In this document: positions 1 through 64,000 of the stretch, piece by piece
Layout: each line of letters opens with the position of its first letter
How positions within the stretch are numbered: position 1 is the stretch's first letter
Origin: Chloroflexota bacterium
GTDB lineage: Bacteria > Chloroflexota > UBA11872
Length of the DNA: 64,000 bases
Reading direction: 5' to 3'
Assembly: GCA_026707585.1 (NCBI GenBank)
Contig: JAPOWQ010000029.1
Location: forward strand, 62,001 to 126,000
Position numbers and translations under genes: made by a program
The notes under the pieces: generated by a model
Seen by the model: the letters and a program-made list of their open reading frames with translations, nothing else
Told to the model about the DNA's origin: nothing
Databases searched by the model: none

Positions 1-1331
1 ATGTTGAGCGGAGCGGTGCCGCCGTTGGCGCGCACCGTCACGGTCCGGCGGTCGACGCCGAAGAGCAACGCCTTGCGCACGTTCAGGTCATCGAGCGGCC
101 AGAGCTGCGTGTGCAGCGGCATGTACTGCCCCATGCCAGGAGCGGCGTAACCGATGACGTGGTACTTGGCGTTCTCGGACACTCGCTTGTAGTCCGCGAA
201 CGACCAGTTCAGACAGATGTCCACCTCGCCGGCCTCAAAGGCCGCCGCGTTGTCCGTCATGTTGTACCCAAGGATTTGGATACGCATCCGGTCCGGATAC
301 GGCGCGCCCTGGTGCGCGAGGAACGACGGACCCCAGTTGTAGTCCTCGTTGCGGTCGAAGACGACCTTGACGTCGTCTTCCCACACGCCCGACCACTTGA
401 AGGGGCCGGTTCCGACCGGGTCGCGGCTGAAGGCCTCGCCGCGCTCCGTGACCGCCTTGGGCGATGCCATGCCGGTGTGCTGGTGCGCGATGGAATGGAG
501 GAATGACGGGGGCGACTGCGGCTGCGGGGTGTGGATCCGAATCTTGAAGTCGTCCACTTTTTCCACGCTGCCCATGGACGCAACGTCGCGAATGACGTGG
601 CCGCGGGCCAGTTCCGGATCCAGGAACCGGTGGAAGTTGAAGACGGCCGCATCAGCATTGAACGGTTCGCCGTCGTGGAAGACCACATCGTTGCGGAGCG
701 GGATCACCCAGGAGAGCTTGTCGTCCGCAGGCTCTGGAAGGTCGGATGCCAGGTGCGGGTAAATCAGGTTGCCTGAGCCGTAGGTGTAGAGCAGGTCGTA
801 CATCACCGCTGCCGGCTCGGCACTGCGACCGCCCCAGGTGGCCGGGTCAAAGCCGGTGGGGTTGCCGAACGTCATGTAGCTGACTTCGCCACCCGGCTTG
901 GGGTCCCACGGCTTGGCGCCGATGGCTACGGACTCGTCAAGGTTGTAGATGTCGATGCCGGGCGCGCGCTCGGCGGCCTGCTGGACGATCTTCTCCACGA
1001 CCCTTTCGACGATCTTCTCGACCTCGACGACCTTTTCGACCTCGACTTCGACCGGTACCTCGACGACCTGCTTGACCTCAACCGTCCTGGTGACGAGCTT
1101 CTCGACCTCTTGGGTCACGATCCTCTCGACCGGGACTTCCTTGACTTCGGTCTCGCGGACGATCTTCTCGACCGGGACTTCCTTGACCACGGTCTTCTCG
1201 ACCGGGACTTCCTTCGTGACGACCTGCGTCTCACCGCAGGCGGCCAAGGCCGCCGCGCCGACGCCACCGGCCAGGCCGGCCAGACCAGTACGGATGACGG
1301 CCCGCCGACTTACGCTCGGCGTCTTGATCAT
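1..1331 (-). CDS. ABC transporter solute-binding protein, family 5 (3' end outside window)
   Basis: Extracytoplasmic substrate-binding lipoprotein of the peptide/opine/nickel (SBP_bac_5) type; about 443 residues are visible and the C-terminus lies beyond the left edge. The N-terminus has a twin-arginine motif (SRRAVI, residues 8-13) and a lipobox ending in Cys32. Residues 36-118 form an unusual Val/Glu/Lys/Pro stalk of repeated KEVPVEK-like blocks. The globular SBP domain begins near residue 125 (for example GGEVSYMTFGNPTGFDPA). The ATG at 1331 is chosen because GGGGAGG lies 6 nt upstream. It follows an OppC-type permease on the same strand, which supports a role in transport. The substrate cannot be told from sequence. 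Confidence 0.9.
   Translation of the reverse strand, partial: MIKTPSVSRRAVIRTGLAGLAGGVGAAALAACGETQVVTKEVPVEKTVVKEVPVEKIVRETEVKEVPVERIVTQEVEKLVTRTVEVKQVVEVPVEVEVEKVVEVEKIVERVVEKIVQQAAERAPGIDIYNLDESVAIGAKPWDPKPGGEVSYMTFGNPTGFDPATWGGRSAEPAAVMYDLLYTYGSGNLIYPHLASDLPEPADDKLSWVIPLRNDVVFHDGEPFNADAAVFNFHRFLDPELARGHVIRDVASMGSVEKVDDFKIRIHTPQPQSPPSFLHSIAHQHTGMASPKAVTERGEAFSRDPVGTGPFKWSGVWEDDVKVVFDRNEDYNWGPSFLAHQGAPYPDRMRIQILGYNMTDNAAAFEAGEVDICLNWSFADYKRVSENAKYHVIGYAAPGMGQYMPLHTQLWPLDDLNVRKALLFGVDRRTVTVRANGGTAPLN
978..1226 (-). repeat. In-frame imperfect repeats encoding the Val-Glu-Lys stalk
   Basis: Within the solute-binding protein gene, short in-frame units coding for KEVPVEK(I/T)V and VEVEK-like blocks recur about ten times. 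They give an 83-residue charged, valine-rich spacer between the lipidated Cys and the ligand-binding domain. Similar stalks are known in Chloroflexota binding proteins. Here it probably holds the receptor away from the membrane or through a cell envelope layer (inference). Confidence 0.85.
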
Positions 1332-1426
1332 GTGCATCCTCCCCTTGAGGCGCGAAACTACGGCGCCTCGACGAATGCGCCAGCGTACCTAATACCGGCG
1401 CGCGGTGCTATGGACTCGTGGGCCAG

Positions 1427-2398
1427 CTAATCCGACCACGAACTTGCCTGGGGATCGAGCGCTTCACGTAGCCCGTCGCCCAGGAGATTGATCGAGAGAA
1501 CCGTAATGGCGATGGCCAAGCCGTTGAAAGTGGCGATCCACCAATAGGCGCGCAACAGATTGCGGCTCTTGGAGAGCTCATAGCCCCATTCCGGCGCGGG
1601 CGACTCAGCGCCGAGGCCCAAGAAACTGAGGGTGGCCGACGCAAGGATTGCTCCACCCAATCCGAGAGTCGCCATGATGAGGACGGGACTGACGACGTTG
1701 GGAAGAATGTGACGCAGCATGATGCGTACGTCGGACATTCCCACGGCACGCGCGGCACGGACATAGGTGAGGTCTCTGGCAGCGAGGGTGGTGCCTCGCA
1801 CGACTCGACCGTAGAAGGGAATGCCAGCGACACCCAGGGCAAGCATGGCGTTGTTGAGGCCCGGCCCGAGCGACGCGACCACGGTCATCGCCAGGAGAAT
1901 TCCGGGAAAAGCCAGCATCACGTCGAGAATGCGGCTGATCAGCATGTCCGGCCAGCGACGGAAGTAACCCGCCACCAGTCCCAGGATGCTGCCCGCGATC
2001 AGCGAGATGGTCACGGCCGAAAAGCCGATTCGGAGCGAAATGCGCGCGCCACGCACGATGCGGCTAAAGACATCCCGTCCAATGTCGTCCGTTCCCAGCA
2101 GATGCCGTTGGCCCCAGGGACGCCAATCGTCGAGTGGATCAAGGCGCTCAGCGAGTGGCGGCAAGCCCTCGGACGCAATATCGAAGTGGTTCTCGGTCTC
2201 GGTGGCAATCACGTCGGCAAAGATCGCGGCGAGCGAGATCAGGATCAGTGCGACGAGACCAGCCATCGCCGCCTTGTTGCGTCGCAGACGGCTCCAGGCC
2301 AGGCTCCATTCGCTGCGGACGGGCGCTTCCGACGCGGATTGGCCCAGGAATTGCCCGACTGCTGCCACGCCTTGGCCCCGATTCAAATGATTGCCCAC
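1427..2398 (-). CDS. ABC transporter permease, DppC/OppC type
   Basis: Inner-membrane permease of a peptide/nickel-type ABC importer, 323 aa, usual length for the C-subunit. An N-terminal OppC_N-like segment (SLAWSRLRRNKAAMAGLVAL, with the first membrane helix around residues 41-63) is followed by a binding-protein-dependent transport domain with several hydrophobic helices. It contains the EAA-like loop RAARAVGMSDVRIMLRHILPN, which contacts the ATPase. The start is GTG at 2398 with a poor ribosome binding site. It lies 95 bp upstream of the solute-binding protein. No partner DppB permease or ATPase gene is visible; they may lie beyond the left edge or elsewhere. Confidence 0.9.
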   Translation of the reverse strand: MGNHLNRGQGVAAVGQFLGQSASEAPVRSEWSLAWSRLRRNKAAMAGLVALILISLAAIFADVIATETENHFDIASEGLPPLAERLDPLDDWRPWGQRHLLGTDDIGRDVFSRIVRGARISLRIGFSAVTISLIAGSILGLVAGYFRRWPDMLISRILDVMLAFPGILLAMTVVASLGPGLNNAMLALGVAGIPFYGRVVRGTTLAARDLTYVRAARAVGMSDVRIMLRHILPNVVSPVLIMATLGLGGAILASATLSFLGLGAESPAPEWGYELSKSRNLLRAYWWIATFNGLAIAITVLSINLLGDGLREALDPQASSWSD

Positions 2399-2462
2399 GA
2401 ATACCGGCGCGCATCATAGCCGCATCGAACGCCGCTACGGGCGGAAATGTTGACTTCGCTCG

Positions 2463-3275
2463 TTAGGCCTGAGCGTAGAGGTCGGGCCTGCGACTCTGCT
2501 GAGTGTTCAGCACGTGACTGTTTCGGCGGCGGCGTCCGGCCTCGATATCGACGTCGCCGACGACCACGGTCTCTTCCCCTCCTTGAGCGGCAGCGAGGGT
2601 TTCGCCCTCGTGATCGACGACTGCCGAGACCCCGGTGAAGAACCTCGGCGGCGCGCCCGCCGGTTGCCAGCCGGCCTGGCCGACCCGGTTGACGGCCGCG
2701 ACGGGCACTCGATTGAACGTGGCAACGGCGGCGGCCTCCCAGAGCGGCATTGACGTGCGGTTGTTCAGCCAGATCAGCAGGTCCGCGCCGCGCGCCACGA
2801 GCGCCACGGGCAGTTCGCCGTGCTGGCCGTCGTAGCAGATCATCACTCCAATCCTGATCCCGGCGAGGTCGAACAGCCCCAGCGCCTCGCCGCGGGCGAA
2901 CGCCGTGGATTCGTCGACGCGCGGATCGTCGTTCACGCACATGTGGGACTTGGCGTACGTACCGATGACGCCGCCTGGGCCGATGAACACGCTGCCGTTC
3001 TGCGGACGGCCGCCGGCCGTCAGGGTTACGAGGCCTACGGCGATACCGGCGCCGGACGAGGCAGCCAGTGCGGAAAAAGCCCGAACCGTCGGGCCGTCAT
3101 TGGGCTCCGCGACGGTTGAGTAGTCGTCCGTGCAATAGCCGGTGGTGACCAGTTCGGGAAGGACGACGAGGTCTGGGCTATCCCCCAGGGCCTGCTCCGT
3201 GAGGCGCAGGGCACGTGCGCGGTTGGCGTTGATTTCACCGTCAACGGTGGCGACCTGCACGCAGGCAATGCGCAC
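2463..3275 (-). CDS. Carbon-nitrogen hydrolase (nitrilase superfamily)
   Basis: 270-aa cytoplasmic amidase/nitrilase-fold enzyme that hydrolyses a C-N bond. The catalytic triad is visible: Glu41 in LPELVTTGY, Lys109 in YAKSHM, and Cys147 in VMICYDG. Length and motif spacing match the family. It is separated by 11 bp from the Gfo/Idh gene upstream and 64 bp from the permease downstream, so the genes probably form an operon handling an amide, carbamoyl or nitrile compound (inference). The exact branch (amidase, carbamoylase or omega-amidase) cannot be fixed. Confidence 0.9.
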   Translation of the reverse strand: MRIACVQVATVDGEINANRARALRLTEQALGDSPDLVVLPELVTTGYCTDDYSTVAEPNDGPTVRAFSALAASSGAGIAVGLVTLTAGGRPQNGSVFIGPGGVIGTYAKSHMCVNDDPRVDESTAFARGEALGLFDLAGIRIGVMICYDGQHGELPVALVARGADLLIWLNNRTSMPLWEAAAVATFNRVPVAAVNRVGQAGWQPAGAPPRFFTGVSAVVDHEGETLAAAQGGEETVVVGDVDIEAGRRRRNSHVLNTQQSRRPDLYAQA

Positions 3276-3286
3276 GGCGCTAACGT

Positions 3287-4336
3287 CTATTCGTCAAACG
3301 GCCGCCGCTCGTTTCGGTCAAGCGGGAGGTCGACTCGCGTTCTCGTCGCGGCGCTCAAGTACGCCGCCTGGAGGATTTCCACGCAGCGGAGACCGTCCTC
3401 GCCAGTGAGGACGGGGGCTTCGTCACGCAGAACCCAGGCGGCGAAGCTGGACCACTCCTTGTCGTAGGCGCCGTCGGGCGAATTGTGCTTGAGGCGAACC
3501 ACGCCCGGCGGCTGATCCTCAATTTGGGTTGTGACGGTAAGGTCGTGCGGGTTGTAGCTGACGCCGCCGCGCTCACAGACGATGTCGAAGCCGAAGGCGG
3601 TCTGATAGGTGGCCATCGGATAAAAGGTGGATACCTGCAGCGAGCCGACCATGCCGCTTCGAAACGTCAGGACGACCGAGATTGCGTCTTCCTGGTCGGA
3701 AACCTCGGGACGCTGCTTGGGTCCAAGTTCGGCGTAAACGGAGGCGACCTCGCCAAAGAGGTAGCGCAGCGTGTCCACGTCGTGAACCCCGGCCCAGTAG
3801 AGCAGTCCACCGCACAGGGACCGCTCGCGCCAGAACCCAGTGATGCGCCGGCCAAAGAAGCCGCGCACGTTGACGGCGAGGGGGCGCCCCATTCCAACGG
3901 TAGCCAGCGCGCGCCTGATCGCACCCGAGGCCGGGCGAAAGCGGCGCTTGTGGCCAACCATCAGCTTGACGCCGTGCACGTCGGCGGCTTCCACCATGTC
4001 GTGACAGTCGGCCACGGTAATGGCCATGGTCTTCTCGCAGAAGATGTGGCGACCGGCCGCCGCGGCGTCCACCGCGATATCGCGATGCGTGGAATGCGTG
4101 GTCACGATGGCCACGGCGTCGCAATCGCACTCGTCCAGCAGCGCTCGGTGGTCCGTCCAGAACGGCACGTCGCGATCGCGCGCGAGGCGCCGGGCCTTCC
4201 CGGCATCGGTATCGGCCACGCCGACCAGATAGATCTCGGGCTGCCGATCGATCAGCTCGCAGGTGTAGGTGCCGAAGCCCCCGGCGCCTACCAGCGCGAT
4301 CCGAAGGCGAGAAGAGTCGGGAACGCTGCCGCTCAC
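3287..4336 (-). CDS. Gfo/Idh/MocA family NAD(P)-dependent oxidoreductase
   Basis: 349-aa dehydrogenase with an N-terminal Rossmann fold (VGAGGFG, residues 16-22), the EKTMA motif near residue 105 that holds the catalytic Lys of this family, and a C-terminal GFO_IDH_MocA domain. These enzymes oxidise hydroxyl groups of sugars, inositols or related polyols. The start is GTG at 4336. It has only a weak ribosome binding site of its own but overlaps the stop of a six-codon mini-ORF that has a strong one, so translation may be coupled. First gene of the minus-strand Gfo-nitrilase-permease-SBP run. Confidence 0.88.
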   Translation of the reverse strand: MSGSVPDSSRLRIALVGAGGFGTYTCELIDRQPEIYLVGVADTDAGKARRLARDRDVPFWTDHRALLDECDCDAVAIVTTHSTHRDIAVDAAAAGRHIFCEKTMAITVADCHDMVEAADVHGVKLMVGHKRRFRPASGAIRRALATVGMGRPLAVNVRGFFGRRITGFWRERSLCGGLLYWAGVHDVDTLRYLFGEVASVYAELGPKQRPEVSDQEDAISVVLTFRSGMVGSLQVSTFYPMATYQTAFGFDIVCERGGVSYNPHDLTVTTQIEDQPPGVVRLKHNSPDGAYDKEWSSFAAWVLRDEAPVLTGEDGLRCVEILQAAYLSAATRTRVDLPLDRNERRPFDE

Positions 4337-4353
4337 AGCCTGAGGTCCGCCAT
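4333..4353 (-). CDS. Possible six-codon coupling mini-ORF (MADLRL)
   Basis: An ATG at 4353 is preceded by a strong ribosome binding site (GGAGG, 7 nt upstream). It opens a six-codon frame whose TGA overlaps the GTG start of the Gfo/Idh gene (shared GTGA). The Gfo/Idh start has little Shine-Dalgarno sequence, so ribosomes finishing the mini-ORF could restart there. It could also mean that the oxidoreductase truly starts elsewhere, or that a base is missing here. Confidence 0.35.
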   Translation of the reverse strand: MADLRL

Positions 4354-4465
4354 TTCAATTCCTCCGCGTCTCGGACTCGGCAATTGGTCGGCTCGATGCC
4401 GCGTGTAGTATGCGCGACCCAGCGCCGCCGGCGGTTGCGGCGATTTCCAGAAGGCCAGGTGAGCG

Positions 4466-5791
4466 GTGGCAGCCTCGACACAACCGGGCCAGACGTCGGC
4501 CTCAAACGGCGAGCTCCTCGAACTCGCCGGGCACGTGATGAGCGGCGGCGCCCTCGGATTCCTCATGCTCCCGCGTTCTGAGGATGTGGTCATTCGCGAG
4601 GGGCGAGGTAGCCACCTGTTCAGCGTTGACGGCCGGCAGTACATCGACTACCTGATGGGCTCGGGCCCGATGTTGGTCGGTCATTGCCATCCGCGAATCC
4701 TGGCAGCTGTTGAGCACCAGATTCGGCAGGGCACGACGTTCTATTTCCTCAACGAACCGGCCATCCGGTTGGCGGAGCAAGTAATCGAGGCTGTCCCGTG
4801 TGCCGAGCAGGTTCGTTATGTGACGACCGGGTCTGACGCGACGTTCCTGTCGCTGCGCGCGGCGCGGGCGTTCACGGGGCGACCAAAGATCCTGAAGTTC
4901 GAGGGCGGCTGGCATGGGACCGGCGACTTCGCGATGTTCGGCACGGTGCCCGGTGAGGCCAGTGACTACCCCCACGCCGACCCCGACTCGCTGGGTGTTC
5001 CGGGCGTGCTGGCGGAAGAAGTGTTGGTCGCTCCCTACAACGACACTGAGTTTGCTCTCCAGGTCATCGAGGAGTACGCAGACGAGCTGGCAGGCATCAT
5101 CATTGAGCCGCTGCAGCGTGTGCTGCGGCCGGTGCCCGGATTCCTGGAAGCCGTTCGCGAGGCGTGTGACCGGCACGGGATCGTGATGATTTACGACGAG
5201 ATCGTGACCGGGTTTCGGCTGGCATGGGGCGGCGCGCAGGAGGCTTACGGGGTCGTCCCCGACATGGCCTGCTACGGCAAGGCGATGGCGGGTGGGTTTC
5301 CGCTGGCCGTGATCGCCGGACGCCGCGACATCATGGAGCTATATGGCAACGTCGGTCGGGCGCCGAACACGATTGCCTGGGCTAGCGGAACGTTCAACGG
5401 AAACCCGGTGGCGGCGACGGCGGCGCTGGCCGCGATGGACATCCTGCGCGAGCCCGGCGTGTACGACCAGCTACACCGCATCGGCGGGCGGCTGCGCTCG
5501 GGGATCGAAGCGGCGGGTCGCCGCCACGGGATCCCCGTGCAAGCGCTGGGCGAGGACATGGTCTTCGGCGTGCGCTTCATGGAGAACGCGAACCCGACCC
5601 AGTGGGTGGACCTGCTGGACAACGACCGCGATATGGGCACACAGTTCGCCATCGAGTGCGTGAAGCGGGGGATCCTGATCGTGCCGAACGAGAAGTTCTA
5701 TATCTCGATTGCGCACAGCGAGGACGACGTGGATCGGACGCTGGACATCGTGGACGAGGCGCTGGGGGCCTGTAAGGCGAAGGCGGGCTAA
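4466..5791 (+). CDS. Class III PLP aminotransferase, glutamate-1-semialdehyde-aminomutase-like
   Basis: 441-aa fold-type I PLP enzyme related to glutamate-1-semialdehyde 2,1-aminomutase (HemL) and omega-aminotransferases. Visible motifs are the cofactor-phosphate segment VTTGSDAT, the Asp motif MIYDEIVTGFR, and the Schiff-base lysine in CYGKAMAGGFPL. The GTG start at 4466 follows AGGTGA with 4-nt spacing. It is divergent from the Gfo/Idh gene and 30 bp upstream of a D-2-hydroxyacid dehydrogenase. That context favours a catabolic transaminase over heme synthesis, because no other heme genes are near. Substrate unknown. Confidence 0.85.
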   Translation: MAASTQPGQTSASNGELLELAGHVMSGGALGFLMLPRSEDVVIREGRGSHLFSVDGRQYIDYLMGSGPMLVGHCHPRILAAVEHQIRQGTTFYFLNEPAIRLAEQVIEAVPCAEQVRYVTTGSDATFLSLRAARAFTGRPKILKFEGGWHGTGDFAMFGTVPGEASDYPHADPDSLGVPGVLAEEVLVAPYNDTEFALQVIEEYADELAGIIIEPLQRVLRPVPGFLEAVREACDRHGIVMIYDEIVTGFRLAWGGAQEAYGVVPDMACYGKAMAGGFPLAVIAGRRDIMELYGNVGRAPNTIAWASGTFNGNPVAATAALAAMDILREPGVYDQLHRIGGRLRSGIEAAGRRHGIPVQALGEDMVFGVRFMENANPTQWVDLLDNDRDMGTQFAIECVKRGILIVPNEKFYISIAHSEDDVDRTLDIVDEALGACKAKAG

Positions 5792-5821
5792 CGGCGAGGC
5801 ATCGCAAGAAGGGAACATCCG

Positions 5822-6766
5822 ATGCGGGTACTGATGTGCAGCCCGGACCTGGCGGCGATCACGGATGTGCTGCGAGACGCGCTGCCCGAGCACGCAATCG
5901 TTCCGACCGAACCTGACGAGCTCGCCGGGGAGGCGCCGAACGCGGAGGTGATCATTCCGGCGCGTACGCCCATCGATGCCGCCACGATTGCGTCGGCTTC
6001 GAAACTGCGCCTGATTCAGCAGTTCGGAATCGGGGTCGATCACGTTGATCTCGAGGCCGCGCGCGCCCGAAGAGTTCCAGTTGCGAACGCGCCGGCCGGA
6101 CCTTCAGGCATCGGCAAGGCCGTGGCCGAATTTGCCCTGATGCACCTCATCGCGGCCGGTCGGCAGTTGCCAACCCACTTTCGAACGCTGGCGGCCCGCT
6201 CGATCGCCGTTCCATTTGGCGCGTCCCTCTTCGGGGCGCGGGTGTGCATTGTCGGCGTTGGTGGCGTCGGCAGTGAGATCGCCCGGTTGCTGAAGCCGTT
6301 CGGGGCCACACTGATCGGCGTCAAGCGCACGCCGGATCCCGAGTTGGCTCACGAGTTGGGGCTGGCCGAGCTCCACACCGCCGACCGTTTGACCGAAGCG
6401 GTGCGCGATTGCGGGTTTGTTGTGCTGTCGGTGCCGCTTACCGACGAGACGCACGGGCTCGTCAATCAGTCGGTGCTTGACGCCATGCCGGACGGATCAG
6501 TACTGGTCAACGTTGCGCGCGGCCCCGTGGTCGAGCGGGAGCCACTGATCGATGCGCTCGACGGCGGTCGACTGCGGGCTGCTGGTTTGGACGTGTTCTG
6601 GGAAGAACCGGTCGATCCCGCCGATCCGGTCTTCGAACGCGAGGTGTTTGCCACCCCGCATGGGGCCTCGGCCTGCGACATTTTCTTGCGGGGCACGACT
6701 GAGGTCGTTCGCGGAAACATCGAGCGGATGGAGGCCGGTCAGCCGCTGAAGTATCGCGTGGCCTGA
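5822..6766 (+). CDS. D-isomer-specific 2-hydroxyacid dehydrogenase
   Basis: 314-aa NAD(P)-dependent enzyme that interconverts 2-oxoacids and D-2-hydroxyacids. The nucleotide-binding motif VGVGGVGSE lies around residues 142-150. The catalytic set is visible as Arg in NVARGPVV, Glu in WEEPVDP, and His in ATPHGAS. The ATG at 5822 has GAAGGGA upstream. It sits directly after the aminotransferase, so the two could act in sequence: transamination to an oxoacid, then reduction (inference). Phosphoglycerate, glyoxylate and lactate branches cannot be separated here. Confidence 0.9.
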   Translation: MRVLMCSPDLAAITDVLRDALPEHAIVPTEPDELAGEAPNAEVIIPARTPIDAATIASASKLRLIQQFGIGVDHVDLEAARARRVPVANAPAGPSGIGKAVAEFALMHLIAAGRQLPTHFRTLAARSIAVPFGASLFGARVCIVGVGGVGSEIARLLKPFGATLIGVKRTPDPELAHELGLAELHTADRLTEAVRDCGFVVLSVPLTDETHGLVNQSVLDAMPDGSVLVNVARGPVVEREPLIDALDGGRLRAAGLDVFWEEPVDPADPVFEREVFATPHGASACDIFLRGTTEVVRGNIERMEAGQPLKYRVA

Positions 6767-6792
6767 CGCGGGCCGAGGGCCGGTGGGCTCTT

Positions 6793-8577
6793 TTAGCCCG
6801 GCGTCTGGTAGTGGAGATTCCAGTCGCCGAGTGAGCGTAGTTCGTGGCGGGCCGAAGCAAGATCAGGCTCGCCGGCCGCTCGCCAGTCTTGAATCTCCTC
6901 CTTGTGCCCGAGTCGCCGCAGGGCGCTCCACATGTCGGCGTAGTTCGCGCGCCCGGAGCCGCCGGCGCAGTCCCAGAAGAAGAGGTGCTGGACGCCGGCT
7001 CGATAGAGACCGGAGGCGCGTCGGCGCAAATGTTCGGGTGAAACCTGGCGGGGCATCATGTTCGGCGCAATGATCGTGTTGCTGGCGCGCGCGAGACTCA
7101 CAAAGTAGTCAATCGCCCGCGGGTCGGCCCAGGCGTCGACGCTGCTATTGAAGTTCGGCGCGGATGAGTATGGAATCAGGGTGTCGACCAGGCCCTCGTC
7201 CACCCATGGCCTGGGATCGATCCCGAATTTCAGGTTTTCGGCTTCGCTGCTCGCGACGACCGCCGAAATCTGCAGGCGACGGCTGCGGCCCTGTCGTCGC
7301 GTTTCCTCGTCCATCGCGGTTCGCATTTCGCGGTGAAACTGGGTGAGCACGCCCGATCGGTAGCGGAGCCAGGCGGGGTCGAACGAGTCGAGCGTTCGTG
7401 GATCGACGCCGTGCTCGGCACGAAAACCCTCAACCAGTTGCGGCTCGTATTCCACCAGCGGAAGCCGCCGGTTATAGAGCATGCAGATCCCGTCCACCGG
7501 ATATTGGGCGACCTCGCGCAGGAGCGAAATGACGTAGGCGCGGACCTCGGGATAGGTGTAGGCAAAGCGGGGCGTGCGGCGGCCCTTGCGGTCGACACCG
7601 CGCCACTCCGGCCGCCGGTTGTACACGGCGTCGCCATGGTTGAAGTGGTCCAGCGGCGGTGGGTAGTGGAAGCCGGCGACACGGTAGCTGGCGTGAAACT
7701 CGATGCCCACGTCGCGTGCGTGCTCGGCAGCCACGCGCAGCGGGTCGATGCCACGGTTACGCAGGATCCTCCAGCTCTCCGCGTTGAAGCGGTCGGCCTG
7801 CCGTGCGAAGTCCTCCAGCCCGTCGTATGCGGGGATGCGGCCGATTTGGGTGAAGTAGTTCATCAGGTCGCCGGATCCGCACTCCCAGTACAGGCGCGAA
7901 AAGTCGGTGTATCGGTATGGCTCAACCTCGCGCTGGATTTCGGCCGCGCTGGTTAGGCGCCAGGCGGAGTGCGGTCCGTGGGCGTCCTGATGGGCGAAGA
8001 GTCGCCGAGTTTGGTTGTCGGTGCGGTCAGTCTGTGCTGCGCGCACCTCGGCGGGCGTCAATGGCACTAACTTGACATAAGCAAGTCTCGCGGGTTGGCC
8101 GAGAAACGAGCCGGAGCCGTCGCCAGGGGCTGAGCGCGCGGTCGGCTGTGCGATGACCAGATCCCGGCCGGTGAGGTCGGCCACGTCCCAGAACATTTCG
8201 TGAAGGCACTCGGCATGGCCCGCAAAGGCAACGCGCGGGTGGGACAGGACGGTAAACGGACCAGGCCCGGTGAGCTTGAGTTGCAGTTCGAGTTGCCGGC
8301 CTTCGGGCTCGGACCAGAAGGGATAGACCCCGATAGACACGGCATGCCAGCCCCTGGCATTCAGGTGACAGGTGATTGCCGGTGCGGCGGTCTCGGGACC
8401 GGCCAGCAGCATCACGCCGCTGAACGCGTCGGTTGAGTACGGCAGTGCGCGCCAGGAGTGTCGACGTGGTTCAGGGGACAGCGCGCCAGAGGGGGTGCAG
8501 CGGTCAAGGTCGGTCAGGTAGATCGGGGGCTGGCTGAAGCCGCGGTCGCCGAAGAAGCCGGCTGCCGGCCGGATCAT
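6793..8577 (-). CDS. Glycoside-hydrolase-like TIM-barrel protein, family uncertain
   Basis: Large protein of about 594 aa (614 aa if the ATG at 8637 is used; that ATG has its GGAGG directly against the codon, so 8577 is preferred, though its own site is weak). The first third looks like a beta-rich accessory domain. The rest resembles the glycosyl-hydrolase-like 'family 10 / putative GH' barrels, with motifs such as VGIEFHASYRVAGF, YPVDGICMLYNRR and QHLFFWDCAGG. No signal peptide is visible, so it appears cytoplasmic. It lies downstream of a DapA-family gene on the same strand. No catalytic pair can be named with confidence. Confidence 0.6.
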   Translation of the reverse strand: MIRPAAGFFGDRGFSQPPIYLTDLDRCTPSGALSPEPRRHSWRALPYSTDAFSGVMLLAGPETAAPAITCHLNARGWHAVSIGVYPFWSEPEGRQLELQLKLTGPGPFTVLSHPRVAFAGHAECLHEMFWDVADLTGRDLVIAQPTARSAPGDGSGSFLGQPARLAYVKLVPLTPAEVRAAQTDRTDNQTRRLFAHQDAHGPHSAWRLTSAAEIQREVEPYRYTDFSRLYWECGSGDLMNYFTQIGRIPAYDGLEDFARQADRFNAESWRILRNRGIDPLRVAAEHARDVGIEFHASYRVAGFHYPPPLDHFNHGDAVYNRRPEWRGVDRKGRRTPRFAYTYPEVRAYVISLLREVAQYPVDGICMLYNRRLPLVEYEPQLVEGFRAEHGVDPRTLDSFDPAWLRYRSGVLTQFHREMRTAMDEETRRQGRSRRLQISAVVASSEAENLKFGIDPRPWVDEGLVDTLIPYSSAPNFNSSVDAWADPRAIDYFVSLARASNTIIAPNMMPRQVSPEHLRRRASGLYRAGVQHLFFWDCAGGSGRANYADMWSALRRLGHKEEIQDWRAAGEPDLASARHELRSLGDWNLHYQTPG

Positions 8578-8596
8578 CAGTGAGTGACGTTGCGTG

Positions 8597-9484
8597 TCAT
8601 GGCCAGATGCCAACGCGACGTAGTACGCCGCGCACATCCTCCATCTCAGCTTCCGTCGCGTTCGGGGCTGGCGAGCGGCGCCAGCGGGGAGCTATGCCGT
8701 AGACCTCGATCATGGCCTGGGCGAATCCGTTATAGCCGGCCGGGAAGCGGTGCCCCGCCGCTCGTACCGGCGTTTCGATGCGCATGACGATTTCCCAGGC
8801 TTTGTCGGTGTCACCGCGCTGCAGTGCTTGCCAGTAACGCATGGCCGGCTCCGGATAGCAGCGCACGAAAGGCTCCAGCCAGGCGCGGCAGCCATGTGGC
8901 CAGAGCAGGAGGTGGCGCTTCATGCCGCCTCCCCCAACCATGGGCCAGCGGTCGCCCCAGCGCATCAGCACTTCGTGTGCGTAGTCGAGCTGCCTGTCCT
9001 CCTTGAACGCGAGGATTCCGGCTTCGTCCTCGATGAGTTCGCAGGATTCAATTGGCACGTCACCCACCAGCATTACGCGATTCTGTTCGGCCACGGCGCG
9101 ATAGAAGTCCGCCAGGGATTGGGGTGTTCCGCGGGCCCAGTCGGCCGGCCGGACCATATAGAGGTCGAAGCCCAGATCGCGCACCAGGTCGCCGAACTCC
9201 AGCGTCTGATGGAGACCCCACATGTTGTCGCAGGCAATGGAAAGGGCGCGGTCGCCGACGTGCGCAATGACGGAGCGGTGAATCTCGGCCAGTTCGGCGT
9301 CGCTCAGCAATGAGACGAGAGTCTCGCCCCAGGTAAGCATGATGACCTGGCAGCCAGCCTCCAGGGAACAGTCGATGACGGCGTGCATGCCGGAATAGTC
9401 GATGGTCCCGTCGCTGTGAAACTTGGTGGGCAGCGGATTGACGGGGCCGCTGAGCAGTGAACGGATCTCGTCAGGGTCGCGCAC
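8597..9484 (-). CDS. Dihydrodipicolinate synthase/N-acetylneuraminate lyase family protein
   Basis: 295-aa Schiff-base aldolase of the DapA/NanA superfamily. It has the substrate-carboxylate loop region (LTWGETLVSLLSDAE, in place of the usual GTTGE) and the lysine in LAFKEDR expected to form the Schiff base. The start chosen is GTG at 9484, preceded by AGGGAG; an upstream ATG at 9544 would add 20 residues with no family likeness. The context (glycosidase-like protein downstream, beta-propeller upstream) points to a catabolic aldolase/dehydratase rather than lysine synthesis. The substrate is not determined. Confidence 0.8.
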   Translation of the reverse strand: MRDPDEIRSLLSGPVNPLPTKFHSDGTIDYSGMHAVIDCSLEAGCQVIMLTWGETLVSLLSDAELAEIHRSVIAHVGDRALSIACDNMWGLHQTLEFGDLVRDLGFDLYMVRPADWARGTPQSLADFYRAVAEQNRVMLVGDVPIESCELIEDEAGILAFKEDRQLDYAHEVLMRWGDRWPMVGGGGMKRHLLLWPHGCRAWLEPFVRCYPEPAMRYWQALQRGDTDKAWEIVMRIETPVRAAGHRFPAGYNGFAQAMIEVYGIAPRWRRSPAPNATEAEMEDVRGVLRRVGIWP

Positions 9485-9588
9485 GTGGCGACTCCCTGCG
9501 TGACTGCGGCAGGCCGCGACGGCGGCATTGAAACTGACCGCCAAGAAGACCGGTCAGTTTGGGCCCCACCAGTTCTGGCGCTGTGGCG

Positions 9589-10569
9589 CTAGTTGGGACT
9601 AATCGCCACCGTCCTGATCTCGCCGAACTCTCGATCCAACTTGCGCCAGGTCTCGCCGCCGTCATCGCTGAGGTAGATGTAGCCGTAAATGCTGGCCGCC
9701 GCGACGCAGTCGGGGACGTCCGCGTGCGCGCTGAAGCAGTAGACGACCGAGTTTGGCGTAACGGGCAGCTCGGGCGTGTCCCACGTGGCGCCGCCATCGA
9801 CGGTGCGGCGGATCGCGCCGGTGACGCCTGGAATGCCGTTGCCGTTCCCGACGAACATGACGTCGGGGTTGTCCGGTCGCACGAGGATATTGCGACAGTA
9901 CGATGAGCCGCCGGCATCGAAGGTCGGGAACTTGTGGTGGTCCCAGCTTTCACCTTCGTCCGTGCTGACCGCCAGACCGAACGGACTGGTGGAATAGACG
10001 AGTGTGGGGTCGCCAGGGCGGATGGCCAGCCCGTGAATGTCGTCATACATCAACTGCGGGCCGACGTTGGCGAGAGCCGTCCAGGAGTCGCCGCCGTCCT
10101 TGCTTCGATAGAGTCCAGCGACTTCGACTCCGGCCCAGACGGTCTGATGGTCACGTGGGTCAACGAGGACTGTGGTCGTGCGGGGCGGGACGATCGGGCC
10201 GTTCAGGTTGACGTTGACTGGCAGCTCTTCCCAGGTGTCACCGTCGTCCGTGGACCGGTAGACGCCGGGGCGTGTTCCGGCAAAGAGGATGCTCGGATCA
10301 ACCGGATCGACCGTGATGGTCCAGACGTGGATGCCGTCAATGGGCGTGTCGAGCTGTTCCCAGGTCTCACCCTGGTCTTCGCTGCGGAAGACGCCCTCGT
10401 CGGTGCCGGCAATCACACGGCCAGGGTCGTTGGGATAGACCGTGACAGCTCGGACGTTGCCCTCGGTCGGGACCGGGCTGCGAATCTGAGTCCAGGTAGC
10501 GCCACCATCGGAACTCACGTTCAGGCCGCCGCCAACCGTGCCCACAAACATCGTGAAGTCTTGCGCCAT
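9589..10569 (-). CDS. BNR/Asp-box beta-propeller protein (sialidase-like fold)
   Basis: 326 aa composed almost entirely of a repeated propeller blade. Seven Asp-box motifs of the form S-x-D-x-G-x-T/S-W are visible (SSDGGATW, SEDQGETW, STDDGDTW, SKDGGDSW, STDEGESW, TVDGGATW, SDDGGETW). This is the glycosyl-hydrolase BNR / VPS10-like 'photosystem stability factor' architecture. No signal peptide is seen. Sialidase catalytic residues (Arg triad, Tyr/Glu) are not evident, so binding or scaffold roles are as likely as hydrolysis. Confidence 0.8.
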   Translation of the reverse strand: MAQDFTMFVGTVGGGLNVSSDGGATWTQIRSPVPTEGNVRAVTVYPNDPGRVIAGTDEGVFRSEDQGETWEQLDTPIDGIHVWTITVDPVDPSILFAGTRPGVYRSTDDGDTWEELPVNVNLNGPIVPPRTTTVLVDPRDHQTVWAGVEVAGLYRSKDGGDSWTALANVGPQLMYDDIHGLAIRPGDPTLVYSTSPFGLAVSTDEGESWDHHKFPTFDAGGSSYCRNILVRPDNPDVMFVGNGNGIPGVTGAIRRTVDGGATWDTPELPVTPNSVVYCFSAHADVPDCVAAASIYGYIYLSDDGGETWRKLDREFGEIRTVAISPN

Positions 10570-10742
10570 CGCACTTGTCCCTCGCGATGGCCCGCAGGGC
10601 GTGCCCGGCGCAGCGGGTACGACCGCCGAACCAACGCTTGCTAAGCCGTTGTCAGGTAAGTCTATCGGAAGCTGGGCCGAACGTTGGGCAACCGCCGATC
10701 TGAGAGTGCGGAGGAGGACCGTCGGTTACGTGCGAAGCCGGT
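10570..10742. other. Intergenic region, nothing recognised
   Basis: This 173-bp gap between the beta-propeller gene's start side and the end of a methyltransferase gene shows no tRNA, clear promoter or hairpin with a T-tract. It probably carries the beta-propeller gene's promoter. Confidence 0.4.
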
Positions 10743-11609
10743 TCACTCAGGCAGTGTTGCGCGAACTGAGAACATGAATGGAACACGGCCGGGGTGATCG
10801 CGCAGGCGCCACCAGCCATCCGGGCCTTCGACCAGGTCGGGAATGGCACGGTAAGCGGAGAACGGGTATTCCCGCAGAGAGTCGATCCGGAAACCGGCGT
10901 CGATGAACGCGTTGACAATCTCGCCTAATGCGTGATTCCACTCGAAGTTAACCGTGTGGTCTATCGACACGTCCGATTCGACATAGGTTCCCGGCTCGTC
11001 ATAGCGCAGAGCCTGACCTTCGAAGTAGGGGCCAACGAATTCGAGACGGCCGTCGGGTGAATCCAGATCAAGGGAATGAACGACCGGGTGCCCGTCGCGA
11101 ATGTAGGCCGTTCCACCGGGGCGGGTGAGCTGGCTCAGCACTTGCGCCCACGCAGCCACGTCAGGAAGCCAGCACAGGACACCTTCGCTGGCATAGACGA
11201 TGTCGAACGTCTCGTTCAGTGCCTTCAGCGCTTCGTATACGTCGGATTCGACAAACGTGGCCGGCGTCTGGCATCGGCTGCTGATTTCACGAGCGGCGTG
11301 AATGGCGGGACCCGAAAAGTCCAGTCCGGTGACTTGGGCACCGAGCCGGGCCCAGGAGAGCGTATCCAGGCCGATGTGGCATTGCAGATGCAAGAGGGAC
11401 TGGCCGCGGACGTCGCCCAGATCCTCCCGATCCAACTTGACGGCCTTGGCGATCCGCTGACTGTCGGAGACAAAGCCTTCGACGTCGTATCCGGGCGACG
11501 CCAAATGCGCGGCTACGCGGTCATTCCAGTTGGCCAGGTTCGCCTCGCGTTCCGCGGCGCGGTCGGCCCAGACCTCTGATCGGGTCGCAGAGCTGTCAGA
11601 TGAACGCAT
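10743..11609 (-). CDS. Class I SAM-dependent methyltransferase
   Basis: 288-aa methyltransferase. The SAM-binding region is LLHLQCHIGLDTLSWARLGAQVTGLDFSG (residues about 70-98 in total, shown as consecutive motif I and II elements), with the post-I acidic residue in GLDF. A later motif, FDIVYASEGVLCWLPD, matches the 'F-D-x-V' strand. It lies next to tRNA-Lys. Related proteins are annotated only as generic methyltransferases, so the acceptor is unknown. Confidence 0.82.
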   Translation of the reverse strand: MRSSDSSATRSEVWADRAAEREANLANWNDRVAAHLASPGYDVEGFVSDSQRIAKAVKLDREDLGDVRGQSLLHLQCHIGLDTLSWARLGAQVTGLDFSGPAIHAAREISSRCQTPATFVESDVYEALKALNETFDIVYASEGVLCWLPDVAAWAQVLSQLTRPGGTAYIRDGHPVVHSLDLDSPDGRLEFVGPYFEGQALRYDEPGTYVESDVSIDHTVNFEWNHALGEIVNAFIDAGFRIDSLREYPFSAYRAIPDLVEGPDGWWRLRDHPGRVPFMFSVRATLPE

Positions 11610-11660
11610 GGGAGAAACCGGTCGATCCTTGGTTCGCGCGGTCAGCGGTGTAACGGGTCG

Positions 11661-11736
11661 TGGTACCCCCGGTAGGACTCGAACCTACAACCAACTGATT
11701 AAGAGTCAGCTGCTCTTCCAATTGAGCTACGGAGGC
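11661..11736 (-). tRNA. tRNA-Lys (anticodon CUU)
   Basis: A 76-nt cloverleaf can be folded by eye on the minus strand. The acceptor stem starts GCCTCCG and pairs with CGGGGGT (first pair G-U). The D-arm is GCTC/GAGC, the anticodon loop CTCTTAA has CTT at positions 34-36, and the T-arm contains GGTTCGAGTCC. The 3' CCA is encoded. Confidence 0.96.
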
Positions 11737-11899
11737 TCGCGCGTTCGCGGAGCCGGAGCCCGCGAGCGACGCTCACGATGGTAGCAACACCGACGGACGG
11801 CTCCGAGAGTCTCCGGAGTGAAACGTGAGGCGCTTCACGATTCGTCCGCCTCGATGGTGAGACTATGGTGTTGCAGCGGTCCTTCCCACGGGTGCCCTC

Positions 11900-12577
11900 A
11901 TGCAGTGGCAATTCTCGGCTCGTCTAACGTCGTTGATCGTATTGGCGGTGATCTCGTTGGCCGTCGGCGGGGCAGCGCTTGGTCTTGCGCTGGCACGTGG
12001 GGGATCGGCCGACTCCTCGGAACGAGTAGTTGCGCACATGGAGAACGAGCGGTCCAAAACCAAGGCCGATTCGCGGGTTTCCCAGCGGCGCTACGACAAG
12101 TGGGACCACGATCGCAATTCGCGCACCGAGCGACAACGCTCAGGCGATCGGTACGAGCGGAGCAAGGACAGTCGTGGTCGCTCCCACGATTGGTGGGGCT
12201 CCCGTCGCGTAATTGTCGTGCCGCGGATTGAGGTGTCTCCGCGCGAGTTCTTCCGTGGCGACTCTCCATTCATGCGCCGATTCGAGCGCGATAGGCCCGA
12301 GCGACAAGCCGTACGAGCAGGCGGCATGGTGATTGCGGTAGGCGAGGTCACGGCCGTGCGCGACGGCGTCATCGAGATGTTCACCATGCTGGGCAACGAG
12401 GTGACCATTGATCTCAGCCAGCTCGAGACAGGCATCAAGCCGGAGGTGGGCGCGGCGGCAATCGTGATCGCCGAGCGTGATGGAGACGGCTACGTTGCCC
12501 GGTCGATGGACCTGCTTGACGTTCGACTCTCGGAGATGCTGGAGGGCATGCGCGCCCGTTCGCGCTCGGCTTCCTGA
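11900..12577 (+). CDS. Membrane-anchored protein with charged linker and C-terminal beta domain, unknown function
   Basis: 225 aa, not assigned to a named family. One N-terminal membrane helix (residues about 9-33, rich in Leu, Ile, Ala and Gly) is followed by a highly charged Arg/Asp/Ser linker (about 37-100) and then a compact C-terminal domain (about 140-205: GEVTAVRDGVIEMF, NEVTIDLSQLE, AAAIVIAERDGDGYVARS). This resembles DUF5666-like OB-type modules (weak likeness). It starts at ATG 11900, divergent from tRNA-Lys, and is followed by two strong inverted repeats. Probably a surface or periplasm-facing protein. Confidence 0.6.
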   Translation: MQWQFSARLTSLIVLAVISLAVGGAALGLALARGGSADSSERVVAHMENERSKTKADSRVSQRRYDKWDHDRNSRTERQRSGDRYERSKDSRGRSHDWWGSRRVIVVPRIEVSPREFFRGDSPFMRRFERDRPERQAVRAGGMVIAVGEVTAVRDGVIEMFTMLGNEVTIDLSQLETGIKPEVGAAAIVIAERDGDGYVARSMDLLDVRLSEMLEGMRARSRSAS

Positions 12578-12580
12578 AGC

Positions 12581-12638
12581 CGTCCAGCCGGCCTGGACGC
12601 CGGCACCGCGCAGGTAGAGTAGTCGTGCAGGTGCCGGC
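12581..12638. repeat. Two adjacent perfect inverted repeats after a gene stop
   Basis: Immediately after the stop at 12577, CGTCCAG (12581-12587) pairs with CTGGACG (12593-12599) around a 5-nt loop. Next, GCCGGCACC (12599-12607) pairs with GGTGCCGGC (12630-12638). Neither is followed by a T-run, so they may be RNA-stabilising or weak-terminator hairpins, or a leader for the next gene. Confidence 0.55.
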
Positions 12639-12661
12639 GGGCCCGGCCAGGTGACCGTGGA

Positions 12662-13300
12662 ATGCGTACCTTTCGGCACGATCTCGTCGAGTCGCTGGTC
12701 ATCATTGGGATCTTCACCGCCGTCGGGATGGGGCCGCTGTACGCCCTCGGGGCGGTTGCCGATGGCTTTCTGAACCCCGAAGATCCGAGTAGCTGGGGCG
12801 CCAGTTCGCCGGTCGTCTACTCGTTGGCCATTGTGTTGATCGGCTATTTCTTTGGATGGACGACGACCAGCCTGGCCGTCGACTTTGAGGCGTTTTGGAG
12901 GATTCCCGGGCGCCTGCGCGCGTTCGAGGCAATGGTGACCGAAGCCGGCAACGGCAGCGTGTTGCACACCGCGGCGAATGAACGCGACGGAGCGATCGGC
13001 GCCCTGCGGTATCGGCGACTGCGGACACTCGGGAGCAGCATTCTCGCCGTGGCGCCGCTGACCTTCGTCTACATCGCGGTACGGGGAGCCTGGCTTGCCT
13101 CAGGCCTTGCTGGCACAGCGGCCCTGGTTGAGCTGTTGCGAACTGCGATAGCTGGAGAAGCAACGACCGCTTCGCTTCTGGCCCTGGGTGCCTCGCTGCT
13201 GGTCTTCGCGGCGGCGAGCCTGCTCACTCGCGCGCTGGCGGTCCCGGCCGCGCGGCAGGCCGCCGCCGTTGTCGAAGCCGGTTACGCCGACGGTAGCTAA
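12662..13300 (+). CDS. Small multi-pass membrane protein, unknown function
   Basis: 212 aa with about four hydrophobic segments: residues 10-33, 50-72, 118-140 and 160-190. A soluble central loop lies between the second and third. It starts at ATG 12662 with AGGTGA 6-7 nt upstream. No conserved catalytic motif was recognised. The last codons overlap the stop of the convergent Nif3-like gene by 4 nt (CTAA). It may be co-expressed with the anchored protein 85 bp upstream. Confidence 0.65.
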   Translation: MRTFRHDLVESLVIIGIFTAVGMGPLYALGAVADGFLNPEDPSSWGASSPVVYSLAIVLIGYFFGWTTTSLAVDFEAFWRIPGRLRAFEAMVTEAGNGSVLHTAANERDGAIGALRYRRLRTLGSSILAVAPLTFVYIAVRGAWLASGLAGTAALVELLRTAIAGEATTASLLALGASLLVFAAASLLTRALAVPAARQAAAVVEAGYADGS

Positions 13301-14061
13301 GCGTTCGTGGGCAGGTCGACGAATTTGGCGCTGCAGTCAAGCTCGGCGGAGATCAGTTCGGCCAGTGCCTGGACGCCGAAAACCTCGGTCGCGTAGTGGC
13401 CGGCCGCCAGGAAGTGGACTCCCAATTCGCGGCTCCACATTTCCGCCGGTTCAAACAAGTCGCCAGTCAGAAACGCGTCGCAGCCGCTGGCCGCGACCTC
13501 CGGAAAGTAGCGAGGACCGCCGCCGCTGCAGACGGCGATTCGACGGACTTCTGGCGGGCCGTTGGCATAGTTGGCGTGGAGCGGGCCTACGGCCCGACTG
13601 ACGCGCTCGGCGAATTGGTCCGCCGGCACGGGGTCTGACGCCGAACCGAACCAGCCGACGGGCCGGTCGCCTACGTGTGCGAATCCGACACGCTCTCTCC
13701 GGAACCCAAGCGCTTCAATAATGCGGGCGTTGTTGCCCAGGGTGGGGTGACCGTCCAGCGCCAGGTGATAGGCGGCGAGATTGATTTCGTAGTCAAAGAG
13801 GATTCGCAGGCGCTCGCGCAACATTGGGTCAATCACGCGCGAGTCCTTGTCCCAGAACAAGCCGTGATGCACAACCACCAGGCCGACGTCCCGCTCAGCC
13901 GCAACTTCAAACAGCGCGCGGCTGGCCGACACGGCTGTGACTACTGTGTCGACTACTTCGCGCCCGTGGACCTGTAGGCCCATCGGGCCGTAGTCGGGAA
14001 AGGCCTGAAGCTCGAGAACCCGGTTTAGGTGAGTGACGACATCGTCGCGGGGCTCAGCCAC
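13297..14061 (-). CDS. Nif3-like dinuclear metal centre protein (GTP cyclohydrolase I type 2/YbgI family)
   Basis: 254 aa, usual length for the short YbgI/Nif3 form without the inserted PII-like domain. Metal ligands are visible: the His pair in VVVHHGLFW, Asp in LALDGHPTLGNN, and His/Glu in AAGHYATEVFG. The family is conserved, but its physiological reaction is not settled. The start at 14061 overlaps the end of the DUF5069 gene by 8 nt, so the two are likely translated together. Confidence 0.9.
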   Translation of the reverse strand: MAEPRDDVVTHLNRVLELQAFPDYGPMGLQVHGREVVDTVVTAVSASRALFEVAAERDVGLVVVHHGLFWDKDSRVIDPMLRERLRILFDYEINLAAYHLALDGHPTLGNNARIIEALGFRRERVGFAHVGDRPVGWFGSASDPVPADQFAERVSRAVGPLHANYANGPPEVRRIAVCSGGGPRYFPEVAASGCDAFLTGDLFEPAEMWSRELGVHFLAAGHYATEVFGVQALAELISAELDCSAKFVDLPTNA

Positions 14062-14347
14062 CGGCTGCCGGCTCGGGCGCCTTGCGGCGTTCGCGTACCT
14101 GGCGAACGAGCTCGGCGTCCGTGTCCGACGAGACCGAGATTTCCATGAATTCGTCCGCGCTCATCCCGAGTTCACCCAGGACCCGCCGGTCGATGGGGCA
14201 CGGATAGATGTAGTCGTCAATGGTTCCGTCTGCCTTGGCGCGGGCCTTGTCCGACATGCGGGCGATCCACGGAATCCCGCCGATCACCAGATCGCGTCCC
14301 CGCGGCTGGAAGGGTTGGTTCGTCCCGGAGTCGTTGTTAGCAGCCAT
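14054..14347 (-). CDS. DUF5069 family protein
   Basis: About 97 aa from the ATG at 14347 (a GTG at 14386 would add 13 residues). The sequence GIPWIARMSDKARAKADGT followed by DDYIYPCPIDRRVLGELGMSADEF carries the hallmark W-x-x-R-M-x-D-K-A-R and Y-I-Y-P-C-P-x-D-R motifs of DUF5069. These proteins are small, cytoplasmic and uncharacterised. It is tightly packed between the kinase-fold gene and the Nif3-like gene on the same strand. Confidence 0.8.
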   Translation of the reverse strand: MAANNDSGTNQPFQPRGRDLVIGGIPWIARMSDKARAKADGTIDDYIYPCPIDRRVLGELGMSADEFMEISVSSDTDAELVRQVRERRKAPEPAAGG

Positions 14348-14363
14348 GGCTTGCTCGTTTCCG

Positions 14364-15272
14364 CTATCCGCAATTGGACGTGACACCTGATTCTAGACGA
14401 AGTCCCGCGCGAATCTGTTGTGCCGCGCGCGATCGGCCGGGGATGTGGTTCGCCATGTCCGCGGGCAGGTTTCGGGGCTTACTCCACAGACCGGCCGCAT
14501 GGGCTAGGGCCAGGAGCGTGACGGCTGCGTCCAAGCGGTCCGGCCCCGGCTCGTCCGAAAGGTCAGCAGCGAGGCTAAGCACGGTTCCTGCCTCGGTGGC
14601 CGTGGTTACGTATTTGGCGTAGGTCCAGTCGGCGAAGTCCAGGCCCAGAATCTCAAGATCGATGAACGTAGCCCGGTCCCCATCAACGACAATGTTTGAC
14701 GGCGAGGCGTCGAGGGGCAGAAGGGCCAGGTCGTCCGAGGCCAGGGTCTGTCGCAGGTCGTCGATGGCGTCGGACGGAATGCTGGGAACGGCCTGGGCCA
14801 CGCCCTGCGCCACAGCGGCGAGTTCCATCTGGCGCTTGCGCAGGGCGTCCCGGCGCCGAGATTCGGTGATGCGCGCGTTCCATGGAGCCAGCGCTTGCAA
14901 TAGCCGCAGCCAGGCGCGGCGAACGGTCTCCACTTCAGATGCATCCGCCGAATCAGCAGCGAGCAGTTGCTGGAACACCGTCCGACCTGGAATCCAGACC
15001 CGCGCGAGCGCTCGTGCGTCGGCTGCTTCGGCGACGACTTCAGGCACCGGGGCGCCGGCCTGCCAGAGTTCCCTGTAGAGCGCGACTTCGGTTCGCAGTC
15101 GCTCGTGCGCGTTGGGTCCGTCGAAGAGTTTGAGCGCCAGATCGGCATCGTCACGCGTCCACCGCCAGAGGCTCTGACGAACGGTTCGTAACCGTCCGTT
15201 GGTTGGCTGGTCGGCTGCAAGCAGGACCGCCTTGATCCGGGCCTTGGTCTCAGCCGACGGGGTCGAGTTCAA
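14364..15272 (-). CDS. Aminoglycoside-phosphotransferase/kinase-fold protein
   Basis: 302 aa. The N-lobe contains a lysine in ADLALKLFDG and a glutamate in RLRTEVALYRELW, as in APH/choline-kinase proteins. The C-lobe has LLPLDASPSNIVVDGDRATFIDLEILG, where DASPSNIVV matches the Brenner motif (H-x-D-x-x-x-x-N) with the His replaced by Leu, and IDLE replaces the metal-binding DFG-like IDWE/IDFE. Probably a small-molecule kinase, but the substituted His makes activity uncertain. The start and end overlap neighbouring genes by about 20 nt. Confidence 0.6.
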   Translation of the reverse strand: MNSTPSAETKARIKAVLLAADQPTNGRLRTVRQSLWRWTRDDADLALKLFDGPNAHERLRTEVALYRELWQAGAPVPEVVAEAADARALARVWIPGRTVFQQLLAADSADASEVETVRRAWLRLLQALAPWNARITESRRRDALRKRQMELAAVAQGVAQAVPSIPSDAIDDLRQTLASDDLALLPLDASPSNIVVDGDRATFIDLEILGLDFADWTYAKYVTTATEAGTVLSLAADLSDEPGPDRLDAAVTLLALAHAAGLWSKPRNLPADMANHIPGRSRAAQQIRAGLRLESGVTSNCG

Positions 15273-15891
15273 TGTCGGTGCGTACGGTTCTGGCGGGTTC
15301 GATTCCCAGGGCTAGAGCCAGGTCGCGCGACGTGACGATCTGGTCCGGGGCGAGTCGAAGACGGGCGACCAGCCGACCGCGTTCCGCACGCAGACTTCCC
15401 ACTCCAGGCCGGATGTTGCGTGTCGCGCCTTCAGGGTCACGCGCCCGCTGGATTTCCACCGCATCGCGCGCCAGTAGGCGGCTGACCCTGGCGGCCAGGT
15501 CGGGCGGCTGCGGGTTGACGGTGATTTCGTAGTCGGCCCAGGTGGTGCGAACGCGGCGGCCGGGCGCGCGGGCGACCTCAACGACCCCCATGCCGGGGAT
15601 GGCGGCGGCGGCCAGACGCTCTTGAACCTGTGGAGCATCCAGGACTTCGCGCAGCGCCATGGTCATGTACTCGCGGCAGCCTTCCGCGCCGACGGGAAGC
15701 GGCGGACCGAAGCTGAGGCGCGGTTTGGGGCTGAAGCCGCGGCTGTATGCGAGGGGCAGCCCGGCGCGGCGAGTCACGCGCTCCCAGGCCCGTCGCACGT
15801 CGTGCTGCGACAGAAAGCGCGAAGCGCCCGTTTTGGTGAACCGGATCAGATACCAGCAGTCCGGCAGTTCGGGTTCCGAAGTCACGCGCAA
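15250..15891 (-). CDS. DUF2344 (TIGR03936) radical-SAM-associated protein
   Basis: 213 aa with the signature start YLIRFTKTGASRFLSQHDVRRAWERVTRRAGLPLAYSRGFSPKPRLSFGPPLPVG (shown only to point to its motif series: F-x-K-x-G, F-L-S-Q-H-D and G-F-S-P-x-P-R-L-S-F). In most genomes this domain sits beside, or is fused to, a B12-binding radical SAM protein, possibly acting on RNA. Here no radical SAM gene adjoins it; the neighbours are the kinase-fold gene and, divergently, an HNH nuclease. It starts the four-gene overlapping run ending in the Nif3-like gene. Confidence 0.88.
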   Translation of the reverse strand: MRVTSEPELPDCWYLIRFTKTGASRFLSQHDVRRAWERVTRRAGLPLAYSRGFSPKPRLSFGPPLPVGAEGCREYMTMALREVLDAPQVQERLAAAAIPGMGVVEVARAPGRRVRTTWADYEITVNPQPPDLAARVSRLLARDAVEIQRARDPEGATRNIRPGVGSLRAERGRLVARLRLAPDQIVTSRDLALALGIEPARTVRTDIELDPVG

Positions 15892-15996
15892 GGATAAGGC
15901 GATGGATGGACTGGCGCTGGCAGCCGCGCGGCCGCGATGCGGATTGGCGGCTGACCTGTACCATGGCCGCGGCTAGCCGCGACGCGTCGGGGGCCT

Positions 15997-16521
15997 GTGG
16001 ATACGCCGGTTCTGCTGCTGAATCAGAACTACGAGCCGCTGAACGTCTGCCGCGTGCGACGCGCCATCGTGCTGCTGGCCAAGGGCAAGGCCGAGCCGCT
16101 GGCGCACCACGACCGTCCGCTGCGCACCCCCGCTCGGGAAGTGCCCCGGCCCAGTGTCATTCGGCTGCGGTACTACGTGCGACGACCACGGCCCACAATC
16201 AAGCTGAGCCGCCGCGAGGTGCTGGTACGAGACGCGCATACCTGTCAGTACTGCGGAACGCGCGGCACTGACATGACCATTGACCACGTGAAGCCGCGGC
16301 GGCTGGGCGGGCGGCGGCGGTGGGACAACCTGGTGACGGCGTGCCGTCCCTGCAATCTGCGCAAGGCCGGGCGGACGCCGCTTGGCGCCAACATGCGCTT
16401 GCTGCGGCGGCCGACACACCCGCGGTCACCGTATTCGCACCTGATCGGCAGGTTTTTCAACGGTAGGTTGGACCCTGCATGGGCGCCGTATCTGCCGGCC
16501 CAATTGCAGCGGGCCAGTTGA
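15997..16521 (+). CDS. HNH endonuclease family protein
   Basis: 174 aa. The N-terminal part (VLLLNQNYEPLNVCRVRRA) is typical of the small stand-alone HNH proteins common in Chloroflexota, Cyanobacteria and Actinobacteria. The nuclease core has the zinc cysteines in CQYCG and CRPCN and the catalytic DH pair in MTIDHVKPRRLGG, followed by W-D-N-L. The start is GTG at 15997 with a G-run upstream. The biological role of this housekeeping-like group is unknown; it need not be mobile. Confidence 0.9.
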   Translation: MDTPVLLLNQNYEPLNVCRVRRAIVLLAKGKAEPLAHHDRPLRTPAREVPRPSVIRLRYYVRRPRPTIKLSRREVLVRDAHTCQYCGTRGTDMTIDHVKPRRLGGRRRWDNLVTACRPCNLRKAGRTPLGANMRLLRRPTHPRSPYSHLIGRFFNGRLDPAWAPYLPAQLQRAS

Positions 16522-16564
16522 GTCGTCTGCGGTTGGCGCGAAACGCGAAGGGAGCCGGGAGCCA

Positions 16565-17413
16565 ATGAGCGCAACGATCCAGGCGAATGGATGGCAGTTT
16601 CTTCCGTCGGGGGCTGTTGCCCTGATCGAATCCACGTTGGGCGCGGGACTGGACGCGTTCGGCACCGACCCGACTCCCGTGATTGGGCAGGCACCCGGGT
16701 TCAGCGGGTTGCCGCTCGCGGCAATTCGGCTAGATCGGGGAGCGCTGGTGAGCGCGCGGAACGATTGGCTGGAGGCGCTGCGTCCCGTAGTGACGCATAT
16801 GCACGCCGACATGCTGTTTTCGGTTTTCGGTGCCTATGAACTGGCGCGGGTGACGCAACCGGACGGCTTTAGCGCCTGGGGACCGGTGTTCTTCTTTTTT
16901 GGCGACGCGTCGACGTGGAACGACCCGGGGGATCCGCGCGTCGTGCGCCTAAGCCAGGACGACCTCGGTGCGGTCGACTATAAGCGCTTCTGGCACTGCT
17001 TCTACGGCGATGGGCACGACGGGTACGGGCTTATCCAGGATGGCGAGCTGGTGGCACTGGCTGCGGTAATGCACCACGCGGTGGGTATCGAGGAGATCGG
17101 GATGGACGTGATGCCCGAGGCGCGAGGGCGCGGATTGGGTCGCGCTGTCGTTGGGGCGGCGGGTACGGCGATTATTGAGCGCGGAAACCTGGCGCTGGCG
17201 ACCACGTCGCCGTGGAATGTGCCCTCGGCGCGCACGTTGCGTTCGGCGGGTCTGCGGTACTCGTATACCCAGATGATGGCGTTCGACGCGTTTGACGGGG
17301 CGTTTCCGATGCCGGCGCAGCCGCTGGGGCGGCCGTATCCCGGAGCGCGGATGGTGAACTATTACCCGGCCTGGGCGATGAACCAAGGCGTGGAGCCGAG
17401 GCCGGACATGTAG
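16565..17413 (+). CDS. GNAT-family N-acetyltransferase
   Basis: 282 aa. The C-terminal half holds the GNAT core: a beta4 strand ending in IGMDVMPEARGRGLGRAVV, where R-x-x-G-x-G/A (RGRGLG) binds the acetyl-CoA pyrophosphate, followed by the helix and SPWNVPSARTLRSAGLR, the usual N-x-x-S-x-x-x-x-x-x-x-G element. The N-terminal half (about 130 residues) is not recognised. The ATG at 16565 has GGGAGCC upstream. The acceptor is unknown. Confidence 0.8.
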   Translation: MSATIQANGWQFLPSGAVALIESTLGAGLDAFGTDPTPVIGQAPGFSGLPLAAIRLDRGALVSARNDWLEALRPVVTHMHADMLFSVFGAYELARVTQPDGFSAWGPVFFFFGDASTWNDPGDPRVVRLSQDDLGAVDYKRFWHCFYGDGHDGYGLIQDGELVALAAVMHHAVGIEEIGMDVMPEARGRGLGRAVVGAAGTAIIERGNLALATTSPWNVPSARTLRSAGLRYSYTQMMAFDAFDGAFPMPAQPLGRPYPGARMVNYYPAWAMNQGVEPRPDM

Positions 17414-17437
17414 CCGCGGCGGCTGAGCCGTTGTACA

Positions 17438-18106
17438 CTATCTGGGTTCAGACGGCAAGCGGGATTCGGGGCGGGCGCGGAGGATGGTGACCCAAGCGGT
17501 GAAGTCGGTGTCGGGGGTGGCGCCAAAGGGTTGGCGGGTGACTTCGAGGACTTCGAAGTAGGGTTCGCAGCAGGCGACGATGGTGTGCAGGGCGTGGCGG
17601 GGGTAGCCGCGCGGGTCGGGTTCGCCGGTGGCGGGATCGCGGTTGTCGGCGCAGCCGGTGAGGCTGATCCAATGGCCGCCGGGCACGAGCCAGTGGGCGA
17701 CGCGGCGAGCGAAGGCGGCGCGGCCCGATTCGTCCAAGGTGGACCAGACGCTGCGGTCGAAGGCCAGGTCGAATTGGGCGTCGGGGGACTCCGTCAGGAA
17801 GTTGGCACGACGAAACTCAAGCGAACCGTCCGAGCCGGCGGTGAGGCGGCTGGCGGCGTCGACTGCGGCCTGGGAGATGTCGATTCCGAGGACGCCGTAG
17901 CCGAGGGAGGCCATTTGGGCGGCCTTGCCGCCGAGGCCGCAGCCGATGTCGACTATGCGTCCACCGGGTCGGGCGTAGCGGGCCAGCAGGTCGGGCAGGG
18001 GACGCCAGGGGTGGCCGTCGTCCCAGGGAGTTTGACCTTCCTGGTACCTGGCTTCCCAGTGCTCGCGGGTGCGGCGGGCGGCACGCTGTTCGGCGTCGGC
18101 GGTCAC
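17438..18106 (-). CDS. Class I SAM methyltransferase (TehB/thiopurine-MT-like)
   Basis: 222 aa. ARYQEGQTPWDDGHP near the N-terminus is typical of the thiopurine S-methyltransferase/TehB-like group. It is followed by motif I, IVDIGCGLGGKA (residues about 51-62), and the acidic residue of motif II in GVLGIDIS. Members detoxify thiols, selenium/tellurium oxyanions or similar. Its ATG overlaps the stop of the macrodomain gene (ATGA, 4 nt), so the two are coupled. Confidence 0.85.
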   Translation of the reverse strand: MTADAEQRAARRTREHWEARYQEGQTPWDDGHPWRPLPDLLARYARPGGRIVDIGCGLGGKAAQMASLGYGVLGIDISQAAVDAASRLTAGSDGSLEFRRANFLTESPDAQFDLAFDRSVWSTLDESGRAAFARRVAHWLVPGGHWISLTGCADNRDPATGEPDPRGYPRHALHTIVACCEPYFEVLEVTRQPFGATPDTDFTAWVTILRARPESRLPSEPR

Positions 18107-18711
18107 TCGGCGAGATAGCCGCGCGTGGATTGCCGATGAATAGTCTGGACCAACTGTTCCGCGGCAGCCTTGGCCCAGGCGCTTGCCCTGACATGCATGA
18201 CTTGCAAGTAGATCGCAAGATCGTCGTTGTCAAACACTACAAAGCGAACTTCGTCAAGATCCAATTGCGCCAGCGAGGCACCGACGGCGTCCAAGGCGAC
18301 TTCGGCCGCCAGACGCTTGGGGTAGCGATAGACGCCCGTGCTGATGGATGGAAAGGCGACGCTGCGCGCGCCGTGGGCGGCAGCGACCTCAAGCGAGCGC
18401 TGATAGGCCGACGCGAGCATCTGCGGCTCGCCGCTTGCCCCACCAGACCACACCGGTCCCACCGTGTGAATGACGTGCTCGGCTGGAAGACGGCCAGCCG
18501 TTGTGCGGACGGCCTGGCCGGTGGGGCAGCCGCCGATCCGACGACACTCGGCCATAATGACTGGGCCGCCGGCGCGGTGGATGGCGCCATCCACGCCACC
18601 GCCGCCCCGAAGGGCCGCGTTGGCGGCGTTCACAATGGCGTCGACGCGCTGGACCGTGATGTCGCCCAGCGTCAGCGTCAGCCGGGTCTTCAGAACCATC
18701 ATCTCCGACAT
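18103..18711 (-). CDS. Macrodomain protein (O-acetyl-ADP-ribose/ADP-ribose hydrolase type)
   Basis: 202 aa, MacroD/YmdB-like. Motifs are the adenine-binding Asp in TLTLGDITV, the catalytic segment DAIVNAANAALRGGGGVDGAIHRAGG, the HTVGP strand, and the diphosphate loop SISTGVYRYP. These enzymes bind or hydrolyse ADP-ribose esters. A C-terminal extension of about 30 residues is not recognised. GAGG lies 7 nt before the ATG at 18711. It is coupled to the methyltransferase gene downstream. Confidence 0.93.
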   Translation of the reverse strand: MSEMMVLKTRLTLTLGDITVQRVDAIVNAANAALRGGGGVDGAIHRAGGPVIMAECRRIGGCPTGQAVRTTAGRLPAEHVIHTVGPVWSGGASGEPQMLASAYQRSLEVAAAHGARSVAFPSISTGVYRYPKRLAAEVALDAVGASLAQLDLDEVRFVVFDNDDLAIYLQVMHVRASAWAKAAAEQLVQTIHRQSTRGYLAE

Positions 18712-18728
18712 ACGAATACCTCATCTCG

Positions 18729-20618
18729 CTAGGTTCGGCGTGGCGAGACCGCCTGCCGGACGTGGACGAGTAGGCGGCTGGGGTGAGTGGGGTCGTGGTG
18801 GATGGACTGGTGGGCGGTCTGGACGCGACGGGATAGGCCCAGGGGCTCGCCGGTGTTGGGATTGGCGTCGAAGCGGGGGTAGTTGGATGAGGAGATGTCG
18901 ACGCGCAGCCGGTGGCCGGGGGCGAAGCGGTTGGCGGTGGGGTAGAGGACGATGCGGAATTCACAGACCTCGCCCGGCTTGAGGAACTCTTCGCGGTCGA
19001 AGCCGTTGCGGTAGCGGGCGCGGAGGATGCTGTCGGCGAGGTTGAGCTCGTAGCCGCCCGGGGTGTCGGGGCTGTGGGGATAGACGTCGAGCAGCTTGGC
19101 GGTGAAGTCGGTGTCGACGGCGCTGCTGGAGGCGAAGAGCACGACCTGGACAGGGCCGGCGATCTCGAAGGATTGGTCGAAGGGATCGGTCTCGAAGCTG
19201 AGGACGTCGGGGCGGCTGGCCAGTGACAGGGTGTCGTGGTGGCCGTGGAAGCGGCCGGGCTGGCCGCGCTGGTCGAAGCCGCCGGAGGGCAGGGCCTCCT
19301 CGGCGGCGCTGATGGAGCCGCCGGTGGTGGGGACGGGGTTGCGCGGGTCGAAGGTGAAGCGGGTGGGGTGGGTTGGCTTGTCGGGCGGCGTGTCCGCAAG
19401 GGTGCCGTCGTCCCTGAGGTAGAGGGCGGTCTCGGCTGTGTCGGGCGGGGGCCACTGGTCGGCCGATTCCCAGCGGCCGCCGTGCCAAAGGCGGCCTTCC
19501 AGATCGGCGGGTGGGCGACCGAGCTGTCCGCCCATAACGAAGTAGCGGACGGGCGGGTCGCGGTCGAGGCCGGTCTCCATTTCTTTAAGGTGGTGATCGA
19601 AGAAGCGCAGGCGGAGGTCGTCGTAGAGAGGGAGGGCGGATTCGAGGCCGAGGTCGACGTCGCCGGCAGAGGTCTCTTCGGTCGTTGGCTCGCCGTGGCG
19701 CCAGTGGCCAAGAAGCAGTGACATGGGGCTGGACTTGAGGCGACGCAGGGCGTGGAAGTTGGCGATGGCGCCGCGGGGGTAGGTGTCGTACCAGCCGCTC
19801 TGGAAGAGGACCGGGACATCGGCGTGTTCGTGCCAGTACTCGTCGATGGTGTAGCCGCGCTGGGACCAGTAGGGGCCGCTGCCGCCGTGGATGAGGATGT
19901 CCCAGGCCCATTGCTCGTAGAGCGGCAGAAACCGAAGGGCGGTGCGGCCGGGGCGGAAGCGCAGGGGCGGGCCGAGGATCTCAGGTACGCGTTCGAACTC
20001 GGCTCGGAGGACGCGCTCGAGGTCGGGGTCGGCGCCGGCCTCCTGGCTGGTGAGGGCCATGCGGTAGGCGTAGCTGATGAAACGCTGTTCGAGGGCGCCG
20101 CCCTGGCGCATGGACGAGATGAGGTAGTTGCTGGTGCCCTGGCCGACGACCTGGGCGCGCAGATGCGGCGGGTTGAGGGTGGCGAGGGCGCTTTGATCAG
20201 ACCCCGCGTAGGAGGCGCCCATGGTGCCGATGCGGCCGCTGCACCAGGGCTGGACCGCGATCCACTCGACGGCGTCGTAGCCGTCGGGGGCTTCCTTCGC
20301 GAACGGATACCACTCGCCGCCGGAGCGTCCGCGGCCGCGGACATCGTTCATGACGACGGCGTAGCCGCGACGTGCGTACCAGTGGGCCTTGCGGGCGTAG
20401 CGGCCGGAGTCCTTGAGATAAGGGGTGCGCTCGATGAGGGCGGGGAACTGTCCTTCAACCTGGCGGCCGTTGAGGGCGGGCAGGTAGAGGTCGGCGGCCA
20501 GCTGCACGCCGTCGCGGGCGGGGATGGAGATATCGGGCAGGACGACGGAGTCGTAGGCGCGGTGCGAACCCTGGTAGCCGGTGTCGGTGGTGCGTGGATC
20601 GAGCGGGTTCGTGATCAA
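18729..20618 (-). CDS. CocE/NonD family alpha/beta hydrolase (X-Pro dipeptidyl-peptidase S15-like)
   Basis: 629 aa from the TTG at 20618, chosen because AGGTGA lies 5 nt upstream; a TTG at 20660 would add 14 residues with no site. The alpha/beta hydrolase domain has the N-terminal strand ARDGVQLAADLYLP, MNDVRGRGRSGG, and the nucleophile elbow GTMGASYAG (Ser near residue 136 of this start). The C-terminal half is the jelly-roll X-Pro dipeptidyl-peptidase C-domain (GHRLRVDISSSNYPRFDANPNTG). No signal peptide. Likely an esterase or acylase; substrate unknown. Confidence 0.9.
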   Translation of the reverse strand: MITNPLDPRTTDTGYQGSHRAYDSVVLPDISIPARDGVQLAADLYLPALNGRQVEGQFPALIERTPYLKDSGRYARKAHWYARRGYAVVMNDVRGRGRSGGEWYPFAKEAPDGYDAVEWIAVQPWCSGRIGTMGASYAGSDQSALATLNPPHLRAQVVGQGTSNYLISSMRQGGALEQRFISYAYRMALTSQEAGADPDLERVLRAEFERVPEILGPPLRFRPGRTALRFLPLYEQWAWDILIHGGSGPYWSQRGYTIDEYWHEHADVPVLFQSGWYDTYPRGAIANFHALRRLKSSPMSLLLGHWRHGEPTTEETSAGDVDLGLESALPLYDDLRLRFFDHHLKEMETGLDRDPPVRYFVMGGQLGRPPADLEGRLWHGGRWESADQWPPPDTAETALYLRDDGTLADTPPDKPTHPTRFTFDPRNPVPTTGGSISAAEEALPSGGFDQRGQPGRFHGHHDTLSLASRPDVLSFETDPFDQSFEIAGPVQVVLFASSSAVDTDFTAKLLDVYPHSPDTPGGYELNLADSILRARYRNGFDREEFLKPGEVCEFRIVLYPTANRFAPGHRLRVDISSSNYPRFDANPNTGEPLGLSRRVQTAHQSIHHDPTHPSRLLVHVRQAVSPRRT

Positions 20619-20714
20619 GCGGTCACCTCGAGGTGCGACGTAGGTGGTCGGCAGGGCCAATGATGCCGGGTTGGGCCGGGCAAGGTGAATGCACCCCGGC
20701 CGCGAGGCTCTGAA

Positions 20715-20827
20715 GAGACCTTTGCGAAACCCTGGGGGTGGGTGCCCGAAAGACCCTCTCCCAGAGGGAGAGGGAGAAAGAGCGGCCCCGTCTTCGAGGT
20801 CGAGGCGGGGTTATGCAAGGGTGTCTC
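20715..20827. repeat. MITE-like palindromic repeat, copy 1
   Basis: About 113 bp with imperfect terminal inverted repeats (TTTGCGAAACCC at 20721-20732 against GGGGTTATGCAA at 20807-20818, flanked by GAGAC and GTCTC) and an internal palindrome around CTCTCCCAGAGGGAGAG. It closely resembles the element at 44997-45121, including the flanking sequence beyond the palindrome, but lacks about 10 bp (CACCCCAACC). Confidence 0.75.
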
Positions 20828-20871
20828 TGGGGCGTGGCATTCTCTCGTGAATCGCCGTTGGGGTAGCGGGC

Positions 20872-21936
20872 ATGAACCTGGACGAGTTGAGACTGACTCC
20901 CGACGACTACCGGCCGAAGCCGCCGAGCGGGCGTCACTACCGGATTGGGTTGATCGGGTGTGGCGGGGTTGCGAACGCGGCGCACCTGCTGGCGTACCGG
21001 GACTTCGGCTATGAGGTGGTGGCGTGCAGCGATATCGATCCGGCAGCGGTGGAGTCGACGCAGGCGCGCTGGGGGATCGAGGCGGCGGGAACCGATCCGC
21101 GGGTGGTGCTGGAGAACGATCAAGTAGAAGTGATCGACCTGGCGGTGCACCCGCATGCGCGGCTGGAGTTGTGGCCGGGGCTGCTGGCAGCAGGCAAGCC
21201 GATCCTGTCGCAGAAGCCCTTCGCCATGACTTGGGAGGACGCGGCGTGGATGTCGAACTCGGCGCGAGACGCCGGGGTGACGCTGATGATCAACCAGCAG
21301 GCGCGGTGGGCGCCGGCGCACGCGGCAATCAAGCTGCTGATCGACTCGGGGATCTGCGGCCCCCTGTTCAGCGTGGCGCACGTGCGGCGGAGTTACCAGG
21401 ACCAGCCGGACAGGTGGTGGCGGGACGTGGTGAACTTCAACATCGTGGACCATGGGGTGCATTTCCTGGACCTGATCCGTCACTTCAGCGGGCGGACGCC
21501 GGACGCGGTGAGCGCGACGACGGCGAGGATGCAGGGCCAGAACGCGGTTTCGCCACTGAGTCACACGCTGGCGCTGCATTTCGACAGCGGCGACCTGACG
21601 GCGATCGATCATTTCAACAACATTGTGCAAAGCAAGGCCGGGCAATCGGAGTTCTGGCATATCGACGGGGCGGAGGGCTCTATCAGTGCGTCGCGGGAGT
21701 ATGTGGACGTGACGCGGCGAGACGAGCCGGAGCGACGCGTGCGGTTTCCGATCGAGGGGGCGTGGTTTCCGGAGGCGTTCGGGGGGAGCATGGGTGAGTT
21801 GATGACGGCGCTGAACGAGGGCCGGGAGCCGCTGACGTCGAGCCGAGACAACCTGGACACGATCCGGATTGCGGCGGCGGGGGTGCGGAGCAGTGATGAG
21901 GCACGGACGGTGCGGTTAGAGGAATATGCGGTCTAA
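20872..21936 (+). CDS. Gfo/Idh/MocA family oxidoreductase
   Basis: 354 aa. The Rossmann motif GLIGCGGVANAAH lies around residues 24-36, and LSQKPFAM is the EKP-type catalytic Lys motif with Glu replaced by Gln. The C-terminal domain shows the conserved DHGVHFLDLIRHF helix. It probably oxidises a sugar or polyol. The ATG at 20872 is preceded by GGGGTAGC. It stands alone between the MITE-like repeat and an empty 225-bp gap. Confidence 0.87.
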   Translation: MNLDELRLTPDDYRPKPPSGRHYRIGLIGCGGVANAAHLLAYRDFGYEVVACSDIDPAAVESTQARWGIEAAGTDPRVVLENDQVEVIDLAVHPHARLELWPGLLAAGKPILSQKPFAMTWEDAAWMSNSARDAGVTLMINQQARWAPAHAAIKLLIDSGICGPLFSVAHVRRSYQDQPDRWWRDVVNFNIVDHGVHFLDLIRHFSGRTPDAVSATTARMQGQNAVSPLSHTLALHFDSGDLTAIDHFNNIVQSKAGQSEFWHIDGAEGSISASREYVDVTRRDEPERRVRFPIEGAWFPEAFGGSMGELMTALNEGREPLTSSRDNLDTIRIAAAGVRSSDEARTVRLEEYAV

Positions 21937-22161
21937 CGCATAAGAAGAGGTCGTGGGGCTGTCGTGCAGGCGGGGCTGTTTCCACGGCTCGCACGCAGGA
22001 GTTGGCCCGCTGATTCTGGACCCTCTCATGGCTTGGGACGTTCAGGGTTCTCAAACTCTCAAAGGGGCGTCGCTGTTGGCGCCCCAAAGGGCCTGCGACT
22101 CGGGCGCTCGCTCCTCACGAGAGGGCGAGAGCGCCTTCTTCTGACGTTCGCATTCCTACGC
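21937..22161. other. Intergenic region, nothing recognised
   Basis: No coding frame, tRNA or clear terminator. A short GC-rich inverted repeat (GGCGCC-type) occurs near 22070-22085 without a T-tract. Confidence 0.4.
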
Positions 22162-23013
22162 CTAGACGAAGACCTCATTCGGGTCCAAAGCCGTGCGAGC
22201 CGCTGGCGTGGCCGTCGGGCGTCTCTCCTCGGGGTCGCTCGGTTCAACCAGTACTTCGATGCCGCGGGCGCGTAACGCGGCGGCATCGGTCTCGGCGGCT
22301 TGCCGACGGGCGTAACATCCAACCACGCGCCAGCCGTCCGAGGCGACAGCTACTTCGCTGGCCCCGGGCAGGCCGTCCCGCACCATCCCGACCGAGCCGG
22401 GTGCCAGGTCGTCGCAGCGCACCAGGGCGGCGGCGCCGCCAAGGGCCGCCGGGCTTAGCATGGGGCCAGGGGCGTCATCTGGCCGGCGCCGGCGCAATCG
22501 CAGCGTGAGTTCCACGATCGCGCCCAGGCGCCCTTTCGAAGCCCACAACGCGTGGGTGAGGCCGTAGCCCACGGAGTTCTTCACCGTCGCGCCGCCAACC
22601 GTAAGGACCGCGCCGGTACCGTCCACCAGCCGCGCGCCCAGCACCCACCGCCGCGCGGGGACGTCCTGCAGGCCGATCGTGGTTGCTCGCCCGGACGCAA
22701 TCAGGCCGGCCACCGTGCCTGGCGCCTCCAGGCGCTGTAGCGGCCAGACCAGCCCGAACGGCCGCAGCGCGGCGTCCAGGTCTGCCGGACACAGGCCGGC
22801 CCCCACTCGCGCCGTAAAGTCTCGGGCGACAATCTGGATTGCGCGCAGGTGCCGCAGCGAGAGGCGGCTTGCGATGATCGACTCGCACGACTCAAAGCGC
22901 TTCACGCGGCCCGCACCGACGATCCGCAGGTGGGTTCCAGCAGCGCGCGCTTGCCAAATCGCCCGCTGCACGTCGGCCACGCTCTCGGGTTCGAGCATCG
23001 ATTGGTCTTCCAT
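22162..23013 (-). CDS. FAD-binding oxidoreductase, GlcE-like
   Basis: 283 aa from the ATG at 23013 (MEDQSM...). A PCMH-type FAD domain covers residues about 10-190: RIVGAGRVKRF, the phosphate-binding LEAPGTVAGLIASG, and GGATVKNSVGYGLTHALWASKGRLGAI. This layout is that of the glycolate oxidase FAD subunit GlcE, but at the short end of that family and without GlcD or GlcF nearby. It could be a lone alpha-hydroxyacid oxidase component. Divergent from murT with 162 bp between. Confidence 0.75.
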   Translation of the reverse strand: MEDQSMLEPESVADVQRAIWQARAAGTHLRIVGAGRVKRFESCESIIASRLSLRHLRAIQIVARDFTARVGAGLCPADLDAALRPFGLVWPLQRLEAPGTVAGLIASGRATTIGLQDVPARRWVLGARLVDGTGAVLTVGGATVKNSVGYGLTHALWASKGRLGAIVELTLRLRRRRPDDAPGPMLSPAALGGAAALVRCDDLAPGSVGMVRDGLPGASEVAVASDGWRVVGCYARRQAAETDAAALRARGIEVLVEPSDPEERRPTATPAARTALDPNEVFV

Positions 23014-23175
23014 TCGACTGCACAGTGCGAGGGCGACTAACCCGCCCCCGACCATAGCCTGCCGCCCCGATCAGCCGCCGTCCGCCCAGGCCACGCACGG
23101 CCTGCCGATGAGCGGGAGTACCCTCACAGGGCGACGTCGAGTAGCGTGCGCCAGGTTGCCGCCGCAGAATCGCCC

Positions 23176-24579
23176 ATGGCTCTTCGCCGTCCTGTAGCCG
23201 CGCTTGCGGGCCGTACGGCCGGCTGGCTCTCGCGCCTGACCCGGCGTGGCGGCGGCACGGCTGTGAGCGGTCTGGTGGTTGCCGCGCTCGATCCTGATTT
23301 CGTGCCGGCGAGCCTACGGCAAATGCACTCCGCCCTTACCGTTACAGGAACCAACGGCAAAACCACCACCACGGCTGCTCTTTGCGCCCTGGCGCGAGCC
23401 GCCGGACAAACCGTACTCACCAATCCGACCGGATCCAACCTGGAGCGCGGCCTGGCTGCGGCCTTGCTGCCGCAGGTCGGCTGGAACGGCCAGCTTCGCG
23501 ATGCCCCGAAACTTCGCGCCATTCTTGAACTCGACGAGTGGGCATTTGCTTCGCTTGCCCCAACCATCCGGCCGCGGGTGACCGTCTTTCTCAACCTGTT
23601 CCGCGACCAGCTGGACCGTTACGGTGAAGTTGACCGCACGGCCGCCGCCTGGGCGGCCACCATTGACCGCCTGGACGCGCAGGCCAGCGTGGTTGCCAAT
23701 GCCGACGATCCCGCGGTCGTGGCCGTAACCCGCCACCACCGCGGTCCCCTGCTTTTCTTCGGCGCGGACGTCGCCAGCGACTCGACAACTCCCGACGCCT
23801 GGGCCGACGTTCGACGCTGCCCGGCCTGCGACGGCCACCTCGATTGGGACCGTGTCGTTTACGCCCACCTCGGCAGTTACCGCTGCCGGTCCTGCAGCTT
23901 CCACCGCCCCACACCTGACATTCGCATCACCGACTTTCGATCCCGCGGCCTCGCCGGCTCCACATACCACCTGGTCACCCCCGAATCCACCCGACACATC
24001 GCGGTAAAGCTCCCCGGTCTCTACAACGCCTACAACCTCGCCGCCGCCGTGGCGGGAGTGCGCGCAGCTGGAATCAACCCCGTTCACGCCAAATCAGTAC
24101 TCGAAGGGTTTGAACCGGCGTTTGGCCGCGCGGAAACCATCCAGGCGCCCGCTGCGAGCATCGTGCTGCTGCTGGTCAAGAATCCGACCGGCGCTAACCA
24201 GACGCTTGACCTGTTGCGCTCCGAACCCGAGCCGCTGGATACGCTGCTGTTGCTCAACGACGGCGTGGCCGATGGAGAGGACGTGTCCTGGATCTGGGAC
24301 GTGGAGTTCGAACGCCTGTCTCCGCGACGACTCTTCGTTGGCGGACGTCGCGCCGAGGACCTGGCCCTTCGGCTGAAGTACGCGGGCGTGGCTCCGACCG
24401 TGGACCATATGCTGGTTTGCCCCGGCATCGGGGCGGCGCTCGACGCGGCGCTTGCGTCGGAGCCCGGCAGCCAGTCTCGCCGGCTTATCGTGCTTACTAC
24501 CTACACGGCCATGCTTGACTTGCGCGCAGTTTGCGCCCGTCGCGGCTGGGTTGACCCTTACTGGCGAGCGGCCGCATGA
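23176..24579 (+). CDS. murT: Lipid II isoglutaminyl synthase, MurT subunit
   Basis: 467 aa from the ATG at 23176 (a GTG at 23146 is possible). Mur-ligase-like ATPase that, with GatD, amidates the alpha-carboxyl of D-Glu in lipid II. Visible features are the N-terminal LSRLTRRGGGTAVSG, the P-loop TVTGTNGKTTTTAAL, and a four-Cys zinc ribbon inserted in the central domain (CPACDGHLDW and YRCRSCSFH), all hallmarks of MurT. The C-terminal DUF1727 domain carries LLVKNPTGANQTLDLL. The stop overlaps gatD by 4 nt. Confidence 0.95.
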   Translation: MALRRPVAALAGRTAGWLSRLTRRGGGTAVSGLVVAALDPDFVPASLRQMHSALTVTGTNGKTTTTAALCALARAAGQTVLTNPTGSNLERGLAAALLPQVGWNGQLRDAPKLRAILELDEWAFASLAPTIRPRVTVFLNLFRDQLDRYGEVDRTAAAWAATIDRLDAQASVVANADDPAVVAVTRHHRGPLLFFGADVASDSTTPDAWADVRRCPACDGHLDWDRVVYAHLGSYRCRSCSFHRPTPDIRITDFRSRGLAGSTYHLVTPESTRHIAVKLPGLYNAYNLAAAVAGVRAAGINPVHAKSVLEGFEPAFGRAETIQAPAASIVLLLVKNPTGANQTLDLLRSEPEPLDTLLLLNDGVADGEDVSWIWDVEFERLSPRRLFVGGRRAEDLALRLKYAGVAPTVDHMLVCPGIGAALDAALASEPGSQSRRLIVLTTYTAMLDLRAVCARRGWVDPYWRAAA

Positions 24580-25319
24580 CGACGTCCGGCCCAGTGCTGC
24601 GGATTGCCTATCTGTATCCCGATCTGATGAACCTCTATGCCGATCGCGGCAATGTGACCTGCCTGGAACGCCGCTGCGCCTGGCGCGGCGTCACGCCGCT
24701 GGTTCAACGCCTGGAGTGGGACGACCGGTTGACCGGGCCAGCCGACCTGTACGTGATCGGCGGCGGGCAGGACCGTCAGCAACAGCTGGCAAGCCAGGGT
24801 CTGACGAGGAGGAATGCCGATCAACTCCTGTCCAGTCTCGGTGACGGCGCGGCGATGCTGGCGGTTTGTGGGGGCTATCAGCTGATGGCGCACCGCTACC
24901 GCGCCGCCGACGGTTCGGAACTGGCGGGACTGGGGGTATTTGACGCCGAGACCGTGCATCCGGGTTCCGACGTGCCGCGCTGCATCGGGAACGTGGTGTG
25001 CGACTGGAACGGCTCGCGGCTGGTCGGTTTCGAAAACCACGGGGGACGCACATACCTGGGTTCAAACTCTATTCCACTAGCACGGGTGGTGCGCGGCCAC
25101 GGAAACAACTCAGAGGACGGCACCGAAGGGGCAGTGGTTGGTAGTGCTATCGGCACGTATCTCCACGGGTCGGTCCTGCCGAAGAACCCGCACCTGGCCG
25201 ACCACATCATTCGGTTGGCGCTCGCTCGTGGTGCCCCGGACTTCGAGCTTGCGCCACTGGATGACGCCGCTGAGTGGGCGGCCCACCGGGCGGCCGTGCG
25301 CGCGGCTGGTTTGCGCTGA
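24576..25319 (+). CDS. gatD: Lipid II isoglutaminyl synthase, GatD glutamine amidotransferase subunit
   Basis: 247-aa class I amidotransferase of the CobB/CobQ-like type, which supplies ammonia to MurT. The nucleophile Cys is in MLAVCGGYQLM, and the His of the pair is in IGTYLHGSVLPKNPHLAD. The N-terminus (LRIAYLYPDLMNLYADRGNV) is characteristic. ATGA overlap with murT ensures equal synthesis of the two subunits. The pair implies a peptidoglycan cell wall with amidated stem peptide. Confidence 0.95.
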   Translation: MTTSGPVLRIAYLYPDLMNLYADRGNVTCLERRCAWRGVTPLVQRLEWDDRLTGPADLYVIGGGQDRQQQLASQGLTRRNADQLLSSLGDGAAMLAVCGGYQLMAHRYRAADGSELAGLGVFDAETVHPGSDVPRCIGNVVCDWNGSRLVGFENHGGRTYLGSNSIPLARVVRGHGNNSEDGTEGAVVGSAIGTYLHGSVLPKNPHLADHIIRLALARGAPDFELAPLDDAAEWAAHRAAVRAAGLR

Positions 25320-25345
25320 CGTCTCGTGTTGAGATTGACGGGGGT

Positions 25346-25837
25346 GTGTCTCGCGTGAAATCCATCCGCCCCGGCTGGTCGCGGCGCAGTCTGATCGTGC
25401 CGGCCGCGCTTGCGCTGGCCGGTGGCGCGGCGGCGCTGGCCTGGCGGCTGATCAGCCCGCCACCTTCGCGGACCTTTGGGGGACTGGTTCCCGCCGGACG
25501 ACCCGAGGATTACGCGAAGGGCGAGGTGAAGTCGTGGGGAAGTGGCCGGTTCTATATGGTGCGAGGCCCAACCGGGTTCGTTGCCCTGTATCGGCAATGT
25601 CCGCATCTGCGGTGCACCATTCCGCCGCCGGAAAACGGCATCTTCGAATGTCAATGCCACCTCTCCCGCTTTGGACTGACCGGCGAGCTGTTGCGCGGGC
25701 CGGCGCAGCGGCCGATGGATCGGTTTCCGATCCGACTGGTCAATGGCGAGCTGGTTGTGACTACCGGCGAGGCCTGGGTGATCCGGCGGACCGAATACCG
25801 TGACGCGGATGCCTTCGAGCCCGGCCCCGTGGCATGA
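25346..25837 (+). CDS. Membrane-anchored Rieske [2Fe-2S] protein
   Basis: 163 aa from the GTG at 25346 (a GTG at 25355 is also possible). One N-terminal helix (about residues 16-34) follows a twin-Arg pair, so export by Tat is plausible. The cluster ligands fit C85-x-H87 and C102-x-x-H105, with Cys90 and Cys104 placed to make the disulfide seen in QcrA/cytochrome-bc-type Rieske proteins (CPHLRC and CQCH). No cytochrome b gene is nearby, so its partner is unknown. Confidence 0.88.
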   Translation: MSRVKSIRPGWSRRSLIVPAALALAGGAAALAWRLISPPPSRTFGGLVPAGRPEDYAKGEVKSWGSGRFYMVRGPTGFVALYRQCPHLRCTIPPPENGIFECQCHLSRFGLTGELLRGPAQRPMDRFPIRLVNGELVVTTGEAWVIRRTEYRDADAFEPGPVA

Positions 25838-25871
25838 TGCGGCCCATCACCATGCGGCGTGGAGGGAACCC

Positions 25872-26354
25872 GTGAAGCACTCGTCCTACGACCCGTCCTG
25901 CGGCATCTGCCATTCGAACGCCGGGGAAGAAGAATCCGCGGGCGGCGTGATCTTCGAAAACGATCTGTGGCTTATCCGGCACACCGGCGCACCGTTTCCC
26001 CTGGCGGGCTGGCTTCTCCTGCAGCCGCAACGCCACGTGCAGGGGCCGGCGCGCTTCAACGACGCAGAAGCAACCAACTTCGGGCCGGCGTTGCGGCACT
26101 TCATGCGCACGTTGGAAGAGGTGACCGGGGCCGAGCGCAGCTACGTGGTGGCGTACGGCGAAAGCGTTCCCCACATGCACGCCCACATCATTCCGCGCTA
26201 CGCCGACTTGCCCGCGCCGGATGTGGCCTGGGGGCTGGCTGACCGGTTCCGAGCGATTGGGGACGGGAGCCGCGAGGGGATTCCCGAGGCCGAGGTGATG
26301 GCCATAATCGAGGCCTATCGGGCGGCGCTGGCCGCGAACCCGCCGCCGAGCTAG
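25872..26354 (+). CDS. HIT family nucleotide hydrolase/transferase
   Basis: 160 aa from the GTG at 25872, chosen for its strong GGAGGG site 6 nt upstream. The histidine triad is HMHAHIIPR. A CxxC pair (CGIC) near residue 10 is common in HIT proteins. The family hydrolyses AMP-lysine, AMP-NH2 or dinucleoside polyphosphates. The final codon overlaps the convergent lysA stop (CTAG). Confidence 0.9.
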   Translation: MKHSSYDPSCGICHSNAGEEESAGGVIFENDLWLIRHTGAPFPLAGWLLLQPQRHVQGPARFNDAEATNFGPALRHFMRTLEEVTGAERSYVVAYGESVPHMHAHIIPRYADLPAPDVAWGLADRFRAIGDGSREGIPEAEVMAIIEAYRAALAANPPPS

Positions 26355-27739
26355 GTCTCCACCGGGGCGAAGGCTGCCAGCAGATCCGCGTCGGTCTCGC
26401 GCGGTCTGGTCACACGGGCTTGGCCGTCGCGCACGAGCACAGTGGCAGGACGGCCGACGAGGTTGTAGTTGCTGGCCATGGACATGTGGTACGCGCCTGC
26501 CGCGGGGATCGCCAGCACATCGCCGCGCCGCAGTGTCGGCAGTTCAATGTCGCGCAAAAGCACGTCGCCTGACTCGCAGTAGCGCCCGGCGACCGTGACG
26601 AGTTGTCGCGAACCGTCAGGCGGGCGGTCTGCGATGAGGGCGCGGTACTGGGCGCCGTAGAGGGCAGGGCGGATGTTGTCGGCCATGCCGCCGTCCACTG
26701 ACACGTAGGTGCGCACGCCGGGGATTCTCTTGATCGTTCCGACACGATATAGCGCCACGCCAGCACGCGCGACGATGGAGCGTCCGGGTTCGATGAGGAG
26801 CCGCGGCTCGGGATCGAGGCGGCGATCTCGCAGGGTGGCGGCGATGACTTCCACGAAGGAGCCGGCCGCGGGGGGATCGTCGGCTTCGCTGTAGCTGACG
26901 CCGAAGCCGCCACCGGGACTAATGTCCCGCAGCACGAGGTCGTGGCGGTCGCTCATGTCGGCAGCGAAATCGAGGACGATGCCGAGGCTGTCGGCATAGG
27001 GCTCGACGTCGAGAACCTGCGAGCCGATGTGGGCGTGCAGGCCGGTCAAGTCGATCGAGTCGCTGGCCTGTGCCCTCGCCACGGCTTCTTCGGCGGCCCC
27101 GGAGTGGAGTTGCAGGCCGAACTTGCTGTCGATTGCGCCGGTGCGGATGTATTCGTGGGTGTGGGCTTCCACGCCCGGGGTGATGCGCAGGATGACCGGA
27201 GCGGGCGGGCCTGAGCGATGCGCCGCGATTTCGGCGATCAGATCGAGTTCATCGAGGCTGTCCACGACGATGCGTCCGATGCCGACGTCAAGCGCGTAGT
27301 CGATTTCCGCGGGCAGCTTGTTGTTGCCGTGGAACACGATGCGGTCGGCCGGCATGCCGCCGGCCAGCGCCACCCGGGTCTCGCCGCTCGAAACGGCGTC
27401 GGCGCCGAGGCCTTCCTCCGCAACGATGCCCGCGATGGTGGGATCGAGGTGGGCCTTGGAGGCGTAAAGGGCGAGGCTATTGGGGTACTCGCGCGCCAGC
27501 GGCTGCGCGTAGGCCCGGCACTGGGCGCGCAGGGTGGCCTCGTCGAAGACGTACAGCGGGGTGCCGTGCTCTTCAATCAGATGGTCGACGGGAGCGCCGC
27601 CGAGAACGAGTACGCCGCGGGCGTTTCGCTGGGAGTCGTGGGGAAAGACCTCGGCGAGCAGCGTGGCTTCGGATTCAGCGTTGATGGTTGGTGTCCCGGT
27701 TGCGTCGGCGGTCCGCGACATCATAGGTATTGATAGCAC
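26351..27739 (-). CDS. lysA: Diaminopimelate decarboxylase
   Basis: 462-aa PLP enzyme making L-lysine from meso-diaminopimelate. The alanine-racemase-type barrel has the PLP lysine in LYASKAHLD (Lys95), HIGSQ, and the glycine loop DISPGGGFGV. The C-terminal domain has the catalytic CESGD motif (CESGDVLLRD). The start is GTG at 27739; ATGs at 27724 and 27721 are alternatives. It is not linked to other lysine genes here. Confidence 0.95.
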   Translation of the reverse strand: MLSIPMMSRTADATGTPTINAESEATLLAEVFPHDSQRNARGVLVLGGAPVDHLIEEHGTPLYVFDEATLRAQCRAYAQPLAREYPNSLALYASKAHLDPTIAGIVAEEGLGADAVSSGETRVALAGGMPADRIVFHGNNKLPAEIDYALDVGIGRIVVDSLDELDLIAEIAAHRSGPPAPVILRITPGVEAHTHEYIRTGAIDSKFGLQLHSGAAEEAVARAQASDSIDLTGLHAHIGSQVLDVEPYADSLGIVLDFAADMSDRHDLVLRDISPGGGFGVSYSEADDPPAAGSFVEVIAATLRDRRLDPEPRLLIEPGRSIVARAGVALYRVGTIKRIPGVRTYVSVDGGMADNIRPALYGAQYRALIADRPPDGSRQLVTVAGRYCESGDVLLRDIELPTLRRGDVLAIPAAGAYHMSMASNYNLVGRPATVLVRDGQARVTRPRETDADLLAAFAPVET

Positions 27740-27806
27740 CGAGTCGCCCCGGTTCGGAAGAATCGAGGCGTAATTGCCACGTGACTTGTGTTTTGCAGCC
27801 GACAGA

Positions 27807-28004
27807 TCACCAGTATGGGAACGTATCGCCAGCGCGATAGCCGCACTTTTGGCAAAAGAGCGGTTCGGCGACTCTGTCGCGCCTGATATACAGCGGCTCT
27901 TCGCAGAGCGGGCATTCGACCTCTTCTTCGAGTCCCCAGATCTTGAACGGCAGGCGCAAGAACCAATGCAGGATGCGCCACGCTGTTCTCATTGGGTTGT
28001 GCAA
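27807..28004 (-). CDS. Small zinc-ribbon protein
   Basis: 65 aa. An N-terminal amphipathic/hydrophobic stretch (MRTAWRILHWFLRLPFKIW) is followed by two CxxC knuckles (CPLCEEP and CQKCGYR) that should bind one zinc. It lies 9 bp after the enolase-superfamily gene on the same strand. Function unknown; it may be membrane-associated. Confidence 0.65.
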   Translation of the reverse strand: MHNPMRTAWRILHWFLRLPFKIWGLEEEVECPLCEEPLYIRRDRVAEPLFCQKCGYRAGDTFPYW

Positions 28005-28013
28005 GGTGAGGCG

Positions 28014-29165
28014 CTAGATTCCGGGAGCAGGGTGGGCGGCGACGGCATCCTCGTTGAGGGCGGTGCCGAGGCCGGGCGTGTTGGGGGTTTGCATCCAGCC
28101 GTGGTCGACGCTGGGGGGCGTGGTGACCAGGTCGTCGCGCCAGGGGGCGGAGTCGACGTCGGTTTCCATAATGCGGAGGTTGCTCACCGACGCCGCCACA
28201 TGAGCGCACATGAAGGTGGAGACGTGGCTGTAGTAGTTGTGGGGGGCCACGTAGACCTCGTGGGCGGCGGCCATTTCGGCAATGTGCAGGGACTGGGCAA
28301 TGCCGTTCCAGGCCACGTCGATCATCGCCACATCCATGGCCCCGGCCTGAAAGAAGCGCGCGTAGTCGTGGACGGCGGTCAGGTTTTCGGCTGAGCAGAG
28401 TGGCGTGCGGATGGAGCGGCGGACGTGCGCCAGCGCCTCGGGGTCGTAGCTGTCGTACTCGATCCAGAAGAGTTCGTAGGGGGCCAGTGCGTCGGCGATC
28501 TGGATGACGGCGGCGGGACGATAGCGAAAGTTCAGATCGAGGCAGATGTCGATTTCCGGGCCGACCGCCTCGCGCATGGTCTCGATTTGGCGAACGATGA
28601 TGGCGAGGTCGCCGCGTTCCAGGTTGCCGTCGGTGGGGCGGGCGAAGTGCCCGGCCTCGGCCGGGCAGAGCGGGTTGGTCTTGAGCGCGGTGTATCCGCT
28701 GGCCACCACCTCGCGACCCAGGTCGGCAAAGTCCTCCCAGGTGTTGATAGGTGGCGTGCCCAGGACTTTCTGGTGGGCCAGGCGGTAGCTGCCACAGTGG
28801 GACCAGTAGAGACGGATGCTGTCGCGGGTGGGTCCCCCGAGCAGCTCGGTGATGGAGACGCCGTGGGCCTGGCCCTTGATGTCCCAGAGCGCGGCCTCGA
28901 TGCCGGCGAGCGATTTGCGGGCGACGCCGCCGATGTTCTGGCGAATGCGGAAGGCCATGTCGTTGGTCAGCGCGACAACCTGCCGCGGGTCCTTGCCCAT
29001 GATTTCGGTGGCCAGGTCATGCACGCCGGCCGCCAGGGCGCGGGGCATCTGCCAGTCGCTGCACTCGCCGTAGCCAACCAGCCCGGTGTCGGTTTCAACG
29101 CGGACGAAGGTCCAGGGCGACCAGCCGTTGGAGCACTGCAGGGGTTCGATGGAGACGATGCGCAT
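28014..29165 (-). CDS. Mandelate racemase/muconate lactonizing enzyme family (enolase superfamily)
   Basis: 383 aa with the N-terminal capping domain and C-terminal barrel. Three metal ligands are visible in order: Asp in CLDLNFRY, Glu in WIEYDSYDPEA, and Glu in CSAENLTAV. The segment SGYTALKTNPLCPA replaces the usual K-x-K base motif (KTN). A conserved His near HNYYSH is typical of acid-sugar dehydratases. Probably dehydrates a sugar acid; substrate not assignable. The ATG at 29165 is followed by MRIVSIEPLQ, a normal start. Confidence 0.88.
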   Translation of the reverse strand: MRIVSIEPLQCSNGWSPWTFVRVETDTGLVGYGECSDWQMPRALAAGVHDLATEIMGKDPRQVVALTNDMAFRIRQNIGGVARKSLAGIEAALWDIKGQAHGVSITELLGGPTRDSIRLYWSHCGSYRLAHQKVLGTPPINTWEDFADLGREVVASGYTALKTNPLCPAEAGHFARPTDGNLERGDLAIIVRQIETMREAVGPEIDICLDLNFRYRPAAVIQIADALAPYELFWIEYDSYDPEALAHVRRSIRTPLCSAENLTAVHDYARFFQAGAMDVAMIDVAWNGIAQSLHIAEMAAAHEVYVAPHNYYSHVSTFMCAHVAASVSNLRIMETDVDSAPWRDDLVTTPPSVDHGWMQTPNTPGLGTALNEDAVAAHPAPGI

Positions 29166-29292
29166 GGGGTCCGCCTACCTGCTGCTTGACGAGAGTTTGA
29201 ACATTCGAATAGCGGTCGTCGACCGGTCCGACTGGTGACGACGCCAGCTTCGGCAGTTTGGCAGCCGGGCTCGAGGGCGTCGAACCGGCGGG

Positions 29293-30018
29293 CTACCACT
29301 CATGGCCGGACTCCCGAAGGCTGACGAAGCCGCCGGCGCCGCGGGCGACGACGATGTGGTCGAGCACCTTGATGCCGAGCAGGTTGCCGGCTTCGGCGGC
29401 GCGGCGGGTGAGGGCGACATCCTGCGGCGAGGGGGTGGGGTCGCCGCTGGGGTGGTTGTGGGCCAGCAGGAGCGCGGTGCAGCCGATGCGGACGGCCTCC
29501 TGAAACAGATCCGCCATGCGGGCGTTGACGGCGTTGACGGCGCCCTGGGCGACCTGGCGGACGCGGAGGACGCGATGGCGGGTATCGAGCAGCACCACGA
29601 CCAGACGCTCGTCGCTGGCGTCGTTGAGATGGCCGGCCAGCACGCGGGCGGCGTCCGCAGGGCTCTCGATGGCGGGGCGCTCACCGGCGGCCTCGATCTG
29701 GAGGCGGCGGGCGAGTTCGAGGGCGGCTTTGATCTCGGCTGCCTTGGCCAGGCCGACGCCGTGGACGGTGGTGAGCTCGTCGATGGTGGCGTCGGAGAGC
29801 CCGCGAAGGGAAGCGAATTTGGCCAGGAGGGCCTGGGCGAGTTCGAGGGCGCTGCCCTGGGATGAGCCGGAGCGGAGGATGAGGGCGAGGAGTTCATGGT
29901 CGCTGAGGCTGGAGGTGCCGTCGCGGGCGAGGCGTTCGCGGGGTCGGCGGGACGCGTCGATCTCGCGGATGCGGACGCCGTAGCCCGGTCGAGGTTGCCG
30001 CCCGGTTTCCCCCGTCAC
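29293..30018 (-). CDS. radC: RadC family JAB1/MPN domain protein
   Basis: 241 aa. N-terminal helix-hairpin-helix region (ELTTVHGVGLAKAAEIKAALELARR) and C-terminal MPN/JAMM metalloprotease-like domain with H-N-H-P-S-G-D (LLAHNHPSGDPTPSPQDVAL). The start is GTG at 30018, which overlaps the TGA of the upstream gene (GTGA). This is much shorter than the unbroken frame, whose first half merely runs antisense-in-phase through the neighbour. RadC is widespread, but its cellular job is unsettled. Confidence 0.93.
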   Translation of the reverse strand: MTGETGRQPRPGYGVRIREIDASRRPRERLARDGTSSLSDHELLALILRSGSSQGSALELAQALLAKFASLRGLSDATIDELTTVHGVGLAKAAEIKAALELARRLQIEAAGERPAIESPADAARVLAGHLNDASDERLVVVLLDTRHRVLRVRQVAQGAVNAVNARMADLFQEAVRIGCTALLLAHNHPSGDPTPSPQDVALTRRAAEAGNLLGIKVLDHIVVARGAGGFVSLRESGHEW

Positions 30019-30821
30019 CCTCCGCCGGCGGCGCGCAGGGCGCGGCCGGCGGTCTGGCGGTATTCGCGGGCACGTTCGAGGATGAGGTGGCGGATTTCCT
30101 CGTCGGAGGTCGCGCGGACGGGGCGGGCGGGGACGCCGAGGAGGAGACGTCGTTCGGAGAATTCCTTGTCCTCGCCGACCATGGCGGCGGCGCCGACGAT
30201 GGAGTGCCGGCGGATGTGGGCGCCGCTGAGGACGGTGGACTGGATGCCGATGAGGCACTCGTCCTCGATGGTGCAGGCGTGGACCACGGCCATGTGGCCG
30301 ACGGTGACGGCGGCGCCGATGACCAACGGCAGGCCAGCATCGACGTGGAGGACGCAGCCGTCCTGGATGTTGGTGCCGCGGCCGATGTGGACGGGGGCGA
30401 GGTCGGCGCGGATGACGGTGTTGTACCAGACGCTGGCGTCGTCCTCGATCCGAACGTCGCCAATGAGCTGGGCGCCGGGGGCCAGGAAGACGTTGCGGCC
30501 GATGGTGGGGACGACGCCGTTGGCGGCGTGGAGTTGGGGGCCGGGTGTGGCGGCGTCCATTTCCTGGAGGAGGGTTTCCTCCTGGAGCTGGCGGAGGTGG
30601 ACTTCGTCGAGGGTTTCGGCGGGGCGGAGGAGCATGTAGAGGAGGGCGCCGAGGGGGCCGAGGCCGAGGACGAGGAGGGGGGCGAAGAGGCGGACGTAGA
30701 TGTCCTGGGTGCGGCGGCGGATGTCCTGCCAGGCCCAGACGAAGGCGGCAGCCCAAACCGCGGCGCCAAAGGCGGCCAGCAAGGCAAGGACGATAGCGAT
30801 GGCCTGGCCGATGGACTCCAC
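30015..30821 (-). CDS. Membrane-anchored gamma-carbonic-anhydrase-like hexapeptide protein
   Basis: 268 aa, a two-part protein. Residues 1-66 hold two membrane helices in a PLDc_N-like pattern (WQDIRRRTQD, GPLGALLYMLLRP). Residues 67-92 form a charged helix. Residues about 100-250 form a left-handed beta-helix of gamma-carbonic-anhydrase type. Gamma-CA residues are present: Arg138, Asp140, Gln153, and zinc histidines 159, 176 and 181. Zinc binding is thus likely, but activity is uncertain because gamma-CA homologues are often inactive. Coupled by GTGA overlap to radC. Confidence 0.82.
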   Translation of the reverse strand: MESIGQAIAIVLALLAAFGAAVWAAAFVWAWQDIRRRTQDIYVRLFAPLLVLGLGPLGALLYMLLRPAETLDEVHLRQLQEETLLQEMDAATPGPQLHAANGVVPTIGRNVFLAPGAQLIGDVRIEDDASVWYNTVIRADLAPVHIGRGTNIQDGCVLHVDAGLPLVIGAAVTVGHMAVVHACTIEDECLIGIQSTVLSGAHIRRHSIVGAAAMVGEDKEFSERRLLLGVPARPVRATSDEEIRHLILERAREYRQTAGRALRAAGGG

Positions 30822-30889
30822 GCGCTGAGCCTGTGGGGTGGGAGTAGCCCCGAATTGTAGGCGGGAAATCGGGGGGGTCTCGTGCGCGT

Positions 30890-30913
30890 AAGAGTTTTTT
30901 CCAAAAAACTCTT
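30890..30913. other. AT-rich perfect palindrome
   Basis: AAGAGTTTTTT (30890-30900) and AAAAAACTCTT (30903-30913) form an 11-bp perfect inverted repeat with a 2-bp centre. It stands out in GC-rich DNA at the edge between the gamma-CA gene's 5' end and the repeat-rich accessory region. It could be a terminator hairpin read from either strand or a scar of element insertion. Confidence 0.6.
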
Positions 30914-30961
30914 GAGGCTGCGCGGGGTGGTTTGGGGCGGGGCCGAGGCGGGTTGGGAGAC

Positions 30962-30998
30962 GAGGACTGGATTCCGACTGAAGACGCCGGAATGACGG
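30962..30998 (+). repeat. Short hairpin repeat (GGATCCCGGC-type), AT variant
   Basis: Copy of the dispersed GACTGGATYCCGRC...GCCGGRATGACGG repeat. Here the outer arm pairs are ATTCC/GGAAT instead of ATCCC/GGGAT, a compensatory change that keeps most of the stem. Confidence 0.8.
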
Positions 30999-31164
30999 AT
31001 GGGGGCGGTGGGGTGCGTTTTGGTGGGGTTTGGGGGCCCGGGTAGGGCCGCGGGCTGGGTGGCGGGGCGGGGTTTGGCGTGGGCTGATGGGCGACCTGGG
31101 TGGGGTTGGGTTGGGGGACGGTGGTTGGGCCGGATCGGCGCGGAGGGATGGGGCCGGTGAGGAA

Positions 31165-31229
31165 CGAGGACTGGGTTCCCCTTCGGCAGGCTCAGGGCAG
31201 GTTCTCTGAAGACGCCGGGATGACGGGTT
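31165..31229 (+). repeat. Composite short repeats
   Basis: A GAGGACTGGGTTCC half and a GACGCCGGGATGACGG half of the hairpin repeat are separated by a copy of a second repeat, CTTCGGCAGGCTCAGGGCAG. One repeat family appears inserted in the other. Confidence 0.65.
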
Positions 31230-31514
31230 GCAGAAGGGGAGCGGGCGGGGAAGTGGGACCGGAAGGGGACGGGGAAGGGGCGGAGTGCGAAGAGTTCGAG
31301 AAGGGGGAGGAGGCGGTGGAGGAGCGGGAGGACGGAAGGCATTTGGAGCCGGGGTTGTGAGGTTTACTCAGATAGTGTACATTGGTGGGGAGGGGAAGGC
31401 AATAGGGGAAGGGCAGAGGGGAGTGGGTAGAGAAGTGAGAGTCGGAGGGGAGGGGGCGGTGTGCTCGGGTGGCGTGCGAGGACGGGGTGGCAGGTTGCGC
31501 GGGGATTGATCACG

Positions 31515-31550
31515 GTGCTGGGTCCCGGCCGAAGACGCCGGGATGACGGG
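31515..31550 (+). repeat. Short hairpin repeat, GGTCCCGGC variant
   Basis: GTGCTGGGTCCCGGCC...GACGCCGGGATGACGG; same family as the copies near 40 kb, with the left arm altered to GTCCCGGC. Confidence 0.75.
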
Positions 31551-31644
31551 GGGTGGGAAGGAGTGAGAGTCGGAGGGGGAGGTTGGGAGCGTTTGGACAG
31601 GCTGGGGTGCCAGGGGTGGCCTGGGTGCGCTGGGACTGATTGGG

Positions 31645-31678
31645 GTGCTGGGTCCCGGCCGAAGACGCCGGGATGACG
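31645..31678 (+). repeat. Short hairpin repeat, GGTCCCGGC variant
   Basis: Near-identical to the copy 130 bp upstream, ending in GACGCCGGGATGACG. Confidence 0.75.
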
Positions 31679-31849
31679 TTTTGGGTTGCCGGGGGTGTGG
31701 TTCGGCGGGCTCAGCAGGGGCGCAGGGGGTGCTGGGACTGATCGGGGTGCTGGGTCCCCGCCCCGGATGGGGTCCAGGGCAGGCTGGGGGAGGCTCCGCG
31801 GCAGGCGCAGGGCAGGTTCGCCGGGGACGCCGGGACGTCGTTAGTGAGT

Positions 31850-32581
31850 GGCTGGAAGTGGCTGGTGGCAATGAAGGCAGTGCAACCAGTGCATGCGTCG
31901 CGGGCGTTGATTGCGGTGCAGGGAAGGCTGGCGGGAATAGCGGAATGGGTGGGGTGCCGGTGGCCAGGTTGGATGTCGAGGGGTAGGCGAGCGTTGCGAT
32001 GTGGAGACGGCAGTCGGTTCGTTGATTAAATGCGTACGGAAAGTAGTCGGAGTGGCTGCTGGGAGGTGGAGTGGGGGATGCGGGGATCGGTGGGTTGTTG
32101 CTGGTGGTTTGTGGGGAGGTCGGAGTAGCACTGGTGTGATGGGGCGGTGGGGTGCTGGTGGACCCGCCTCCGTCGGCAGGTTCAGGACGGTTTCCGGGGA
32201 CGCCGCGGTGTAGTCGGTGGCGAGTGGTTAGTGGCTGGTGACGCAGGGGGCGGGCTGGTCGGGGCCTGGATGCGGGGTGCTCGCAACGAGAGCATTGCCG
32301 TCAGCGCAGGCGTTACCGTCGGTGCAGGGAAGGCTGGCGGGAATTGCGGAATGGGTGGGGTGCCGGTGGTCTCGTTCGATGTCGGTGGATACGCGAGCGT
32401 TACGGTGTGGAGACGCCCGTGGCTTCGTTGATGAAATGAGTACGACTAGTTATCAGCGTGGATGCCGGGAGCCGGGGTGGGGCTGAGACGCGGCATCGCG
32501 GGAGCGGGCGCAGCGTGAGCGGGTGATGGCTCGTGCTGAGGGCCGGGCCGGGCTGGCTGGGGTCGAGGGGTGAATAGGCGA
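31850..32581 (+). repeat. 731-bp tandem repeat, unit 1
   Basis: First unit of a 731/732-bp direct repeat. It contains two diverged sub-repeats of about 130 bp (A near 31905-32040, B near 32310-32446), each beginning around GCAGGGAAGGCTGGCGGGAA and ending in TTCGTTGATKAAATGMGTACG (32018 and 32424). No convincing coding frame; the open frames here are side-effects of G-rich composition. Confidence 0.88.
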
Positions 32582-33312
32582 GCGTGATGGCGGCTGGTGG
32601 CAATGTATGCCGTGCAACCAATGTGTGCATCGCCGGCGTTGATTGCGGTGCAGGGGAGGCTGGCGGGAATTGCGGAATGGGTTGGGTGCCGGTGGCCAGG
32701 TGGGATGTCGAGGGGTAGGCGAGCGTTGCGATGTGGCGACGGCAGCCGGTTCGTTGATTAAATGAGTACGGCGTGTAGTCGGAGTGGCTGCTGGGAGGTG
32801 GAGTGGGGGATGCGGGGATTGGTGGGTTGGTGCTGGTGGTTTGTGGGGAGGTCGGAGTAGCACTGGTGTGATGGGCCGGTGGGGTGCTGCTGGGTTCCCT
32901 CCGTCGGCAGGTTCAGGACGGTTTCCGGGGACGCCGCGGTGTCGTCGGTGGCGAGTGGCTAGTGGCTGGTGACGCAGGGGGCGGGCTGGTCGGGGCCTGG
33001 ATGCGGGGTGCTCGCAACGAGAGCATTGCCGTCAGCGCAGGCGTTACCGTCGGTGCAGGGAAGGCTGGCGGGAATTGCGGAATGGGTGGGGTGCCGGTGG
33101 TCTCGTTCGATGTCGGTGGATACGCGAGCGTTACGGTGTGGAGACGCCCGTGGCTTCGTTGATGAAATGAGTACGACTAGTTATCAGCGTGGATGCCGGG
33201 AGCCGGGGTGGGGCTGAGACGCGGCATCGCGGGAGCGGGCGCAGCGTGAGCGGGTGATGGCTGGTGCTGAGGGCGGGGCCGGGCTGGCTGGGGTCGAGGG
33301 GCGAACGGGCGG
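32582..33312 (+). repeat. 731-bp tandem repeat, unit 2
   Basis: Second unit, offset 731-732 bp from unit 1. Its B half (32971-33262) is almost identical to 32240-32531, so the duplication is recent. Conserved end motifs lie at 32750 and 33155. Confidence 0.88.
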
Positions 33313-33640
33313 GCTGATGGCGGGTGGTGGGCAATGAAGGCAGGGCAACCAGTGCATGCGTCGCGGGCGTTGATTGCGGTGCAGGGGAGGCTGGCGGGAA
33401 TTGCGGAATGGGTGGGGTGCCGGTGGCCAGGTGGGATGTCGAGGGGTAGGCGAGCGTTGCGATGTGGAGACGGCAGCCGGTTCGTTGATTAAATGAGTAC
33501 GGACGGTGGTCGGAGTGGCTGCTGGGAGGTGGAGTGGAGGATGCGGGGATTGGTGTGTTGGTGCTGGTGGTTTGTGGGGAGGTCGGAGTAGCACTGGTGT
33601 GATGGGGTGGTGGGGTGCTGCTGGGTCTCTTCCGTCGACT
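33313..33640 (+). repeat. 731-bp tandem repeat, partial unit 3
   Basis: Third copy, A half only, with the end motif at 33481 (731 bp after that of unit 2). It breaks off near 33625 where another repeat family (TCGGCAGGCTCAGGAC) begins. Confidence 0.85.
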
Positions 33641-33760
33641 AGCTCAGTACAGGGCTATTCGACGGGCTCTGGGCAGGTTCTTCTTCGGCAGGCTCAGGAC
33701 GGGCTTTGACGGGCTCAGGACGGGGCCCTTCGGCAGGCTCAGGAGGGGGCTTCGGGGACG
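33641..33760 (+). repeat. Cluster of CTTCGGCAGGCTCAGGAC repeats
   Basis: Several tandem or interrupted copies of a roughly 20-bp repeat (GGCAGGCTCAGGACGGG and variants, including GACGGGCTCAGGACGGG). Single copies also occur near 31183, 32167, 32898, 38810 and 40150. Confidence 0.75.
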
Positions 33761-34603
33761 CCGGGATGTCGTTGGTGGCGAGAGGTGGGTGGCTGGTGGA
33801 GGGCGCGGTGCGGGGCTGGTTGGGGTGGTGGGTTGGACCGGTTCTGGGGATGAGGGGTGCTGGCAGTGACGGCGATGCAAGCAACGCAGTCAGTGCAGGC
33901 AAAGCTTGCGAGGGTTGCGTTGTCAGCGACATGGAGACGGGGCTTGACCGGCTCATTCGTCAGACTCAGGACAGGTTCATCACGGATGGGATTGGACCTG
34001 GCCTGGGTGTTACGAGGCGAGGCGTTTGGGGCTTGTTCTTCGATTGGAAGACCCCTCATTTCGACCGCTTCCTGGTGTGCGGACTGGGGACGTCATGAAC
34101 ACTTGCTCGAAGACATAGGGAACACATTCGAAGGCAACGGGCGTAGGGGCCCTGCCGTTCGAGGATCAATCGATGACAGACCAGCGCACGGCGCTAGTGG
34201 CACCGACGCTGGCGCAGGCCAATTGAAGGCCGACTCCAGCCGAGTGATTGACGGTTTCTTGGTTGATGTTTTGAACAGCGTATCGGACGTTAGGACAGCG
34301 TAGATAAATGCTTGTATTTGGAAATCCAACTCCAATTGTATGGACGGGAGATCAATTGAATATGAGGGGTAAGAGAAAGCGATGCTAAGTATGGTGGATT
34401 TGTGGCCTGCATATGGGCTGTAAGACTCGATACGAATGAGCAAATGTAGACTGCGATCTTAGTATATTCTACTTTTTAGTACGGCTGCGTCTGTTCCCCG
34501 ACTTCCCATTGGCTAGAGTCTTCCGGACGATGACCTGCGGCAGATTCGGGAATTGCGGATGCATTTATCTTCGTCGGACCCAGGCTGGGTGATTCTTCTT
34601 GGC
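33761..34603. other. Gene-poor stretch between repeats and AT-richer island
   Basis: 33761-34090 remains G-rich with a degenerate sixth relative of the A/B sub-repeat near 33860-33960. From about 34230 the base composition becomes clearly AT-richer. No supported gene; short open frames lack a ribosome binding site and any recognisable domain. Confidence 0.5.
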
Positions 34604-35053
34604 CTACGTTGTCCAGTCCGGTCCGCCGGTAAGGAGCAAGCGCACGACGAGTCGGCGCGTGCCGTAGTGTTGTGCTCCAATCCACGCAAGGGCGGCGAGG
34701 ATAAGCACGGACGCAACGCCGAATGCCCCGCAGATCACGAGGGCTGCCAGGCGCATGTCTTTCGGCGACTGCGGCACATCGTGCCCCCGCATAGCCGGGA
34801 CTCCAAATTCGCGCTCGAGGCTGGAGTCGACTAACCGGCGTGGTGCTTCACGCTCTTCTGGCCTCGTCATGTAGGTGGTGTCGTGAAGGCTGATGAAGCC
34901 TTCACGGCGCCCGTGGGATATGCTCCCGAGCACGTACCAAGACCCATAAACGCCAATTGACACCCATGCGATCAAGGCAAAGAGGAGGTGTTGGGTGAAC
35001 TGCATCCACTGTAGGGCACCGCATGGCTGAACGGTCACTGCGTCGGGCGTCAC
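34604..35053 (-). CDS. Two-helix membrane protein, unknown function
   Basis: 149 aa from the GTG at 35053, chosen because a perfect AGGAGG lies 7 nt upstream; the frame upstream of it only shadows the neighbouring gene. Two membrane helices (around residues 15-40 and 105-130) flank a polar loop of about 65 residues, with Arg/Glu-rich segments such as RPEEREAPRRLVD. The ribosome binding site overlaps the stop of the secreted-protein gene, so the two form an operon. No family recognised. Confidence 0.65.
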   Translation of the reverse strand: MTPDAVTVQPCGALQWMQFTQHLLFALIAWVSIGVYGSWYVLGSISHGRREGFISLHDTTYMTRPEEREAPRRLVDSSLEREFGVPAMRGHDVPQSPKDMRLAALVICGAFGVASVLILAALAWIGAQHYGTRRLVVRLLLTGGPDWTT

Positions 35054-35064
35054 GGCACGTCCTC

Positions 35065-35649
35065 CTAGTCCAACTTGTCGAACGTCACGGTCCACGAAGC
35101 GGTGTCCCACGCGAACGAAACCGAAACATAGATGTTGGCCGCACCTACAACTGTTACGGGGGTGCGCACTGATCCCGTGCAGCCGAATCTCTCTCCAGTG
35201 AGGTCTTGGTGGTTTCCATCCGTGTCGTACAGAACGGCTTGGAAGTGGACTGGAGCGAAGCACCAAGTCGCCGGAGTGCTCCCCCCGTTGTTCGCCCAAG
35301 ATGTCGTCGCGAGATATCTCCCTGGACCGATCAGTCGGTATTCCGAGACATTGGGGCCAACGCCATGAATCTCGGGTGGAACGGGAATCGGAGGCGGGGG
35401 CGGAACGACGGGTGCTGGAATGGCCCACCAGAATGTTCGTCGCACATTGTCTAAATGGTCCCTTTGGCACGCTGCTTCGGCCTGATCACCAAACACGCGC
35501 TGATATATCCCGACGTTCTGGTAATTACCAAGTGCCGCTTCGGACTGATCGTTGAGAGCCACGCAAGTCGTCGGCCATTGGGCCGACGCTGCTGGGACGG
35601 CTAGTACTGCGAAGCAAAGGCTTATGCCCAGAACTCGAAGCCACCGCAT
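35065..35649 (-). CDS. Secreted protein, unknown function
   Basis: 194 aa. Clear Sec signal peptide: positively charged start, hydrophobic core and AAS-A-Q cleavage region around residues 20-25. The mature part has four to five cysteines, a Pro-rich linker (PVVPPPPPIPVPPE, about 80-93) and a C-terminal beta-rich domain with aromatic and Thr/Ser-rich strands. The ATG at 35649 has AAAGGA 8 nt upstream. It lies in the AT-richer island and pairs with the membrane protein gene downstream. No function can be assigned. Confidence 0.75.
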   Translation of the reverse strand: MRWLRVLGISLCFAVLAVPAASAQWPTTCVALNDQSEAALGNYQNVGIYQRVFGDQAEAACQRDHLDNVRRTFWWAIPAPVVPPPPPIPVPPEIHGVGPNVSEYRLIGPGRYLATTSWANNGGSTPATWCFAPVHFQAVLYDTDGNHQDLTGERFGCTGSVRTPVTVVGAANIYVSVSFAWDTASWTVTFDKLD

Positions 35650-35818
35650 CGGCGCGTCCTTTACCTGCGAATAGTCCGATCACCGCGCCCTTTTATCCAA
35701 ATGGCCGTGCATCGTCAAGAACTGCTAGACGCGCCGACTGCCACAAGCACGCTGCACATACCCTACGGGTGATGCTTGAGTCATTCACGCACCGCCCAAC
35801 CGCTCGCACATGGCCATT

Positions 35819-36473
35819 GCCCTCGACCATTTGTCGCCAGCCGTTCAGGTGCTGCTGGCGCCCAAGGAGATCCCTAGGAAGAGGTCGACGTCACCGAATG
35901 CAGCCTGTACGAGATTTCCGAGCAGATGTGGCGGTTCGTGGACGCCGCGCCGTGCAAACCCCACTGGCACCTGGAATGCAACGCCGAGCACTTCGAAACC
36001 GTCGCGTGCGAGGACATCCGCCGCCTGCTGATCAACGTTCCGCTGCGCCACACAAAGAGCTTGATGTGCGCCGTCCTGTTGACCGGGTAGACGTGGATTC
36101 AGTGGCAATGGGACTGCATGCCCCTCGTCAGCCCGCATGTCAAATTCATGTCGGCAAGCGACGCGCATTCGATCAGCATCCGGGATTCCGTGAGGTGCCG
36201 GCGGCTGATCGAGAGTCGGACCTACCAGGCGCGCTGGGGCCATTGCGTGCGGCTGACCAGCCACCAGAACACCAAGATTCGCTTTGAGAACGACCAATGC
36301 AGCTATCCCCTGGCCACGTCGGTCGGTGGGCGCTCACCGGCGAGAGCGGCGATATCATCCTCTTGGACCATCCGTACAACGTCATCGAGGCCGAAAGGTT
36401 ACGGCTGCTCCCCGATCTCCCATTGGTTAAACCGTATAGATCTGCCAAAGAGCTAGTGGCACTGCTAGGATGA
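35819..36473 (+). pseudogene. Broken phage terminase large subunit
   Basis: Pieced from three frames. LDHLSPAVQVLLAPKEI is in one frame. Then, after a shift near 35876, DIRRLLINVPLRHTKSLM (Walker A region, usually NVPPRHGKSL) leads to an in-frame TAG at 36088 and on to ISIRDSVRCRRLIES, YQARWG, NTKIRFEN and LATSVGG. A second shift near 36329 leads to ALTGESGDIILLDHPYNVIEAER, which matches the Walker B region (usually DDPHN). The order of motifs is that of tailed-phage terminases that package DNA. The Gly-to-Thr change in Walker A, the stop and the two frameshifts show it is dead. Confidence 0.82.
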
Positions 36474-36489
36474 TTCGGTGGACCGAATC
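36472..36489. promoter_or_regulatory. Perfect 18-bp palindrome, operator-like
   Basis: GATTCGGT-GG-ACCGAATC, 8-bp arms with a 2-bp centre, between the terminase remnant and the AbiJ-like gene. It could be a repressor site of the former phage or of the defence gene. No regulator gene is seen next to it. Confidence 0.4.
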
Positions 36490-36663
36490 GACGAAGTTTG
36501 CTATTAGATTCATAAATCATCGAAGGCATCCGTCCTGTTGTCTCTGGCGTTGTCAAGTGATCATGAAGTTAAGGTCTTATGGACATCCTATTCGAAACTG
36601 TCACGTCTCTAATTGTCTGTGCGGACGGCAACAAGTGGCCGCCCGAAGGATCAAATGTATCAA

Positions 36664-36672
36664 TGGTATGAT
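36664..36672 (+). promoter_or_regulatory. Possible extended -10 promoter for the AbiJ-like gene
   Basis: TGGTATGAT (TG-n-TATGAT) lies 36 bp before the GTG at 36708. No good -35 box is seen at 17 bp. A GGAGG ribosome binding site lies between it and the start. Confidence 0.35.
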
Positions 36673-36707
36673 GACGCTCTAGCAGCACTGAGAAGGCGGA
36701 GGTTTAC

Positions 36708-37655
36708 GTGCGGCACTTTAGTGAACGGGAACTTGGTGCTTTTCCGAGGGAAAAGACTGAAGTGAGTAGGACCGTATGGGATGGTTTAGCTCAACTTGTC
36801 GACAGCCTAGTAGATGACGGATCTTTAGGTGCAGGATTTCCTGACTATTGCCGAGATTCAGGTTCGGTGTGTTGCGGTACCAATAGGCATAAATTCGAGG
36901 TGGCAATAGCGGCGGTGATTCCTGAATTGGTAGACGGTGCCTGGATGCGAGGGTGGGGGATTACGGCCATCGAGCAACCGCCTATATATGCCATCATGGA
37001 CGTTCTTGAATTTGTTTGGCAGAACGTCGGACAGCCCGTCCTAGGCCGTCGTCACGAGTACTATGAGCATTATCATTTTTTGCAATTTGACGTGAAGGAT
37101 GGTCAAGAAAGATTTAGAGAAAATGTAAACTCCATTCTGAATCGTAATAGATTAGCATTTACTATGACTTCGGATGGCAAAATGAAGCGCCTTTTGCCAA
37201 TTGAATTCTCATCCGTATTGCGAAGAAGCGCATTTGTGACAGGAGACAGTGAGCTTGACAATATGATCGAAACTGCTCGTCGGAAGTTTCTACAACCGGA
37301 TGAGGGTGAGCGACGAGAGGCTGTAGAGAAGCTTTGGGATGCTTGGGAGAGAGTCAAGACGGTTCAGCATAGCGACAAAAGGATCGGTGCCAAGATGATT
37401 CTGGACACCGCAGCTAACTCATGTGTATCAGAATTTAGACAGCTTCTTGAAGCGGAGGCGTTGACGCTAACGAACGCCGGAAACAAGTTCCGAATTCGAC
37501 ATTCGGAGACAAGCCAGGAACAGTTGCAGTCGCCTGAGCATGTGGACTACCTGTTCCTTCGGATGTTTTCACTTCTTAATCTAATCTTGACTTCGCTATT
37601 TCCGAAACAGACTTCGGGGAAAGTGAACAAGGCACCAGACAAGAGCCTTTTCTAG
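36708..37655 (+). CDS. AbiJ-like abortive-infection candidate (AbiJ_NTD4/HEPN-type)
   Basis: 315 aa, GTG start with GGAGG 5 nt upstream. The N-terminus (RHFSERELG...VSRTVWDGLAQLV) resembles the AbiJ_NTD4 module. The middle has the motif RFRENVNSILNRNRLAF followed by MKRLLP, and the end (IRHSETSQEQLQSPEHVDYLFLRMFSLLNLIL) resembles the HEPN-like C-terminus of abortive-infection proteins. The R-H pair followed by polar residues could be an RNase site. Codons are visibly AT-richer than in flanking genes, and it sits beside a dead prophage gene, so transfer is likely. Function by likeness only. Confidence 0.6.
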   Translation: MRHFSERELGAFPREKTEVSRTVWDGLAQLVDSLVDDGSLGAGFPDYCRDSGSVCCGTNRHKFEVAIAAVIPELVDGAWMRGWGITAIEQPPIYAIMDVLEFVWQNVGQPVLGRRHEYYEHYHFLQFDVKDGQERFRENVNSILNRNRLAFTMTSDGKMKRLLPIEFSSVLRRSAFVTGDSELDNMIETARRKFLQPDEGERREAVEKLWDAWERVKTVQHSDKRIGAKMILDTAANSCVSEFRQLLEAEALTLTNAGNKFRIRHSETSQEQLQSPEHVDYLFLRMFSLLNLILTSLFPKQTSGKVNKAPDKSLF

Positions 37656-38242
37656 GCGGTGGACTGGCTGGACCGCATCACGAGCCATGCCTATCTTTGT
37701 GTAGTTTGCTGAGTTCGAGGATGAGTGCGAGAGATTCGGTGTCATGGAAGAGCGTCTACGAGGGCCAGAGGCGGTGGTCGGAGATGGGGGGCGGTGGCTA
37801 GGTGGTGGCGGAGGTTTGTGAGGTTGAGGAGTTTGAGGACATTGGCAAGGGAATCGTCGAGGGCGTGGCGGGCCGGGCCGTGTGAGGCGGAAGACTGGAT
37901 CCGGCTGAAGACGCTGGAATGGCGGAGCGGCCTGAGGACGCGGGGGGCACGGTTGCGAATCACCTGTCACACCGACTGCGGATTTCTGTCGCCGGATTCT
38001 CTAGGGAGAGTTCGTCTGGGGAGGCGAGCCGTGGGCGTGAAGAGCGTCGCCTGTATTTGGTCCGCCGGCCATTGTTGCACCCGGTATGGCCGCACTAGAC
38101 TTGGGGGTGCGACTCAGTCGAAAGGAGGATGAGCGGGTTTCAGAGTTGACATAACGATTGACGAAACCGATTTGAATTGTCTGGTAATTGATCAAGTGAC
38201 GAGCCGCGACCGTCGGTCGCTAACAGAAGTGGAGATTCCTCC
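37656..38242. other. Repeat-bearing intergenic region
   Basis: G-rich, non-coding by eye apart from the hairpin repeat at 37887-37925. From about 38140 the sequence turns AT-richer again. A short palindrome GCGAC-CGTCG-GTCGC (38206-38220) precedes a possible small ORF. Confidence 0.45.
37887..37925 (+). repeat. Short hairpin repeat, degenerate copy
   Basis: GCGGAAGACTGGATCCGGC...GACGCTGGAATGGCGG. The arms have decayed: a C is missing on the left and the right arm has CTGGAAT. Confidence 0.7.
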
Positions 38243-38329
38243 ATGAAGAACAAACCAAGCTGGCGCGAAGTGCTGAACAACCTCGCCAAGCTCGCGATTG
38301 CCATTCTGCGTTCCGTCAACGGAGAGTAG
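38243..38329 (+). CDS. Possible 28-residue peptide gene
   Basis: ATG at 38243 opens a 28-codon frame (MKNKPSWREVLNNLAKLAIA... ending NGE). It has a Lys-rich start and a Leu/Ile/Ala amphipathic or membrane-seeking helix. GTGGAG lies about 10 nt upstream. A long perfect hairpin (38339-38374) begins 10 bp after the stop. The composition differs from the flanking repeats. It could be a small membrane peptide or type I toxin-like product, or chance. Confidence 0.4.
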   Translation: MKNKPSWREVLNNLAKLAIAILRSVNGE

Positions 38330-38338
38330 GCCCCTGCC

Positions 38339-38374
38339 CTGCCCCCGGTGGCTTACCGGAGTCGCCGGGGGCAG
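38339..38374 (+). terminator. Strong hairpin after the 28-aa ORF
   Basis: CTGCCCCCGG (38339-38348) pairs perfectly with CCGGGGGCAG (38365-38374). The 16-nt loop contains a partner for an alternative CCGGT/ACCGG stem. No T-run follows, so it is terminator-like rather than a certain intrinsic terminator. Confidence 0.5.
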
Positions 38375-38724
38375 GCTCGACCAACCACCAGACGAGACGG
38401 CGCTACCACCCGCCGCCCAACGCCATGCGCTTCGCATAACGCACCTCGTCTGGCTGCGCGCGAGAGCCAGCCCTCATTAAGAACCTGGAAAGCGGCGCGA
38501 AGGTTGGGCAGTTTTTGGAATGGTTTCCGGGCGTTGGGGCCTGGCAGGTTCGAGCGGTGCTGGAAGACGAAGCGGAGGGGGCGGGTTAGGGGCACGGCGG
38601 CTGGGAGCTGGAGCGGCGAGGTGGGGGAAGGGGGGCGAGCGAGCGCGGGTCCCAGGCTGCGCGCAGCCTGGGCCACAAGGCACGGCAGCGTGGGCGACAA
38701 GGCATGAGCGGTAGGGCATCGGGA

Positions 38725-38765
38725 GCGGAGGACTGGATCGCGGCTGGGGACGCCGGGATGACGGA
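38725..38765 (+). repeat. Short hairpin repeat copy
   Basis: GCGGAGGACTGGATCGCGGC...GACGCCGGGATGACGG, with one mismatch in the left arm (ATCGCGGC). Confidence 0.8.
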
Positions 38766-39029
38766 GGGATGGCGGGGTGCGGGAAGAGGCCGGATTGGGA
38801 TCGGGGCCCACTCGGCAAGCTCAGGGCAGGTTCAAAGCACGATGAAGCGCACGACCGGAAGACGGGCGGGTCGGGGACGCCGCCCCTACGCAAGACTCGG
38901 GGACGCCGGGGGGTGGGAGTGGCGACGTGGGGGGAGGGGGGCGAGCGAGCGCGGGGATGACGGAATGGCCCGGAGAGCTGGGGTGGCGTGGAGGTCGGGG
39001 TGGCCGAGTGCGCCGGGGTCTTCTGGGTG

Positions 39030-39063
39030 CTGCTGGGTCCCGGCCGGGGACGCCGGGATGGCG
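39030..39063 (+). repeat. Short hairpin repeat, GGTCCCGGC variant
   Basis: GCTGCTGGGTCCCGGCC...GACGCCGGGATGGCG, as in the copies near 31.5 kb. Confidence 0.72.
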
Positions 39064-39161
39064 TAGGGGCGGGGATGACGGGGCGGGGCGGGGTTTTGGG
39101 GGAGCCTATAGTTGATGGTGCCCGGTGGATGGGGGGCACGTATTCAGGCAGAGGGAGGGGC

Positions 39162-40139
39162 ATGCTTCGGAAGAGACTGTCGCTGGATGAGGCGACGCGG
39201 TTGAAGGACCTGAGTGGGAAGACTTATATCGTGACCGGCGCGAACTCGGGTGTCGGCCTGGAGACGACTCGCCAGCTGGTCAGGCAGGGCGGACACGTGG
39301 TGCTGGCCTGCCGGAGAACGGACGCAGGCGAAGCGGCCGCGCGGAGTTTCAGCGGTCTGAAGGGCAGCCACGAGGTGATGCGGCTGGACCTGGCCGATCT
39401 TCAGTCGGTCCGGGACTTTGTGGCGGCGTTCACTTCGGATCACGACCGACTGGATGGCCTGGCGTGCAATGCCGGACTGGTGTCGATGGGCAGGGCTCCC
39501 GAATACACGACGGACGGACTGGAAATGACCATCGCGGTGAGCTATTTCGGTCACTTCCTGCTCACGGAGTTGATGCTGGACACGTTGCGGGCGAGTGCGC
39601 CCTCACGCATGGCGATCGTCTCATCGGTGGTGCATGCCGGCAGCGCCAAGAACCGGCCGAATGTGCACCTCGACGATCTGAACTACAGGCGCCGGGATTT
39701 CCGCGGCTTCGCCGCGTATGCCGAGGCGAAGGTGGCAACTGTCCTCTACGCAAAGGAACTGGCCGAACGACTTGACGGCACGGGCGTGAGCGTCTTCTCG
39801 CTTCACCCGGGGTGGGCCAGGTCGAACTTCGGGTCGGGTGGCAGCCTGCCGATTCGGGTCGCCATGGCCGTCATGCGGCCGCTCAGCCGACTGGTCTCCG
39901 ACAGCAATGAGGAATCGGCGCAGACGACGCTGCACTGCCTGCTGTCGGATAGCGCGGCGGACCATTCGGGCGCCTATTTCAGCCAGAGCAGTGTGCTGTA
40001 CCGGGATAAGCCGTGCCGCCAAGGCGGGTGGCCGATGGAGACCCCGAATCCGAACGCCAAGAACATGGAGACCGCCAGGCGATTGGTGGACTTGAGTTAT
40101 GAGGTGGTGGGGTTGGGCGCGGCCGAAGGGGCTGTCTGA
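39162..40139 (+). CDS. Short-chain dehydrogenase/reductase
   Basis: 325 aa from the ATG at 39162, preceded by GAGGGAGGGG; longer frames only run back through repeats. NAD(P)-binding motif IVTGANSGVGLET (residues about 24-36), CNAG, the catalytic Ser region IVSSVVHAG, and Y-A-E-A-K for the Tyr/Lys pair. It resembles the retinol-dehydrogenase/protochlorophyllide-reductase-like SDR group (C-terminal HPGWARSNFG). Substrate unknown. It stands alone between repeat stretches. Confidence 0.9.
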   Translation: MLRKRLSLDEATRLKDLSGKTYIVTGANSGVGLETTRQLVRQGGHVVLACRRTDAGEAAARSFSGLKGSHEVMRLDLADLQSVRDFVAAFTSDHDRLDGLACNAGLVSMGRAPEYTTDGLEMTIAVSYFGHFLLTELMLDTLRASAPSRMAIVSSVVHAGSAKNRPNVHLDDLNYRRRDFRGFAAYAEAKVATVLYAKELAERLDGTGVSVFSLHPGWARSNFGSGGSLPIRVAMAVMRPLSRLVSDSNEESAQTTLHCLLSDSAADHSGAYFSQSSVLYRDKPCRQGGWPMETPNPNAKNMETARRLVDLSYEVVGLGAAEGAV

Positions 40140-40220
40140 GACACGGGCCCCGTTCGGCAAGCTCAGGACGGGCCGCCGAGGGACTTCGAACCGGCTCACC
40201 ACGTGCGGGTGGGCGGCGCG

Positions 40221-40262
40221 AGCGGAGGACTGGATCCCGGCTGAGGACGCCGGGATGACGGG
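40221..40262 (+). repeat. Short hairpin repeat copy, downstream of GIY-YIG gene
   Basis: AGCGGAGGACTGGATCCCGGC...GACGCCGGGATGACGG; arms ATCCCGGC/GCCGGGAT pair perfectly over a 7-nt loop. Confidence 0.88.
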
Positions 40263-40301
40263 GGGATGGCGGACGGCGGGTGTCGGTTGGGGACGGTGGG
40301 T

Positions 40302-40343
40302 GCGCGGAGGACTGGATCCCGGCTGGGGACGCCGGGATGACGG
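40302..40343 (+). repeat. Short hairpin repeat copy, 18 bp from GIY-YIG stop
   Basis: GCGCGGAGGACTGGATCCCGGC...GACGCCGGGATGACGG, perfect stem, same orientation as the copy 80 bp away. Confidence 0.88.
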
Positions 40344-40361
40344 AGGGGATGACGGGGGTGG

Positions 40362-40664
40362 TTAGAGGATTTCCTGGTAGAGGTCGCGCCAGTCTGGGTT
40401 GGCCTTTTCGATCAGTTCGAGTTTCCAAGCCCGGCGCCAACCCTTGATGGTCTTCTCGCGCTGGATGGCGCTCTCCATGGTGGAATGCACTTCGTACCAG
40501 ACGAGGCGGTGGACGCCGTACTTTCGGGTGAAGCCAGGGACGAGGTCGGCTCTGTGCTGCCAGATGCGTCCCGGCAGATCCGAGGTCACACCAACGTAAA
40601 GGGTGCCGTTGCGCTGGCTGGCCAGGATGTAAACGCAGGGGATCTTGGGGTCGCGCGGGGACAT
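40362..40664 (-). CDS. GIY-YIG nuclease superfamily protein
   Basis: 100 aa. The GIY-YIG pair is CVYILASQRNGTLYVG, followed by the Arg in GRIWQHRADLVPGFTRKYGVHRLVWYE, a Glu in MESAIQREKTIKGWRRAWKLELIEKANPDW, and the usual C-terminal W-R-D-L-Y. It belongs to the small stand-alone UPF0213/YhbQ-like group whose role is not settled. Direct copies of the dispersed hairpin repeat flank it on both sides (40221 and 40302 downstream; 40754 and 40861 upstream), which hints at a link between nuclease and repeat. Confidence 0.93.
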   Translation of the reverse strand: MSPRDPKIPCVYILASQRNGTLYVGVTSDLPGRIWQHRADLVPGFTRKYGVHRLVWYEVHSTMESAIQREKTIKGWRRAWKLELIEKANPDWRDLYQEIL

Positions 40665-40753
40665 GGCGAGATCGTAGGTGGAGGAATCTTGAGAATAAGT
40701 GAGGTTTGAGACGGTATGCGGTTTTGAAGGGATTGGCGGGTCGGGACGGTGGG

Positions 40754-40797
40754 AGCGCGGCGGACTGGATCCCGGCTGGGGACGCCGGGATGACGGA
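40754..40797 (+). repeat. Short hairpin repeat copy, 90 bp upstream of GIY-YIG gene
   Basis: AGCGCGGCGGACTGGATCCCGGC...GACGCCGGGATGACGG, perfect stem. Confidence 0.88.
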
Positions 40798-40860
40798 GGG
40801 TGAAGACGGCGGAATGACGGACGGGCGGGAAGGGACGGAGGGGGTGCTGGGGTTTGATGG

Positions 40861-40906
40861 GTGCGCGGAAGACTGGATCCCGGCTGGGGACGCCGGGATG
40901 ACGGAG
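40861..40906 (+). repeat. Short hairpin repeat copy next to aroB stop
   Basis: GTGCGCGGAAGACTGGATCCCGGC...GACGCCGGGATGACGG, 23 bp beyond the end of aroB; the hairpin may help end aro-operon transcripts. Confidence 0.88.
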
Positions 40907-40928
40907 GGATGACGGGGGCGGGGTTGGT

Positions 40929-42005
40929 TTAGGGGGTGGAGGCGAGGTTGTGGACGATGGTGGAGACGAGGGTGGGGTTGAGTTTGTTGTTGACGGTGGC
41001 GTGGCCGAGGGTGGTGGGGAGGACCCAGCGGATGATGCCGTTTTGGACTTTTTTGTCGCGGAGCATGGCGTCGAGTACGTGGGAGGGGTCGACGCCGGAG
41101 AACGTGTCGGGGAGGCCGACGGCGGCGAGGAGGTTGTTCTGGCGCGTGAGGTCGGCTGCGGACCAGTGGCCGGATTGTTGGGCGAGGCGGCCGGCGCCGA
41201 CCATGCCGATGGCGACGGCTTCGCCATGCCGATAGGCGCCGTAGCCGGCGACGGTCTCGATGGCGTGGGCGATGGTGTGGCCGTAGTTGAGGATGGCGCG
41301 GATGCCGCGGTCCTCGGGATCTTCATCAACCACTTTGGCCTTCCAGCGGACGCAGCGTTCGACGAGTTCGGCAAGAAGGGCGGGGTCGTCGAGGCGGTGG
41401 GTTGAGGCTTCGATGAGGTCGAAGAGGTCGGCGTCGAAGATGACGGCGGTCTTGATGACTTCGGCGTAGTCGGCGATGAGCTGGGGGCGGGGCAGGGTGG
41501 CGAGGGCGTCGGGATCGATGATGACGCGGTGGGCGGGGTAGAAGGCGCCGACGAGGTTTTTGCCGGCGGGCAGGTCGACGGCGACTTTGCCGCCGATGCT
41601 GCTGTCGATCTGGGCGAGCAGGGTGGTGGGGATCTGGACGAGGGGGATGCCGCGGGCGTAGGTGGCGGCGACGAAGCCGATGAGGTCGCCGGCGACTCCG
41701 CCGCCGAGGGCGATGAGGGGTTCCTTGCGCTCGGCGCGCTCGGCGGCGAGCCAGTCATAAAGGTCGGCGGCGACGTGGAGGGACTTGCTCTCCTCGCCGG
41801 GGGGGAAGGTGTAGGCGCGGACCTGGAGGCCTGAGGCGGTGAGGGCGTGGGTGACGCGGTCACCGAGGAGGTCCATGACGACGGTGTCGGCGCAGAGGAA
41901 GACGCGGCGGGTGGGGGCGATTTCCTTGACGATTTGGCCGGCGTGGGTGAGGGCGCGGCGGGCGATGGTGATGCCCTGGAGGGACTTTGGAGAAGCCTCA
42001 GCCAT
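40929..42005 (-). CDS. aroB: 3-dehydroquinate synthase
   Basis: 358 aa, family length. Converts DAHP to 3-dehydroquinate in the shikimate pathway (NAD and metal dependent). Visible are the NAD loop ALGGGVAGDLIGF, PTTLLAQIDSSIGGKVAVDLPAGKNLVGAFYPA, and the metal ligands Glu in YAEVIKTA and His in LNYGHTIAHAIE, as well as HGEAVAIG. Last gene of the aro operon, separated from aroK by 276 bp that carry two palindromic repeats. Confidence 0.97.
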   Translation of the reverse strand: MAEASPKSLQGITIARRALTHAGQIVKEIAPTRRVFLCADTVVMDLLGDRVTHALTASGLQVRAYTFPPGEESKSLHVAADLYDWLAAERAERKEPLIALGGGVAGDLIGFVAATYARGIPLVQIPTTLLAQIDSSIGGKVAVDLPAGKNLVGAFYPAHRVIIDPDALATLPRPQLIADYAEVIKTAVIFDADLFDLIEASTHRLDDPALLAELVERCVRWKAKVVDEDPEDRGIRAILNYGHTIAHAIETVAGYGAYRHGEAVAIGMVGAGRLAQQSGHWSAADLTRQNNLLAAVGLPDTFSGVDPSHVLDAMLRDKKVQNGIIRWVLPTTLGHATVNNKLNPTLVSTIVHNLASTP

Positions 42006-42099
42006 GGGGAAGGGGAGAGGGGAGAGGGGAGAGGAGTGAGAGGGCGGAACTGGGGGGCGGCGTGAGAGGTTTCGCTACGTGAGGCTCTTGAGTAACCCG

Positions 42100-42160
42100 G
42101 TGGCGTTTGCGCGGAAGACCCTCACCCCAGCCCTTTCCCATGGGGAGACGGAGGAAGAGG
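42100..42160. repeat. Palindromic repeat in the aroK-aroB gap, copy A
   Basis: GCGGAAGACCCTCACCCCAGCCC-TTTCCCATGGGGAGA-CGGAGGAAGA; related to the element at 44997-45121 but with a decayed central palindrome. Confidence 0.7.
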
Positions 42161-42204
42161 GGACGCGTCTTTGCCGGCGGTTGCCTGACCTGGCGGTGGG
42201 AGGT

Positions 42205-42270
42205 GGGGGTGGCAGCCACCCTCACCCCAGCCCTCTCCCTCAAGGGAGAGGGAGGAAGATTGGTGACGCC
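42205..42270. repeat. Palindromic repeat in the aroK-aroB gap, copy B
   Basis: CACCCTCACCCCAGCCC followed by CTCTCCCTCAAGGGAGAG, a clean palindrome, about 105 bp from copy A. Confidence 0.75.
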
Positions 42271-42281
42271 TTCCAGGGCGT

Positions 42282-42812
42282 TCACGATTCGGCCTGGAGG
42301 GCGGTGAGGATTTCGGTGGTGATGGTGGCGATGGATTTGTGGTTGGCGTTGAGGTGGAGGTGGGCTTGTTGGTAGGCGGCGAGGCGTTCGGCGCGGAGGG
42401 CGCGGAGGCTGTTGGCAGGGTCGTTGCCGAGCATGGGACGGGGTTCGTCGGCCAGGGCGGGGCCGAGGCGGTGGGCGGCTTCGTCGGGGTCGACATCCAG
42501 CCAGACGACGAGCCCGCGGCGCAGCAGGGTGGCTCGGGACAGGGGGTTGACGAAGGCGCCGCCTCCTAAGGCGACGACCTGGCGGGGGCGACCGGCGAGT
42601 TCGAGGACGGCGGATTGCTCGAAGCCGCGGAAGACGGCTTCGCCCTTGTTGGCGAAGAGCCAGGGGATGGTGCGGCCGGTGCGGCGTTCGACCTCGGTGT
42701 CGGTGTCCTGGGCTTTCCAGCCAAGGCGTTGGGCGAGGACGGTGGCGACGCTGGACTTGCCGGCGCCGCTGATGCCGACGAGGAAGACGCGGTCGACGTT
42801 GGGCGCGGTCAT
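42282..42812 (-). CDS. aroK: Shikimate kinase
   Basis: 176 aa. Phosphorylates shikimate. Walker A GISGAGKSS (residues 13-21), the shikimate-binding Asp in DTDTEVERR, Arg in FRGFE, the GGG motif in VALGGGAF, and the lid/adenine region ADEPRPML. The start ATG overlaps the aroC stop (ATGA). Confidence 0.96.
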   Translation of the reverse strand: MTAPNVDRVFLVGISGAGKSSVATVLAQRLGWKAQDTDTEVERRTGRTIPWLFANKGEAVFRGFEQSAVLELAGRPRQVVALGGGAFVNPLSRATLLRRGLVVWLDVDPDEAAHRLGPALADEPRPMLGNDPANSLRALRAERLAAYQQAHLHLNANHKSIATITTEILTALQAES

Positions 42813-43993
42813 TCGGAGCCGGAGCCGACGGCGTAGCCCTGGCGGAAACGTTCCAGGTTGTCGCGGGTTTCGGGGAGGCTGTCGCCTCCGAATTTGTCGA
42901 GCATGGCGTCGGCCAGGACCAGCGAGGTCATGGCTTCGCCGATGACGCCGGCGGCGGGGACGACGCAGACGTCGGAGCGTTCGAAGTGGGCGGTGGTGGG
43001 TTCGAGGGTGGCGACATCGACGGTGCGCAGGGGGCGGCGCATGGTGGAGATGGGCTTGAGGGCGCCGCGTACAACGATGGGCTGGCCGTTGGTCATGCCG
43101 CCCTCGAAGCCGCCGGCGCGGTTGGAAAGGCGGGCCCAGCCGCGATCGGGGTCGATGGCGATTTCATCATGCACGTCGTGGCCGCGGGCGGCGGCGTTGG
43201 CGAAGGCGGGGCCAATCTCGGCGCCCTTGACGGCGTTGATGCTGACGATGGCCTGGGTGAGGCGGGCGTCGAGCTTGCGGTCCCACTGGACGTGGCTGCC
43301 GAGACCGACGGGGGCGCCCCAGGCGACGACTTCGAAGACGCCGCCGAGGGTGGAGCCTTCGGTGCGGGCGGCGTCGATCTCGGCCATCATTTCATCGGCG
43401 CGCTCGGGGGTGACGGCGCGGACGGGGGAGGCTTCGACGTCGTCCCAGGGCCAGTGCTCGGGGCGGGCATGGTCGAGGCCGGGTTCGTCGATGACGGGGC
43501 CGATGCGGGCGGTGCGGCTGCGGATGGTGATGCCGAGCTCGGCCAGGAATTTGCGGGCGACGGCGCCGACGGCGACGCGGGCGGTGGTTTCGCGGGCGCT
43601 GGAGCGTTCGAGGATGTTGCGCAGGTCGCCGGTGCCGTACTTGATCATGCCGGCGAGGTCGGCGTGGCCGGGGCGGGGCTTGGTGACGGGGGGGACGTCG
43701 TCCGGCCGGGCCTCGATGGCCATTTTTTCGCCCCAGTTGGCCCAGTCGCGGTTCTCGATGAGGAGGGTTATGGGGCTGCCGAGGGTTTCACCAAGGCGAA
43801 TGCCGCTGCGAATGACGGCCTGGTCGCGCTCGATTTTCATGCGGCCGCCGCGGCCGTAGCCGCCCTGGCGGCGCGAGAGGTCGGGGTTGATGTCCTGGAC
43901 GCCGAGGGGGACGCCGAGGGGCAGGCCTTCGACGATGACGGTGAGGCCGGGGCCGTGGGATTCGCCGGCGGTCAGGTAGCGGAGGTTGGCCAT
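42809..43993 (-). CDS. aroC: Chorismate synthase
   Basis: 394 aa from the ATG at 43993 (MANLRYLTAGESHGPGL; the longer frame reaches 44074 but adds no family sequence). FMN-dependent anti-elimination of EPSP to chorismate. Signatures: GESHGP at the N-terminus, RPGHADL, the Ser/Arg/Glu-rich ILERSSARETTARVAVGA, and FEGGMTNGQPIVVRGALKPI. Coupled to aroK. Confidence 0.97.
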   Translation of the reverse strand: MANLRYLTAGESHGPGLTVIVEGLPLGVPLGVQDINPDLSRRQGGYGRGGRMKIERDQAVIRSGIRLGETLGSPITLLIENRDWANWGEKMAIEARPDDVPPVTKPRPGHADLAGMIKYGTGDLRNILERSSARETTARVAVGAVARKFLAELGITIRSRTARIGPVIDEPGLDHARPEHWPWDDVEASPVRAVTPERADEMMAEIDAARTEGSTLGGVFEVVAWGAPVGLGSHVQWDRKLDARLTQAIVSINAVKGAEIGPAFANAAARGHDVHDEIAIDPDRGWARLSNRAGGFEGGMTNGQPIVVRGALKPISTMRRPLRTVDVATLEPTTAHFERSDVCVVPAAGVIGEAMTSLVLADAMLDKFGGDSLPETRDNLERFRQGYAVGSGSE

Positions 43994-44040
43994 GGGGTCA
44001 GAGTGGGTCCTGGGAGTGGTCGGCGGCGAGCGGCTTCGGT

Positions 44041-44120
44041 GGTTTGTTGCGTTGGGTGCGCGGAAGACCCTCACCCCAACCCTCTCCCAGAGGGAGAGGG
44101 AGAAGACGGCGGCGTCTAAT
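44041..44120. repeat. Palindromic repeat in the aroE-aroC gap
   Basis: GCGCGGAAGACCCTCACCCC then AACCCTCTCCCAGAGGGAGAGGG-AGAAGACGG; fills most of the 138-bp gap between aroE and aroC. The terminal inverted repeats seen in the 44997 copy are not clear here. Confidence 0.78.
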
Positions 44121-44131
44121 GTCGGGACTGA

Positions 44132-44995
44132 TCACGGTGACTCACTGGCGATTAGTGCGGTGCGGGCGGCGGTGAGCATGGTACGCGCCGGGGCGGGGCG
44201 GCCGGTCCATTGTTGGAGGCTGGCGGCGCCCTGCATGACGAGCATTTCGAGGCCGCCGAGGGTTGGCGCGCCGCATTGTTGGGCGGCGGCCAGCAGGGGG
44301 GTGACGGCGGGGCGGTAGACGATGTCGTAGACGAAGAGGTTGGGGTGGAGGTGGTCGGGGGGCACCGGGCTGGCGGTGGGGGCGGGGCCGCCGGACATGC
44401 CGACGCTGGAGGTGTTGACGAGGAGTTGGGCGTCGGAGAGGTGCTGGGTAAGGCGGGGGTCCGTTAGCGCGCAGGAGTGGATGGGGGCGCCGTTGGAGGC
44501 CTGGAGGTCGTTTGCGAGCTCGTGGGCGCGGGCGGGGGTGCGGTTGGCGACGAGGATGCGGCGGGCGCCGCTGTCGAGGAGGGCGATGACGGCGGCGCGG
44601 GCGGCACCGCCGGCGCCCAGGACGACGACGGATGCGCCGGCGGGGTCGAAGCCGCCGAACTGGCGGAGGGCCTGGATGAAGCCGTAGGGGTCGGTGTTGT
44701 CGCCGAGGAGGCGGGGGCCGTCGCGGATGACGGTGTTGACGGCGCCGGTTCGCTCTGCGGCGGGGGTGCGGCGGTCCACGGCGCGGAAGGCGGCGAGCTT
44801 GTGGGGGATGGTGACGTTGAGGCCGGCCAGGTTACCGGTGCGGACGTCGTCAAAGCGGTCTGACTCGGTACCGGGGGGCGTGGGCAAGGCGGTGTAGGTG
44901 GCGTCGAGGCCGAGTTCCTCCAGGGCGGCCTGGTGCATGACGGGCGAAAGGGTGTGGCCAAGGGGCCAGCCGATGACAGCGTAGGCGGCGCTCAT
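44132..44995 (-). CDS. aroE: Shikimate dehydrogenase
   Basis: 287 aa. NADPH-dependent reduction of 3-dehydroshikimate. Substrate residues in YAVIGWPLGHTLSPVMHQAA, the catalytic Lys in NVTIPHKLAAF, NTDPYG, and the Rossmann loop VVLGAGGAARA. The C-terminal GLEMLVMQGAASLQQWTG is conserved. The gap upstream to aroA is filled by a MITE-like repeat. Confidence 0.96.
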   Translation of the reverse strand: MSAAYAVIGWPLGHTLSPVMHQAALEELGLDATYTALPTPPGTESDRFDDVRTGNLAGLNVTIPHKLAAFRAVDRRTPAAERTGAVNTVIRDGPRLLGDNTDPYGFIQALRQFGGFDPAGASVVVLGAGGAARAAVIALLDSGARRILVANRTPARAHELANDLQASNGAPIHSCALTDPRLTQHLSDAQLLVNTSSVGMSGGPAPTASPVPPDHLHPNLFVYDIVYRPAVTPLLAAAQQCGAPTLGGLEMLVMQGAASLQQWTGRPAPARTMLTAARTALIASESP

Positions 44996-44996
44996 T

Positions 44997-45119
44997 GAGA
45001 CCTATGCGTAACCGCGGGGATGGGTGCCCGGAAGACCCTCACCCCAACCGTCTCCCAGAGGGAGAGGGATAAAGAGCGGCCCCGCTTTCGAAGTCGAGGC
45101 CGGGTTTCGCAACGGGCGC

Positions 45120-45121
<2 letters not shown>
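44997..45121. repeat. MITE-like palindromic repeat, copy 2, in the aroA-aroE gap
   Basis: About 125 bp. Left end GAGACCTATGCGTAACC (from 44997) and right end GGGTTTCGCAACGGGCGCTC are imperfect inverted repeats, around a central TCTCCCAGAGGGAGA palindrome. It matches the element at 20715-20827 along its length. It starts 2 bp from the aroE ATG and ends on the aroA stop codon. Confidence 0.8.
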
Positions 45122-46420
<1,299 letters not shown>

Positions 46421-46424
<4 letters not shown>

Positions 46425-47452
46425 GCGCCGACCGGGGCGCCGACGGGCCGTCCGAGGGCGGCGGCCATGGGTTCCAGCCGGGCCATGAGCTCGCTGAAGT
46501 GGTTGAAGCTGAGGCTTTGCTGGCCGTCGATCAGGGCGGATTCGGGCTCGGGATGGACCTCGACGATGATGCCGTCGGCTCCGGCCGCGATTGAGGCCAG
46601 GGCCATGTCGTGGACCATGTACCAGTGGCCGGTGCCCTGGGACGGGTCGACGATGATCGGCAGGTGGGTGCGGCGGCGCAGGAGGGGGATGGCGTTGAGG
46701 TCGAGGGTGAAGCGCGAGGAGGTTTCGAAGGTGCGGATGCCGCGCTCGCAGAGCATGACGTCGGGGTTGCCGCCGGCCAGGATGTACTCGGCGCACATGA
46801 GCCACTCGTCGATGGTGTTGCCCATGCCGCGCTTGAGCAGGACGGGTTTCCCGCAGGCGCCGACCTCGCAGAGGAGCGGGTAGTTCTGGGCGTTGCGGGT
46901 GCCGATCTGCAGGACGTCGGCGTAATCGACGACGAATTCGACCTGGCGGGGGTCCAGGACCTCGGTAATGACGGGGAGGCCGGTGGCTGCGCGGGCCTCG
47001 GCCAGGAGCTGGAGGCCTGATTTGCCCATGCCCTGGAAGCTGTAGGGCGAGCTGCGCGGCTTGTAGGCGCCGCCGCGCAGCATCCGGGCGCCGGCGCCGG
47101 CCACGTGGGCGGCGGTGGCGGCCATCTGTTCGGGGCTCTCGACGGTGCAGGGGCCGGCCATGACGGTGACGGAGCCGTCGCCGATCTCGACATTGCCGAC
47201 CTGGACGACGGAGCGCTCGCGGGTGTCGGTGCGGGCGGCGAGCTTGAAGGGCTCGCTGATGGGGATGGTGGCCTCGACGTGGGGCATGCGCTCGAGCTGC
47301 TGGAGCAGCTCGGGGGGGCGAGTGCCGATGACGGCGATGACGGTCTTGTGTTCGCCGGGCAGGCGGCGGGTCTCCAGGCCCTCGGCATGGACGCGGGCTT
47401 CGACCGCGTCGAGGGCCGTCTGGCCGGCGCTGTTCTTCATCACGATGATCAT
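46421..47452 (-). CDS. aroF: 3-deoxy-7-phosphoheptulonate (DAHP) synthase, AroF/AroAbeta type
   Basis: 343 aa. First enzyme of the shikimate pathway. The N-terminal ferredoxin/ACT-like regulatory segment (residues 1-70, MIIVMKNSAGQTALDAVEAR) is typical of the Thermotoga-type enzyme and usually confers Tyr/Phe feedback. The catalytic barrel shows VMAGPCTVES, LRGGAYKPRSSPYSFQGMG, VLLKRGMGNTIDEWLMCAEYI, CERGIRTFE, and the metal His in IIVDPSQGTGHW. Lead gene of the operon, preceded by an attenuator-like leader. Confidence 0.97.
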
Positions 47453-47500
47453 CGAAGGGGCTCCTGGTAGGGACGGGGTGGGGCGAGTGGTCGGAGAAAG

Positions 47501-47526
47501 AAAAAAGCAGAGGCGGGGGCCTCTGC
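47501..47526 (-). terminator. Intrinsic terminator in the aro leader
   Basis: On the minus strand, GCAGAGGC and GCCTCTGC (47526-47519 and 47514-47507) make a perfect 8-bp stem with a CCCC loop, followed at once by TTTTTT. It lies 48 bp before the aroF start, and no minus-strand gene feeds into it. That makes a regulatory terminator the natural reading. Confidence 0.8.
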
Positions 47527-47527
47527 T

Positions 47528-47581
47528 GCCGGCGTCCGCGGGTCGCTGGATTACAAGGGGTCACGACCCGGCTGCGCCGGC
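47528..47581 (-). promoter_or_regulatory. Long stem-loop before the aro leader terminator
   Basis: Two nested perfect 7-bp helices (outer GCCGGCG/CGCCGGC at 47575-47581 and 47528-47534; inner CGGGTCG/CGACCCG at 47564-47570 and 47539-47545) are joined by a symmetrical 4x4 internal loop. The 18-nt apical loop contains the leader ORF's stop codon. The end abuts the terminator. Confidence 0.65.
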
Positions 47582-47631
47582 CCTGGAAACGCGAAATAGA
47601 CGCCGCAGGCTGGGGCGTGCGCGTGAGTCAT
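47551..47631 (-). CDS. Possible 26-aa leader peptide of the aro operon
   Basis: ATG at 47631 to TAA at 47551, translating to MTHAHAPACGVYFAFPGPAQ... with a Tyr-Phe-Ala-Phe run just before the long stem. Those are products of the pathway it precedes, as in pheL-type attenuators. The ribosome binding site is weak (GGGT). The peptide is shorter in Tyr/Phe codons than classic pheL, so the call is tentative. Confidence 0.45.
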   Translation of the reverse strand: MTHAHAPACGVYFAFPGPAQPGRDPL

Positions 47632-47747
47632 TCGTACCCGAACGCAAATCATGGGAAAAGAGTGTGCGCAAGGTTCGGGCGTGCGTCAATGGTATTCCGG
47701 TGGGGTGAGATGCCACACTAGGCTGTAGTCGGGGCGCGCGGTAAGGG

Positions 47748-49151
47748 TTGCGGTCGTTGACCCGCAAGACCATAAGGGGCGGGGATTCGCTGCGGCCGGC
47801 GTCGGAAGCCGCGCTGGTGCAGTTGTGGCTGGATGCCGCGTCGCGCGTTGGTCCGATGCGCGATTCGCTCGGGCGTTCGATCGAGGTGGTGTACCCGGGC
47901 CGCCGGACGGGGTTGGCGGGACCGGACCTGCAGGATGCCATCGTCAGTATTGACGGCGGTCCGGCGCGGCGGGTGGACGTGGAAGTTCACCTGCACGAGG
48001 CGTCGTGGGAGCAGCACGGGCACGGCGGAGACAGGCGTTACCAGGGTGATCTGCTGCACCTGGTGTGGACCCCGGCGCGGGGCGGAGCCGGGCGTCCGCC
48101 GTACATCCTGGCCGGGCAGGCGTTGGCCGATAGAGCGGCGCGAGGAAGACGGCGACCGGATACGGATGGGTGGCCGTGCTGGAACGAAAGGTCTGGGCCG
48201 GCGACCGGCGCCGAAGTGGGAGTGGCAATACGAGCGGAGGGCGTCCGGCGGCAGGCGGAGCGGGCGGCGGTGCTGGAGAGCGACATCGAGGCGCTGGGAG
48301 CGGACCAGGCTCTGTACCGGGCGGTTATGCGGGCGCTGGGATACAGCGCGAATACCGAGCAATTCGAGGCCGTGGCCGAGGCGGCGCCGATCGAGCTGCT
48401 GAGCGCGCTGGCCGGATCGTCGCTAACGGCCCGGCGGATGCGGGTGGAGGCCGAGTTACTGGGAGCGGCGGGGTTGCTGCCGAGCCAACGAGGGCAGCAA
48501 GCGGAGCATCCGCACGTGCGAGCGCTTGAGGAGGCTTGGGCAGCTGGGGCGCCGCGCGCGGCGCCCGCAGTTAGGAGCTGGACGCTGGCGGCGGTGCGAC
48601 CGCACAACCGGCCGGCGCGGCGCCTGGCCGGGGCGGCAAGGCTGTTTTGCATGGCGCCGATGGCGCGGCGTGCGCTAGCGGAGCGGGTGGCGGGGCAGGT
48701 GCTGGCCGCGTATGAGGGTGAGCGTGGACAGGACCTGGTCGGGTGGTTCCAGGTAAAGGTAGGTCCGGAGGACTTCTGGGCGAGGCACCTGGACGCAGGC
48801 CGGCTGGCGGCGCGTCCGCTGCCGGCGCTGATCGGACGCGGGTGCAGTCTCGAGCTTCTGGTGAACGCGGTCTTGCCGTTTACCGCGGCGTTGGGGGGCT
48901 GGTCGGGCAGACTCGAGTTAGTGACGGCGGCCGATTCGGTGCTGGCCGGCCTGGGATCGGTTGGCTGGAACCGGCACACGCGCTACATGGCCGACACGTT
49001 GCGGCTGGATCGGCGGGGGCTGGGATCGGCGCTGGCGCAACAGGGGTTGCTGCGGATTTACCGCCGCTGGTGCCGGGAGAAGCACTGCGGCGAATGCCCC
49101 GCGGCGAATCTGGCCGTGGCAACCCCGGCAGGTGCGGGCATCCGCGAATAG
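47748..49151 (+). CDS. DUF2851 family protein
   Basis: 467 aa. N-terminal motifs GPDLQDAIV, RVDVEVHLHEASWEQHGHGGD and Y-Q-G-D-L-L-H-L-V-W are hallmarks of DUF2851. The C-terminus has WCREKHCGECP, a possible metal or cluster site. The family occurs in Bacteroidota, Cyanobacteria and Chloroflexota and has no known function. The start is TTG at 47748; a TTG 9 bp downstream has the better-spaced AAGGG. Divergent from the aro operon. Confidence 0.8.
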   Translation: MRSLTRKTIRGGDSLRPASEAALVQLWLDAASRVGPMRDSLGRSIEVVYPGRRTGLAGPDLQDAIVSIDGGPARRVDVEVHLHEASWEQHGHGGDRRYQGDLLHLVWTPARGGAGRPPYILAGQALADRAARGRRRPDTDGWPCWNERSGPATGAEVGVAIRAEGVRRQAERAAVLESDIEALGADQALYRAVMRALGYSANTEQFEAVAEAAPIELLSALAGSSLTARRMRVEAELLGAAGLLPSQRGQQAEHPHVRALEEAWAAGAPRAAPAVRSWTLAAVRPHNRPARRLAGAARLFCMAPMARRALAERVAGQVLAAYEGERGQDLVGWFQVKVGPEDFWARHLDAGRLAARPLPALIGRGCSLELLVNAVLPFTAALGGWSGRLELVTAADSVLAGLGSVGWNRHTRYMADTLRLDRRGLGSALAQQGLLRIYRRWCREKHCGECPAANLAVATPAGAGIRE

Positions 49152-49242
49152 CTCGGCGCCGGCATTGCCGGGTTGAGGGAGTTTGCGATGTGTGTTGGCG
49201 GGCGGATGCCGAGATGATACTGACTGGAACTAAGTAAGATTA

Positions 49243-49272
49243 CTTGACAGTGCCTCGCTCAATATCTACTAT
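49243..49272 (+). promoter_or_regulatory. lon-dnaK operon promoter overlapped by a HAIR-like HspR site
   Basis: TTGACA (49244-49249), a 17-bp spacer and TACTAT (49267-49272) make a near-consensus housekeeping promoter. Overlapping it, CTTGACA-N7-GCTCAAT (49243-49263) matches the HAIR consensus CTTGAGT-N7-ACTCAAG at 10 of 14 arm positions with exact 7-bp spacing. HspR is encoded in the operon. Transcription would start near 49279, only about 4 nt before the ATG at 49283. Confidence 0.75.
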
Positions 49273-49282
49273 CGTGCGTGAT

Positions 49283-51733
49283 ATGACGGAATCGATGCAT
49301 CCCGAAGCCGAAGCCGACGGCGCGGAGGCGCGCGCGCGCGGCCCTGCCGCGCCGCGCCGCACGGTGGTGTCGGTGCGGCCCGAATCCACGCGCCTACCGG
49401 TGGTGCCGCTGCCGGATTGGGTGGCGTACCCGGAGTTGACGATGCCGCTGCACGCCAGCCGGGCCGTCTCGGTGGACGCGCTGGCGGCGGCCGCCGCCAA
49501 CGGCGACCTGGTGGTCGTGGTGACCCAGCGGCGGGCGCGCAAGACGGTGGACCCGCAGCACCTGTGCTCGGTGGGAACGGCGGCCAAGGTGATCCGCCGG
49601 CTGCGCATGCCGGACGGCGGCGTGCAGGTGCTGCTGGAAGGCCAGTACCGGGCGACGGTGGACGACATCGCGCCGGTGGGGGAGCACTTCGACGCGCGGG
49701 TGACGCCGCTGACGGTCGAATACCGCCCGTCGCTGGAGCTGGAGGCGCTGCGCCGCGTGGTGGTGGCGCACGTGGAAGGCGTGGCGGAGGAGACCAACAT
49801 GTTCGCGCCCGAGACGGTGGCCATGACGCGGCGCGCCGCCGACCCGGGCTGGCTGGCGGACTACGTGGCGTTCTCGTCCGACATGTCGCCGCACGAGCGG
49901 CAGACGGTGCTGGAGGCGCTGGATCTGACGGAGCGATTGCGGTTCGTGGCGCGCTACCTGGCCAAGCAGGTGGAGATCCTGAACATTCGCAACAAGATCC
50001 AGGGGGAGATCCAGGACGGCATCGAGAAGGTCCAGCGCGACTACTACCTGCGCGAGCAACTGCGGGCGATCCAGCGCGAGCTGGGCATGTCCAGCCCGCA
50101 GACCGACGACGCGCAGGACCTGAGCGACCGGGTGGACGCCTCGGACCTGCCGGACGACGTGGCGGCCAAGGCGCGGCAGGAAATCTCACGGCTGGACGCG
50201 ACGCCGCCGACCTCGCCCGAGGTGGGCGTGATCCGGGGCTACCTGGACTGGCTGCTGGCGCTGCCGTGGGCGCGTGAGACGCGCGACCACCGCAGCCTGG
50301 CGCGGGCCCGCCGGGTGCTGGACCGCGACCACTACGGGCTGGAGAAGCCGAAGGCGCGGGTGCTGGAGTTCCTGGCGGTGCGGGCGATCTCAACGAAGTT
50401 CCGGACCCCGATCGTCTGTTTCGTGGGGCCGCCGGGGGTGGGCAAGACGAGCCTGGGCCGCTCGATCGCGCGTGCCCTGGGCCGCGAGTTCGTGCGCATC
50501 TCGCTGGGCGGGGTGCGCGACGAGGCGGAGATCCGCGGGCACCGGCGGACCTACGTGGGGGCGCTGCCGGGCCGCATCATCCAGGCGCTGCGGCGGGCGG
50601 GATCGCGCAATCCGGTGATGCTGCTGGACGAGATCGACAAGATCGGCCGCGACTTCCGGGGCGACCCGTCGTCGGCGTTGCTGGAGGTGCTGGACCCGGA
50701 GTACAACCACAGCTTCTCGGACCACTACCTGGAGGTGCCGTTCGACCTCTCGCGCGTGCTGTTCGTGACCACGGCCAACACGGCCGAGGACATACCGCCG
50801 GTGCTGCGGGACCGCATGGAGGTCATTGAGCTGAGCGGGTACACCGAAGACGAGAAGGTGCGGATCGCGCAGGAGTTCCTGCTGCCGCGGCAGATCCGCA
50901 CCCACGGGCTGCGCAAGGCCGGCGTGACGTTCACGGACCGGGCGGTGCGCGAGGTGATCCGGCACTACACCCGCGAGGCGGGGGTGCGCAACCTGGAGCG
51001 CGAGCTGGCGGCGGTGTGCCGCAAGCTGGCGCGGCGGATCGCGGCCAACTACCGCACGGCCGCGCGGGTGACGCCGCGGCGCGTGCGCTCGGCGCTGGGG
51101 CCGGCCAAGTTCCTCCCCGAGGACGAGTCCCGCAGGCCGGAGGTGGGGGTGGCCACCGGCCTGGCCGTGACGCCGGTTGGCGGCGAGGTGCTGGACGTGG
51201 AGGCGGCCTGGATCGCGGGGGCCGGCAAGGTGCGCCTGACGGGGCAGCTGGGCGACGTGATGAGCGAATCGGCGCGGGCCGCGCTGTCGTACGCGCGGGC
51301 GCGCACCGGGACGCTGGGCGTGGACCCGGGGCTGTTCGCGCAGCGCGACCTGCACGTGCACGTGCCGGCCGGCGGGGTGCCGAAGGACGGGCCGTCGGCC
51401 GGGATCACGATGGGCGCGGCGATCATTTCGGCCATGACCGGGCGCCGGGTGCGGCGCGAGATTGCGATGACGGGCGAAGTGACCCTGCGCGGGCGGGTGC
51501 TGCCCATCGGCGGGCTGAAGGAGAAGGTGCTGGCGGCGCATCGGGCCGGCCTGCACACGGTGATCGCGCCCGAGGAGAACCGACCGGACCTGGACGACAT
51601 CCCCGCGCGGGTGCGCAGGCAGATGCGCTTCGTGTGGGTGAACGACATGGACACCGTGCTGGCGACCGTATTGATGAGCGAAGCCGCGGCGACGGATCAA
51701 CTGGGACCGGCCGCCGCGTCCGGATCAGCCTAG
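49283..51733 (+). CDS. lon: ATP-dependent Lon protease
   Basis: 816 aa. Start set at the ATG 49283 because the frame's upstream TTG (49244) is itself the -35 box; an ATG at 49295 is also possible. LON substrate domain (about 40-235), coiled coil, AAA+ module with Walker A GPPGVGKT (382-389) and Walker B LLDEIDK, and proteolytic domain with Ser705 in DGPSAGIT and Lys748 in LKEKVLAA. Degrades damaged proteins. In Streptomyces lon is an HspR target, in keeping with the operator found here. Confidence 0.97.
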   Translation: MTESMHPEAEADGAEARARGPAAPRRTVVSVRPESTRLPVVPLPDWVAYPELTMPLHASRAVSVDALAAAAANGDLVVVVTQRRARKTVDPQHLCSVGTAAKVIRRLRMPDGGVQVLLEGQYRATVDDIAPVGEHFDARVTPLTVEYRPSLELEALRRVVVAHVEGVAEETNMFAPETVAMTRRAADPGWLADYVAFSSDMSPHERQTVLEALDLTERLRFVARYLAKQVEILNIRNKIQGEIQDGIEKVQRDYYLREQLRAIQRELGMSSPQTDDAQDLSDRVDASDLPDDVAAKARQEISRLDATPPTSPEVGVIRGYLDWLLALPWARETRDHRSLARARRVLDRDHYGLEKPKARVLEFLAVRAISTKFRTPIVCFVGPPGVGKTSLGRSIARALGREFVRISLGGVRDEAEIRGHRRTYVGALPGRIIQALRRAGSRNPVMLLDEIDKIGRDFRGDPSSALLEVLDPEYNHSFSDHYLEVPFDLSRVLFVTTANTAEDIPPVLRDRMEVIELSGYTEDEKVRIAQEFLLPRQIRTHGLRKAGVTFTDRAVREVIRHYTREAGVRNLERELAAVCRKLARRIAANYRTAARVTPRRVRSALGPAKFLPEDESRRPEVGVATGLAVTPVGGEVLDVEAAWIAGAGKVRLTGQLGDVMSESARAALSYARARTGTLGVDPGLFAQRDLHVHVPAGGVPKDGPSAGITMGAAIISAMTGRRVRREIAMTGEVTLRGRVLPIGGLKEKVLAAHRAGLHTVIAPEENRPDLDDIPARVRRQMRFVWVNDMDTVLATVLMSEAAATDQLGPAAASGSA

Positions 51734-51742
51734 GAGGCAGCG

Positions 51743-53647
51743 ATGGCGAGCAAGATCATTGGGATTGACCTGGGGACGACGAACTCCGTCGTCTCGGTGA
51801 TGGAGGGCGGCGACCCGAACGTGGTCACGAACTCCGAGGGCAGCCGACTGACGCCGTCGGTGGTGGCCTACGGCAAGGGCGGGCAGCGCCTGGTGGGGCA
51901 ACTGGCCCGGCGGCAGGCGGTGATGAATCCCAAGAATACGATCAACTCGGCCAAGCGGTTCGTCGGTCGCCGGCTCACGGAGGTCGCGGACGAATCGGCG
52001 GCGGTGACGTTTGACGTAACCGATGGCCGGGCGGGCGAGGTGCTGATCAAGATTCCGGAGAGCGGCCGCGAGGTGACGCCGGAAGAGATATCCGCGGTCG
52101 TGCTGCAGAAGCTGAAGGCCGACGCGGAGAAGTACCTGGGCGAGGACGTGAGCGACGCGGTGATCACGGTGCCGGCCTATTTCAACGACTCGCAACGGCA
52201 GTCCACGCGCAACGCCGGGGAGATTGCCGGGTTGAACGTGCGGCGGATCATCAACGAGCCCACGGCGGCGGCGCTGGCCTACGGCCTGGACAAGCGCGGG
52301 GCCGAGACGATCCTGGTGTGGGACCTGGGCGGCGGCACGTTCGACGTGACCATCCTGGAGGTGGGCGACGGCGTGTTCGAGGTCAAGGCCACCAACGGGG
52401 ACACGCACCTGGGCGGCGACGACTACGACCGGCGCGTGGTGGACCACGTGGCGGAGGACTTCCTGCGCAGCGAGGGCATTGACCTGCGCAAGGACCCGCA
52501 GGCGCTGCAGCGGCTGATCGAGGCCTCGGAAAAGGCCAAGCAGGAGCTGTCGTCGGTGCCGCAGACCCAGATCAGCCTGCCGTTCATCACGGCGGACCAG
52601 ACGGGGCCGAAGCACCTGGACGCGGCGCTGACGCGGGCGGAGTTCGAGCGGCTGACGCAGGACCTGACGCAACGCTGCGTGGAGCCCTTCCGGCGGGCGC
52701 TGGGCGACGCCGGCATCCGGGCCTCGGAGATCAACGAGGTGGTGCTGGTGGGCGGATCGACGCGCATGCCGGCGGTGCAGACGCTGGTGCGCGAGCTGAC
52801 CGGCAAGGAGCCCAACCAGGGCGTCAACCCGGACGAGGTGGTGGCCATCGGAGCCGCGATCCAGGGCGGCGTGCTGGCCGGCGAGGTGGAGGACGTGGTG
52901 CTGCTGGACGTGACGCCGCTGTCGCTGGGCGTGGAGACGCTGGGCGGCGTGCTGACGGCGCTGATTCCGCGTAACACGACCATCCCCACCAGCAAGTCGG
53001 AGATCTTCTCAACGGCGGACGACGGGCAGACGGCGGTGGACATTCACGTGCTGCAGGGTGAGCGGCCGATGGCGCGGGACAACACGACGCTGGGCCGGTT
53101 CCGGCTGGAAGGCATCCCGTCGGCGCCGCGCGGCGTGCCGCAGATCGAGGTGACGTTCGACATCGACGCCAACGGGATCGTAAACGTGTCGGCCAAGGAC
53201 CTGGCGACGGCCAAGGAGCAGCGCATCACGATCACGGCCAGCACGAACCTCTCGGACGAGCAGGTGGAGGCGCTGGTCAACGAGGCCGAGGAGCACGCCG
53301 CGGAGGACCGCCGGCAGCTTGAGGAGGCCGAGCTGCGCAACAACGCCGACAGCCTGGCGTACCAGACCGAGCGGCTGATCAGCGAGAACGGCGACAAGAT
53401 CGAGGCGGCCGACCGGGAGGCGGCCGAGCGGGCGATCGCCGACGTGCGCAAGGCGCTGGAAGGCGAGGACCTGGAGGCGATCCGCAGCGCGACGGCGGTG
53501 CTGCAGACGGCGGCCCAGAAGCTGGGCGAGCAGATGTACCAGGCCGCGCCGGGGGCCGACGGCGCCGGTGCGGCGCCGAGTGCGGACGAGGCTCCGGCGG
53601 ACGAGGAGGTGGTCGACGCCGAGTTTGAAGCCGCGGACGAGAAGTAG
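51743..53647 (+). CDS. dnaK: Chaperone DnaK (Hsp70)
   Basis: 634 aa. GIDLGTTNS at the N-terminus, [36 protein letters not shown], and the linker [14 protein letters not shown] followed by the peptide-binding domain. The C-terminus ends in an acidic [13 protein letters not shown], like the EEVVDAEF(E/K) tail of bacterial DnaKs. AGGAGG lies 5 nt before the ATG. It follows lon by 9 bp, so both share the upstream promoter. Confidence 0.98.
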
Positions 53648-53653
53648 GGCCGG

Positions 53654-54154
53654 ATGAACGCCGACCCACAGGACCGCGCGGCCGCAGCCGGCAGCGAGCG
53701 CGAAGCGGAGCTGGAGGCCGCGGTGGCGTCGCTGAACGACCAGCTGCTGCGCCTGCGCGCCGAAATGGACAACTTCCGCAAGCGGGTGAACCGCACGACG
53801 GACGACCTGATCCAGGAGGCCAAGTCGTCGCTGCTGCGCGACATGCTGAGCGTGGCGGACGACCTGGACCGGACGCTGGCGGCGCTGGACGCGGGCTCGG
53901 ATCCGCGCAGCGCGCGCGAGGGCGTGCAGCTCACGCGCAACCGGCTGGACTCGCTGCTGGCCACGCGCGGGGTGCGCCCGATCGAGACGGAGGGCGTGTT
54001 CGATCCGCGCTGGCACGAGGCGGTGGCCACGCGGCCGGGCGCCGACGTAGCGGCGGGGACGATCACGGCGGAACTGCAGGCGGGGTATCGCTGGGGCGAC
54101 GACGTGCTGCGCGCGGCGCGGGTGGAAGTGGCCGTGGCGGACGACGGGTTGTAG
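53654..54154 (+). CDS. grpE: GrpE nucleotide exchange factor
   Basis: 166 aa. Coiled-coil N-terminal half (about 15-70, [20 protein letters not shown]) and C-terminal beta domain with [17 protein letters not shown], the GrpE signature region. Releases ADP from DnaK. Six bp after dnaK. Confidence 0.95.
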
Positions 54155-54162
54155 GGACGGCC

Positions 54163-55086
54163 GTGGAATACAAGGACTACTACCAGACCCTGGGTGTTCC
54201 ACGGAATGCGTCGCCGGACGACATCAAGTCGGCCTACCGGCGGCAGGCGCGGCGCTACCACCCGGACGTGAATCCGGACGACCCGGTGGCGGAGGCGCGG
54301 TTCAAGGAGATCAACGAAGCGCACGAGGTGTTGAGCGATGCGACGAAGCGGCAGCAGTACGACCGGTTTGGATCGAACTGGCGGCGGACCGGGTCGTTCG
54401 ACGAGGCGTTTCGGCAGAGCGGCGTGCGGATGGACGGGTTTGGCGATTTCTTTGGCGGCGGGGCGTCGGGATTCAGCGACTTCTTCGAGGCGCTGTTCGG
54501 CGGGCGCGCGCGGCCGCAGCGGCCGCAGCAGGCGAACGTGGAAGAGACGTTGCAGGTCAGCCTGCCGGAGGTGCTGAACGGCGGCCGGCGGGCGCTGACG
54601 ATGCGGGTGCCCTCGCCGGACGGCGGCGTGCGGCAACGGCGGATCGACGTGACGATTCCGCCGGGCGTGCGCGACGGGCAGCGGCTGCGGGTGGCGGGCG
54701 AAGGCGCGGTGCGGGCCGACGGGTCGCGGGGCGACCTGTTTCTGCGAATCCAGGTCAGTGACGATGCGGGCTTCGAACGCCAGGGCGACGATCTGACGAC
54801 GGAGGTTGCGATCGGACTGACGGAGGCTGTGCTGGGCACCCGGGTCGAGCTGCCGACGCCGTCCGGTTCGACGCTGACCGTACGCGTACCGGCGGAGACG
54901 CAGCAGGGCGCCCGGCTGCGGCTGCGGGGCCAGGGGCTGCCGCGGGCCGGCGGCAAGGGGCGCGGGGACATGCTGGTACGGATCCTGGTGCGGCTGCCGC
55001 GCAACCTGAGCTCGCGGGAACGGGATCTGTTCCGGGAACTGGCGCGGATTCGCGGCGAGGTTCCGACGCCGACGGCGGTGAGCTGA
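54163..55086 (+). CDS. dnaJ: DnaJ/CbpA-type co-chaperone without zinc domain
   Basis: 307 aa. J-domain residues 1-70 with HPD at 33-35, a Gly/Phe-rich stretch ([22 protein letters not shown]) and two C-terminal substrate domains. The four CxxCxGxG zinc repeats of type I DnaJ are absent, making this a type II (CbpA-like) protein. GTG start, 8 bp after grpE. Stimulates DnaK ATPase. Confidence 0.93.
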
Positions 55087-55087
55087 C

Positions 55088-55506
55088 GTGGTGTTCGACA
55101 GCGACGGCGAGCGACGCGACGACGACCTGCGCTCGCGCCCCGCGTATTTCATCGGGGTGGTGGCGGAGATCACAGAGATGCATCCGCAGACGCTGCGCCA
55201 CTACGAGCGCATCGGCCTGGTGACGCCGAGCCGCTCGCCCGGCAACGTGCGCATGTTCTCGCAGGAGGACATCGAGCGGGTGCGCCTGATCCAGCGGTTG
55301 ACCTCGGAGTTGGGGGTGAACCTGGCGGGAGTCGAGGTGGTGTTGAACATGCGCGACCGGTATCGGCGGCAGGCGGACGAGCACCGGCAGAACCTGCGGG
55401 AGATGCGACAGCGCTACGAAGCGGAGATCGAACGCCTGCGCAACGCCCTGCGGCGCGCCACGCGAGATCCGGGCGCGCCGCCGTATCCGAACCGGCGGCG
55501 ACGGCC

Positions 55507-55510
<4 letters not shown>
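55088..55510 (+). CDS. hspR: MerR-family heat-shock repressor HspR
   Basis: 140 aa, GTG start one base after the dnaJ stop. N-terminal MerR winged helix (about 20-90): [45 protein letters not shown], i.e. the helix-turn-helix, R-H-Y-E-R and N-V-R-M/R-Y/F-S elements. The C-terminal part is a coiled coil without the Cys of metal-sensing MerRs. Its place after dnaJ is that of Actinobacterial HspR, which binds HAIR sites with DnaK as co-repressor. The stop overlaps clpC by 4 nt. Confidence 0.88.
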
Positions 55511-58023
<2,513 letters not shown>

Positions 58024-58186
58024 GCCGCCGGGGGCTTGCGCGGCTGTCGGGCCGCGCGCGGGGTCCATCAAGCAGGGCCGTTGCCAACGCCGTGGCGGCC
58101 CAGCAGGTCGAGCGGACGTGGGGCTGCCTTGCCAGCGTTCTCGCGGCGGGGCACGATTCGCCGACTCGACGCTTCGAGGGCTTGCG

Positions 58187-58990
58187 ATGGCCTATACGGC
58201 GCTGGAACGTCTGAACCGCGATGAAATCGGCGCGCGCGCGCCCAATGCCGTGGCGATCATGCCGACGGCGGCGATCGAGCAGCACGGCCCGCACAACCCG
58301 ATCGGCCTGGACACGATGTGTTGCATGGCCGTGGCGCGCGGGGCGGCCGAGGCGGCGGGCGAGCTTGACGTGATGGTCAGTCCGCCGCTGCACTTCGGCA
58401 GTTCCGACCACCACCGGCCGTTTCCGGGGGTGCTGACGCTGCGGAGCACTACGTTCAGCCTAGTTCTTCTTGAACTGCTGGAGAGCCTGACGCTTTCGGG
58501 CTTCCGGCGCATCCTGATCCTGAACGGGCACGGCGGCAACATCCAGCTGATCCAGCAGGCGGCGCGCGACTTCGTGCTGGAGCACCCGGACGTGCGCGTG
58601 GCGGCCGGCGCCTATTGGGACATCGCCCGGCGGCGGCTGGAGGCGGTCGAGGCGAGCCGCGAGGTGCACGTACCGGGGCATGGGGGCGATTTCGAGACGT
58701 CGTTGATGCTGCACCTGCACCCGGAACTGGTGCTGGACGAGCTGTTGCCGATCGAGCACGCGGACCGGGACGATCCGCGCAGCTCGGGCTGGCCGAAGCT
58801 GGGCTCGTCTTCCATGGGGGCGTCCGTCAACGTGGCGGACATCGTGTACATGTCGTTCCCCGGCGCCCGCATCACCGGATTGAGCGACGACGCGCGAGCG
58901 GCCACGGCGGAGTTGGGGCGGCAGTACTACGAGATTGCCGTGGAGGAATCGGCCGAGCTGATCCGAACCATTGCGGCGGGGCTCGAGTGA
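58187..58990 (+). CDS. Creatininase family amidohydrolase
   Basis: 267 aa from the ATG at 58187 (GAGGG upstream). Metal-binding motifs of the creatininase/MftE/FAPy-deformylase fold: Glu/His in AAIEQHGPH, Asp in IGLDTM, His in SSDHHRPFPG, NGHGGN, and Glu in DFETSLMLH. Hydrolyses a cyclic amide, formamide or peptide; branch not fixed. Follows clpC by 163 bp. Confidence 0.9.
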   Translation: MAYTALERLNRDEIGARAPNAVAIMPTAAIEQHGPHNPIGLDTMCCMAVARGAAEAAGELDVMVSPPLHFGSSDHHRPFPGVLTLRSTTFSLVLLELLESLTLSGFRRILILNGHGGNIQLIQQAARDFVLEHPDVRVAAGAYWDIARRRLEAVEASREVHVPGHGGDFETSLMLHLHPELVLDELLPIEHADRDDPRSSGWPKLGSSSMGASVNVADIVYMSFPGARITGLSDDARAATAELGRQYYEIAVEESAELIRTIAAGLE

Positions 58991-59031
58991 TGGCTCGGGC
59001 GCATATCCAGCCAACCTGAGCGTCGGGAGTG

Positions 59032-59541
59032 ATGGCGAGGTCCGATCACCGGAACATCATTGGCGTCGGGGGCCTGGTGCGGATGGACGGCGGCATCCTG
59101 GTGGTGCGGCTGACGTACAGCGACATCAAGGGCCGGTACATGTTTCCGGGCGGCAAAGTCGATCCGGGCGAGTCGCTGGAAGCGGCGCTGATGCGCGAGG
59201 TGGAGGAAGAAGCGGGGGTGACGGCGGAGCCGGAGACGCTCATCGCCGTGCGGCACCGGGTCGACGCGAACGCGCTGAACACCTATGTGATCTTCAGCAT
59301 GCGGTACGTACGGGGCGAGCCTCGTCCGAACGGGCACGAGACGGACGACGCCGCGGTCGTCAGCGCGGAGCGCCTGCGGACGCAGCCCGAGCGGTTCGCC
59401 TCACTGGTGCCGGAGGTGGCGTTGCCCGTCCTGGCGGGCTCGGCGCAGGGGTTGTCCCGCCGGGACTACCTGCCGACGCACGGTCGCTGCGCGCCGGAGA
59501 CGTTTCAGCTCTACGCGGCGGCCGACGACGACGGCGGCTAG
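59032..59541 (+). CDS. Nudix hydrolase
   Basis: 169 aa. Nudix box GGKVDPGESLEAALMREVEEEAGV with the expected G-x5-E-x7-R-E-x-x-E-E-x-G spacing. Hydrolyses a nucleoside diphosphate-linked compound; substrate not determined. The C-terminal 50 residues are unassigned. Start at the ATG 59032 (a GTG precedes it directly). The stop overlaps that of the convergent Eis-like gene (CTAG). Confidence 0.9.
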   Translation: MARSDHRNIIGVGGLVRMDGGILVVRLTYSDIKGRYMFPGGKVDPGESLEAALMREVEEEAGVTAEPETLIAVRHRVDANALNTYVIFSMRYVRGEPRPNGHETDDAAVVSAERLRTQPERFASLVPEVALPVLAGSAQGLSRRDYLPTHGRCAPETFQLYAAADDDGG

Positions 59542-60740
59542 AAGCGATCCGCCGGCCAGTACATGAAGGGCGAATTGGGAAAGAGGCGTCGAAGGTACAC
59601 GTCCACGTGGGGCGGTATGTCGAGGGCGTCCAAGGCCTGGTAGCCGCCGGGCATGCCGAAGTAGAGGTCAAGGAACTGCCCGCTGGTGAGCTCGACGACC
59701 GGCTCATTGCCGACCGGCTCACCGATGACGACGTTGACCATGGGGGTCTCGATCCTCGCGGCTTCGCCATCGACGTTGAGAACGAAGGCGGGGCCCGGTA
59801 ACGGGGCCATCCGTCGGCGTCGGCGGATGAGCTCGGGAACCACGCTTTCCAGGGCGCCGCGCAGCGAATTCAGCCTGGCCATGCAGTGCCGGCTGGGCTC
59901 GAGAGTCGCGCTGGCACGCTTGCGCAGCAGGTCGAACAGCTCGGATGCGGGATGCAACTCGCCCGCCAAACGGGTGACGCCGCGGGCGGCGGCCCGATCC
60001 CGCCAGACATTCAGCAGGGGGATCGCGAGGTTCTCGCTCTGAATGCCGCCGTCCAGAATGGTCAACGCATCGTCGGACACCTCGGTGATGGCGTAGGCCA
60101 CGACGGAGCGAACCTGGACGAGCACGTCGAAGTGGACGTCGGCGCCGCGTGAAAGGCCGGGCAACCAGTCCATGAGGGCCAGCCAATAGGCTTCGCTACG
60201 GTGGAGCGGGCCAACGCGGTCCGCGGCGATGTCACTGTAGATCCCCATGACGGCGGGCAGATCGGCGGCCTGGAAGGGCCGAACAACGTAGCCGCCGGCC
60301 CACTCGATGTCGCCGTCGGGGAAGCGGGCCTGGAGCCGTGCGGTGGGGACGGGGTGCCAGCCACGGCCGGCGTAGACGGCGGGAGCGCCGGTGGAAAGCA
60401 GCGAGAGCGGCTGGCCGTCGGCCTGCATGCGCTCGACAGCGGCGTCCAGCAGCCGACCGGCGTGGCCCTGACCGCGATGCGCGGGATCGACGGCGACGTC
60501 GGCTATGCCGCCGAAGCGCACGCGCGCCTCGCCATAGCGCATGGCGCGGTCGGCAATCCAGAGATGCCCGACGATTGCCCCGGAATCAACGGCCACCAGA
60601 CTCTGGGCTACGTCCCAGGCAGGGTCGGCGCTCTGGTGCCGTTCGAAGTAGTGGCGGGGCGTGTCGTGGAAGGCCCGGGCGGTAACGTCCAGGGCTTCGT
60701 CGCGTCGATCCGGGGTCAGGGGGCAGACCATAGGGTTCAT
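59538..60740 (-). CDS. Eis-like GNAT N-acetyltransferase with SCP2-like C-terminus
   Basis: 400 aa from the ATG at 60740, the usual Eis length; the frame's extra 48 residues have no likeness. First GNAT domain with VDPAHRGQGHAGRLL (acetyl-CoA loop) and YAGRGW. Second GNAT-like domain (about 160-290). C-terminal SCP2-like fold (about 300-400, AFVLNVDGEAARIE, SGQFLDLYFG). Eis proteins acetylate amines, including aminoglycosides and peptides. Natural substrate unknown. Confidence 0.82.
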   Translation of the reverse strand: MNPMVCPLTPDRRDEALDVTARAFHDTPRHYFERHQSADPAWDVAQSLVAVDSGAIVGHLWIADRAMRYGEARVRFGGIADVAVDPAHRGQGHAGRLLDAAVERMQADGQPLSLLSTGAPAVYAGRGWHPVPTARLQARFPDGDIEWAGGYVVRPFQAADLPAVMGIYSDIAADRVGPLHRSEAYWLALMDWLPGLSRGADVHFDVLVQVRSVVAYAITEVSDDALTILDGGIQSENLAIPLLNVWRDRAAARGVTRLAGELHPASELFDLLRKRASATLEPSRHCMARLNSLRGALESVVPELIRRRRRMAPLPGPAFVLNVDGEAARIETPMVNVVIGEPVGNEPVVELTSGQFLDLYFGMPGGYQALDALDIPPHVDVYLRRLFPNSPFMYWPADRF

Positions 60741-60775
60741 AGGCAAGGGTTGGAGCGTTGCGGGCACGTAAAAGC

Positions 60776-60800
60776 GGCCCGACGCGCTGGCGTCCGGGCC
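60776..60800 (-). promoter_or_regulatory. Hairpin in the leader of the Eis-like gene
   Basis: On the minus strand, GGCCCG and GCGT pair with ACGC and CGGGCC arms to make a roughly 10-bp stem with one bulge and a 4-nt loop, followed by GC-TTTT. It lies 36 bp before the ATG, with no gene feeding in from upstream. Terminator-like, so possibly a control point. Confidence 0.4.
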
Positions 60801-60935
60801 GGTAGGAAATATAGCAGAGCCCGGCCGTGATCCGCGGCTAGACTCAGGCGGCTGACCGAGCAGAGAAGCTCGAGCGTTCAGCATGGATCGAGGTGAAGGC
60901 GGCCGTGCGGGCCACGGCAGGCACCGGAGGCCAGC

Positions 60936-61685
60936 GTGGAACGCGTGATCCGTCGCCCGCGTCTGCGCGACCTGCTGACGCTGCGCGCTCTGCTGTTTGC
61001 GCTGCTGGGGGTGCTGGCGCTGTCGGTGGCTGCCCTACTGCTGGCGCTGATTACGACCGAACCGGCACGCACGCCGCCGCCGCAGCGCGAGGCCCGCCCA
61101 GCGGCCCCCGCGGGCACGGATCAAGCGAGTCTCCTAAGCGAAGACGCGGTGCCGGACGCTCCGGCGCGAGATCGCTCACCGCTGGTGCGATTGCCGCCGC
61201 GGCCGGCGCCGGCACGGCTGCAGACATTGGACGCGCTTCCGATCAACATGATCAACGATCCGAACCTGCGTTCGTTCCTGCGTGAGGCGGATCGAGTGAT
61301 CGCCGCTCTTGATCCGGCCACGGGCTACCTGGGGATGCTGGCGACCCAGGCGCTGCGCGACGAGACGTCGAGGTTGCGGGTGGTGGTAGAGAGCGGAGGA
61401 TCGGCCGCCGCGCTTGCCGAAGTCCGTCCGGTGCGCTCGACGTCGGAGCTGCCGGCCGACGCCCAGACGCTGGCGCTGCTCTTGCGGTCGATCCTGATGA
61501 CGGGCTCTGGCAGCCAGCTAGGTCTGCTGAACAGCCTGGCGGGGCAGCCGGCGATCACGGAGCGCATCCAGCAGGCCCGGGAGGCGCGCGCGCTGGGCCG
61601 CTTTATCGAGGTGAACGACGCGCTGGAGTTTGGCGCCGACCTGCGCGACCACATCGTGGTGTCGACAGCAATCGATCGTCCCTAG
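60936..61685 (+). CDS. Membrane-anchored protein, unknown function
   Basis: 249 aa, GTG start. One N-terminal membrane helix (about residues 14-41: ALLFALLGVLALSVAALLLAL), a Pro/Ala-rich linker (45-95) and a helical C-terminal domain (100-249) without known motifs. Likely anchored with the domain outside the cytoplasm. It ends convergent with the lipoprotein gene, sharing CTAG. Confidence 0.6.
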   Translation: MERVIRRPRLRDLLTLRALLFALLGVLALSVAALLLALITTEPARTPPPQREARPAAPAGTDQASLLSEDAVPDAPARDRSPLVRLPPRPAPARLQTLDALPINMINDPNLRSFLREADRVIAALDPATGYLGMLATQALRDETSRLRVVVESGGSAAALAEVRPVRSTSELPADAQTLALLLRSILMTGSGSQLGLLNSLAGQPAITERIQQAREARALGRFIEVNDALEFGADLRDHIVVSTAIDRP

Positions 61686-63490
61686 CCGGCGGCCGGCTCG
61701 ACGTCGGGTAGCTGCCAGGCCTCAATCGCCCGTTGGGCGTTAGCGGTCAGCAGAAGGTTGGCGGCCGGCGCCGCGGCGGCGGCGCGAATCTCGGACGACG
61801 TGACGAGTTGCCCGAGTTGCGTGCCGTCGGCGCGAAAGACGGCCAGCGCGCGCTCCGACGTCTGGGCAATGACGTAGGCGTCGGTGACGAGCAATCGCTC
61901 CACCGCCAGCCCGGGCACCTGCCATAACTCGGTCCCAGTCACACTGAACGCCGCCAGGCCGTTCGGCCCGGCCAACACGATGGTGTCGGCGGCCGGCAGG
62001 CGGGCCGCGGCCGACGAGGGATAGCCGATCTGCCACACGAGATCGCCGCGGGCGCTGTCGAAGATCTGCGAACTGCGGTCGGTGACGGCCACGGTGTGCT
62101 CACCAGTCTGGGTAAACAAGACCTTGTGCACTTCGCCGTCGACGCCGAAGCGCTGACCCAGGTTTCCGGCGGGTGTGATCAGCACGATGTGGTTTTCCCC
62201 CCGGTTGTTGGAGGAGGCGACGGCCACGGTTCCGGTGTCCGGGTTGAGGGCGACGTCGGCGGCGCTGATGTAGGCCCGGGTGGGTCCCCAGAGCTGACCG
62301 GAGTGCCCAAAGGCGAAGACGTGCCCCACGTCGCTGGCATTGGTGGAGCGCACCACGAGCCAGTCGCCGCCGGGCGCGAATACCACGTCCTCAAGCAACT
62401 GGTTGTCGGGGCGGGCGGGCGAGCGCCAGATCGACCGGCCTTCGGCATCGAGCAGCAGGAGATCGAACCCATGGGCGGCCATGAGTTGGCCGTTGCCGGA
62501 CACGGCCGCGCGGGACAGCGGGATCTTGAGATTGCGCGTCCAGCGCGAGTCGCCGTCGGGGCCAAATGCCGCGACGGCGCCGTTGCGCGCGATGGCGAGC
62601 ACGAGCTCGGCCTGGTCGGAGGCCGCGAGGGCCGTGATGTCGAAGTCGGTACGAGCCAGCCAGGCGCGCTCGGTCCAGCGGCCGGCGGACGGGGCCCGCA
62701 CGTCAGTGAGTTTGAAGGCCAGATCGACGACGTCTTCAATTCGGGTCGCGAGGCCGTCGAGCTGCCATTCGCGGGCCGCGGCGTCGGCTTCGTCCGGGCT
62801 GGGATAGCGACCCGCTTCGACCCACCGCCGGAAGACGCGAGACATGCGGAGCGTGGGAAGACGCTGGCCGATTCGGGCCCGCGCCGCGCTCTCGTCGTCG
62901 AAGGGCCCAACCAGCACGGCCAGCATGGGAACCCGAACGACATCGAACTGGAACTCGCCCAGCTCGGCGATGGTCGCCAGCAGCCAGTCTTTGGCGCGGC
63001 CCGGCCCGACGGCCTCGGCGAAGGCGCCGACGGCGGATCGCGCGCGCTTTTGCAGGGTGATGACGTGCACGAGGCGCTCGGGTTCCTCGAGTTCCTCGTA
63101 CGCGCGCAGCGTGGGGATGATCTCGACCAGGGCGTCGACGGCCGTGGTGAGATGCCGGTGCGCCGGGACGGCCGTCGCGGGCGGGTTGAGCGGGACGAGA
63201 GCCTGGCCCAGGGCGCCAATGGCTTCGAATCGAGCCTGGGCGGCAGCCGCGAACTGCTCGGGAGTCTGGGACCCGGCGGCCAGTTCGCGGATGTTGAGTT
63301 CCAGCGTGCGCACGACGTCGAGCGAGTCAGTGGCGACGGTGAGCGCGGGCTCCCAATACGGCCGGGCGCCCAAGCTGACCGCCGGGGGCGCGGGTTCGCC
63401 GCAGGCCGCGGCGAACGCGGCGAGCGCGGCGGCCGCGGATGCGGCCAGGAAGCCTCGCCGCGAGGCGTCGCGCCGCTGCGGTGGGCGCAC
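61682..63490 (-). CDS. Lipoprotein with probable PQQ/YVTN-like beta-propeller
   Basis: 602 aa from the GTG at 63490, 8 nt after the miaB stop. Signal with twin Arg (SRRGFLAAS) and lipobox Cys30 (FAAACGE). Residues about 40-280 are helical and unassigned. From about 290 to the end, repeated strands such as DGDSRWTRNLKIPLSRA, SGQLWGPTRA, GDLVWQIGYPS and GTELWQVPGLAV resemble outer-membrane-assembly/PQQ-type propeller blades. Probably an extracytoplasmic sensor or scaffold; no enzyme motif. Confidence 0.65.
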   Translation of the reverse strand: MRPPQRRDASRRGFLAASAAAALAAFAAACGEPAPPAVSLGARPYWEPALTVATDSLDVVRTLELNIRELAAGSQTPEQFAAAAQARFEAIGALGQALVPLNPPATAVPAHRHLTTAVDALVEIIPTLRAYEELEEPERLVHVITLQKRARSAVGAFAEAVGPGRAKDWLLATIAELGEFQFDVVRVPMLAVLVGPFDDESAARARIGQRLPTLRMSRVFRRWVEAGRYPSPDEADAAAREWQLDGLATRIEDVVDLAFKLTDVRAPSAGRWTERAWLARTDFDITALAASDQAELVLAIARNGAVAAFGPDGDSRWTRNLKIPLSRAAVSGNGQLMAAHGFDLLLLDAEGRSIWRSPARPDNQLLEDVVFAPGGDWLVVRSTNASDVGHVFAFGHSGQLWGPTRAYISAADVALNPDTGTVAVASSNNRGENHIVLITPAGNLGQRFGVDGEVHKVLFTQTGEHTVAVTDRSSQIFDSARGDLVWQIGYPSSAAARLPAADTIVLAGPNGLAAFSVTGTELWQVPGLAVERLLVTDAYVIAQTSERALAVFRADGTQLGQLVTSSEIRAAAAAPAANLLLTANAQRAIEAWQLPDVEPAAG

Positions 63491-63497
63491 GCGGATG

Positions 63498-64000
<503 letters not shown>

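Follow-up and report, generated by a model that had tools for sequence, protein, structure and literature searches.

The window analysed here, a stretch of 64,000 nucleotides from a Chloroflexota genome, carries at positions 36708-37655 a gene that, by its profile matches, is an ordinary member of PDC-S32, an already-named family of candidate phage-defence genes. On balance, we slightly favour the reading that this gene is an intact, solitary and horizontally acquired member of the family, which would act as a one-gene abortive-infection system with a candidate RNase domain.

The gene and the signal that precedes it are the following:

36708-37655, forward strand: PDC-S32/AbiJ_NTD4-like gene, 315 amino acids, GTG start, matched by PADLOC PDLC04995 and by phrog_20667.
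36698-36702, forward strand: likely ribosome-binding site GGAGG, 5 nt before the GTG, read by eye.

The reading frame opens with the GTG at 36708, closes with a stop codon ending at 37655 and has no internal stop. In 500 mononucleotide shuffles of positions 36000-38500, the longest ORF always fell short of its 315 codons (maximum 304 amino acids, mean 125), and the full-length family match (E 9.9e-57) is a stronger proof than this test of length that the ORF is a gene. The ORF is a real, intact gene, as the initial annotation had it. Moreover, the composition unlike that of the host, also pointed out there, was borne out: the GC content of the gene is 47.6% versus 67.1% for the window, and, in a scan with 1262 sliding windows of 948 bp, just 0.3% had so low a GC content.

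The PADLOC model PDC-S32 (PDLC04995) aligns with residues 1-296 of the protein over model positions 1-299 of 301, so that the window protein shares its length and domain order with the family over a full-length match, with no difference noted. The same model matches all 13 members of our first alignment (A1), and a search of PHROGs returned a full-length match to phrog_20667, of unknown function (E 6.6e-46). An anti-phage role had been suggested from the sequence, and PADLOC indeed already holds this family as a phage-defence candidate. The proposed AbiJ_NTD4-like start is present at residues 4-162, where Pfam AbiJ_NTD4 (PF18863) gives 25.5 bits (E 2e-5), which is below the curated cut-off of 34; the profile scores all 13 A1 members at E <= 1, the best at 9.1e-15. 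The profile searches advised for this protein thus gave a sub-threshold AbiJ_NTD4 match and, for the other families named, none: HEPN-type and Abi_C Pfam profiles match 0 of the 13 proteins (the window protein and 12 relatives) at E <= 1, and no DUF7014 match was seen at E <= 1 in the same 13, a result that counts only if the library includes DUF7014. Searches of NCBIfam and of PDB sequences returned nothing useful for the window protein or the family, and a direct sequence match to HEPN or to a solved structure was rejected, none being found. A relation to Abi_C was likewise rejected, since a profile-profile comparison with three Abi_C proteins gave a probability of 0.2%, similarly low to the 0.1% of the PDC-S32 N-terminal domain used as a negative. 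With this failed comparison, any tie of the C-terminal domain to a particular HEPN family is tentative.

The distribution of the gene is sporadic. It is present in 1 of 13 genomes of the genus, in 2 of 101 genomes of a wider set of relatives (the source genome and G018, of the same taxonomic family) and in 5 of 400 genomes of a phylum survey. On the counts for the genus and the phylum, we rejected the idea of a core gene conserved in this lineage, which had been named at the outset as a finding that would speak against a defence candidate. By tblastn, relatives were found in 29 plasmid records, 20 of them predicted to be conjugative (best identity 43%), and in 1 of 50,697 phage records; public annotation describes many of the plasmid relatives as AbiJ-NTD4 domain-containing. 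The single protein as query found no relatives among genome contigs or viral contigs, and the A1 alignment as query found 233 in genome contigs and 11 in viral contigs, from which the best 80 of the 233 and all 11 viral ones were kept. Once truncated or duplicate rows and those interrupted by stop codons had been removed, a second alignment (A2) comprised 77 rows, namely the window protein and 76 of these 91 loci. The corresponding tree spans Pseudomonadota, Chloroflexota, Planctomycetota, Acidobacteriota, Nitrospirota, Myxococcota, Thermodesulfobacteriota, Bacillota and archaea. In it, the window protein groups with two Phycisphaerae proteins (support 96/81), and the G018 copy (locus L088) groups with a Bryobacterales copy (support 100/99). 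The two copies thus lie in different groups, which fits separate acquisitions, although the window branch is long (0.88). Taken together, these comparisons indicate that the window gene is most likely a horizontally acquired member of the family.

An AlphaFold2 model built from the 77 sequences (mean pLDDT 91.3) consists of two domains, an alpha+beta N-terminal domain and a C-terminal bundle with helices at residues 181-194, 199-220, 224-235, 241-260 and 276-297:

36717-37193, forward strand: N-terminal domain, AbiJ_NTD4-like, alpha+beta, residues 4-162 (PF18863, 25.5 bits; modelled as residues 1-168).
37236-37607, forward strand: C-terminal helical bundle, HEPN-like, residues 177-300 (AlphaFold model; AbiA 8oz7 the best fold match).

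Foldseek retrieved no solved structure at E <= 0.001, and a viral structure library gave no match at the same threshold. When residues 177-300 were compared by VIA-align with the candidates of Foldseek, the HEPN domain of AbiA (8oz7) ranked first, with a Z of 7.8 (rmsd 3.1, 106 residues aligned) that is within the range the tool deems common for helical bundles. Roquin ROQ-domain entries followed (Z 6.5-7.0), and these chains presumably include HEPN domains; a chain titled HEPN domain protein scored 5.6 and Csx1-Crn2 4.8, and unrelated helical proteins score 4-6 against the same residues. Because a Z of this size is common among helical bundles, the HEPN fold of the C-terminal domain is likely but unproven. 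The structure prediction that had been recommended yielded a confident two-domain model with AbiA HEPN in first place, at a modest Z. The N-terminal domain modelled alone (residues 1-168, pLDDT 91.6) returned no solved match, Foldseek giving nothing at E <= 0.001 and VIA-align a best Z of 3.2, and may still have a known fold.

Across the 77 sequences, twelve columns are invariant; most of them fall in the C-terminal domain, and the window protein retains every one. Among them are W210, D211, E214, R215, K217, K224, G258, N259, R264, E267 and R285 (77/77 each). His265 is kept in 76 of 77, the exception being an Asp in L046. Two motifs stand out:

37335-37358, forward strand: helix motif WDAWERVK, residues 210-217 (W, D, E, R and K in 77/77).
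37479-37508, forward strand: GNKFRIRHSE motif, residues 258-267, candidate active site (G, N, R and E in 77/77, H in 76/77).

In the model, the second motif runs from the end of helix 241-260 into the loop that follows. The canonical HEPN motif, Rx4-6H, was found in 0 of the 77 aligned proteins at any of its three spacings. Where its Arg would stand there is Gly258 at the x6 spacing and Asn259 at x5 (both 77/77), and the invariant Arg264 directly precedes His265, so that G-N-x4-R-H stands in for Rx4-6H. Several HEPN features described in the available part of PMC3710099 are nevertheless present, namely the position of the motif, the polar Asn259 (77/77) and, in the upstream helix, Asp211-x3-Arg215 (77/77), an acidic-x3-basic feature whose acidic residue is written as Glu in that text. 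The same portion of PMC3710099 describes one HEPN family that lacks the Arg and has other conserved basic residues as possible replacements. Thus, the HEPN-like end of the initial annotation holds in part: the peptide on which it was based (IRHSETSQEQ...YLFLRMFSLL, residues 263-290) is there, and the assignment is likely on a modest fold match and the position of the motif, but the protein has neither a HEPN profile match nor Rx4-6H. In the relative that carries the substitution (L046:1570-2451, Nitrospirillum iridis), the His-to-Asp change lies within GNxxxIRHxE of an otherwise intact protein, a possible inactive or altered variant. Two distant Chloroflexota relatives (L160:1243-2109 and L161:1240-2160) have an AbiJ_NTD4-like start and an NNFGIRH motif; their C-terminal domain is shorter, without the WDxxERxK helix, and they form a sister subfamily.

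The combination of AbiJ-NTD4 with an AbiJ-type HEPN domain, as presented in the accessible text of PMC3710099, resembles PDC-S32 in having an alpha+beta N-terminal domain of ~160 amino acids followed by a helical domain; by that description, the AbiJ HEPN keeps Rx4-6H, whereas PDC-S32 does not. The C-terminal HEPN domain of AbiA (8oz7) shares the x6 spacing to the His. However, AbiA keeps the Arg (RNSNPVSH) and carries a fused polymerase (PMC11077055, in the part available), whereas PDC-S32 has GN-x4-RH, with no Arg at that place and no polymerase. Aligned by eye, Abi_C (PF14355) has RNLYGTGHG where PDC-S32 has GNKFRIRHS, with the N and H at the same spacing and the Arg replaced by Gly.

In the mechanism that we slightly favour, the N-terminal AbiJ_NTD4-like domain (residues 1-165) would sense a phage component or a signal of infection, and until triggered would hold the C-terminal HEPN-like domain (177-300) silent. 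Once triggered, the C-terminal domain would cut RNA by means of D211/E214/R215/K217, K224, N259, R264, H265 and E267, and cell growth would then be arrested before phage release. A scheme of sensing and release of this kind was proposed in 2013 for Abi N-terminal domains, according to the available portion of PMC3710099. We infer antiphage defence by the PDC-S32 gene, together with phage sensing, RNase activity, growth arrest and the order of these events; in the literature searched, as far as its accessible text extends, we found no phage test of a family of PDC-S32/AbiJ_NTD4 type, and PDC-S32 and DUF7014 are unmentioned there. The HEPN domain of AbiA calls for caution on the RNase reading of PDC-S32, since it has an intact motif, shows no RNase activity in vitro and serves dimerisation, as reported in the part of PMC11077055 at hand.

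A less probable alternative, which we nonetheless take seriously, is that the C-terminal domain is HEPN-like and not a nuclease, and that it binds nucleic acid or dimerises, in which case defence, if any, would come from blocking a phage step or from scaffolding a partner enzyme. None of the 77 proteins has the canonical Arg, the HEPN of AbiA dimerises and is enzymatically inactive (PMC11077055, same portion), and relatives are linked with enzymes, AbiEii and HmaA/HmaB among them. However, there is no obvious structural need for the invariance of D211, E214, R215, K217, K224, N259, R264 and E267, or for H265 in 76 of 77, and the window gene has no adjoining partner enzyme to scaffold.

To survey the neighbours of the relatives, we took the closest ORF upstream and downstream at the 80 genome-contig loci (the best 80 of 233), 153 ORFs in all, under a longest-ORF rule in place of a gene caller, so that some are spurious. 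Counted as matches per model and not as ORFs with a match, 237 PADLOC models were hit at E <= 1e-5 by the 75 upstream ORFs (AbiEii in 10/75, HmaA in 3) and 152 by the 78 downstream ORFs (HmaB in 3, Aga_HEPN in 4, SspB in 3). In contrast, 51 ORFs beside arbitrary genes, drawn from 20 of these genomes with a single 12-kb region sampled per genome, matched 2 PADLOC models, one ORF each; this control is smaller than the 75 + 78 ORFs tested. PDC-S32 relatives are much more often next to known defence genes than the control genes are, and placement typical of anti-phage genes, as first proposed for the window gene, is thus seen in its relatives elsewhere. On plasmids, one relative lies inside a DISARM locus and another beside AbiEi/AbiEii, TIR and integrase genes; others are beside an Abi family gene, near a SIR2 gene or beside type III restriction genes.

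Two gene orders recur. In AbiEi-AbiEii-PDC-S32, AbiEi was found in 4 of 4 tested loci (L087, L093, L043 and L052) and AbiEii was confirmed in 2 of 2 (L043 and L087); the stop of the upstream ORF overlaps the PDC-S32 start by 4 bp in L075, L079, L087, L090, L093 and L094. The order HmaA-PDC-S32-HmaB was confirmed in L027, L037 and G018, with a 4-bp overlap between PDC-S32 and HmaB in the first two, and the G018 locus also has a nucleotidyltransferase/HEPN pair. Hma is named as a candidate system in the available text of the PADLOC paper (PMC8565338). In other bacteria, a protein of PDC-S32 type is encoded third in AbiE operons and second in Hma operons, and so probably also serves there as an add-on effector to larger systems; the window copy stands alone, with no AbiE or Hma partner and no partner enzyme adjoining; the two AbiEii-family genes of the source genome are on other contigs. 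A bolder proposal, which we hold to be rather doubtful, is that PDC-S32 represents a HEPN lineage in which the Arg of R-N-x5-H has become Gly and the Arg before the His replaces it (G-N-x4-R-H-x-E), used as an add-on RNase in unrelated systems, as the third gene of AbiE, where it is perhaps controlled by the nucleotidyltransferase, and as the second gene of Hma.

The same neighbours could also point to a module of toxin-antitoxin type: an AbiEii-type nucleotidyltransferase would modify the HEPN-like protein or keep it in check, much as MntA acts on HepT, and the copy in the window would either have lost this partner or rely on an unlinked one. The presence of AbiEii upstream of 10/75 relatives, preceded by AbiEi in 4/4 tested loci, the 4-bp overlap in the six loci listed above and the two AbiEii-family genes in the genome itself are all in line with this. 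We nevertheless judge it improbable, because 65/75 relatives have no adjoining AbiEii, nor does the window copy, and because AbiEi-AbiEii is a complete pair without PDC-S32. The precedent counted in its favour is the silencing of HepT through adenylylation by MntA, as described in the accessible part of PMC7641770.

The surroundings of the gene in the window comprise a phage remnant and a segment of variable content:

35878-36294, forward strand: decayed phage terminase large subunit (pseudogene), from reading of the frames and tblastn to phage terminases.
31776-38595, no strand: variable segment whose flanks are common with G008 and whose contents differ, from blastn of the G008 contig against the window.

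Frame +2 of 35700-36478 is terminase-like and broken by stops and shifts. By tblastn, the piece 35878-36084 falls in terminase genes in 8 of the 8 listed among 9 phage records found, and the ORF at 36118-36456 matches the terminase family phrog_4758 (E 0.04). The dead terminase that the initial annotation placed next to the gene is therefore confirmed, ~0.4 kb upstream; that the prophage remnant brought the PDC-S32 gene in is only a possibility. Contig C168 of G008, of the same genus, matches the window at 30761-31775 and then at 38596-41302, and between these flanks it has ~7 kb of other content, with a Tubulin_2-like gene (Pfam E 2.3e-8) and a vWA gene (Pfam E 1.6e-4, below cut-off). Since the same flanks enclose other contents in G008, the region of 31.8-38.6 kb is a variable locus in which PDC-S32 is one cargo. 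That the ORF is decaying mobile-element cargo or a fortuitous frame of no present function, to which the adjoining broken terminase, the AT-rich DNA and the long branch (0.88) could point, is very improbable, given that the open frame, the ribosome-binding site and the twelve invariant residues are all intact.

Several other elements were seen in and around this locus. In G008 (L121:3752-9980), the Tubulin_2-like gene is followed by an overlapping vWA-domain gene, with no PADLOC match; the pair is possibly another conflict or cytoskeleton-type cassette. A secreted-looking ORF lies on the reverse strand at 35065-35649, and its first third (35423-35649) is repeated at many sites in most of the genomes available for the genus, with ~67-88% identity at the DNA level, which suggests a repeated N-terminal domain specific to the lineage. 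At least five other genomes of the genus contain, at 77-84% identity, a stretch of ~117 bp that in the window lies just downstream of the PDC-S32 gene (37767-37882); it is perhaps a decayed repeat or a site prone to insertion. Upstream of the island, 32000-33629 holds large direct repeats spaced by ~731 bp, with copies 93-99% identical, in strongly G-skewed DNA. A small reverse-strand ORF at 40362-40664, near the island, has what we take to be the motif of a GIY-YIG-type endonuclease. No Rfam family was found within 30000-41000.

The domain architecture of these proteins was already predicted in 2013, as the accessible text of PMC3710099 documents, and the family is already a PADLOC candidate; the new points are the altered motif and the recurrent partnerships with AbiE and Hma. 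The window gene adds an environmental Chloroflexota member to this candidate family. If the proposed mechanism is true, PDC-S32 would cleanly test whether RNA can be cut by HEPN domains that lack the classical Arg, and its constant position within AbiE operons and within Hma operons would let one ask how single-gene effectors join larger defence systems.

Follow-up and report, generated by a model that had tools for sequence, protein, structure and literature searches.

A predicted HspR operator fused to the −35 box of a lon-headed heat-shock operon in Chloroflexota

How is a heat-shock operon controlled when it places a Lon protease, the DnaK machine and a candidate repressor of its own in one transcription unit? 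The question is raised by six genes on the + strand of a 64,000-nucleotide stretch of DNA from a Chloroflexota bacterium, the whole of which is referred to here as the window. The genes encode the ATP-dependent protease Lon (49283–51733; TIGR00763 above cut-off, with Pfam Lon domains), DnaK (51743–53647; TIGR02350 above cut-off, with an AGGAGG Shine–Dalgarno sequence), GrpE (53654–54154; PF01025), a CbpA-like DnaJ that matches PF00226 and PF01556 only and has no zinc-finger domain match (54163–55086), the MerR-type heat-shock repressor HspR (55088–55510; NF047375 at 108.4 bits, curated NCBIfam cut-off 105) and a clpC-type Hsp100 (55507–58023). The clpC-type product has Clp_N and ClpB_D2-small domains, scores below the ClpB cut-off and, by eye, shows a UVR-like segment in its middle together with an LGF motif, as Hsp100s that bind ClpP do. 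Consecutive genes are separated by 9 nt (lon–dnaK), 6 nt (dnaK–grpE), 8 nt (grpE–dnaJ) and 1 nt (dnaJ–hspR), hspR and clpC overlap by 4 nt, and a scan of the + strand found no terminator-like site. An earlier note on this DNA had placed hspR in the lon unit, and the gene does lie within the same tightly spaced, one-strand run. The operon is flanked by conserved neighbours: upstream, the genus retains a DUF2851 gene (47748–49151), and the creatininase-family gene that lies downstream (58118–58990) occurs in the sister genus as well. Chloroflexota MAGs are the closest named records to carry the same Lon, and their isolate names presumably point to sponge microbiomes.

Only one protein in the genome exceeds the curated HspR cut-off, and it is the one encoded in the lon operon (108.8 in the genome search); two weaker MerR-family proteins are also present. 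The helix-turn-helix of HspR matches PF13411 and PF00376, and its nearest solved relatives are GlnR and CueR chains.

Immediately before lon, positions 49243–49263 hold an asymmetric HAIR-type inverted repeat, CTTGACA-N7-GCTCAAT, which is the predicted HspR operator (C TTGACA GTGCCTC GCTCAA T in full). Its left arm includes a perfect −35 box on the + strand (TTGACA, 49244–49249), and a −10 box, TACTAT (49267–49272, +), follows after a 17-bp spacer, ending 10 nt before the lon ATG at 49283. The sequence is exactly as the earlier note had described it. From the position of the −10 box, transcription of the + strand would start within 49278–49281, 2–5 nt before the ATG. It is very probable, on comparative grounds, that 49243–49272 forms a composite of a sigma-70 promoter and an HspR operator, and that it controls lon-dnaK-grpE-dnaJ-hspR-clpC in an autoregulatory loop.

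Taken as a single sequence, the site makes a weak case for an operator, because it carries four mismatches to the textbook HAIR sequence CTTGAGT-N7-ACTCAAG and because a promoter match of this kind is expected by chance. A sigma-70 scan of 47000–62000 returned 49243–49272 as its sole promoter-like site where shuffled sequences yield 0.8, a match that is not significant by itself. Nowhere in the 64,000-nt window does a site come within three mismatches of the textbook sequence. The general HAIR form, an inverted repeat TTGA...TCAA with seven nucleotides between 6-bp arms, is nevertheless present as TTGACA-N7-GCTCAA. The composite pattern TTGACA-N7-RCTCAA-N4-TANNNT, which was defined after relatives had been seen, has one exact match in the window, with 0.01 expected even when two mismatches are allowed. 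Rfam elements were absent from the neighbourhood of the lon promoter, and the whole window contained one tRNA only. It is the comparison with relatives that renders the operator claim convincing.

Orthologues of lon were fetched from the same genus out to other classes. By hand count from the tables, TTGACA-N7-RCTCAA stands upstream of lon in 35 of 36 class genomes with a readable region, spanning five families; the exception (G033) reads TTGATA-N7-ACTCAA before lon and has no TANNNT at the 17-bp spacing. An alignment of 17 representatives, with each genus supplying one or two, shows no variation in the arms apart from R at one position, an invariance that is partly by construction since the arms served to find the sites; the unbiased figures are the count upstream of lon and the comparison with a reversed control given below. 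In the same representatives the 7-bp centre is poor in information apart from its last base, which is C or G. A TANNNT box lies exactly 17 bp from the −35 box in nearly all of them, although the −10 box played no part in their selection. Sigma-70 makes no sequence demand on the promoter spacer in which the right arm sits, so conservation of this arm is the hallmark of an operator.

Two positions of the left arm depart from the known HAIR consensus, which counts against an HspR reading. Class-wide, the promoter-proximal half retains the established half-site RCTCAA, complementary to TTGAGY, and TTGACA forms the distal half. The asymmetry may reflect a compromise between a strong −35 box and an HspR half-site, and the predicted class operator is a fixed asymmetric HAIR variant fused to the −35 box. 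The symmetric form TTGAGY-N7-RCTCAA was considered as an additional class of site and discarded, being no commoner than its reversed control.

Genome-wide, TTGACA-N7-RCTCAA occurs twice in the organism's own genome and its reversed control not at all; with the −10 box included there are again two matches in 3.92 Mb, against about 0.0006 expected from genome size and base composition. Among 35 class genomes the composite was found 47 times, against 0 in the reversed control, and the matches that were inspected lie before the lon operon or hsp20, with a single one (in G020) before a gene resembling the partner of hsp20. The earlier note had proposed a genome-wide search for other HAIR-type sites, and this search yielded the second composite copy, located by pattern search and Pfam on the minus strand directly before hsp20 (PF00011; G000:C60:112747-112775). 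This hsp20 has an ordinary leader with a GGAGG Shine–Dalgarno sequence, and its operator site was also found in the genus, the sister genus and another family of the order. Because the same operator–promoter design recurs before hsp20 elsewhere in the genome, the predicted HspR regulon of this organism comprises two units, the lon operon and hsp20.

The shorter pattern also matches before a penicillin-binding-protein-like ORF in G025 and G027, before a Rex-like ORF in G029 and at G019:C7; these were set aside as chance occurrences, each without TANNNT at the 17-bp spacing. One genome (G001) has the hsp20 site and no operon-type HspR match, which may be due to incompleteness of the MAG.

On contig C60, hsp20 is followed by a gene (L059:2448-2690, minus strand) whose 80-aa product has a zinc finger of the DksA/TraR type (PF01258) and YbiI as its nearest solved relative. 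A similar gene in G020 (L072) seems to lie behind an operator of the same kind with no hsp20 between them, which raises the possibility that this DksA/TraR-type gene is itself a heat-shock gene. Stretches such as GACTTGCG and CACGCAG recur within the genus in the 40 bp that precede the −35 box of hsp20 (e.g. in L059, L060 and L062–L064); they are unlike the block found before lon.

The combined six-gene unit, which the earlier note had thought unusual, proves to be normal within the class. Among the loci fetched, 21 have the order lon-dnaK-grpE-dnaJ-hspR-clpC: 20 of these represent all five class families that were sampled, and the remaining one belongs to a different class of the phylum. In other classes, where lon is missing from the unit, the site stands before the dnaK (G043, G052) or dnaJ (G050, G058, G042) of the hspR operon. 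The strongest reason to name HspR as the protein that reads this site is that the site accompanies hspR operons rather than one fixed first gene. Counting against this reading, several genomes of the phylum possess hspR and no such site. Other arrangements were also observed: in another class, L056 and L057 (G060 and G048) have a rearranged hspR-lon-dnaJ-clpC order in which hspR leads and neither dnaK nor grpE was matched, and G048 carries a TTGACA-N7-TTGTCAA-like repeat before hspR. L088 comes from a genome of another class (G056) with eight HspR-like matches, several of them clustered on one contig.

Two simpler or competing accounts of the site must be weighed against HspR. The inverted repeat could be an accident of the TTGACA box in a plain strong sigma-70 promoter that no repressor binds, and the sigma-70 scan alone does account for TTGACA-17-TACTAT, one such site per 15 kb being expected by chance. 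That account is highly improbable given that five families retain RCTCAA, a spacer sequence, next to a variable 7-bp centre, and given the 47 composite matches against none in the control. A repressor other than HspR, whether a further protein of the MerR type or some other heat-shock regulator, might instead read the site; it is only partly identical to the known HspR consensus, and the two weaker MerR-family proteins would be available for the role. We consider this unlikely too: the site goes with hspR operons that have different first genes, its targets (lon, the dnaK operon and hsp20) are HspR targets in Streptomyces and Deinococcus (PMC2687793), and the core of CIRCE, GCACTC-N9-GAGTGC, is absent at the operator and has no exact match in the genome. 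Conservation, site counts and gene order thus lend strong comparative support to the earlier proposal of an HspR operator over the promoter with a feedback loop.

HspR binding, DnaK co-repression, heat induction and the transcription start are predicted here by analogy with the known system. HspR, the product of the operon's fifth gene, would bind TTGACA-N7-GCTCAA, probably assisted by DnaK as in Streptomyces; the position of dnaK inside the operon is only suggestive of such a co-repressor. Once bound, HspR would overlie the −35 box together with most of the spacer and thereby block RNA polymerase. Misfolded proteins might then titrate DnaK, or HspR itself might be inactivated, either of which would lift repression. 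Lon, DnaK-GrpE-DnaJ, ClpC and HspR would be made together, closing the loop, and Hsp20 would rise in parallel.

The design resembles several characterised HspR systems without coinciding with any. In Streptomyces, where the HspR consensus is TTGAGY-N7-ACTCAA and HspR targets lon, dnaK and clpB separately (PMC2687793; for lon, Sobczyk 2002 as cited in PMC9775585), a MerR-type HspR is likewise encoded with dnaK, the inverted repeat has a 7-bp centre and lon is a target. The Streptomyces targets have separate promoters with TTGAGY-N7-ACTCAA sites, whereas here a single lon-headed operon is preceded by a left arm that reads TTGACA, an exact −35 box, and a clpC-type gene takes the place of clpB. 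Deinococcus radiodurans also has dnaK, dnaJ, grpE, a lon and hsp20 under HspR, but, as cited in PMC2687793 and PMC6888292, its regulon extends to ftsH and clpB and contains lonB rather than a lon-headed operon. Helicobacter and Campylobacter share imperfect HAIR-like operators and a cbpA-type gene under HspR; there HspR acts together with HrcA, whereas here the operator overlaps the −35 box and the CIRCE core is absent (PMC6102357, PMC7464140). No paper on HspR in Chloroflexi was found in the open-access literature, where absence is no proof of absence.

The short distance between promoter and start codon had led to the further suggestion that lon is leaderless. A constant 10 nt separate the −10 box from the ATG in nine genomes of the genus, where the ATG itself is conserved and lacks a preceding Shine–Dalgarno sequence; a G at 49280 is kept in all nine aligned genomes, and a start there would give a 3-nt leader. 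Leaderless genes are estimated at about 5% in Chloroflexi genomes where they were detected (PMC3160421). The suggestion is plausible for the genus and does not carry beyond it. The sister genus has a conserved GGAG-N6-GTG start about 24 nt further downstream, two of its members lack any in-frame ATG close to the −10 box, and it probably uses the later GTG with its Shine–Dalgarno sequence. Because of this downstream start, a near-leaderless lon is at most local, a predicted trait of one genus.

The description of the site in the earlier note held, and missed both hsp20 as a second member of the regulon and a conserved block before the −35 box. This block, a genus-specific element of 32 bp on the + strand (GAGATGATACTGACTGGAACTAAGTAAGATTA, 49211–49242), lies directly upstream of the −35 box. 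Across eight genomes of the genus its mean pairwise identity is 0.977, compared with 0.894 for the operator plus −10 box, about 0.64 for the flank just upstream and 0.74–0.85 at four-fold sites of lon. Within the block, a 6-bp inverted repeat (AAGTAA-GA-TTACTT) extends into the −35 box; this repeat is broken in G007. The element is lost or unrecognisable in two members of the genus (G008 and G002). With one copy per genome it is not a dispersed repeat, and a coding function (MILTGTK-stop, 49214–49237) is unlikely, as the frame lies upstream of the predicted start and silent positions are conserved too. Nor is it a general HspR feature, as a search of hsp20 promoters did not find it.

It is conceivable, at somewhat below an even chance, that 49211–49242 is the site of a second regulator, an activator or an alternative sigma factor, which would place the operon of this genus under dual control with HspR. 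An identity of 0.977 over 32 bp, against 0.74–0.85 at four-fold sites, is consistent with such a role, as are the uniqueness of the element in each genome and its location, which falls in the activator-binding range at about −37 to −68 relative to the predicted start. Set against these points, no known motif was recognised in the element, it is missing in G008, in G002 and at hsp20, G009 reads GGAAGT instead of GGAACT, and by eye there is no conserved ECF-type −10 box. The element could also be an extended contact of HspR, comparable to the footprint in H. pylori, where HspR protects 70–80 bp around its HAIR (PMC6102357). The full arrangement, in which the genus operon has two cis-elements, the −35-fused asymmetric HspR operator and a 32-bp element bound by an activator or sigma factor, and a near-leaderless first cistron, is offered tentatively and is rather doubtful as a whole.

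The HspR reading itself is well supported by the comparison of genomes, and the system appears to be a well-defined variant of HspR/HAIR. By that comparative support, HspR control is extended to a class of largely uncultured Chloroflexota. Lon and ClpC, two ATP-dependent protease components, would share one operon and one predicted switch with the Hsp70 machine and their repressor. The fusion of the operator with the −35 box, kept in its asymmetric form, yields a clean predicted regulon of two units in the organism's own genome, and the conserved upstream element suggests a further input to the operon.
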